Below, piece after piece: positions 1-29,473 of a DNA stretch of 29,473 bases. The stretch is from a virus: the IMG/VR virus record IMGVR_UViG_3300036900_000098, positions 1-29,473 of that record. One strand, 5' to 3'. The notes below the pieces were generated by a model. That model saw only the letters and a list, made by a program, of their open reading frames with translations, did no database searches and had not been told where the DNA came from. Within the stretch, counting starts at the first letter, position 1, and the number at the start of each line of letters is the position of its first letter. Made by a program: the position numbers and the translations under genes.

Positions 1-193
1 GAACTAGGCCCATGGGGTTCAAATCTGAGGCTACGGTGTTACCGAACTGGGAAGCCGCTGTGCCGATGCGCTCGCCCATCGTGGGGGTATGTGGAGCGAT
101 TCCAGGCCCACCTTTGGAGAACTCATCGAACGTAGGAATAGAAGGCTGTTTCTGAACGAACTCATCAAAGCTGGGAATAGCCGCTGCGCTCAT
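1..193 (-). CDS. N-terminal fragment of a probable ejection/internal virion protein (partial)
   Basis: An open frame starts with ATG at 193 and runs off the left edge after 64 codons without a stop. Its ATG overlaps the TGA of the gene before it (ATGA), so it belongs to the same operon. The N-terminus carries a short tandem repeat: IPSFDEF at about residues 6-12 and IPTFDEF at about 19-25, followed by a Gly/Pro-rich stretch. I infer a virion protein injected with the DNA because the two genes just upstream look like ejection proteins and because large internal virion proteins often close such modules. No catalytic domain is visible in this fragment. The gene is probably long, but its length and function cannot be read here. 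Confidence 0.7.
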   Translation of the reverse strand, partial: MSAAAIPSFDEFVQKQPSIPTFDEFSKGGPGIAPHTPTMGERIGTAASQFGNTVASDLNPMGLV

Positions 194-1671
194 TTCTTTT
201 TCCGCTGTTCGTCAATAGCTGCCTGCGCCTTGTTCACATCACCGCCGAAGTACTGATCAGCATAGGCTTTAACTTTTGAGTCCACATTAGCCGCTGGTGG
301 CTGCTTCCCGGCTTCGCTGCCCACCGTTCGCGGGGTTCCTTTCTGGATAAATCCGGCATTCGCCTTGTCAAGCTGATCCAGTCCCGCGATAACCGCCTTG
401 GGATTGTCCTTGAAATGACCGATAGCAGAATCCAAGGCGTTGAGGGCCGCCTCGGAGCGTCCTCCGAACACTCCCGCCAGGTGATCCCCGGCAATCGTCC
501 TGGCCGCGCGGAACGCTTGCGCATCCGGGTCCTGTGATCCAAGCCAGACGTTGAAATCCGTTTTTCGGCCGGCTGCCGGTCCGAAGATATCCGGCCTGCG
601 CTGTACGATGCTTTTGAGATCCTGAATCTGCTGATGGGCACTGGTAGCCAAGTCAGCCTTGTTGCGCTCCTGTCCGGTGGGTCGGACGTTCTGCTGGAAA
701 GCCGTCCCGATAGGCTGGCCTTGATCGCTTTCAATAGCTCCCGGCAACGCTACGCCGCCCTGTGTCCCATGAGCTCTCATCTCAAACTGCTGTTCAGATA
801 GACCAAGACGCCGCGCGGCAATGTTGTGAGCCTCATTCGCACTAGCAAGGCGAGCTTGAGCAAGAGCCGCAACCTGAGGCTGATTCGCGGCCTGAGCCTT
901 CCGTAATTGCGCCGTAGCTTCTGCCTGTTCAGATTGCGCGGCCTTCAGGTCGTGAACCGCCTGCTGAGGTTCGGACATTTCGGCATACTCAAGAGGAACG
1001 ATCTCACCCTTTTCGTTTTCCTTGAATCCGTGTTGCGCCAAAGTAGACTTGCGCGTAGCCGCTGCATTCATTTGCTGGTTTTCAGCCTTCAGCCGGTTGA
1101 TATCCTCGGTATTGCGGTGGCCTGTTTCAAGTTCGCGTTCTTTGGCTGCCGTTGCTTCGGCTTGGGCTTGGTGGAGATCCGGCAAGGATTCCTGTTCGGT
1201 CGCCTGAGCGGTCTTCAATCTTCGCTCGATCGGGGCAAGCTGCTGTGCTTCCTCGCCCTTCACTGCGTTCTGCGCCCGCGCCAAGTGCAGCGCATAGTTG
1301 CCTTCGGTCCCTGGTATAAGTTGCTCCGCCCTCGGCGCGAACGTCCCCGCCAACACGTCTCCCACCGTCGCCAGCGTCTTTAGCACCGGATTGTGAATGC
1401 GCGATATGCCCGATCCCATCTCCTGGGTGTTTGCCAGTTTCTCCTGCGTTGCTGTGCGTCCCGGAACGCCCGCCTGAGGGAACGCTAGGCCCTGCGTCTG
1501 CTGTGGGCTCTTGGCTTTCGGAAGGGCCACGGGCATCGTTTCCTGGGGCTGCGTAGGCGCTCCGTTGGCCGTGGGCAAAGTAGTCGGCGGAACGAGCGGA
1601 CGCGCTAACCGCGGGTCATTCGGATCAATCGGAGATGTATCGAATCCGTTATCGGCCACCACCGCCTCCAC
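190..1671 (-). CDS. Ala/Gln-rich coiled-coil protein, probable internal virion (ejection) protein
   Basis: This gene codes for about 490 residues. The N-terminal third is Pro/Gln-rich and of low complexity. Residues about 135-300 are rich in Ala, Gln, Glu and Lys with the spacing of long coiled coils. The last 150 residues look globular, with a short helical end rich in Lys. There is no signal peptide or membrane segment. Composition and place next to the tail genes match the DNA-ejection proteins of podoviruses, but no sequence motif proves it. The longest frame starts with GTG at 1671. A GTG at 1659 is a better start, because GGAGG lies 5 bases before it. The start overlaps the end of the previous gene by about 10 to 22 bases, depending on which GTG is used. 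Confidence 0.75.
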   Translation of the reverse strand: MEAVVADNGFDTSPIDPNDPRLARPLVPPTTLPTANGAPTQPQETMPVALPKAKSPQQTQGLAFPQAGVPGRTATQEKLANTQEMGSGISRIHNPVLKTLATVGDVLAGTFAPRAEQLIPGTEGNYALHLARAQNAVKGEEAQQLAPIERRLKTAQATEQESLPDLHQAQAEATAAKERELETGHRNTEDINRLKAENQQMNAAATRKSTLAQHGFKENEKGEIVPLEYAEMSEPQQAVHDLKAAQSEQAEATAQLRKAQAANQPQVAALAQARLASANEAHNIAARRLGLSEQQFEMRAHGTQGGVALPGAIESDQGQPIGTAFQQNVRPTGQERNKADLATSAHQQIQDLKSIVQRRPDIFGPAAGRKTDFNVWLGSQDPDAQAFRAARTIAGDHLAGVFGGRSEAALNALDSAIGHFKDNPKAVIAGLDQLDKANAGFIQKGTPRTVGSEAGKQPPAANVDSKVKAYADQYFGGDVNKAQAAIDEQRKKK

Positions 1672-2230
1672 CTTGTCCGGCCAAATACCCGCTCGCTGCT
1701 CCGCCCGCCGCTTGCAAGGTCGGATCTAAGATGTACTTCGCCCAATCCCAGCTTGCGTTTTTCGCGTTCACGTCGGCGTTGACGTTCGGAGCCACTTCAC
1801 CTAGTGCGTTGATTCCCGCTCCAGTTTCGAGTCCAGTGAGTCCCTGCAAGCCCTTCATTCCCTCTTGGCGTTGTTCTTCACGGAGCCGTGCGTTGGCTGT
1901 CTGAATACCCAAAGCATTCTTCGATAGCTGTTGGCCTGATTCACGGGTAGATTCGGCAATAGCCGCCGGAGCCGCGCCGGGATTCTTGGTCCGCGCTCCG
2001 AGTAAAGCCCCTTGCCCCACCGCGCCCGCGTTTGATCCACCAGCCGTCTGCTGTGCCCCGGTGTTCATGCGGGCGAGATCTACTGGATTGAATCCTGCCG
2101 GGTGCGCGGCTTCAGTCTGCAATTCAGGCATCAGAGTGTTGAAACCTGATTGCGCGTTACCGGCGTACTGATTAGACAGGTTCTGTGCAGCCGTAGCCGC
2201 CCCGCGTGCCTGATCTGAGCCTCTAGCCAT
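1649..2230 (-). CDS. Small Ala/Gly-rich virion-associated protein, possible ejection protein
   Basis: The product has 193 residues and is rich in Ala, Gly, Gln and Asn, with helical Ala-rich segments and a Gly-run at the C-terminus (six glycines before the last Arg). It resembles the small internal virion proteins that sit before larger ejection proteins in podovirus genomes. This is an inference from composition and position; I recognise no domain. The ATG at 2230 overlaps the end of the HNH gene by 8 bases. The C-terminal Gly codons overlap the next gene's start region, and their G-rich sequence supplies that gene's ribosome binding site. Confidence 0.7.
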   Translation of the reverse strand: MARGSDQARGAATAAQNLSNQYAGNAQSGFNTLMPELQTEAAHPAGFNPVDLARMNTGAQQTAGGSNAGAVGQGALLGARTKNPGAAPAAIAESTRESGQQLSKNALGIQTANARLREEQRQEGMKGLQGLTGLETGAGINALGEVAPNVNADVNAKNASWDWAKYILDPTLQAAGGAASGYLAGQGGGGGGR

Positions 2231-2663
2231 TGGCGACTCTCTTTCTCAGGCGGTAATTGTGCTGACGGATGCCCTGGCATTGCCTGCATTGGCGACTTCC
2301 GTTGATGTCCCGGTTGGTATTTTCTGGACTATATCGATGACCGCTTGGGCAGTGAGTGGTCTTGGAAAATCTTGAAGCTAATGTGATCTCGGACCTGAGT
2401 AGGTTTTCACGGGTGTCCACTGGCTCCAAATGGTCTGGGTTTACGCAAGACCTATTCCTGCAAAGGTGGTCGATGGATAGCCTGTTTGGAATCGGGCCAT
2501 TAAACGTCTCGAAGCTAAAACGATGCGCCCTTACCGGACTGCGACGTGAGGCCCTGAATTGCCCATACCCATTAGAAAACAGAGCGCCGGTCCAGTTCCA
2601 ACAATTCGAGTCTGGATCTACTTCAACGTGCTTCATGAAACGTTCAGTCAGTGACAGTTTCAT
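2223..2663 (-). CDS. HNH homing endonuclease
   Basis: This 146-residue protein has the features of phage HNH endonucleases: WNWTGALFSNGYGQF near residue 22, an R-A-H-R-FSFE segment, then the core S-IDHLCRNRSCVNPDHLE at about 73-91, followed by TRENLLR. DH is the general-base region and the second NPDH supplies the metal-binding histidine. A second Cys/His pair, CPSGH and CRQC near residues 115-135, could hold a structural zinc. Such genes insert into phage genomes and cut DNA at cognate sites. It sits inside the virion-gene run, between the GNAT-like gene and an ejection-type gene. I chose the ATG at 2663, which overlaps the previous stop (TGATG), rather than the TTG one codon upstream. Confidence 0.92.
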   Translation of the reverse strand: MKLSLTERFMKHVEVDPDSNCWNWTGALFSNGYGQFRASRRSPVRAHRFSFETFNGPIPNRLSIDHLCRNRSCVNPDHLEPVDTRENLLRSEITLASRFSKTTHCPSGHRYSPENTNRDINGSRQCRQCQGIRQHNYRLRKRVANG

Positions 2664-3052
2664 CAAAACACCTTTGCGAAGCTAGGCCAGTTTTTGCACC
2701 ATCCGAAAGTCCGCATAAGTCTCCGTCCGAAACTTTTCTCCATCTGCGGGGGGATGAAGCAATTAGCCTCTCTATATGACTTCAAACATAACACCTTAGC
2801 CATGTTCTCGTGCATGGCCCTGATTGCCTGGAACTTTTCCACCGGCCCCAGCGTTTCATCTAACAGAAGATAAAGCTGAATGATGCGCTCTGCCGCAACT
2901 GCAGCTACGGGCGCATCGTTCTTATCGACCACCACGAGAACCGATTCCATCAGCGGCCCTTGAAGGTCGGGAAACGTGTACTCCAAGGCGCTCTGCTCGA
3001 ACATCGCCCGTAGGCTCGGGATGTCGGAACGCTGAAAGGGACGAATGGTCAC
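2663..3052 (-). CDS. GNAT-like acetyltransferase-fold protein
   Basis: The 129-residue product begins TIRPFQRSDIPSLRAMFEQS, the usual first strand and helix of GNAT N-acetyltransferases, and continues with a VLVVVDKNDAPVAAVAAER hairpin where the central strands are expected. The normal acetyl-CoA loop (Q/R-x-x-G-x-G/A) is not evident; EKSFGRRLMRTFGW near residue 108 is where the later helix and strand would lie. It may thus be a diverged or inactive member. Short GNAT-like proteins among tail genes are known in phages, but their substrates are not. The GTG at 3052 overlaps the previous TGA (GTGA), which fixes the start. Confidence 0.7.
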   Translation of the reverse strand: MTIRPFQRSDIPSLRAMFEQSALEYTFPDLQGPLMESVLVVVDKNDAPVAAVAAERIIQLYLLLDETLGPVEKFQAIRAMHENMAKVLCLKSYREANCFIPPQMEKSFGRRLMRTFGWCKNWPSFAKVF

Positions 3053-3681
3053 CTTGGGATTCTCCCCTTAAATAATTCTGTCGTTGGAGCGAAACCTACC
3101 GGGACTGCTCTTGCCGGCGGTGCTCCGTCCTTTGTGCGGTACGGAACGAGTCCAGGACCACTCAGCCCCTGCCCTGGCGTTCCCGTTCCGCTGCCCTGTG
3201 AGTTAACAAAAGATGGCCCTGGTACCGTTCCGCCCCCAACTACAGCCTTGGGCTGGGAGAGCGTTCCATGATAGACCGCTGGCCCCGGAGGGGATGCTCC
3301 ATAACTGGCGTAGGCCCTAAAATACCGTGTGGCGTTTCCCAGGAAGATGTTCGCGTTCCGGCTAGTTCCGAGAGGAACGATGTGCGGATCTATGAAGTGC
3401 GGACTAGCGGAGTGCTCAACGAAGTACTGCACGCCGCGGTAGAACTCTGCCCCTTCATGATTGATCGCCACTTGGAAGTGTCCGTTTGATCCAGTCACGT
3501 TCAAGCTGTTAATTGCCGGAGGTGCTTGAGGGGTTCCGTTGGCGTTTGAGTTCGTTTGCTGTTCTATATTATTGACCCCTTGAGCCATTTCCTGAATCAG
3601 TTCGGTGAGCTTCTGGCCAGCCTCGGGAGTCCAGTCGTTTAGGTTCTTGAAGAACGAGAGATTCTTTAGCGTAATAGGCAT
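3049..3681 (-). CDS. Fibronectin type III-like tail/fibre accessory protein
   Basis: The protein has 210 residues. The first 50 form a short helical part (LKNLSFFKNLNDWTPEAGQKL, then a Gln/Asn linker). Residues about 53-145 look like one beta-sandwich of fibronectin III type: INSLNVTGSNGHFQVAIN, YRGVQYFVEHSAS and TRYFRAYASY fit its strands. The rest is a Gly/Pro/Ser-rich tail. Its place directly after the large propeller fibre suggests it sits at the tail tip or links to fibres. I recognise no enzyme motif. The ATG overlaps the previous stop by one base (TGATG). Confidence 0.7.
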   Translation of the reverse strand: MPITLKNLSFFKNLNDWTPEAGQKLTELIQEMAQGVNNIEQQTNSNANGTPQAPPAINSLNVTGSNGHFQVAINHEGAEFYRGVQYFVEHSASPHFIDPHIVPLGTSRNANIFLGNATRYFRAYASYGASPPGPAVYHGTLSQPKAVVGGGTVPGPSFVNSQGSGTGTPGQGLSGPGLVPYRTKDGAPPARAVPVGFAPTTELFKGRIPR

Positions 3682-6464
3682 CAGCTACCTCTCACTGGAA
3701 TACGAGGAGCTGGCCGCATCGTCGCATAGACACGTCTCAGTTCAAAGTGCGTATCGGTTGAAGGTTGGGGAACAACATTCGCGCATGGGCTGATTACCGG
3801 AACGATCGGCTGAAATGTGTTGGTCAGCGTGCAGACCACCGCAATACTTCCCGCCGATCCCATTTCAATGAACTCGCCTGTGCTGTAGGTCGGGGTAACG
3901 GTGTTCAACGCCGTTGCGATCGTCCATCCCTGTGGAGTCAGTGGGATTGGATCAAGTGCATTGATAGCCTGAGCCGATGCTGGAGTAGCGGGATTAACCG
4001 GAGGATTCCCCAGCGCATCGTAGAATCTCACTGGAGCGGACCATACCAGACTGGTGCTCAGCGTGGCTTGTGATATCTGAACCTTTGGCGTTGAGTAGTT
4101 CGTGTCCACATAGAACACGTTCAGGCTACCGTCACTTCCGATCACCGGGCGAACATAGGAGAGGGTATCGCTGCCCGCTGTTTGGATCACCGTGCCGCCA
4201 AAGACTGGGGCCGAGATCGGAGATCCGAGAAGCACCTGTGCCGCTCCGGGATTCGCCCCGGCGGTGTCCACTACGCCAATGACGATGTACCCGTTCCAAA
4301 GCAGAATCGACGGATAGCCACCGGGGGTTAGTGAGATGGCATTGGCGACCGGAGCCAGAGGGAAGATTATCGCAAGACTTGCGTTGATCTTCTGATAAGC
4401 GCATCCGAAGGTGGGGGAGTTGAAAAGAACGTGAATCGTGTTGGCCGAATCAATTACGCCATCGAGTACCGTGGTTGCGTGTGGTGCGATGGCCGTTACC
4501 GGGCCCCATATTCCGCCGATGTTGGTTGCATAGTAGAACGTCGAAATGCTTCCGCCCACCAGAACAAAAGTTAGATCAGTCCTCTGCACGAAGGCGAACG
4601 TGGTCAGCGTGGATGGAACGGATAGCGGGACTGTCGGCGGTCCCCATGTGTCGGTTGACGTGTTGTAACTTGCGATTCTTACATTGACCTGGCCCACCGT
4701 AAGGTATGCGACATGGATCACGGTTCCAGATGGGTCAAGTGTGGCCTTGAAGTAGCCCGACTGATTGCCCTGGTCCGGTGAACCACTGGCGTTCATCAGC
4801 GTCCAAGTTCCGCCGATGTCTGAAGCTGCCCGCTTGAACACTCCAATAAGTCCCGCTGGTGATCCGCCCTGCGCCGAAACGAGCACTTGGTACAGGTTCG
4901 ATCCAATCTCGAAGTAGTACGGGCCCTGGCCTGTCACGGGAGGACGGTATTGCGCAGTGCCCACCTGAACCGGAGCACTCGCAGATGCCGATGGGGGAAC
5001 AATAACGCTGGTCGGCGTGGGCATCACCGCAGGCCCGCAGTCCCACACACCTGTATAGTTCGGAGGCCCTGATTCTGAAAGAACGTAAGTCCCTGGCGTT
5101 ACAGCTGTCGGCGGTATCCCCCCGGATCCGCTAAGTGTATCCGGGCCGGTTGCCGCAACAATGAAATCAGTGGGGGAAGCCGTCCCGCCCGAAACGGTTT
5201 TGGTCAGCTGAAGCGTGGGCACAGGGGGAGGAGCCGCCGCGCTCTCCATGTAGTAGAGCGTGTTGCAGAACTGCTGAAGAGCCACGCCGCCACCACCAAA
5301 GAAGGAGACTATCGTCCCATAGGCCCCGCCAGGGAGTGCAACTAATCCAGATGGCGGATTCTCCTCAATGGAGGGATCTCCAGGTGAGGATGGATCTGGC
5401 GCGGGCGGGTCCGTATCCCAGTTCCAGAAGTTCGTCGGTCCGGTCCATGCTCCTGGCGTATTTGCAGGACGCTGCCACATGACTAACTGTTCGCTGGTCG
5501 TGTAGTCCTCATAGGTGAATATGTACGTCGATCCATCTGCGCTGATAACTACCCCAAAATGCCCATGATTGACTCCATCGTAGGGGACAACCACATCCTC
5601 AGACACCGATGGAGCCGTGGAAGCAGCATTGACTAGGACTAATCCACCGCCGCCGCTATTACCGTTGAACTGATATGGGAAAAGAACGCGATCATTGGCC
5701 GCGTCGTACCTGCCAGTGCCCTGAGATGGAAAGAAGAACGTCCTGAACGTACTCGATTCGATGGTAACGAGGCCGGTTACAACAGCACCATCGAACATCG
5801 CATACTTGAGGGACTTGGTAGACCCTACAGTTAGGTTATCCATCCCGTACAGGATGTGAGCCCGACCAGCGGAGTCCGGGACAAATGACATGCCGAGATT
5901 ATGCGTCGGGTTGTCCGTCGCAACCGTCTGCGGCGTTCCCCATACTCCGCCCGTTGTGCAAGTGACAACCTTCAGTTCTCCGAAAGCGCCCTCATCGGTT
6001 CCATAGAGAACAACGAGAACGCCCGTGGACAGCATCCGAATGGAACTGATGAGGACGTGCGATGTAACCGCTGGGCCACCACTGAGGATCGTCCCGTAAA
6101 GATCAGTGCCAGTCAGAAACGGAACGATACTCAGATGCCCTGAAAGATCGTAGTAGCAGGTATAGATCGTCGTTCCATCGTTTCCTAGGCACACCGCTCC
6201 AGCGGTTCCCAATGTCGCGATGTTTGTTTGTGGTGCGTGCGCTTGATCGTGGCAGGTGAAAGTGATCCCATCGGGGGATGATGCAATCGCCGTGTACTGC
6301 AAATCCGGCAATGGATGAGCTTGCGTAAGTTGACGGCTATAGCCCACGTATCTCTTGGAGCCAACCAGGAAGGGGCCGAGATCCTGATTAGGGCCGAAGT
6401 CGTAGTAGCTAATGCCTGAATAGGTAGTGACGCTGGTAACTTCTATGATGTGAGGCGTCGGCAC
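3681..6464 (-). CDS. Large tail fibre/receptor-binding protein with two beta-propeller-like halves and a prealbumin-like domain
   Basis: The 927-residue product has two long halves (about 1-410 and 500-870) made of repeated four-strand units with motifs such as ASSPDGITFT, VVISADGSTYIFTYED and PVIGSDGSLNVFYVD, typical of sialidase- or PQQ-like beta-propellers. Between them, residues 417-500 (LTKTVSGGTASPTDF, TLSGSGG, GTYVLSESGPPNYTG, WDCG) match the prealbumin-like/SpaA-type fold of surface proteins. Its usual last strand, VVCTLTNTF, appears only at 876-884, after the second propeller. The role is probably receptor or glycan contact; no glycosidase catalytic set was identified. The start is GTG at 6464 with GGAGGT six bases upstream; no Met occurs for 140 residues. 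It overlaps the preceding gene by 22 bases. Confidence 0.75.
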   Translation of the reverse strand: MPTPHIIEVTSVTTYSGISYYDFGPNQDLGPFLVGSKRYVGYSRQLTQAHPLPDLQYTAIASSPDGITFTCHDQAHAPQTNIATLGTAGAVCLGNDGTTIYTCYYDLSGHLSIVPFLTGTDLYGTILSGGPAVTSHVLISSIRMLSTGVLVVLYGTDEGAFGELKVVTCTTGGVWGTPQTVATDNPTHNLGMSFVPDSAGRAHILYGMDNLTVGSTKSLKYAMFDGAVVTGLVTIESSTFRTFFFPSQGTGRYDAANDRVLFPYQFNGNSGGGGLVLVNAASTAPSVSEDVVVPYDGVNHGHFGVVISADGSTYIFTYEDYTTSEQLVMWQRPANTPGAWTGPTNFWNWDTDPPAPDPSSPGDPSIEENPPSGLVALPGGAYGTIVSFFGGGGVALQQFCNTLYYMESAAAPPPVPTLQLTKTVSGGTASPTDFIVAATGPDTLSGSGGIPPTAVTPGTYVLSESGPPNYTGVWDCGPAVMPTPTSVIVPPSASASAPVQVGTAQYRPPVTGQGPYYFEIGSNLYQVLVSAQGGSPAGLIGVFKRAASDIGGTWTLMNASGSPDQGNQSGYFKATLDPSGTVIHVAYLTVGQVNVRIASYNTSTDTWGPPTVPLSVPSTLTTFAFVQRTDLTFVLVGGSISTFYYATNIGGIWGPVTAIAPHATTVLDGVIDSANTIHVLFNSPTFGCAYQKINASLAIIFPLAPVANAISLTPGGYPSILLWNGYIVIGVVDTAGANPGAAQVLLGSPISAPVFGGTVIQTAGSDTLSYVRPVIGSDGSLNVFYVDTNYSTPKVQISQATLSTSLVWSAPVRFYDALGNPPVNPATPASAQAINALDPIPLTPQGWTIATALNTVTPTYSTGEFIEMGSAGSIAVVCTLTNTFQPIVPVISPCANVVPQPSTDTHFELRRVYATMRPAPRIPVRGS

Positions 6465-6685
6465 TCGGCCACCTCCGCAGGATCTAAGGTGACGCCGGTA
6501 CTATTCGCCCATGCCTCCGCATCATCCACCGTGTTGAAGACGCGCCTACCGTTCGGAAGGATCACCCGGATACGCCGCATTATATGCCTGCGTCCATCAA
6601 CCGAGACAACAAACCCGCACGTAGTCGGCCCCGGTTGGTCGGGACCACCAGCAAAGCACGGATGCTCGAAGGTTTCTATCTTCAT
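6443..6685 (-). CDS. Small protein of unknown function between tail genes
   Basis: This 80-residue protein has an N-terminal part with Cys10 and Cys23, a basic middle (HIMRRIRVILPNGRRVFNTVDDAEAWAN) that reads as two strands and a helix, and one more Cys near the end. I recognise no family. The ATG overlaps the TGA of the nozzle-like gene (ATGA), and its 3' end overlaps the fibre gene by 22 bases, so it is probably translated by coupling. The overlap on both sides and codon use like its neighbours support a real gene. It may be a chaperone or tail-tip accessory, but nothing in the sequence shows that. Confidence 0.65.
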   Translation of the reverse strand: MKIETFEHPCFAGGPDQPGPTTCGFVVSVDGRRHIMRRIRVILPNGRRVFNTVDDAEAWANSTGVTLDPAEVAECRRLTS

Positions 6686-9600
6686 GCCGGTAAGCCCTCA
6701 AACTTGATGAAGATTCTCTGCCCGTTCGCCGATCCGCCTCCCCACTCATCGTCATAAGTCGGATCTGCTCGCAATGGAAGTGTCGCGCTGATGGGCCAGG
6801 GATTGGAAAGCGTGTCAATGTAGAGCGTCACGCGAATGTTTCCAACTTGTCCCGCTGCGTTCCACTGAAGGTACTGCAGCAGATGCCGAGCTCCACCGAG
6901 TTGCAAGCTCTGTTCATTCGTCGGTGGCGTAAAAGCGTGAGTGACGTAGTAGGGAAAGAACTGCCCGAGACAATCATCGGTGAGCTTGTTATCACACAGT
7001 GCAAACACGTTTCCGCATCCTCCGGGCACTGATCCCGGATACATGCCGTTTCCGACGAAGAATACGGTTGTCAGAGGACCCCCGACCGCTCGGTAGATCA
7101 TCGCTGCACCATTGGCCGGGATGTTCCACGGACACCACTTGCGCGAGATTTCGCGCCCGTCGAGTTTCCCGGTCATGGTCATGTGAATTGGATCACCGGC
7201 CGCAATCTCATACGCAGTATCCATCTGCTGGTAATCGACGTGGTAGATTTTGTTCGGTGCTGTCGCCAGCGCCCTACTTGGCGCATTTCCTTTCGGCAAT
7301 CCGAAGTAGATGCGATTTGCTGATGGATCGTTTAGTGCCCAGGTCGTCAGCCATGCCGCCGGGTTGATCGCATTCCAGTCAGGCTGGATCTCTTGGCCGA
7401 TCTTCCAGGGCTGATCCCCTCCGAAGATGCGCGGATTGGCGAAGCTCATCCACGCGAACCATTCCTCACCACCACCCGCGGTAGCGTCATCGGCCTGGGA
7501 GACGGTCGATGCGAATGGCGACATAACCCCGCAGTTAGCCGCCACCTCATTCACCGACCATCCCGCAGGTTCCGTTACCCCGTTGTTTTGGACGACGTGG
7601 AGGCGTCCACCGGGATCTTGTGTGAGCACGTACATCGAGCCGCGAATTATCTCTGTGCTCAGAATCTTGTGTGTGTCCTCGACTCCGAATACCCCTGAAA
7701 CATCGTCGAAGGCTTCCGGGTTGTTCACATAGCTCCCGAAAAACTCGTTATTGATGAACGGAACATCTGAGTAGACAAGACTAAGATCATCCACGATACC
7801 CGGAGCCGCGAGAGTCAGAATCAAATCACTCGGTATTGTCGCCGGTGTTTTAGCGGAAAATTTCGCCTCGCCCCATCCTCCGGGTCCTGGCGTGATCGTC
7901 GCTGTAGCCGTGAATGCGGTGGATGCGCTGGTTATCGTGACCGTGGCCCCGGTGTCCGACCAACACCGCGCCGTGTACTGGGTATTCCCGATCGCGATGG
8001 GCGCTCCGTTGGCGTCGGCATAGAAAGACTGGGTGAGGTTGGGGACAGATACGCCTTGGCCAAAGTTCCCAGGGACAACGGTTCCGGTTCCAGCCCATCC
8101 CGTGGGGACTCCTGGAAGCGAAGGAAGCACACCGCCGTCGAAGCCCATGTTCAAGAGTTGCTGAACTACATTGCGCTGCCCGTAAGTGATGAGCCGGTCA
8201 CCGTAGAAAGCGAACCCCAGCGCGCTGTCCAAAACCGCCATGTTCGCGAGATCGTTCCCTGGTATCGAAATGCCCAAGGCCGCGAAGAGCGTATTATCTC
8301 CGAAGTCCAGAATCGCGCTGGTGGTCGTGTTGTCGTTGATCTGCGTGGCAGTCGAAACGACTTGCCCGTTAACCTGTGCCGGAACTGGGATGTAGAAGAA
8401 GTAAGCTCCTCCCGCCCCAGTGAATGCCAGAATCCGCGCTACGACGTTCGGAGGGCCTATCGGGATATTGTCCACGGTGATGTACTGGTTACCGTTGGCG
8501 TTCCACCTGGCCGGGGGACTAGGGCGCGTCAGATAGCCCTGGCGGGTCAGGAACAGAACTTGTAGTTGATGCTCACCGGGAGCCACTTGGCCGTGAGGTG
8601 TGACCGTTCCCACGGTCGTAGATTGCAGGTCCGGGCCGTTCTGCTTGTACTGAAACTGCGTCGGGCTCGTAACTGCGGAAACATAGAATGTGCCATCCCA
8701 CGGGTAATGGACATGCCCATCGGTCCAGGTTCCATCTGACCAGGCGATGGCAACAGTGAAAGAACTATCGGTGGGGATGTCCAGAACTTCGTACACCTGA
8801 GGATCAGGGGTATCCGGTATCGGCCAGCTCAGATTGATGTTCCCGCCGCTCGAACTGCTATCGGAGTCGTTCTGCAGAGCCACAAAGTGGGTTGAATCCG
8901 GCACGCTGGTTACCACCAGTGTGGTGTTGAAGGTGGCGTCAGCAACACCGGATAACGTAACAACGGCGCCTGGAATAAGATCGTGGTCCCCAGTGGTCGT
9001 AATCGTCACAATGCCGCCCGCCCGCACCGCGGCAACGATCGGCGAGGCCACCACGATCGAGGAGATTCCCCGGAGGATAACCAGCTCTCCTGAAGCCAGG
9101 CCGTGAGGGGCGCTAGTCGTCACTGTAGCGATCCCAGGATTGTCGGTGTTGTTTATCACCAGCGTAGAGATTGCGGCGAAGGCAGGCGCATCCATTCCGC
9201 TGATCTGAGCTTGATAGCCCACTTTCAACCCGTGGGGATTCGCAGTGTTCACTGTGACGATGTTATTTCCGCGGGCCATCGTGTATGCCGCGGTAGCCGT
9301 GGTGCTTCCGCCTGTGCCAGTCTCAAACGTGGCGTAGTAAGCAAACAGCACAATCTGCGTATCATTCACCACGTAAGCTAAGGGAAATGTGAGGTTGAGG
9401 TTTGGGTCCGAGTTGCCGCCGATCGTGACAATAGAGCCAGCCGGGAGCCCGAGACCACCGGATGCTAAGTTCACGGTAACGCGGGTATAGGTCGTTCCCA
9501 CCAGGTTCGTCGTGGTGGCGTCAATAATCGTAAGCGAAGGTCCAGCACCTCCTGAAAGCATGGCCGTATCAGGAAGGATCAGATTCCCGACAGTCGGCGG

Positions 9601-10053
9601 TGCTCCGGGGCCATCCTGCGTCACCCGGTCAAGGTTCGTTCCGTCGTACTGAAGAGCTACTTCGGTTCCGTGGATGCCATCAGAGAACGCAATATACTCC
9701 CTGCCAAATGCCGTGATCGACTTGGCATAACTTCCAGGGGTCACCGCTGCGAGCATCGAAACCGTTGAAGTGTTCAAATTCTCGGCCCAAATGTTCCCCG
9801 CTGCGTCCAGGTACAGATTCCGAATCACACCGCTGTTGTCGGTGTAGCTCTTGGCATAGGTTACCGTCGTAGCCCCGAGAGCCGTAGCGAGCACCTTGGA
9901 GAGCCCCGGCCGGCTGAAAACCGCGCCGGGACGAAACGCCATGTCCTGGCAGTCCGGGGACACCCCGGAAGGCAGGTTCATGGCTGGCATCGTGGTTACC
10001 AGCCCGCCGAAGAGCTCAAGGGGGACCTGAGCCGCTCCCTTGACGTTGAACAT
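6682..10053 (-). CDS. Tail nozzle-like protein of a short-tailed phage
   Basis: The product has 1123 residues. The N-terminus contains PLELFGGLVTTMP, then LPSGVSPDCQDMAFRPGAVFSRPGL near residues 27-51, the pattern seen at the start of podovirus tail nozzle proteins (GGL, LP-G, N/D-M-F-PG, RPG). A propeller-like scaffold follows. Residues about 260-395 hold three repeats of a small beta module (VTVNTANPHGL-VG, VTTSAPHGL-SGE, ITTTGDHDL-PG), like the FCCH-type repeats of tail proteins. About 490-560 resembles a fibronectin-like insert, and the C-terminal third returns to the platform fold (DTHKILSTEIIRGSMYVLTQDPGGRLHVV). It should form the distal tail conduit. The ATG at 10053 follows the previous stop after 3 bases. 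Confidence 0.78.
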   Translation of the reverse strand: MFNVKGAAQVPLELFGGLVTTMPAMNLPSGVSPDCQDMAFRPGAVFSRPGLSKVLATALGATTVTYAKSYTDNSGVIRNLYLDAAGNIWAENLNTSTVSMLAAVTPGSYAKSITAFGREYIAFSDGIHGTEVALQYDGTNLDRVTQDGPGAPPTVGNLILPDTAMLSGGAGPSLTIIDATTTNLVGTTYTRVTVNLASGGLGLPAGSIVTIGGNSDPNLNLTFPLAYVVNDTQIVLFAYYATFETGTGGSTTATAAYTMARGNNIVTVNTANPHGLKVGYQAQISGMDAPAFAAISTLVINNTDNPGIATVTTSAPHGLASGELVILRGISSIVVASPIVAAVRAGGIVTITTTGDHDLIPGAVVTLSGVADATFNTTLVVTSVPDSTHFVALQNDSDSSSSGGNINLSWPIPDTPDPQVYEVLDIPTDSSFTVAIAWSDGTWTDGHVHYPWDGTFYVSAVTSPTQFQYKQNGPDLQSTTVGTVTPHGQVAPGEHQLQVLFLTRQGYLTRPSPPARWNANGNQYITVDNIPIGPPNVVARILAFTGAGGAYFFYIPVPAQVNGQVVSTATQINDNTTTSAILDFGDNTLFAALGISIPGNDLANMAVLDSALGFAFYGDRLITYGQRNVVQQLLNMGFDGGVLPSLPGVPTGWAGTGTVVPGNFGQGVSVPNLTQSFYADANGAPIAIGNTQYTARCWSDTGATVTITSASTAFTATATITPGPGGWGEAKFSAKTPATIPSDLILTLAAPGIVDDLSLVYSDVPFINNEFFGSYVNNPEAFDDVSGVFGVEDTHKILSTEIIRGSMYVLTQDPGGRLHVVQNNGVTEPAGWSVNEVAANCGVMSPFASTVSQADDATAGGGEEWFAWMSFANPRIFGGDQPWKIGQEIQPDWNAINPAAWLTTWALNDPSANRIYFGLPKGNAPSRALATAPNKIYHVDYQQMDTAYEIAAGDPIHMTMTGKLDGREISRKWCPWNIPANGAAMIYRAVGGPLTTVFFVGNGMYPGSVPGGCGNVFALCDNKLTDDCLGQFFPYYVTHAFTPPTNEQSLQLGGARHLLQYLQWNAAGQVGNIRVTLYIDTLSNPWPISATLPLRADPTYDDEWGGGSANGQRIFIKFEGLPA

Positions 10054-10056
10054 AGG

Positions 10057-10428
10057 CTAGAGATCGAATACGGCGATCTTACAGACGCACGGGGCAGTAT
10101 GCGCCATCAGAGACGGAGCCGTGATGCTCGGGTCCATACGGAAGTACACAAACTCCCCAGGCAGCATCTTGGCTATCAGCGTCCCGCCCACCGCGGTCTT
10201 CAGTTGCACGTAATTCGTGATGTCGGTGTTCAGGACGAACAGCCATCCGCCGGCCACCGTTACGCTCCCCAGGGGTATAGCGGTGTCAGCGGTTGGAGCG
10301 CTGTAAGCTGTGAGCGAGTTGAGTCCGTTTCCAGTAACCGTGGCATGGAGCGCCGAAACCGCCTCAGCTACGGTTGCGGCGTTCTTGGAATAGCCCAGAG
10401 AGGCGTTAAGCGTGAGTTCGTTCGCCAT
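10057..10428 (-). CDS. Small phage structural protein
   Basis: The 123-residue protein starts ANELTLNASLGYSKNAATV and includes GGWLFVLNTDITNYVQLKTAVGG and LPGEFVYFRMD. This is the pattern of a widespread small phage structural family: a beta-rich protein with an NxDxTNYV-like central strand and a GEF-FR turn. It probably forms a minor virion or decoration protein; the exact site is unknown. I chose the ATG at 10428, two bases after the stop of the preceding gene. The longer frame to 10671 would only read through that gene out of frame. Confidence 0.78.
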   Translation of the reverse strand: MANELTLNASLGYSKNAATVAEAVSALHATVTGNGLNSLTAYSAPTADTAIPLGSVTVAGGWLFVLNTDITNYVQLKTAVGGTLIAKMLPGEFVYFRMDPSITAPSLMAHTAPCVCKIAVFDL

Positions 10429-10430
10429 GG

Positions 10431-10829
10431 CTACACGTTCTTTGCGAAGCGGGCGATGAAGCGAATGTTCGGGGGAACATCCGTGTTTGTCAGCGCCGCT
10501 GGGTACGCTGAGTTTGCCGTGATTTCCGCTCCCGCGAAGTCCGTAACGATCAGAACGCCATTCGCTTGGGTCGTCCCGCGGCCATATAGGAAGCAGTAGA
10601 TAATAGGAGCCACGCCCGCCGTGGGTTCCTGATATATCCAGACATTCTTCGGAGAGTAGTCGCTGGCACAAAACCCGGCGAGGTTCATGGTGTCACCGTG
10701 GGTCGAAGCCCCGCCATAGTTCCCGCTAAGAATCAGAGTCCCCTCGACCCATAGGGAATCCCGAGTGCTGTCCAGCCCAACTCCAGGGTCAGCCGCGATC
10801 ATGCTCAAGTTTTTCACTGCTACCGCCAT
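10431..10829 (-). CDS. Small phage structural protein with GDT motif
   Basis: This 132-residue protein has the form VKNLSMIAADPGVGLD, WVEGTLILSGNYGG, HGDTMNLAG, then QANGVLIVTDFAGAEIT and a final hydrophobic strand. The order (VEGTLTLSG, GDT-NLAG, NGVL-VTD) recurs in small virion proteins of many metagenomic and soil phages and often sits beside the ANELTLNASL-type gene, as here. It is beta-rich, without membrane or signal segments. The ATG at 10829 has a strong ribosome binding site (GGAG, 7 bases upstream). The pair may be decoration or collar proteins. Confidence 0.78.
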   Translation of the reverse strand: MAVAVKNLSMIAADPGVGLDSTRDSLWVEGTLILSGNYGGASTHGDTMNLAGFCASDYSPKNVWIYQEPTAGVAPIIYCFLYGRGTTQANGVLIVTDFAGAEITANSAYPAALTNTDVPPNIRFIARFAKNV

Positions 10830-10841
10830 GTGATTTCTCCT

Positions 10842-11720
10842 TTAATACCCAAGTCTAGAACCGCGGCTACGGGAGCTTCCGCCCCGCGGTCGCCTTCGGT
10901 TGTTCGTTCTCTGATCCGCACGCGCCTGATCGTTGAAAACCAGCTCCATCTCGCCCATTGCTTCCGCTCTAGCTTCTGAATATCCCTGCTCATCACCGCG
11001 GGGAAACACTACCTCGATCGCCACATACCACGCGAGAGCCGAAAGGCACCGAGGAACTGGAAGAGTTTGGTAGTACCAGGGAATCGTTGCCGATCCCACC
11101 GTGGTTTCTGTCAAATCAGGGAAAAACGTGATGTAGCGAAGCTGCAAGTCAGTAAGCGACGTTGCCCCTGGAAGGTAAAGCGCATTCTGCCTCCATTCCC
11201 ACTGCCGATTCAAAACCGTGCGGACAAACTGGCCTCTAAGTCCGTCGAGCGAGCACAGCATCGGGATAAAGAGTGAGTTTGTTCCGCTTTGGCGCTCTCG
11301 GATCTTCAGCGGAGCCAGAAAGTTAGCCGGAAGAGACGGCACGGTGGTGAAATTCGTTCCATCGAAGAATCCGTTCCAGGAAAGCCACGATTGGGCCGCT
11401 GGGTCCGGGTTTACGTTCACCGGAAGGCTTGGAATGATGAGGTTGTCACCGATCAGCAGTCGATAGCCGAGATTCCCAAGGTCCTTTTGGAACTTTCTCC
11501 ACGCCGAGTTGAAAATGATCTGCGTCCGAAGGCAAAGCGAGCCATCCGGGTTGGTTTCCGCCAACAGCGTACCGCCGCCCACCTGGGTTAGCTGCTGACC
11601 CGGATCTGACCCCGTTGGAGAGCCCGGCGGGGTCAGGATCAGGTCATTGACGCGTGATCGCGCCGTGTTCAGCACCGCGTTGGCGGTGTCCCCGTATAGG
11701 TATGTGGGCTGGGTCGCCAT
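10842..11720 (-). CDS. Head-tail adaptor-like protein
   Basis: The product has 292 residues. The N-terminal part has a helix (ANAVLNTARSRVNDLI), and FNSAWRKFQKDLGNLGYR near residue 70 resembles the helical core of phage head-tail adaptors of the podovirus gp4/gp8-like type. Mid-protein strands follow (LQLRYITFFPDLTE, IPWYYQTLPVPRCLSALAWYVAIEV). The C-terminus is a basic, disordered tail (NNRRRPRGGSSRSRGSRLGY) suited to contact with DNA or the portal. It lies between the capsid genes and the nozzle-like gene, where an adaptor is expected. Its ATG abuts the previous stop directly (TAA then ATG). Confidence 0.6.
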   Translation of the reverse strand: MATQPTYLYGDTANAVLNTARSRVNDLILTPPGSPTGSDPGQQLTQVGGGTLLAETNPDGSLCLRTQIIFNSAWRKFQKDLGNLGYRLLIGDNLIIPSLPVNVNPDPAAQSWLSWNGFFDGTNFTTVPSLPANFLAPLKIRERQSGTNSLFIPMLCSLDGLRGQFVRTVLNRQWEWRQNALYLPGATSLTDLQLRYITFFPDLTETTVGSATIPWYYQTLPVPRCLSALAWYVAIEVVFPRGDEQGYSEARAEAMGEMELVFNDQARADQRTNNRRRPRGGSSRSRGSRLGY

Positions 11721-12515
11721 TTACTTCTGTTTTTCGATCGTCTCCCCGCAGTACCGGCACTTTTTGGCCTCGAGCTTGATTTCCTCAGCGCAGGAAGGAC
11801 ACAATTTCGTTTGCGGCGCTGCTGGCTTGGTCGCCGGGGCTGAAAATTCCAGCCACCGCTCGGTTTCTGCCGTCAATCCAAGTGCGTGAGCCGCGATGAA
11901 GTGGTCATCGGTAACGATCGAGGACAATTTCCCCACCGCATGAGCCTCGCGAGCTTGCTGAACGAGCTTCGCGTACTCCGCGTGCATCTTCTTACGCGCA
12001 AGGGCGATATCTTCCTTGGCCGGCGGCCATACCCTTGAGATCCCAACCCCGAATTTCTCCAGAGAATTGCTCTGGCTCAGGAACTTACCGTTCCACTGGC
12101 CCTTGGCGTCGGTGAAACCAAGCATCACCTGGCAGGCAAAGTCATATCCTGGGTCCAGGTCGTCCTCTGTGCCGTGAAACTGCACTTCCAGAGTGTTGCC
12201 TTCTTTGTTGTAATACTCGTGCGGCATTCCGGGAATGATAAGGGGCTCGGAGTATTCCGCATCCTCAGGACATGCCTGAATCATCATGGTTCCGTAGCTT
12301 GCGCCAGAACCTTCCAGACGTTTGGGGCCGACGTTGAAGATGTACAGCTGGCCTTTCTTCGACTGTTCCTTGACGGCTGCCGGGATGAACGCGGGCTTCT
12401 TGCCGCGGTTCAGGTCCTTCTGACGGGCCATAAGCTCAGGGGCTTGAGAGGCTCGGATAAAACCACTCTGCGGGGCCGTTGCGGGGGTTGTTGGTATTGC
12501 CGTGGGTGCGGGCAT
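11721..12515 (-). CDS. Virion-module protein with C-terminal zinc ribbon
   Basis: The protein has 264 residues. The first 30 are Pro/Ala/Thr-rich and flexible. The centre (about 50-150) is beta-rich (GQLYIFNVGPKRLEG, GTMMIQACPEDAEYSEPLIIPG, DLDPGYDFACQVMLG), followed by a helical stretch (ARKKMHAEYAKLVQQAREAH). The last 25 residues contain CPSCAEEIKLEAKKCRYCG, a complete C-x2-C / C-x2-C zinc ribbon. A ribbon joined to a structural-module protein suggests contact with DNA or another protein. I do not recognise the central domain. The ATG overlaps the previous TAA (TAATG). Confidence 0.7.
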   Translation of the reverse strand: MPAPTAIPTTPATAPQSGFIRASQAPELMARQKDLNRGKKPAFIPAAVKEQSKKGQLYIFNVGPKRLEGSGASYGTMMIQACPEDAEYSEPLIIPGMPHEYYNKEGNTLEVQFHGTEDDLDPGYDFACQVMLGFTDAKGQWNGKFLSQSNSLEKFGVGISRVWPPAKEDIALARKKMHAEYAKLVQQAREAHAVGKLSSIVTDDHFIAAHALGLTAETERWLEFSAPATKPAAPQTKLCPSCAEEIKLEAKKCRYCGETIEKQK

Positions 12516-13192
12516 TATGCTGCTCTCTTTCTTTGTTTCCTGACTTTTCCGCCGCCTGCTGTGGCTTGGCCTGGTATCCCTTGGGGAATCGGTAGGCCAA
12601 GCTCGTTGGCGGATCGGATAACGGGGCTAGTCTTGGGCGCACCACCGCGCCCGGTGCTTAACTGTGAAAACGGAGCATGACCGAACGCCGGTAACGCGTC
12701 CCGGATGATCGATTCCCGGAGATGTTTGCGCTCGATCTCTTCCTTGGTCGCCTGGTTTCTTGCAGCTACCAGCTTTTCGGACCATGAATACCTGTCTGAC
12801 GCATGAACTAGGCGAATGAGCTTCTCTATGTTGGTCTGAGCCGGGTCGAAGCCAGTATTCCCGCACATCTGGTACTCGCCGCGGTGCGGATACGGGCCAA
12901 GGATGTTCAACTGGCTATCGGAGTTCCACTGCTCTGCGGTAACCCCTCCGGTAAAGGTGAAGGCGTCCACCCACTCTTCAAGAACGTAGGTTTCGGTGGC
13001 TGAGAGGTGCGGGTAGGTTTGCACCCACTTGGCCCGCGGCGTCCCGGCGCCGTTCCACTGTCCGTAAACCAGTGACCGGCGAGAAGCCGCAAGGATGATA
13101 CGAAATCGATTCTCACCGAAGGGGTTTAGCCCGAAGCGAGCCATGGGCATCGGGTAATGCTGAAGCGAGTTTGCGGGGTCGAGGGCCGTCAT
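12515..13192 (-). CDS. Unknown protein directly downstream of the capsid gene
   Basis: The 225-residue product begins TALDPANSLQHYPMPMARFG. It has aromatic strands (NRFRIILAASRRSLVYGQW, YVLEEWVDAFTF), a central CGNTGFDPAQTNIEKLIRLVHAS helix, a charged helix (ARNQATKEEIERKHLRESIIRDALPAF) and a basic, Gly-rich tail (GGGKVRKQRKRAA). It may be a head-completion or connector protein by position. I recognise no family. The ATG at 13192 lacks a clear ribosome binding site and lies 6 bases after the T-run of the terminator that ends the capsid unit, so its mRNA must come from read-through or from a promoter I cannot identify. Confidence 0.65.
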   Translation of the reverse strand: MTALDPANSLQHYPMPMARFGLNPFGENRFRIILAASRRSLVYGQWNGAGTPRAKWVQTYPHLSATETYVLEEWVDAFTFTGGVTAEQWNSDSQLNILGPYPHRGEYQMCGNTGFDPAQTNIEKLIRLVHASDRYSWSEKLVAARNQATKEEIERKHLRESIIRDALPAFGHAPFSQLSTGRGGAPKTSPVIRSANELGLPIPQGIPGQATAGGGKVRKQRKRAA

Positions 13193-13198
13193 TTTGTC

Positions 13199-13226
13199 AA
13201 AAAGTGGGGGTGGATGAGCCACCCCC
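13199..13226 (-). terminator. Intrinsic terminator after the major capsid gene
   Basis: Read on the minus strand, an 8-bp perfect stem (GGGGGTGG / CCACCCCC) with a 5-base loop (CTCAT) is followed by ACTTTTTG. A G+C stem plus T-run is the standard rho-independent signal. It lies 22 bases after the capsid stop and just before the next gene's ATG. Since that next gene is co-oriented, the signal probably reduces rather than abolishes downstream transcription. Confidence 0.85.
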
Positions 13227-13248
13227 GGAGTCGGAGGAACACACTCGA

Positions 13249-14514
13249 TTAGTGACCGAAGTATCCAGTCGGAATCGCGAAATTGTTGTAGTAGGAGTTC
13301 AACCTGGGCTGACCGGTTCCGAACTGCAACACCGCCGCCAAGTAGAACAGAACGCTCGAAGCGATACCGCCGGAAGCACCATAAGCCGGGAAAGCCGTTT
13401 GGCCTTCGACTTCGATGTAATCTTCCTTGCGGGTTTCGATTCTCCACCACTCCTTGAGCGGCAGGAAGTCGATGCGTCCGGGTTTTGCCCGGGGGTTGAC
13501 CAGGAACTCACGACCGGCGATAATCGTCGGGGCCCGCTTGGTCAGCATGTCCGTCATCTCATCGCCCTTGATCTGGTTCATGATGATCTGCTGGACATTG
13601 AGAGCGATGTTTTCCCAAGCAGCCTGGGCTTCCACGTTTCCGTGACAGACAAGCTCCGAAGAGTTGGCCCGTTCCTCACCCAAGGCCAGGATGATCTGAG
13701 CGAACAGGGCCCGGACGCTGGCCGGCGTCATGGCCTTTCCGCCCTGGTTGATGTTGGGGGTCGAGAACTTACCGGGGAAGGTGGAGCGCTGGATGCCCAT
13801 GAAGTTCCCGACGTTCCCGGCTACGTTGTAGTAGGGGAGTCCGAAGATTCCCGAGTTGGCCTGCCCCGATGATCCGGAAGCCAGAAGCAACCAACCAGCA
13901 GTCGTACCCACCGGGAAAGCCCCGGTGAGCCAGATGGTGTTATTGGCGATATCGACCGATTGGACGGTTACGGAGCCTTCAAAGGTGCCACCGAGAGCAG
14001 ACCAGACATCGATAGGCTGTTGGTCCTGGAAGGCGTTCGCGTTGTTGACGATGATTCCATTGGTCCCGGTGGTCGAAACCACTGAATCCAGGGTATTGGA
14101 ACCATCGGAGAGCGCTAGAAGGGAGTCGATAAACCCCGCGAAGACTTTGGGAGCCTGCTCGTGGGTCAGCGTGACAAAGTTCTGAATCGATTTGACGTTC
14201 TCATCGTTCGCCCACTCCGCCAGAAATGTATACTGCGAAGGCTGGAGAAGCGAAACGCAGGAGAGCGAGCCGAAGGTTTCAACCGGAGCCGATCCGAGCC
14301 CGAGGTCTTGACCGTCGAATGCCCCGATCTTCATGCCGCCCTGAGATAGCGGCTGCAAGGGGATGCGGGCCGGACGTGTTGATACTGGTTTTACGTCCGT
14401 GCGGACGTTGATGCGCTTGTAGAGCACACTCGATACAAGCGTGAGCATTTCGAGCTTAGGGCGGATGTATTCCGCCTGAGCGCCAAACGATGAGGCATTA
14501 TTGCCAACAGACAT
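13249..14514 (-). CDS. Major capsid protein (HK97-like fold expected)
   Basis: The product has 421 residues, a normal size for a phage capsid protein. It follows a scaffold-like gene, as in most tailed phages. The N-terminal helical arm (NASSFGAQAEYIRPKLEMLTLVSSVLYKRINV) leads into an acidic/Gly loop (GGMKIGAFDGQDLGLGSAPVETFGSL) and a segment with a long beta insertion (about 140-215). SVRALFAQIILALGEERANSSELVCHGNVEAQAAWENIAL matches a spine helix plus strand, and KRAPTIIAGREFLVNPRAKPGRIDFL the later P-domain strands. The ATG has AGGAGA 6 bases upstream. It appears to be its own transcription unit, with a promoter candidate before it and a terminator after it. Confidence 0.82.
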   Translation of the reverse strand: MSVGNNASSFGAQAEYIRPKLEMLTLVSSVLYKRINVRTDVKPVSTRPARIPLQPLSQGGMKIGAFDGQDLGLGSAPVETFGSLSCVSLLQPSQYTFLAEWANDENVKSIQNFVTLTHEQAPKVFAGFIDSLLALSDGSNTLDSVVSTTGTNGIIVNNANAFQDQQPIDVWSALGGTFEGSVTVQSVDIANNTIWLTGAFPVGTTAGWLLLASGSSGQANSGIFGLPYYNVAGNVGNFMGIQRSTFPGKFSTPNINQGGKAMTPASVRALFAQIILALGEERANSSELVCHGNVEAQAAWENIALNVQQIIMNQIKGDEMTDMLTKRAPTIIAGREFLVNPRAKPGRIDFLPLKEWWRIETRKEDYIEVEGQTAFPAYGASGGIASSVLFYLAAVLQFGTGQPRLNSYYNNFAIPTGYFGH

Positions 14515-14621
14515 GCTTATTCTCCTGAACTGGAATTGTTCAGAATCAAGCGTGTCCGTTTGTCCCGCAGGACTGGCTGGACGGCAGCCAACGCCTTTAT
14601 GCGCCGAATCTGCTACTGAAT

Positions 14622-14671
14622 GTCAGAGCTTTAGAGGTTTAACGTCTTTCCCTCGGACGTGAAACTCTGAC
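14622..14671 (-). promoter_or_regulatory. Two-part hairpin at the predicted 5' end of the capsid mRNA
   Basis: The outer arms GTCAGAG and CTCTGAC (7 bp, perfect) enclose an inner stem, TTT-mismatch-ACGTC against GACGT-mismatch-AAA, with a 9-base loop and a 9-base one-sided bulge. A competing pairing (GAG with CTC) is possible. It may be a stabilising 5' stem-loop as known for highly expressed phage mRNAs; this is inference. Confidence 0.5.
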
Positions 14672-14677
14672 GAAACA

Positions 14678-14706
14678 AAACTACCACGGAATGTTTAGGA
14701 TTGCAA
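14678..14706 (-). promoter_or_regulatory. Candidate promoter for the capsid transcript
   Basis: On the minus strand, TTGCAA (14706-14701) and TAGTTT (14683-14678) are separated by 17 bases. The match to sigma-70 boxes is partial (4/6 and 3/6). A start 6-8 bases past the second box would fall at about 14671, exactly where the 7-bp outer stem of the next hairpin begins. That coincidence supports the call more than the boxes themselves. Confidence 0.4.
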
Positions 14707-14723
14707 GAGGGTCCGACCAAGAC

Positions 14724-14770
14724 GGGAGCAATTAAACCACGAAGCGACGACTTCGCTATCAATTGCTCCC
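14724..14770. repeat. Perfect 10-bp inverted repeat with a nested hairpin
   Basis: GGGAGCAATT (14724-14733) and AATTGCTCCC (14761-14770) are perfect reverse complements separated by 27 bases. The spacer itself can fold: CGAAG (14740-14744) pairs with CTTCG (14751-14755). No T-run follows on the minus strand, so it is not a plain intrinsic terminator. It lies 40-86 bases after the scaffold stop and upstream of the promoter candidate. It could be an operator or an RNA processing site. Confidence 0.7.
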
Positions 14771-14810
14771 GGCGCGGCCAAGGTCCCAGCGGAATATGAA
14801 GTTCAGTCTA

Positions 14811-16190
14811 TCACGCCCACTGCACCAGGCGGCCGTCTTTCGTGAACGCCTTGTTCTCACTCAGCATGGCCCCGGTGGTTTTGATAACGTCAAGATCTGA
14901 GCTGGGTGGCATCTTAGCTACGCGGATTGCATTCCCACTGCGGTCGGTGGCCGGTTTCCCGTTCACCGGCGGTTTCACCGGGCCACCTTCTGGCTTGGGA
15001 CCGGGCTTACCCGGTAGCGCCTGAGCGATCGCCTGCCTCAAAGCATCCGGGATGGCCTTCTGGAAGAAAGTGTACTGTTCCTTCAGGTAACCATCCCTGT
15101 CGCCATTGGCGAAGAATCGCGCGGCGTTGTTCTGCCACTGCCTAAATTTCGCTGTTAACCGCAGCTCATAGAAGCCTTTGATATTGCTGTCCTGATCGGT
15201 GGTCAAGTTGCGGCCTTTGGTCAGCTCGCCCCAGGCTTTCGCGAACACTGCACGCCGCTGGTTCGCTACGCTGGTTTCCCACTGTTCCTTACGCAGCGCG
15301 GCCCGCTCGCGCTCGAGCTCGTTCTTGCCGTCCTGCACCTTCGGATCGGCAGGAGACCCTAGTGCCGCCGGCGCGTTCTTGGCCGCCTGGTGCAGAATGT
15401 CGATCGCCCCGAGAATGGAGTTGTGATTGTCGATGATCTCGGCTAAGAACGAAGCAGCAAGTTCCTTGTTTCCCTCAGTGTAAGCCTTAGAGGCCCGGTT
15501 GAGAATAGCTGCCTGGGTAGCAAACATCGTCGGCAACCCGGCATTGTTGAGGGTCTGTACGGCACCCTGAGCTTGGTAATATGCAAGTCGCTTTGGATCC
15601 AGCTTGTCGAACTTCCGCAGCGCCGGTTCCATGAGGCCAACGAATGACTGCTGGCCATCCGGGGTTTCGGTGATCTTTTCGATGAAGTTCGGATCTGCCG
15701 CCGCGTACATGCGGTCGATCTCTTCCATCTGCTGAGCGATCGATTTAAGTTCCGCGATGCCTTGTTCTCCGCCGTTCTGCTGGGCGAGCTGCTTCAGAGT
15801 TGCCAGCTCCTTCTTTCCTCCGGGAAGCTCGCGCTGTAGCCAGTCCCGGACCAAAAGAGACTGCGTTACTTCCTGGGCGAGCCGCGGCGATAGGGGCTTC
15901 AGCGCCTCGATCGCCGCCTTGCCGGATTGGGTGAACTTGCCGTTCTGAACGGCGCGTTCCCCGGGCTTTACGACTGGCGTTTCTGGCTGTTCCACCCGGG
16001 CGAGTTCGGTACTTGGTTCTACGAACTCCGCATCATGAACCTCGCCACCCGTGTCACCGCCTGTATCCGTGTCGGATCCAGGTTCGCCGCCTCCAAAGTC
16101 GCTAGAAGCGTCCGCAACAGCAACGCCACCACCTCCATCACCGGCTCCGGCTTCATCCATCAGCGGGCCAATTTCAAGAAAATCAAACAT
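14811..16190 (-). CDS. Scaffold-like head assembly protein
   Basis: The 459-residue protein has an acidic, Gly/Asp/Ser-rich N-terminus (about 12-60), then a predominantly helical middle (65-360) rich in Gln, Ala, Lys and Glu, including GKNELERERAALRKEQWETSVANQRRAVFAKAW. The C-terminus has a Pro/Gly/Lys linker (PGKPGPKPEGGPVKPPVNGKP) and a short final part. This mix of disorder and helix, the size, and the place directly between portal and capsid genes fit a scaffold or capsid assembly protein. I see no protease motif. The ATG at 16190 lies 13 bases after the upstream gene. Confidence 0.7.
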   Translation of the reverse strand: MFDFLEIGPLMDEAGAGDGGGGVAVADASSDFGGGEPGSDTDTGGDTGGEVHDAEFVEPSTELARVEQPETPVVKPGERAVQNGKFTQSGKAAIEALKPLSPRLAQEVTQSLLVRDWLQRELPGGKKELATLKQLAQQNGGEQGIAELKSIAQQMEEIDRMYAAADPNFIEKITETPDGQQSFVGLMEPALRKFDKLDPKRLAYYQAQGAVQTLNNAGLPTMFATQAAILNRASKAYTEGNKELAASFLAEIIDNHNSILGAIDILHQAAKNAPAALGSPADPKVQDGKNELERERAALRKEQWETSVANQRRAVFAKAWGELTKGRNLTTDQDSNIKGFYELRLTAKFRQWQNNAARFFANGDRDGYLKEQYTFFQKAIPDALRQAIAQALPGKPGPKPEGGPVKPPVNGKPATDRSGNAIRVAKMPPSSDLDVIKTTGAMLSENKAFTKDGRLVQWA

Positions 16191-16203
16191 TGCGGGGTTC
16201 TCC

Positions 16204-16482
16204 TTATCCTTGGTCTACAAACTCACAACAGCCACGCTCGGGATTGACCACGGGCAGGCCATCCTTGCCCTTCGTAACTTGCGGGTCAGCTTTCACCACC
16301 GGATGAATGCAAGTTTCCCGACCTTCAAGATATTTACATTTTCCGCAGTGGTATGGTCCCTTTTCGGCGTAACCAGCCAGTCTAGTGCTATTCGGCCAGA
16401 GTTGGACTTTCGATACCAACTCCTTCAGGGCCTTTATCTTGCCCTGCCAGTCCGCCGTCGTTTTGGACCAGTTCCAATCCAC
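16204..16482 (-). CDS. Small Cys-rich metal- or cluster-binding protein
   Basis: The product has 92 residues. The N-terminal half is helical and basic (WQGKIKALKELVSKVQLWPNS). The C-terminal half contains YHCGKCKYLEGRETCIHP at about 44-61 and GCCEFVDQG at the very end, giving a C-x2-C, C, C-C set. The spacing resembles small Cys proteins found near phage portal genes and is loosely like an iron-sulphur or zinc site; which metal is bound is unknown. The GTG start at 16482 shares its first base with the last base of the portal stop (TAGTG), so it is translationally coupled. Confidence 0.7.
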   Translation of the reverse strand: MDWNWSKTTADWQGKIKALKELVSKVQLWPNSTRLAGYAEKGPYHCGKCKYLEGRETCIHPVVKADPQVTKGKDGLPVVNPERGCCEFVDQG

Positions 16483-18866
16483 TAAACCGTTGCCGTTCCC
16501 GGAGATCCTGCTGGTGCTGATGCGGCCAAAGGCGGCTTACCCGCGGGGGGCTTTGCAGGCCCAGCCTTCGGCGCGACCACCGGCAGCGGAGGAACAACTG
16601 GCTCCTTCATCGCCGCGGCTTTCTTGTGCTCCTGGGCGTGCAGCCACACGTTCATGATTCCGCGCTGATTGGGAACCATTTCGCCAGTAACCGGATCAGC
16701 TCGACCTACTTTCATTTCGATGGTGGCCGCATCGCTGTTCAGATAATCGACGCAGGTATCGTAATGCCACTGATCGAAGTCCCAAGGATTGATTGGCACG
16801 CTTGATCGGATCAAGCTCGATGGATCAAACGGTGGCGGCTCGGGTGGCACGGGCATTCCCTGAGCTTGTGCGACTTGTACGGCCTGCTGGTACATCTGGC
16901 GCTGTTGTGCGTCCTGCTGTTCTGCCGCCATCACCTCTTGGGGAGTCGGCATCACAGGAACGCCGTTCAGCAGTTCTTCGATCTCTTCAACCTGCTTATC
17001 GTGCGCTTCAGACTCAGGAATTACCATTTCGCTGATTCCGAACAGCTTTAGGAGTTCCTTCCAGTTAGCAGGTGCCGAAAAGAACTGTTGGGCCGCCGGC
17101 GGGAACTGCGCAACGAGTTGGACGACGTTCAGGAGCGTGGCTCGCTTCGCCGCGGTGGAATCCGGGAACCCCGAATCTTCGTCGGGGGTAGCCATGAAGT
17201 GGCCTTTGCGTAACCGCTCCACGCGAACGGTTACGTTCTGCGCACCTTTGACCGGAACAATGATTTCCTCGGGTGTCTCAGGGTCATTTGACGCAGCCAA
17301 GGCGACCTGAGTGTAGAGCTTTGCCATGGTGTGCTGCAGCACTGCCCAAATAATCCCCATGCGTCCGAGAGCCTGGTTACGGGATTGCGCAAGCCCGGAG
17401 GCCGTCTTGGTATCCGTGGTCGATTCTCCCCACATCGCCGGTGGACACGCGAGAACGAACTGGAGGAACTCGCCCATGAGGAACTGAATCACTTCGTTGA
17501 GAGTTCCGGGGATCTCAGGATTAGGTTCGCGATAGAAGTTATCAGCGACAGCGGTCGTGTTCGTCGCCATCTGCTTGAGATTGCGAATCCCAAACGGCTG
17601 GGCCTTCTGATCTAGCATCGCTTCGTATTCGACCTTAGAAGCCGCAACCCATGTTGACGGCGCCCCGAAATCGAACGTCTCAGCGATGTAGTTCATCAGC
17701 GTATTGAAGCGATCCTGGGCCACGACAGCGGGGTCCATGACCGCCAGATTAAACTGCCCGTCGCTCGCAAAGGGATGGTCTGTAATCAGGCAGTCGTCCA
17801 TCGACTCAGCCCACGACTGCGAGTAGGTTTTTCCTATGTAGACCGCATGGAGTCCGGTGAACCCGCCTTGTTTGTCGGCAAAGATGCGCGCGATGGCATC
17901 ACGGACGCTTTCCGTCCCGTCACCTTCAAGAAATGGCTCGTCAAACTCTGAATCGGACCAGCAGGATGGTCGAAGCCAGGCGTGAAGCTCCGTGACCATG
18001 TGACTAATCGCTTCGCCGGCCTGAAACTGCGACCTTGCACCCTGAAGGATTCCGAGTCTCGCAAAACGCTCATAGTTGTTTTCATCAAGGCCGGTCTCGT
18101 TGGCTTTGATCTTGTCCCTGACATGCTCGTGGTCCTGTCTCGCATTGCGCACGTCTAGGTCTCGATAGACAATTAGATACGGAAACTGCGCCTGATCCTG
18201 AATCATGATCGGCACTTTGGTTTCGAGTGACCCGAATACCTGAGCCGTCTGGTTCTTGATGGGCCTCCCTGCGTCGTCACGTCCCCAGCGTGCGGCGTTC
18301 TCTTCGGTCTTAACCCACACCACAAAGCGACCAGAGAGACACATCATGCGAACCACTTCCCGCATGATCTTCTTGATATCGTTGACACGGTCAAAGTTCT
18401 TGCGCAGGCCGTCAGCGGTTTCGGCCGCCTGGTTATCCTCGGACTTCGATGGGTCCTTAGGCTCGAACGCTATTCCGGGTCCGTTTTGGGTGAGGACGGA
18501 TTGGATAATCCACACAAAGCCATGGAAGATAGGGTAATCGTCAATGTAGTCTCCCCATTCTTCCTCGTTACCTTCAGCGTCGTAGAAGGACGCTCCGGGT
18601 ATGGCAAGCACAAAGCAGTCATCACGTCCTTCGTAAATGTGCTGATGACCTCTTTCATAAAACCTGAGCTTCCGGTCATGGAGCACCTCCAGACGGCGTA
18701 GATAGCGTTCTTCGCCTTGTGATTTTATGATGGCCGAGCGGATGGCCTTCTCGATCTGCTCGGGAAGCTTCTCATTGCGAGGCCCGTACCCTTCGTCCTC
18801 TTCAGGCTCGGGGATAACCTGCTCGTCGGGTTGCTCGACGGCAAGAGGATCAGCGACAGCGCTCAA
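16482..18866 (-). CDS. Portal protein
   Basis: This is a 794-residue protein, large for a portal but common in podoviruses. After an acidic N-terminus (EQPDEQVIPEPEEDEGYG), a helical and beta core follows: RYLRRLEVLHDRKLRFYERGHQHIYEG, FDRVNDIKKIMREVVRMMCLSGRFVVWVKTE, DFGAPSTWVAASKVEYEAMLD, and LAQSRNQALGRMGIIWAVLQHTMAKLYTQVALA, the long helix of the portal stem/wing. The C-terminal 180 residues are Gln/Pro/Ala-rich, as in portals with a barrel. Position between terminase and scaffold agrees. The start is TTG at 18866, overlapping the previous TGA (TTGA); upstream there is no better codon and no Met for hundreds of residues. Confidence 0.85.
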   Translation of the reverse strand: MSAVADPLAVEQPDEQVIPEPEEDEGYGPRNEKLPEQIEKAIRSAIIKSQGEERYLRRLEVLHDRKLRFYERGHQHIYEGRDDCFVLAIPGASFYDAEGNEEEWGDYIDDYPIFHGFVWIIQSVLTQNGPGIAFEPKDPSKSEDNQAAETADGLRKNFDRVNDIKKIMREVVRMMCLSGRFVVWVKTEENAARWGRDDAGRPIKNQTAQVFGSLETKVPIMIQDQAQFPYLIVYRDLDVRNARQDHEHVRDKIKANETGLDENNYERFARLGILQGARSQFQAGEAISHMVTELHAWLRPSCWSDSEFDEPFLEGDGTESVRDAIARIFADKQGGFTGLHAVYIGKTYSQSWAESMDDCLITDHPFASDGQFNLAVMDPAVVAQDRFNTLMNYIAETFDFGAPSTWVAASKVEYEAMLDQKAQPFGIRNLKQMATNTTAVADNFYREPNPEIPGTLNEVIQFLMGEFLQFVLACPPAMWGESTTDTKTASGLAQSRNQALGRMGIIWAVLQHTMAKLYTQVALAASNDPETPEEIIVPVKGAQNVTVRVERLRKGHFMATPDEDSGFPDSTAAKRATLLNVVQLVAQFPPAAQQFFSAPANWKELLKLFGISEMVIPESEAHDKQVEEIEELLNGVPVMPTPQEVMAAEQQDAQQRQMYQQAVQVAQAQGMPVPPEPPPFDPSSLIRSSVPINPWDFDQWHYDTCVDYLNSDAATIEMKVGRADPVTGEMVPNQRGIMNVWLHAQEHKKAAAMKEPVVPPLPVVAPKAGPAKPPAGKPPLAASAPAGSPGTATV

Positions 18867-19132
18867 TTGAACACCGCCGTGCCGCCCACGTTTTCTCCTA
18901 TGCGGTCGGCTAGATCCTTCAACTCCTGCTGTTCTTTGCGCTGCAAGATGGCGATCACCGCAAGTGCGAACTCCGCACAGCACGTCGGAGGTTTCCAGTC
19001 GTCATCAAGCGTGGACGGCGGCGTAAAGTCCAGATCCGCTTGGCAATACGGGCAGTGGACAATCTTCGTCAGCCCCATCTCGGCCTGATTGATGGAGTGC
19101 TGAAGTGCGCCCAGCTTTTGTTTCGCGGTCAC
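18863..19132 (-). CDS. Small Cys-containing protein upstream of the portal gene
   Basis: The product has 89 residues. GTG at 19132 overlaps the previous TGA (GTGA), which fixes the start; the longer frame to 19297 lies inside the upstream gene. Residues about 25-55 contain HCPYCQADLDF and PPTCCAEFALA, a C-x2-C pair plus an adjacent Cys pair that could bind zinc. A charged helix follows (LQRKEQQELKDLADRIGENV). I do not recognise a family. It is coupled at its 3' end to the portal start, and may assist portal or terminase work, but this is only position. Confidence 0.65.
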   Translation of the reverse strand: MTAKQKLGALQHSINQAEMGLTKIVHCPYCQADLDFTPPSTLDDDWKPPTCCAEFALAVIAILQRKEQQELKDLADRIGENVGGTAVFN

Positions 19133-19311
19133 TTCTTGAACTCGCCCTTCTGAAACCGCAGACCCAAGAGCCCTCGCCCGCGAACGCTTGGATTCGATGA
19201 ATGGCTGTCTTTCTCCAACTGCTGATGCGTCGAGATCCCAGCGGCAGCGGCCTTCTCCTTCTCGATACCAAAATGCTTTATGGCTCCTCCGAGCCACTTG
19301 TCCTTAGCCAC
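19129..19311 (-). CDS. Small basic phage protein of the KW-x-GAIKH type
   Basis: The 60-residue product contains DKWLGGAIKHFG near the N-terminus and a Lys/Arg-rich end (NPSVRGRGLLGLRFQKGEFKK). Short phage proteins of this pattern (KWIxxAIKxPGxLHxxLG, then SxNPxxRRxxxLAxTL) are common beside head genes. Their function is unknown; the basic composition suggests contact with nucleic acid or a capsid surface. The start is GTG at 19311 and overlaps the previous gene by 8 bases. Confidence 0.7.
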   Translation of the reverse strand: MAKDKWLGGAIKHFGIEKEKAAAAGISTHQQLEKDSHSSNPSVRGRGLLGLRFQKGEFKK

Positions 19312-19492
19312 GTTTCACCGCCCCGCCCAGCATCGGCGCTTTCTTCGGTAGTCCCTTCGTCGGCGTTGCCGCGAATGCATGGAGCTGCTGGTGGTTCATT
19401 CCCAGCAGCCCCTTGTTACGTTTGTACAGTTTCGATGGATCATGTTCAGCGATCGCCATTGCTTTTTGCTGATCCTGCGAAACTGAAGGCAT
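19304..19492 (-). CDS. Small basic phage protein (DUF3008-like)
   Basis: The 62-residue protein starts PSVSQDQQKAMAIAEHDPSKLYKRNKGLLGMNHQQLHAFA and ends PTKGLPKKAP followed by a basic tail. The order (S-x-x-QQ-x-MAIAEH-PxKLYxRN-G-L-M-xxQLHxFA) is that of a small phage family resembling DUF3008, often coded next to the KW-x-AIKH type as here. No molecular role is known to me. Its ATG follows the previous TAA after one base. Confidence 0.72.
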   Translation of the reverse strand: MPSVSQDQQKAMAIAEHDPSKLYKRNKGLLGMNHQQLHAFAATPTKGLPKKAPMLGGAVKRG

Positions 19493-19493
19493 A

Positions 19494-20408
19494 TTACAGG
19501 CCCGTCACCACGCGGTAGTTGATGGTGATGACCAAGTGCCCCGCGCCGGTAATGAAATCGGCAGTCGCGCAAGCCACGTAGATGGCGGTGTTGGCGATAG
19601 CCGAAACGAGATTAGAGGCAAGCGCCCCAGCGACCTTAACCACTTGGCTGGCAGTGGGGGAAGTGAGGAAGGTGGCCGCGATCGTAGCAGAAGCCGGTAT
19701 CGTTGTCCCGGTTCCGTAGCTCAACTGGATCACGCCGCCATTAGCGAACGCTGCAGTGAGAAAGACGTTCTCGAACACCGCATCGATCACGTCGATCATG
19801 TTGCCAGCACCAGGGGCCGCAATCAGTGAGGTGGGAGCAGAGTTAAGCGCCTTGGTCTGGGTGTTGGTCAGAACGAACTTCTGAGAAACAATTCCCGAGC
19901 CGTTAGCTCCGCTGTTATCGAGAATCGAAACCTTACCGCTCGCCGGCAGAGTTGCGGCCGCCAGAATAGCCGCTGTGCCCCCGGAGGTGTACCACGCCGC
20001 ATCCACTACGACTGTTCCACCACCATTGGTGGCGGCATCGTTGATGGCTTCTTGCAATCCAGCAGTCGCAGAAGCAACCGGATCACCCTGTCCGTGCAGG
20101 TTCGCGAACGTAGCGGTGAACCCTGCAACTCCGGGAATCTGGCTACTCGCGTTCTGAACTGCGGAAGGCGTCACCGTTTCCTGATTCGACCCCGACCCTA
20201 CAAGCACGGGGGCCGTGGTCGCCAGAACATTAGCCACCGTGCCGTCGCTTAGAACGATCGGCCCGCTGGTGAGCGTTACCGATCCCGCGCCGGTGGCACT
20301 GGGGGCGGTAATGATTTCAGGAGACGCAGGCGAATTGTTGGGATTCGGCCCTCCATAGTAGTAGTCAAGGGCGCGATACCAGCCCGCGAATTTAGTTCGG
20401 TTTGCCAT
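19494..20408 (-). CDS. Head-fibre/decoration-like protein
   Basis: The product has 304 residues. The N-terminus (KFAGWYRALDYYYGGPNPNNSPASPEII) is followed by low-complexity Ala/Thr/Gly/Val beta repeats: GSVTLTSGPIVLSDGT, then TVTPSAVQNASSQIPGVAGFTATFANLHGQGDPVASATAGLQEAIND-GGGTVVVDAAW, a stretch known from virion proteins of many metagenomic phages (HGQGDPV, LQEAIN, GGGTVVVD). The C-terminal domain (about 215-304) is a separate beta domain. This mix suits a surface decoration or head-fibre protein. The ATG overlaps the previous TGA (TGATG). Confidence 0.65.
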   Translation of the reverse strand: MANRTKFAGWYRALDYYYGGPNPNNSPASPEIITAPSATGAGSVTLTSGPIVLSDGTVANVLATTAPVLVGSGSNQETVTPSAVQNASSQIPGVAGFTATFANLHGQGDPVASATAGLQEAINDAATNGGGTVVVDAAWYTSGGTAAILAAATLPASGKVSILDNSGANGSGIVSQKFVLTNTQTKALNSAPTSLIAAPGAGNMIDVIDAVFENVFLTAAFANGGVIQLSYGTGTTIPASATIAATFLTSPTASQVVKVAGALASNLVSAIANTAIYVACATADFITGAGHLVITINYRVVTGL

Positions 20409-20848
20409 CAGTAGTCCTTCCTTTCAGAAGTATCAGCAGTCGGTTTATCTTGGCTCGGCTCGTTAGAACTTTCGCCTTCCTCTCCACCCATAAGTTCTTT
20501 CATCTCCGTGGCCGCGGATTCCGCGTTCTCATGCTCATTGGGCCCTTCCGGCTCCCCGCCGTGAGATGAGTGATGCGTCGTGACCCCGCCGCCCATGCCA
20601 TCAGAATGGGCGTGGTGATGAACGCCATCGGAATGCTTTCCCGCAAGGTGCATCAGCGCGTGCCCGATGTGCGGATGGTCCGTGGTCGATCCGTCCTCAT
20701 GCTCAATCTGGTGGGTTCCGTCACCCCGAGACACGAGAGTCGAGCGGGATTCTCCGTCGCCACCGTGCATCGGCATTGGCTCTTCACCATCAGAAGGTGC
20801 GGGCTTCGCTGGCGCTGGCTTCGCGCCACCTTGCAGAATCGAGGGCAT
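20408..20848 (-). CDS. His-rich acidic protein of unknown function
   Basis: The protein has 146 residues. About 20 histidines lie in residues 25-100, including HIGHALMHLAG, HSDGVHHHAHSDGMGGG and HHSSHGG. The flanks are acidic and rich in Pro, Gly, Ser and Glu, and predicted disordered. His clusters could bind divalent metals, or make the protein pH-sensitive. No fold or enzyme motif is visible. It lies among small genes between terminase and portal; its ATG overlaps the previous TAA (TAATG), and it is coupled to the 304-residue gene that follows. Confidence 0.7.
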   Translation of the reverse strand: MPSILQGGAKPAPAKPAPSDGEEPMPMHGGDGESRSTLVSRGDGTHQIEHEDGSTTDHPHIGHALMHLAGKHSDGVHHHAHSDGMGGGVTTHHSSHGGEPEGPNEHENAESAATEMKELMGGEEGESSNEPSQDKPTADTSERKDY

Positions 20849-21177
20849 TACTGTTTCTCCTTGTTCTTGCGTTCCTGTTTGGCGGCTTTCTCAAGCCCCG
20901 CTAGTTCTTCGGCGCTCATGGTCGAAAGGTCAATAGTGGCTGGTTTAGCAGCAACGGCTACGGCGCTACTTCTGATTGCGAGATGATCCCGTAGATTGAA
21001 GCTCGCCCGCTCCTGGAGCATTTCATCCGTGATGCCTTCCATGCCATGGACTTGTCGCAGCGAGTCTCCATCTGTCCCAGCCGGTGGTACGGGCTTGGTG
21101 AGATCGCGATGCTGTTTGGTAAGCTCCGCCTGCCTAATAGCGTTAGCGATCACGCGAGCATCGGCGTCACCCGGCAT
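20848..21177 (-). CDS. Small helical protein of unknown function
   Basis: This 109-residue protein begins PGDADARVIANAIRQAELTKQHRDL, contains EMLQERASFNLRDHLAIRSS in the centre, and ends with a Lys/Glu-rich helix (TMSAEELAGLEKAAKQERKNKEKQ). It looks entirely helical with a disordered linker. I recognise no family. The ATG at 21177 overlaps the previous gene's end by 11 bases and its TAA overlaps the His-rich gene's ATG. It is probably an assembly accessory by position, but nothing proves this. Confidence 0.65.
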   Translation of the reverse strand: MPGDADARVIANAIRQAELTKQHRDLTKPVPPAGTDGDSLRQVHGMEGITDEMLQERASFNLRDHLAIRSSAVAVAAKPATIDLSTMSAEELAGLEKAAKQERKNKEKQ

Positions 21178-21448
21178 TTGGTTTCCTCTGCGCTGCCGCG
21201 CCTATCTCAGCTACCGTTCGCATTTGCTGAAAAGCTCTGGCTGGATGCCGCGAGCGCGGAGTGTCCAGACGTTCGCGGAGCTCGTTGATATCGGCGGCGT
21301 GTTGCTTTTCCTGCTTAGCTAGTTCCTGCTCAAGGTCGGATACGCGCTTCAACGCCTGCAATCCCTTGTATTCGCTTCCTTCAATCGAGGTGATGTAGTT
21401 ATCCAAGCGAACAATCCCGAGCCAGGAGCGTAGCCAGTTGCGAATCAT
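21167..21448 (-). CDS. Coiled-coil protein following terminase
   Basis: The product has 93 residues. The N-terminus is aromatic and basic (IRNWLRSWLGIVRLDNYI), without a true membrane helix. Residues 33-65 (LQALKRVSDLEQELAKQEKQHAADINELRERL) have heptad spacing typical of a parallel coiled coil. The C-terminal third is basic and probably disordered. It sits 25 bases after the large terminase gene. A role in oligomeric assembly is possible. I do not recognise the family. Confidence 0.68.
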   Translation of the reverse strand: MIRNWLRSWLGIVRLDNYITSIEGSEYKGLQALKRVSDLEQELAKQEKQHAADINELRERLDTPRSRHPARAFQQMRTVAEIGAAAQRKPNAG

Positions 21449-21473
21449 CGAAACATTTCCTTGCGCCTACGTT

Positions 21474-23141
21474 TCATCGCCTACGTTTCACCCGTTTATA
21501 CCTGTTTCTTTCATCGCTGTCAAATCTTCTCATCGCCAAGGCTAGACTTGTCATCTGCGATCCGGTTCTCTGCTCAGGCGTGGGAGCGTCGTATTCTTGC
21601 ATCAAATCGTGCCTGCGAACTTCGACCGGAGCCTCCCACTGGGCGGCCTGCATGGACTTGTATCCATAGCGCAAAGTGTCCATGTAGTCGTCCTCAATTT
21701 GCTCTGTTTTCAGCACGTCCTCGGGGCGATCGGGGTCACAGATCACCAAGGGGATAGAGCGAGCAAGTTCCGCGCAGTCAGCACTTACCAGCAGCAACGG
21801 GCCTTCGAGCGGTTCGGTTACCGGCCGTCTCCGAGCGTTCACCGTTCGCACGAACGCGTTGTAAAGCTGTCTCCAGCCCCCGATGCGATCTTTGTCAGCC
21901 GGTATCATCCGCGGTAACCCGGCTTCAGTGAGTATCGGCTGCATCAGATCCGCTGTAGTGTTCTCGCTTCTGCGGTCTTTCGAGAACATTGCCCCGTCCA
22001 CGAAGTGGCGAGAGATTGTGTCTTTCAGATGCTCAGGTGTAGCGTCTACAATGATTTGCGCGAATTGCGGCTCTGGCGTCAGGTTGGCGTGGCGCTCTTG
22101 CCAAACCAGGATTACATCCAGGGGGTAATCGCTTGCGACATTAATGGCCTGCATTAATATCGCAGGAGACACCTTACCGATCGAGAACCACAGATTCACC
22201 GAGTAGTGCGGCCGCGGTGGTCCAGCCCATCCCCAATCTGTACTCATCCAATGAGTCCACCACGGCTGCCACAACTGCGCTAAAGCGCTAGGTGAAATGA
22301 CGCACTCCGGGCCCCATGCCCCAGCGAAGTATTGGCCTTCAAAGTGGTCGAAGCTGCCGAGCAGGTAGCCAGCGCGAATCGATACCGGAAAGGCGTCATA
22401 CTTGCGGCCTTCCGAGGTGTCCCGAATGAACATCTCGAATCGCGTTTGCGAGTCCAGGTTGTAAAAATCGTGCTCATCGATATCGACCTGGCCGCGGAAC
22501 CACTCGTAGTTGTCCCAGCCGAATACATGGATGAAAGCGTAGCTGTGAGCTTCTTCTTTGCCTTCGTACTGCTTGAGCCAGAAGACTCTACGGATGTATG
22601 TCGAACCAGGGCCGCCAGGGTTAAACAGCAATGCAGTCTTAGACATGCCCTCAGGAATGCCGGTGGTGCTCTTGGTCCACCTGGCCGCAGTGGTGATCCA
22701 TTGCAGCTCTTCCTGGCTAAACTGCTGGGCTTCGTCCACGAAGATAAACCCAGACTCATATCCGCCTAGGAACTTGCGCTTGACATCTTCGGCGGTTTCA
22801 GCGTGGGCAAAAATGATTTTACCGAGGCCGGGAACAGACAGTTCCTTGTCTCCTACGCGATAGTACTCATGGAGCTGAGGGTAGTCCATGAACAGCGGAT
22901 CAATGTGATTCTTCTTGAGGTCATCGAACACGCGCCGGATGATGGTGATTTTAATGCCGGGATACAGCTTACCCAAACCCGTTAACAGCAGCAACGCGCA
23001 ATTGCGGATACCCGCTGACTTTCCGCCGCCTTTAGCTCCACCGAAACCGATGATCGTCGCAACTTCTGGACCTGTAGCGCATAACAGATCGTAAAGCTTC
23101 GCTTGCTTCTGCTGAAGGTGGATGTTGAGGTTAAGATCCAT
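21474..23141 (-). CDS. terL: Terminase large subunit (ATPase and nuclease)
   Basis: The product has 555 residues. The ATPase domain has Walker A GGAKGGGKS at residues 34-42, an arginine-rich strand at about 67-70 (IIRRVF), Walker B FIFVDEA near 133-139, and the coupling motif LLFNPGGPGS at about 172-181. The nuclease domain contains STDWGW near 300-305 (first acidic residue) and IEDDYMDTLRYGY near 482-494 (last acidic residues). It cuts and pumps phage DNA into the procapsid through the portal. The ATG at 23141 with GAGGG upstream is preferred to the TTG five codons earlier; it overlaps the small-subunit gene by 11 bases. Confidence 0.93.
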   Translation of the reverse strand: MDLNLNIHLQQKQAKLYDLLCATGPEVATIIGFGGAKGGGKSAGIRNCALLLLTGLGKLYPGIKITIIRRVFDDLKKNHIDPLFMDYPQLHEYYRVGDKELSVPGLGKIIFAHAETAEDVKRKFLGGYESGFIFVDEAQQFSQEELQWITTAARWTKSTTGIPEGMSKTALLFNPGGPGSTYIRRVFWLKQYEGKEEAHSYAFIHVFGWDNYEWFRGQVDIDEHDFYNLDSQTRFEMFIRDTSEGRKYDAFPVSIRAGYLLGSFDHFEGQYFAGAWGPECVISPSALAQLWQPWWTHWMSTDWGWAGPPRPHYSVNLWFSIGKVSPAILMQAINVASDYPLDVILVWQERHANLTPEPQFAQIIVDATPEHLKDTISRHFVDGAMFSKDRRSENTTADLMQPILTEAGLPRMIPADKDRIGGWRQLYNAFVRTVNARRRPVTEPLEGPLLLVSADCAELARSIPLVICDPDRPEDVLKTEQIEDDYMDTLRYGYKSMQAAQWEAPVEVRRHDLMQEYDAPTPEQRTGSQMTSLALAMRRFDSDERNRYKRVKRRR

Positions 23142-23598
23142 CTGACTTACCCTCAATGCGCGTCACGTTGACGTTGACATTGAGGGAGTTGCCTTCAGGG
23201 TCGGCGTGCTTCAACAGAGTGGACTCTCCGTACTTCTTGGGGATGAGCTTTGATAGCAGCCACTTCCGCGAGTCCACGCGCAAGCGCGATCGGTTGATAT
23301 GGTCGTGATCCGTGGCTTCGTACTCATTTCCCTTTTCGTTGTAACGTATTACGGTATCCTGGCTTGAATCGTCGGCGATTGAAAGAATCTCTTCCGCCCA
23401 GCGTTCAGCCTGCAATTCTCTCGCGCGCGCATACTTCGCAGCAAAGCCTTCGCGGTCGTCAAGCGCCCAAAGCCTTACCGTTGATTCTGCCGGTAGCCCT
23501 TCATCCTTGCAAATTGCATTCAGGCTTTCGCCGCCAGCCAGCCGCTCGCAGATCAGATCCGCTGTTTCCTGGGTATAGGTTGATGGTCTGCCGGCCAT
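23131..23598 (-). CDS. terS: Terminase small subunit
   Basis: This 155-residue protein begins AGRPSTYTQETADLICERLAGGESLNAICKDEGLPAESTVRLWALDDREGFAAKYARARELQAERWAEEILSIADD. This is the typical small-terminase opening: a helix-turn-helix (residues about 12-45) for binding the packaging site, then a long helix for oligomerisation. The following part (IRYNEKGNEYEATDHDHINRSRLRVDSRKWLLSKLIPKKYG) is also typical of the family. It lies directly before the large subunit. There is no Shine-Dalgarno sequence before the ATG; a TACAAT box ends 6 bases upstream. Confidence 0.9.
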   Translation of the reverse strand: MAGRPSTYTQETADLICERLAGGESLNAICKDEGLPAESTVRLWALDDREGFAAKYARARELQAERWAEEILSIADDSSQDTVIRYNEKGNEYEATDHDHINRSRLRVDSRKWLLSKLIPKKYGESTLLKHADPEGNSLNVNVNVTRIEGKSDGS

Positions 23599-23604
23599 TT
23601 AGTG

Positions 23605-23610
23605 ATTGTA
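23605..23610 (-). promoter_or_regulatory. Candidate -10 box placed for a leaderless terS mRNA
   Basis: On the minus strand TACAAT (5/6 match to TATAAT) is followed by 6 bases (CACTAA) and then the terS ATG. A transcript would begin at or beside that ATG. No -35 box is visible at 17 bases and there is no ribosome binding site. It lies between the terminator and terS, where a new transcript is expected. Confidence 0.35.
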
Positions 23611-23613
23611 TAC

Positions 23614-23648
23614 AGAAAACAGGGGTGCTCCCTCGCTGAGAGCACCCC
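23614..23648 (-). terminator. Intrinsic terminator between lysis and packaging modules
   Basis: Read on the minus strand, GGGGTGCTC and GAGCACCCC form a 9-bp perfect stem around a 9-base loop, followed by TGTTTTCTGT. The stem is G+C rich and the T-tract is moderate. It comes 9 bases after the stop of the 111-residue gene, and before terS. Confidence 0.8.
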
Positions 23649-23657
23649 GCGCGTAGA

Positions 23658-23993
23658 CTACTTCGATACTGGAGCTCCCAGTCCGAGAGACAGTGAACTG
23701 GCGGTTCCGCCCACCACGTCAATTACGTCTGTAACTGTGAGCGAAGTGCCATCGGCATGGGTAACGGTCGCCGTGATGTTTACGTTCGTCTTGGGTTTTC
23801 CACCGACCACGAAGCCGGATGCTACGAAGCCATCTGCGGCCGGTGAATCCATGACGATCGAAGCCGAATCGGGTGAATCGGAAACGATTGAAATGGTGTC
23901 AGTTGGCAGTCCTGCTACCGGCTGCGATGCCGCGTCCAGTTCTGTCAGTGCGAAGGGAGCCTTTTCGGTATCTCCGAGTTGAAAGTTTGCCAT
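23658..23993 (-). CDS. Small Ig-like beta-sandwich protein
   Basis: The 111-residue product starts ANFQLGDTEKAPFALTELDAASQPV and continues with alternating Ser/Thr/Val strands (TISIVSDSPDSASIVMDS, NVNITATVTHADGTSLTVTDVIDVVGG). The pattern of short strands and the ITATVTHADGTSLT segment match Ig-like (Big-type) domains of phage surface proteins. It might decorate virions, although its place in the lysis/regulatory gap is unusual. The ATG at 23993 has AGAGAGGA upstream. It is the last gene before the terminator. Confidence 0.65.
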   Translation of the reverse strand: MANFQLGDTEKAPFALTELDAASQPVAGLPTDTISIVSDSPDSASIVMDSPAADGFVASGFVVGGKPKTNVNITATVTHADGTSLTVTDVIDVVGGTASSLSLGLGAPVSK

Positions 23994-24006
23994 ATAATTT
24001 TCCTCT

Positions 24007-24204
24007 CTATTGTGGGGTAACTGAGCCAATCTTTAAGACCAAGCGCGCGGCAGGGGCCTGCCCCGAATCAAGGATCTCTTTCACAGCTTTGTTTATTGCG
24101 TTGATGGTGTTACGTTCCGAACGCGCGACTTCGCGGCGCAATCCAAGCAGCAAATCGATAATGAGATCATCCTTGCTGCGCGACTTCAGAAATGGGGTGA
24201 ACAT
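24007..24204 (-). CDS. Small helical protein of unknown function
   Basis: This 65-residue protein is mostly helical (SKDDLIIDLLLGLRREVARSERNTINAINKAVKEIL), with basic ends and a last strand (ARLVLKIGSV). There is no membrane segment. It lies between a two-helix membrane protein and the Ig-like gene. The ATG has only a weak AGGA upstream. No function can be read. Confidence 0.55.
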   Translation of the reverse strand: MFTPFLKSRSKDDLIIDLLLGLRREVARSERNTINAINKAVKEILDSGQAPAARLVLKIGSVTPQ

Positions 24205-24214
24205 AGGGGGATTC

Positions 24215-24388
24215 CTACTTCACTGGTGAGCCGAACACGCGCAGGCCGATGAGCACGAACAGCACGAGTTGAACGAATGCCCAGCTTCCCCACGCCGGCC
24301 AGTTAGGCGTCGGGCTGGTGCGTTCACGCCAGAATCCTATGATGATCCACAAAACAATCACGATCCAATACCAAGCATCAAGGCTCAT
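24215..24388 (-). CDS. Two-helix small membrane protein, lysis cassette
   Basis: The product has 57 residues and two hydrophobic segments: YWIVIVLWIIIGFW (7-20) and WAFVQLVLFVLIGLRVFG (36-53), joined by a charged, Pro/Trp-containing loop (RERTSPTPNWPAWGS). This is the shape of class II holins, but it is smaller than most. The ATG at 24388 has a strong GGAAGGAG upstream. The lysis-cassette position supports holin or antiholin function, but several membrane proteins compete for that role. Confidence 0.7.
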   Translation of the reverse strand: MSLDAWYWIVIVLWIIIGFWRERTSPTPNWPAWGSWAFVQLVLFVLIGLRVFGSPVK

Positions 24389-24439
24389 GGAGAATCTCCT
24401 TCCTTTCGCTAAGAGCACGCGCGTGCCCTGTCGTTGAAA

Positions 24440-24871
24440 CTACGGCTTCGCCGCCTGTTCCTCCCCGGCCTTGATAGCACCAGGCGAGGCTACCGGAACG
24501 GGACGCACACCTTCGGCGATCGCCGCTTCGGTCTTGGCTGGTTCCTTCACAATGCCTTTGTAGATGAGCCATTGGACAGCATATTGCTTGGATGTGATAG
24601 TAGCCGTGTGAATGATCACTCCCGCAGTCAGCCCGGTAACCGTCAGCACGCCCGCGTCATGGTTGAAAGTGAAATGAATCCCGGCGCCAGTTGCAAATGC
24701 CGAGGCCCACCCGACGATGCGATTCAGCGTCGAGGTGTGCTGATCCATGAACGGAACTAACTTCGTTGTCTTGAGCCACTGAATGATCGAAACCACTAAG
24801 GTCGAAGCCGTAAGCGTGGATAGCAGGTCGTTCACGCTATTGTTTGCTTCTGCAGCTTGAAATAGCATCAT
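24440..24871 (-). CDS. Putative holin
   Basis: The 143-residue product has the pattern of a known phage family found beside endolysins: NDLLSTLTASTLVVSIIQWLKTTKLVPFMDQHTSTLNRIVGWASAFATGAGIHFTF, then GVLTVTGLTAGVIIHTATI, LQ/W helices and a disordered Ala/Pro/Glu tail. There are about two or three hydrophobic segments (13-31, 48-65, 75-90). Holins form membrane lesions that let the endolysin out at lysis. ATG codons at 24871 and 24868 overlap the previous TGA. The match to the family is from memory of its pattern, so moderate. Confidence 0.65.
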   Translation of the reverse strand: MMLFQAAEANNSVNDLLSTLTASTLVVSIIQWLKTTKLVPFMDQHTSTLNRIVGWASAFATGAGIHFTFNHDAGVLTVTGLTAGVIIHTATITSKQYAVQWLIYKGIVKEPAKTEAAIAEGVRPVPVASPGAIKAGEEQAAKP

Positions 24872-25161
24872 CTGTTTTTCTCCGGTTGCTCCCGAATAAA
24901 ACGGTTCATGTCCCGCTCGTACTGCCCGCGAAACCACTTCACGTCATCCGCCACCGAGCGGATATCCATTTGCATTGAGTTCACTTTCTCCTGTGTAGCT
25001 CTTTCATCCGCGGCGGTCGCTTTGCTCATAGCTAGAGCTTCATTCGTGTCCGACTTCAGGCCGAAGTAGCACCCCACGATAACGGCAATGATGACGGCGA
25101 CATGCCACCACGAAGAGATGGTTAGATTGATCGTGGTCCTCTCGCTGACAGAATCAGACAT
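24868..25161 (-). CDS. Membrane-anchored coiled-coil protein, spanin-like or holin partner
   Basis: The 97-residue protein has one N-terminal membrane segment (WWHVAVIIAVIVGCYFGL, about 18-35) followed by a polar helix (NEALAMSKATAADERATQEKVNSMQMDIRSVADDVKWFRGQYERDMNRF) with coiled-coil spacing. An N-in, C-out protein of this form resembles an inner-membrane spanin (i-spanin), with the lipoprotein coded upstream as a possible partner. It is only topology; no conserved spanin motif is seen. The ATG at 25161 has GAAGGCGAGG nearby; the longer frame to 25260 begins with TTG inside the previous gene. Confidence 0.6.
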   Translation of the reverse strand: MSDSVSERTTINLTISSWWHVAVIIAVIVGCYFGLKSDTNEALAMSKATAADERATQEKVNSMQMDIRSVADDVKWFRGQYERDMNRFIREQPEKNR

Positions 25162-25216
25162 CGTTAGCCTCGCCTTCCAGCTACAAAATGGCACGAACTC
25201 ATGCGAACCAAAATTT

Positions 25217-25495
25217 CTAGGCTTTTCCCGAGCCTTTCCCTTCGGTAGATTCTGCTCCAATTTTCATATCGGCGCGGGCCGAATCTCCACCTTCTTGGAA
25301 CGATATTTTCTTTGTCGCGTTGACCAACTCAGTCATCTTGCTATTGGTGTTGGTCTCAAGCGTGGCAACCGTCTGTTGAGTCTCGGCAATCTGCTTGGAA
25401 TGCTGCACACCGATGAAGACACTGACCACTGAGCCTATCGCGGCGATCGTTGACGGGACCGCCGCGATGAGAGAGATCAACACGAGGTCCGTCAT
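25217..25495 (-). CDS. Small membrane protein with coiled-coil domain
   Basis: The product has 92 residues, with a hydrophobic N-terminus (DLVLISLIAAVPSTIAAIGSVVSVFIGV, 3-30) and a following helix with regular polar/hydrophobic spacing (HSKQIAETQQTVATLETNTNSKMTELVNATKK). The C-terminus is acidic/Gly-rich. It resembles small phage membrane proteins coded beside endolysins. It could be a holin or antiholin or an i-spanin-like partner. The ATG lies 19 bases after the lysin stop and has no obvious ribosome binding site. Confidence 0.65.
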   Translation of the reverse strand: MTDLVLISLIAAVPSTIAAIGSVVSVFIGVQHSKQIAETQQTVATLETNTNSKMTELVNATKKISFQEGGDSARADMKIGAESTEGKGSGKA

Positions 25496-25514
25496 GGGCG
25501 TGGCATCTGGCTAA

Positions 25515-25889
25515 TTATGTCACGATATCCGGCAAGATGTAATTCCACAGCGGTATATCGATGTTCTGGATCTCCGCCCAGGTCGCCACATTCTGGATGT
25601 AAGTCTCGGTTGCGTTCCCATCGCTCGCCGGGGCCCAAATGCTGATGAGCTTGCGAAGGCTGTTGCCTTGGGCGATGTGCAGCGCGACAACATGGGCCGC
25701 GCCGGCTACCCCCTCGGCTCGAGTTCGTGGCTTCCAAAATCCGTTATGGTATTTGAGCTGCTCGCCGTTAGGATACGCCGCGTTCTGGAACCATGGCGCG
25801 AAGCGCAGATTGCCGGGGTTTGTGTAATCGACAGGCATTCCCTCTTGCCGAAAGATCGCGTTGACAAGGCGGGCGATGAGATCGTTCAT
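25515..25889 (-). CDS. P5-like muralytic (lytic) enzyme, probable endolysin
   Basis: The 124-residue product contains IFRQEG (12-17, with Glu16 as a possible acid), YTNPGNLRF (22-30), and IWAPASDGNATETYIQNVATWAEI (84-107). The order E-G, NPGNLR, ALxxxI-x-G-SL-KLI-xWAP-N-T-x-Y-xxNVA is that of the PRD1 P5/lytic transglycosylase-like phage proteins found in databases as peptidoglycan hydrolases. The lysis-cassette position agrees. The ATG at 25889 overlaps the stop of the small membrane gene before it (ATGA). The longer frame to 26039 would read over two other genes. Confidence 0.78.
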   Translation of the reverse strand: MNDLIARLVNAIFRQEGMPVDYTNPGNLRFAPWFQNAAYPNGEQLKYHNGFWKPRTRAEGVAGAAHVVALHIAQGNSLRKLISIWAPASDGNATETYIQNVATWAEIQNIDIPLWNYILPDIVT

Positions 25890-25978
25890 CGGGTCACCCG
25901 CCACAGAACAAGCAGCAATACAAGTACCGACAGGACAACGCCCGCAACAAACGACCAGAATGTCTGCGTCTCCGTCAT
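25886..25978 (-). CDS. 30-residue one-helix membrane peptide in the lysis cassette
   Basis: ATG at 25978 shares its A with the last A of the previous TAA (TAATG). The TGA at 25888-25886 shares bases with the ATG of the lysin gene (ATGA). The product has 30 residues: a polar start (MTETQTFWSF), a single membrane segment (VAGVVLSVLVLLLVLW) and a basic end (RVTR), suggesting C-terminus inside. Tight coupling on both sides and a full hydrophobic helix support a real gene. It could be a small holin or holin regulator. Confidence 0.72.
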   Translation of the reverse strand: MTETQTFWSFVAGVVLSVLVLLLVLWRVTR

Positions 25979-26175
25979 TACGCAGGTGCGACTGGGGCCA
26001 AGAGTGCGGGATCGAACGGCTTCCCGGTCGCCGCGACATGGGCCTTGATCGCAGCGTCGGCGATTGCTAACAGTTTTGCGGACAACGCCGCGGGTGCCGC
26101 CGCCGGAGGATACATACCTGCCACGTCCGCGGTCATTTCGAGAGCCATGATGATTTCATCGAGAGTGGTGAGCAT
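25978..26175 (-). CDS. Small helical Ala-rich protein
   Basis: The 65-residue product begins LTTLDEIIMALEMTADVAGMYPPAAAPAAL, continues with a helical segment (SAKLLAIADAAIKAHVAATG) and ends FDPALLAPVAPA. It has no membrane segment or signal peptide, though it is hydrophobic. It lies between the lipoprotein and the 30-residue membrane gene and is coupled to both (TAATG on each side). I do not recognise the family; a lysis regulator or structural role is possible. Confidence 0.65.
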   Translation of the reverse strand: MLTTLDEIIMALEMTADVAGMYPPAAAPAALSAKLLAIADAAIKAHVAATGKPFDPALLAPVAPA

Positions 26176-26537
26176 TACTTTACCCCCGCTGTTTTGAGTG
26201 CATCGGCCAACGCCGCCGTAACCGCCAAAAGCTGCTGCTGAATTGGCGTGGCGTCAACTGCTTTACCCGCGACAAGGGCGGCGTGGTATTGCAAATAGGC
26301 CGATTCCACGATGTTGAACGGTGGGATTACTTTAGTGTTCAGGATCGCCTGAAGCTGCGGATAGGTGGCGATCTGGAGCTTCGCCGATTCAATGGCCGCC
26401 CGCGCGGTCAACAGCGAATCGTAAAGCTGATCGTCGACCTGATTGACCGTCCCGGGGTGCTTGATGACATATGTTCCGGTATGGGAACACCCGCCCATAG
26501 ATAACGCGATTGCCAGAACCGCGATACGGAGCTTCAT
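26175..26537 (-). CDS. Lipoprotein of the lysis cassette
   Basis: The product has 120 residues. The N-terminus (KLRIAVLAIALSMGGC) is a signal with a lipobox-like MGGC ending at Cys17, so the mature protein should carry a lipid at that cysteine. The rest is a Gln/Ala/Val-rich helical domain (QLYDSLLTARAAIESAKLQIA, VESAYLQYHAALVAG, IQQQLLAVTAALADALKTAG). As an outer-membrane lipoprotein it could be the partner of an inner-membrane spanin, though it is longer than typical o-spanins. It also implies a host with lipoprotein processing. The ATG overlaps the previous TGA (ATGA). Confidence 0.75.
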   Translation of the reverse strand: MKLRIAVLAIALSMGGCSHTGTYVIKHPGTVNQVDDQLYDSLLTARAAIESAKLQIATYPQLQAILNTKVIPPFNIVESAYLQYHAALVAGKAVDATPIQQQLLAVTAALADALKTAGVK

Positions 26538-27085
26538 AACACCGGGTCCTTTGACGCTGTCCAGACGCCTTCGGTCCCAAGGCTGAAAGAGAACGCGAGG
26601 TGGAAATAAAGCGCCTGCCCGTTATGTCCACCGGGCAGCGGATCCCCTTCGTTGAATGCCCAGCTTCCATCAGTCCGACGAACGTTGATCGCGAGGAACA
26701 TCCCGCCGTTTTCAGCGCCTACATAACCCGAGGGTGGCTTGATTGGATCAGGCGGGGGTACGAAGGGCTTGTACATTGGATCGTCAGCGTCGGCGGACAC
26801 CACGATCGCCTGTTTCTCAGCGGGCGTCCCGATCAGTGCCGGCGTCCAAAAGGTCGAGGAGAACATATTCGGCAGCCACTTCAATCCCTGATAGACGGAG
26901 GCGCGACCAAGCATAAGGGCCCCGGCATCGCATCCGAGGATCCAGATGTAGTAATCGGGGGCAAAGCCCTTGTCGAAAAGCTGTTTGGCGAGAGTCAATC
27001 GCTCCGCCGTCGTGCTCAGGTGCCGAATCGCTTCGACCTCGGTGTGTTGCGCTGCCCAATACTGCTCGTTCGTAACGAAGTTCAT
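26534..27085 (-). CDS. Unknown protein with aromatic and Pro-rich regions
   Basis: The product has 183 residues. The N-terminal 100 residues appear globular (MNFVTNEQYWAAQHTEVEAIRHL; GFAPDYYIWILGCDAGALMLGRAS), a Pro-rich segment follows (VPPPDPIKPPSGYVG), and the last 60 residues look like a small beta domain (GGMFLAINVRRTDGSWAFNEG, GQALYFHLAFSFSLG). I recognise no family. I chose the ATG at 27085, with GAGAGGAG 13 bases upstream. An ATG at 27139 in the same frame would add 18 residues and overlap the previous gene by 11 bases. Confidence 0.6.
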   Translation of the reverse strand: MNFVTNEQYWAAQHTEVEAIRHLSTTAERLTLAKQLFDKGFAPDYYIWILGCDAGALMLGRASVYQGLKWLPNMFSSTFWTPALIGTPAEKQAIVVSADADDPMYKPFVPPPDPIKPPSGYVGAENGGMFLAINVRRTDGSWAFNEGDPLPGGHNGQALYFHLAFSFSLGTEGVWTASKDPVL

Positions 27086-27128
27086 GTGGCTGATATTACT
27101 CCTCTCTCTGTGGTTTCGTCTAGTTAAA

Positions 27129-27368
27129 TCATTTTCCATGGGTTTTGTTTGCAACTTCCACCATCGCCGCTGCTGCCAGCCAGGGCAGATACCTCGGAAC
27201 CTCAAAGTGGTCCCGAAACCTTCGGACGGTGAGAAGGTCCCTGTCGCACCAGATAGCATCGAAGTGCTTCATTTTCAATAGACCAGAGATAATCCGGATC
27301 TGTTCATTAAGTTCCGGGACGTGGAACCTCGCTTCCTTAGAGGCCTGTATTTTCAACGGGTTAAGCAT
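27129..27368 (-). CDS. Small protein of unknown function
   Basis: The 79-residue product starts MLNPLKIQASKEARFHVPELNEQIRII and includes MKHFDAIWCDRDLLTVRRFRDHFEVPRYLPWLAAAAMVEV, which reads as a basic helical domain. The ATG at 27368 was chosen because it follows the previous TGA by five bases; a GTG at 27422 in the same frame would lie deep in the upstream gene. Its TGA lies inside the alternative ATG region of the next gene. I see no known motif. Confidence 0.5.
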   Translation of the reverse strand: MLNPLKIQASKEARFHVPELNEQIRIISGLLKMKHFDAIWCDRDLLTVRRFRDHFEVPRYLPWLAAAAMVEVANKTHGK

Positions 27369-27373
27369 TCCTA

Positions 27374-27667
27374 TCAGTTTTCCGAAATTGCGCAAGTTTG
27401 CGAATGCCCGTAGAACGCGCACAAACGCGCCAGGTTCGTTCGTTGGGGAAACTGGCCCCGTTGCCGCGATGCCGGGCAGAAAACTCGCTGTGCGTTGCGC
27501 CGTGGCCCGGGATTAGGTCCAAAACCAATCATTGGCACTGCGGCACTTGAACCATTCATGCTTTCGCGATCGGCATTCTCCCCTGTCAGCCAAAAATATG
27601 GACCCAGCGAAACCATGGAATCTCCGATAACTTCAATCATTGCCTTGTTCCACGGGGAACAATTCAT
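27374..27667 (-). CDS. Small protein of unknown function
   Basis: The 97-residue product has a hydrophobic/Gly segment at its start (MIEVIGDSMVSLGPYFWL, GSSAAVPMIGFGPNPG), then a basic Cys-containing end (CPASRQRGQFPQ, LARLCAFYG). No family is recognised. The ATG overlaps the TGA of the initiator-like gene (ATGA), and GCGGAG lies 8 bases upstream, both in favour of a real gene. Its composition is odd, so there is some chance that it is a chance open frame. Confidence 0.5.
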   Translation of the reverse strand: MNCSPWNKAMIEVIGDSMVSLGPYFWLTGENADRESMNGSSAAVPMIGFGPNPGPRRNAQRVFCPASRQRGQFPQRTNLARLCAFYGHSQTCAISEN

Positions 27668-28173
27668 GATTGGCGCTCCGCAAGAAGGCTCAGGCCGGTC
27701 TCAGAAGCCGGGGGTTTGCGCTCGCGCATCATCGCCATGATGCGCTCGATTTCGGCCCCGGAGCACGGGCGCGGCAAGCCCGAAGCCGCCGCAAAGCCCT
27801 CGATCTGCGCCCACTCATCGAGGGCGGGGTTTTCCACAGGTTGGGAAGGGGAACGGTATTCCTCCCCATTAACACTCGAAGAGTTAATATAGGGATGAAA
27901 TGGCCTTGACCGGACAAATGACCGGACATTTGAGCGGACATTTTGCCCGCTATTGCGTTGAATTAGAACGGAATACAAAAGCGATCTAGGCCCACGCCTT
28001 TGACACTTCAGCTTACCCTCCGAGAGGAGTTGTTCGGTCCATCGGCGGATGGTCCGGGTGTTCACCTTGAAACGCCGCGCGAGGAAGTCTTGGCCGGGAT
28101 AGCACCTCTCGGCACCGTAGGTGCGGGCGAACCTGGTCAACAGCGTCAAAAGCGCAGATGGTCCACCTTTCAC
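27664..28173 (-). CDS. Winged-helix DNA-binding protein, replication-initiator-like
   Basis: The product has 169 residues. Residues about 10-70 form a winged helix: LLTLLTRFARTYGAERCYPGQDFLARRFKVNTRTIRRWTEQLLSEGKLKCQRRGPRSLLYSVL, with LARRFKVNTRTIRRWTEQL as the recognition part. This resembles the N-terminal DNA-binding domain of phage replication initiators and of helix-turn-helix regulators. A low-complexity linker follows (NVRSNVRSFVRS, then SSS) and then a C-terminal helical part. That layout is like lambda O. The GTG at 28173 overlaps the previous TGA (GTGA) and has GGAG 8 bases upstream. It may instead be a transcription regulator. Confidence 0.68.
   Translation of the reverse strand: MKGGPSALLTLLTRFARTYGAERCYPGQDFLARRFKVNTRTIRRWTEQLLSEGKLKCQRRGPRSLLYSVLIQRNSGQNVRSNVRSFVRSRPFHPYINSSSVNGEEYRSPSQPVENPALDEWAQIEGFAAASGLPRPCSGAEIERIMAMMRERKPPASETGLSLLAERQS
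27908..27943. repeat. Three 12-bp direct repeats inside the initiator-like gene (iteron-like)
   Basis: On the plus strand the units GACCGGACAAAT, GACCGGACATTT and GAGCGGACATTT follow one another without gaps (27908-27919, 27920-27931, 27932-27943). They code for the repeated VRS residues of the linker. Downstream in transcription, 27867-27900 is A+T-rich and includes an imperfect inverted repeat (ATTAACACTC / GAGTTAAT). Repeats plus A+T-rich DNA within an initiator gene form the plan of a lambda-type origin; this remains inference. Confidence 0.55.
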
Positions 28174-28913
28174 GGCTTCGTCTCCTTCGCTGGTTCGCTC
28201 GGCGTGGCGAGGGCAGCACAAAATTGTTTCAGTAGGTCCGTTAGATCCCCCCATTGAGTAACTGACGGCAGAGCGCGCATCACCCCAGTTACGTAGCAGC
28301 CCTCATACCCCTTGAATGGTTCGAGAACCTTAACGCCGGCTTGCAGTAGCTCGCGCAGCTCTTCGGCACGTTGCTTCCATTGGTCGCGCTCTTCTTCTGC
28401 CGCTAGTGCCCGGCCTTCCATTGAATCGTAGACGTTGAACACTTGGTGGATGGTGTTGCATTCACGGAACGGTTTGAAGCTATGAATCTCGCTGCGTTGC
28501 CCCTCCACTTGAAATTCCAGCCCCTCGATCTTCACCCGTAATAGGGCGTTGTCTTGGCGCTCGCCTTCCAGTTCTCGGATAGTCGATTGAAATTCCTTGA
28601 CCTTGTCGTCAGCGGTGAGACTCGCCCACATCTGGCACAGAGCGAACTCCTCATCGCGGTCGCCAAAATGTGCGGCGGCCTCAGCGTCGTCCGCCGTCTC
28701 GAAGCCGCAATGGAAGCACCGATAGATGCTCTCGGCACGCTTGGTTTGTGCGGCGAGTTGGGCGCGAAGTTCGTCGTAATCTTCTAGCCTCGCAACAGCG
28801 GAGTGTTCCTTTGCGAGCTCGATGTATTCTTCGTCGGTTATCAGTTCGACTTCGTGCAGCTCCATGCGCTGCTGGCGCACGAGATCGAACAAACGCTGGT
28901 TATCGAAGCTCAT
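28170..28913 (-). CDS. Coiled-coil protein with C2H2-like zinc-binding motif
   Basis: The product has 247 residues. It starts SFDNQRLFDLVRQQRMELHEVELITDEEYIELA, followed near residues 60-85 by YRCFHCGFETADDAEAAAHFGDRDEE, a CxxC with a following His as in small zinc motifs of phage proteins. Long charged helices follow (LEGERQDNALLRVKIEGLEFQVEGQRSE; ALAAEEERDQWKQRAEELRELLQAG) with coiled-coil spacing, and a C-terminal helical tail. Phage proteins of this make-up are common in early regions and of unknown role. The ATG at 28913 has AGAGGAG six bases upstream. It is followed by the initiator-like gene with GTGA overlap. Confidence 0.7.
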   Translation of the reverse strand: MSFDNQRLFDLVRQQRMELHEVELITDEEYIELAKEHSAVARLEDYDELRAQLAAQTKRAESIYRCFHCGFETADDAEAAAHFGDRDEEFALCQMWASLTADDKVKEFQSTIRELEGERQDNALLRVKIEGLEFQVEGQRSEIHSFKPFRECNTIHQVFNVYDSMEGRALAAEEERDQWKQRAEELRELLQAGVKVLEPFKGYEGCYVTGVMRALPSVTQWGDLTDLLKQFCAALATPSEPAKETKP

Positions 28914-28974
28914 GCTTCGCTCCTCTCGCTGCGTCGATTGCTTCTCGCACATCAGTCGGCTGCATGTGTTTCAC
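28900..28974 (-). CDS. 24-residue mini-ORF with a strong ribosome binding site
   Basis: GTG at 28974 overlaps the previous mini-ORF's TGA (GTGA) and has GGAGG 7 bases upstream. The 24 codons (MKHMQPTDVREAIDA at the start, then a basic end) run to a TAA at 28900-28902, overlapping the next gene's ATG at 28913 by 14 bases. An internal ATG at 28965 is possible. The sequence also contains the next gene's AGAGGAG. It may be a coupling leader or a micropeptide. Confidence 0.5.
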   Translation of the reverse strand: MKHMQPTDVREAIDAARGAKHELR

Positions 28975-29033
28975 GACCAATCCTCCAGATTCTTTAGCGC
29001 CGAGCGGAGCGCAATCAAGTCATCGTTGGGCAT
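28971..29033 (-). CDS. 20-residue mini-ORF coupled to the previous gene
   Basis: ATG at 29033 follows the previous TGA directly, with AAAGGAGA 6 bases upstream. The 20-residue peptide (MPNDDLIALRSALKNLEDWS) is acidic and helical and ends with TGA, whose first bases overlap the GTG of the next mini-ORF. Strong initiation signal and both-sided coupling support translation; no function is recognised. Confidence 0.5.
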   Translation of the reverse strand: MPNDDLIALRSALKNLEDWS

Positions 29034-29045
29034 TCAGCGTCTCCT
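29031..29045 (-). repeat. Repeated stop/RBS/start junction, copy 3 (variant)
   Basis: The minus strand reads AGGAGACGCTGAATG: stop TGA of one gene, ATG of the next, with the ribosome binding site in the last codons of the first. It differs from the other two copies by loss of two A residues. Confidence 0.6.
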
Positions 29046-29255
29046 TTCGGCGTCGTAATCCACCTTAAGATCACTGACCTGCTGGATGTGGTCCAGGATC
29101 TCCTCCGTGGTCCAGAGGCTCGTCATACCGAATGCGTACAGCGTTCCTGGAGTAAGCTGGTCAGCCAAGACTTGCAAGCATAAGCGAAGCACTCGACGCT
29201 GGGCCGCGATCACGCTACGCGGTTTGTATTTTTTCTCGGCAGTATTTCTAGGCAT
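29034..29255 (-). CDS. Small basic protein of unknown function
   Basis: The product has 73 residues: a basic N-terminus (PRNTAEKKYKPRSVIAAQRRVLRL), a central helix (CLQVLADQLTPGTLYAFG), and an acidic/basic C-terminus (TTEEILDHIQQVSDLKVDYDAERRR). No membrane segment or known motif. The ATG at 29255 follows the previous TGA immediately, and GGAGAAACGC just upstream serves as its ribosome binding site. It is probably a regulator or nucleic-acid-binding protein, though this is only composition. Confidence 0.65.
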   Translation of the reverse strand: MPRNTAEKKYKPRSVIAAQRRVLRLCLQVLADQLTPGTLYAFGMTSLWTTEEILDHIQQVSDLKVDYDAERRR

Positions 29256-29268
29256 TCAGCGTTTCTCC
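29253..29268 (-). repeat. Repeated stop/RBS/start junction, copy 2
   Basis: The minus strand reads GGAGAAACGCTGAATG, identical over 16 bases to the copy at 29445-29460. It joins the 63-residue membrane-protein gene to the 73-residue gene. Confidence 0.7.
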
Positions 29269-29447
29269 CCATGCCTGCTAGTGACGATTGCATGAGCCAC
29301 GATCATCACGGCCATAGCTGTGTAATCTCGCGCGGTGACGTGTGGGAAGTGTCGGAACGTAAACAGCGGCCATGCAAGCCACAGCGATACCAAGAACAAA
29401 ATTAGCGCCACGATCACCCACGGATCGCGAAAAAGTTTCCAGTTCAT
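29256..29447 (-). CDS. Small two-helix membrane protein
   Basis: The 63-residue product has a hydrophobic helix (WVIVALILFLVSLWLAWPLF, 10-29) and a second, weaker one (YTAMAVMIVAHAIVTS, 42-57), with HFPHVTARD between them and a basic end (HGEKR). Membrane topology is clear, function is not. The ATG follows a TGA directly and has GGAGAAACGC upstream; the last three codons (EKR) and the stop form the same element for the next gene. Confidence 0.65.
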   Translation of the reverse strand: MNWKLFRDPWVIVALILFLVSLWLAWPLFTFRHFPHVTARDYTAMAVMIVAHAIVTSRHGEKR

Positions 29448-29460
29448 TCAGCGTTTCTCC
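29445..29460 (-). repeat. Repeated stop/RBS/start junction, copy 1
   Basis: The minus strand reads GGAGAAACGCTGAATG. It joins the gene cut by the right edge to the 63-residue membrane-protein gene. The three copies lie about 190-220 bases apart. Confidence 0.7.
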
Positions 29461-29473
29461 AGATAGTCCATTA
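29448..29473 (-). CDS. C-terminal end of an upstream gene (partial)
   Basis: At the right edge, the last codons of a frame read MDYLEKR and stop with TGA at 29450-29448, followed directly by the ATG at 29447. The end is the same EKR-stop junction used by the next gene. Too little is present to name it; the MDY could be an internal methionine of a longer protein. Confidence 0.45.

Follow-up and report, generated by a model that had tools for sequence, protein, structure and literature searches.

A short stretch of the viral contig IMGVR_UViG_3300036900_000098 is, very probably, an intragenic replication origin served by the phage's own winged-helix initiator. This DNA combines a winged-helix coding region, three contiguous 12-bp repeats placed just downstream of it and a low-stability flank, and related genes carry, at the same place, short-lag repeats whose sequence is specific to each lineage. 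An uncultivated phage thereby gains a candidate origin that can be tested. In what follows, the window refers to the whole stretch of DNA analysed (29473 bases).

The initiator-like gene, its repeats and their flank

The window is a fragmentary contig whose minus strand carries the genes for terminase, portal and major head proteins. An HNH_3 endonuclease gene (2223-2666, 47.9 bits), possibly encoding a homing endonuclease, lies between the structural genes. The initiator-like gene lies close to the right end of the contig, which extends 1.2 kb past it; its coordinates and those of the elements inside it are collected in Table 1.

Table 1. The initiator-like gene and the elements of the candidate origin, in window coordinates.
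Feature	Position	Strand	Basis or detail
Replication initiator-like gene, 196 aa	27664..28254	minus	winged helix, disordered linker and two C-terminal helices
Winged-helix DNA-binding domain, about residues 30-102	27949..28167	minus	AlphaFold2 model and structural matches
Iteron 1 (candidate), AATGTCCGCTCA	27931..27942	minus	sequence
Iteron 2 (candidate), AATGTCCGGTCA	27919..27930	minus	sequence
Iteron 3 (candidate), TTTGTCCGGTCA	27907..27918	minus	sequence
A+T-rich low-stability stretch around the repeats, candidate unwinding element	27868..27967		43% GC
Imperfect inverted repeat TTAACACTCGAAGAGTTAA	27869..27887		sequence; hairpin in DNA fold
Two C-terminal helices (residues 145-157 and 166-178)	27721..27822	minus	AlphaFold2, pLDDT 51-79 in blocks of ten

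The protein matches HTH_36 with 25.5 bits, just above the Pfam cut-off of 25, and its PHROG matches, all weak, are to families of DnaD-like loaders, O-like proteins and replication initiation proteins. Phage_rep_O (PF04492) is absent from the 6 families matched at E <= 0.1, and at the same threshold Pfam recognised neither a RepA_N N-terminus nor a DnaB_2 or Bac_RepA_C C-terminus. The AlphaFold2 model (built from 3 sequences, with a mean pLDDT of 59.5 and low confidence beyond the winged helix) places three helices (residues 32-46, 55-62 and 66-78) and two strands (82-86 and 94-98) in the winged-helix part, where pLDDT is mostly 64-89 in blocks of ten, followed by a low-confidence linker (residues 102-136) that is predicted to be disordered. 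The C-terminal helices (residues 145-178) may be the part that contacts the replisome; the C-terminus matched no known family in Pfam or PHROG, and these two collections recognised no helicase or loader among the window proteins scanned.

Foldseek searches with the predicted structure returned nothing at E <= 0.001. A second structural comparison gave generic DNA-binding proteins of the winged-helix type (Z up to 8.8, with rmsd 2.0 over 64 residues), and the match to 4pql_A, which we take to be a RepA_N domain, was level with many others (Z 7.7, rmsd 2.9 over 74 residues). The profile search against solved structures yielded no clear relative, its best hit being TubR (E 0.19). At the sequence level, tblastn returned one phage and 21 plasmid records, every one with an E of about 6-10 and hence of no use, a direct search of the viral contigs with the protein gave no relative, and neither the terminase nor the initiator of the window was found in the 396 genomes (0/396 each) of the phylum of a MAG titled Sulfotelmatobacter (G020, the genome of contig L028 discussed below).

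The three repeats follow one another without a gap on the coding strand (minus) at 27907-27942, with a period of 12 and within linker-coding DNA, and the encoded peptide reads NVRS-NVRS-FVRS; an earlier note, made from the window's sequence, had described both the array in the linker of a winged-helix gene and the VRS repeats it encodes, and both descriptions are confirmed. All three exact copies of the decamer TGTCCGNTCA in the window fall within this array, and four more matches with one mismatch are scattered elsewhere. What is unusual is their clustering and not their number, because seven in all is about what shuffled sequences give. The best 22-bp self-match in the gene (19/22, at lag 12) was equalled by none of 1000 codon shuffles, and a shorter 12-bp self-match in the same gene was reached by 42/1000.

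The A+T-rich stretch and its imperfect inverted repeat, also described in that note, are likewise present. The GC content at 27868-27967 is well below the mean (56.5%), with only 0.16% of the 100-bp segments as low, and by nearest-neighbour stability this DNA is among the least stable 0.13-0.26% (approximately) of such segments in the contig. Treated as single-stranded DNA, positions 27855-27945 fold better than shuffled sequences (z -2.66; 3/200 as good). The lowest stability of any 100-bp segment of the contig is found at 27058-27157, about 0.8 kb from the candidate iterons and beside gene starts, and this segment could be a promoter region. The cumulative GC skew is lowest at the contig end (29460) and peaks mildly at 14728, and over the 29473-base contig it gives no support for an origin at the repeats.

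It is conceivable, but unlikely, that the protein uses these repeats as an operator, repressing its own gene, or as a centromere for segregating the genome, in the manner of TubR. Winged helices are indeed common in repressors, and winged-helix relatives match the TubR profile weakly (at the E-value given above); nevertheless, the repeats lie inside the gene, after the DNA-binding part and not upstream, the family matches of the winged-helix relatives are mostly to replication proteins, and one scan of 27400-29473, for sigma-70-type promoters only, gave no promoter-like site.

Repeats in related initiator genes

Terminases related to that of the window phage are present in 15 viral contigs, many of them fragments. 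A replication gene was recognised in five of these sisters (using three family searches), and three of the five (G001, G010 and G003) have repeats inside it. The terminase of G001 is 72% identical to that of the window phage, and its initiator is homologous to the window's (38% identity, E 1.3e-5), being the sole close homologue found; relatives of the G001 protein were not found among GenBank phages and other viral contigs. Directly after its winged helix, at the place matching the window's repeats, G001 carries ATGTCGCATCA twice at lag 11 (0/1000 codon shuffles as good at 12 bp, 191/1000 at 22 bp). The decamer TGTCGCATCA of this repeat aligns with the window's TGTCCGGTCA as TGTC-NNN-TCA, and is translated in two codon phases, as CRIN and as NVAS. 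Since a period of 11 is not a multiple of three, the same DNA is translated in two frames, and a repeat at the protein level cannot account for that. In G010, a gene whose C-terminal domain is of the replication-initiation type contains three copies of CGTCCAGCGAA, again with a lag of 11 (0/1000 shuffles), and the Phage_rep_O gene (PF04492) of G003 has a 12-bp match at its 3' end with a lag of 35 (1/1000 shuffles), likewise not divisible by three. The remaining two sisters (G006 and G007) have a phrog_270-type replication gene, with no significant in-gene repeat (62-507/1000 codon shuffles as good) and a protein whose N-terminus is unlike that of the window protein.

Winged-helix genes of other phages also contain the TGTC-NNN-TCA decamer, in either orientation and in different codon phases. 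In particular, on contig L003 it occurs in both orientations and in codon phases 2 and 3, within a viral HTH_36 gene that matches replication-initiation families strongly; the protein encoded there has no relative in GenBank phages or in the other viral contigs. A further gene, on contig L079, has the decamer in reverse, and in its relatives, whose winged helices are 59% identical, the 12-bp repeats persist with an altered sequence.

In order to describe this class starting from the protein, an alignment of the N-terminal domain (A1) was begun from the L079 protein, with its relatives and five GenBank phages, and 64 loci were collected by an N-terminal peptide pattern, of which 14 were dropped for having identical domain DNA, leaving 50 distinct genes. 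Each was scored by its best 24-bp self-match, with a lag of 9-30, in the 200 bp following the winged-helix domain. A self-match of at least 20/24 lies directly after the domain in 28 of the 50 genes, and one of at least 18 in 44, rates that may be somewhat high because it was a repeat that had led to the seed, L079 (protein similarity alone led to the other members of A1 and to the 64 loci). At the stricter threshold, the controls gave 0/50 within the domain and 0/50 for the stretch 300-500 bp downstream, a missing stretch in short loci being scored as none. These controls, as well as the codon-change counts given below, are independent of the seed. Among the 28 strong repeats, the lag is 12 in 19 genes, 24 in seven, and 30 and 23 in one each; a few genes of the set have frame-breaking lags, such as 11 and 23.

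The way in which the copies of one array differ from each other was counted by codon, a procedure that lags not divisible by three cannot enter. In 30 lineages (obtained from 38 genes by dropping by hand eight near relatives with the same or nearly the same repeat peptide), there are 6 synonymous and 55 non-synonymous changes, the synonymous share being below the 21.6% expected under random change (P 0.013), and third codon positions are the least changed (18/240, vs 33/240 and 28/240; P 0.08). With all 38 genes, the counts are 6 and 78, respectively. This is the reverse of what peptide conservation would give, and the repeat peptides themselves vary widely by lineage (DRTS, STQD, ETNL and TEVQ, among others).

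These results bear on the concern, raised in the earlier note, that selection may act on the protein; NVRS/FVRS would then be favoured as a basic, flexible linker, and the repetition in the DNA would be a by-product. The period of 12 keeps the frame open, and the linker is predicted to be disordered, as such a reading allows; its probability is nonetheless quite low, given the frame-breaking 11-bp periods of two sister phages (G001 and G010), the variation of the repeat peptides from lineage to lineage, and the mostly non-synonymous differences between copies. Moreover, the DNA of the three window copies is more alike than the peptide requires, since their 30/36 pairwise matches were reached by 0.11% of synonymous redraws (P 0.0011), in which the peptide was fixed and the phage's own codon usage was applied. 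The concern is therefore largely answered, because the G001 period breaks the frame and because related initiators use other frames and orientations. More generally, a short in-gene DNA repeat can be distinguished from a protein repeat by means of frame-breaking relatives and codon-change counts. The comparison with relatives that the note had proposed, looking for DNA repeats conserved beyond the codons, thus comes out in favour of its main suggestion, and a replication origin inside the initiator-like gene is, at the level of sequence comparison, the supported reading.

A neutral minisatellite, that is, a short tandem array made by slippage and without function, is a very improbable source of the repeats: the copies within one gene are nearly identical, as a recent tandem duplication could explain, and arrays in unrelated genes also turn up when genomes are scanned with the repeat pattern, but strong arrays of lineage-specific sequence follow the winged helix in 28/50 distinct genes, against 0/50 in the controls.

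Known intragenic origins and a possible mechanism

The origin proposed for the window belongs to a known kind, the intragenic initiator-origin. The iterons of lambda are palindromic and longer than those of the window. The lambda origin is reported to have its iterons and an A+T-rich tract in the middle of gene O, with four iterons in lambda and six in Stx phages (PMC7466680). The likeness consists of iterons and A+T-rich DNA inside an initiator gene; the window repeat differs in sequence, and the window protein matches HTH_36 and not Phage_rep_O. Hence, the term "lambda-type", used in the earlier note, is appropriate for the layout and not for the protein family.

An N-terminus of the same domain class is found in the Staphylococcus plasmid pPR9, whose hybrid initiator begins with a pfam13730 domain and whose mini-replicon is reported to replicate autonomously (PMC5703833). 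In its rep gene, repeats with lags of 15 and 45 come directly after the HTH and are followed by A+T-rich DNA, so that an HTH_36-type N-terminus, repeats right after it and A+T-rich DNA are shared with the window, all within rep. The repeat sequence and lags differ, as does the large RepA C-terminal domain of pPR9, and its HTH_36 score (16.7) is under the cut-off, whereas that of the window protein is above. The same source describes for pSK41, of the RepA_N type, a winged-helix N-terminus that binds Rep boxes located centrally in rep, the encoded linker being dispensable (PMC5703833); the C-terminus of the window protein is much shorter, and RepA_N is not among its matches. For gp38 and oriL of phage SPP1, and for Fhv_0043 of the Francisella phage KIRK, the initiator gene is likewise described as containing direct repeats along with A+T-rich DNA; binding by gp38 is reported (PMC6316719), the KIRK origin is putative (PMC7924643), and in both cases the printed layout is like that of the window. 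Additionally, in the genes for DnaD-like phage helicase loaders, the winged-helix part is immediately followed by 12-bp direct repeats and then by A-rich DNA, in 5/5 GenBank records inspected by eye (including Aeribacillus phage AP45 and Flavonifractor phage Chenonceau); each has its own repeat sequence, and AP45 has a DnaB_2 C-terminal domain, which the window protein lacks.

We take the window repeats as iterons bound by the product of the gene in which they lie, because of the precedents of lambda, SPP1, pSK41 and pPR9. In the mechanism that we propose, the N-terminal winged helix would bind the three 12-bp iterons just downstream of the DNA coding for it, with copies about one helical turn apart, so that the bound molecules would be lined up; the A+T-rich DNA beside the iterons, inverted repeat included, would then melt, and the short C-terminal part would bring the host helicase or its loader. 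The stretch would, in this way, act as the active origin of the phage, and perhaps as its only one.

On balance, we favour a more general rule, in which phage winged-helix initiators (HTH_36 and DnaD-like) would carry iterons spaced by about one helical turn (11-12 bp) directly after the sequence for the DNA-binding domain. Domain and repeat would change together from lineage to lineage; initiator and origin would thus diversify and move as one cassette, and the origins of uncultivated phages could be read from sequence. In the available portions of the open-licence literature, no statement of a 12-bp repeat rule for such initiators was found. The frequency of a short-lag repeat after the winged helix (28/50, or 44/50 with the looser threshold) suggests a simple way to locate phage origins and to match initiators to their sites.

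Similar arrays in other contigs

The repeat pattern TGTCCGNTCANNTGTCCGNTCA was found in four viral and 39 genome contigs. Among the viral ones, only the match in L003 lies in an HTH_36 gene; L002 and L004 were rejected as initiator-gene repeats, with no recognised initiator at the match, and L005 was rejected as an in-gene repeat, as its array is on two strands, upstream of terminase-like genes, and no conserved gene was recognised over it. In this L005 array (661-875), decamers of the TGTCCGCTCA type stand at nine positions, distributed over the two strands and apparently outside any conserved gene; with a repeat that is nearly the window's, the array may be an origin or operator in non-coding DNA. 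Of the matches listed for the genome contigs, most are chance or repeat-rich coding sequence, and none is a recognised initiator.

A looser three-copy pattern matched 26 viral contigs (the DNA was read for all 26, and the gene context for 10). In L079, L081 and L091, the array is part of a winged-helix or initiator-like gene; L081 and L091 are called initiator-like by eye only, because L091 is without a family match and that of L081 is weak. In L082, the array adjoins an HTH-like gene. The remaining contigs look like low-complexity coding sequence or like the flank of a tRNA-like integration site, and were set aside. The latter corresponds to six contigs (L067, L069, L070, L071, L078 and L083) sharing a near-identical TGTCC-type triple repeat, whose flank looks like an integration site by a tRNA-like gene end.

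Two other kinds of array were seen in the genome contigs. Acidobacteriota MAG contigs have in common an intergenic TGTCCGATCAGG array (L008:21-55, L011:1652-1673, L013:3026-3059 and L028:1539-1573), with two or three copies at a spacing of 12-13 bp, the flanks being much alike and the copy number variable. In Chlorobiaceae, L015 (3736-3889) and L032 have arrays of a near-identical 12-bp unit of the TGTCCGGTCACT type, near the end of a repeat-rich gene, which look like a minisatellite.
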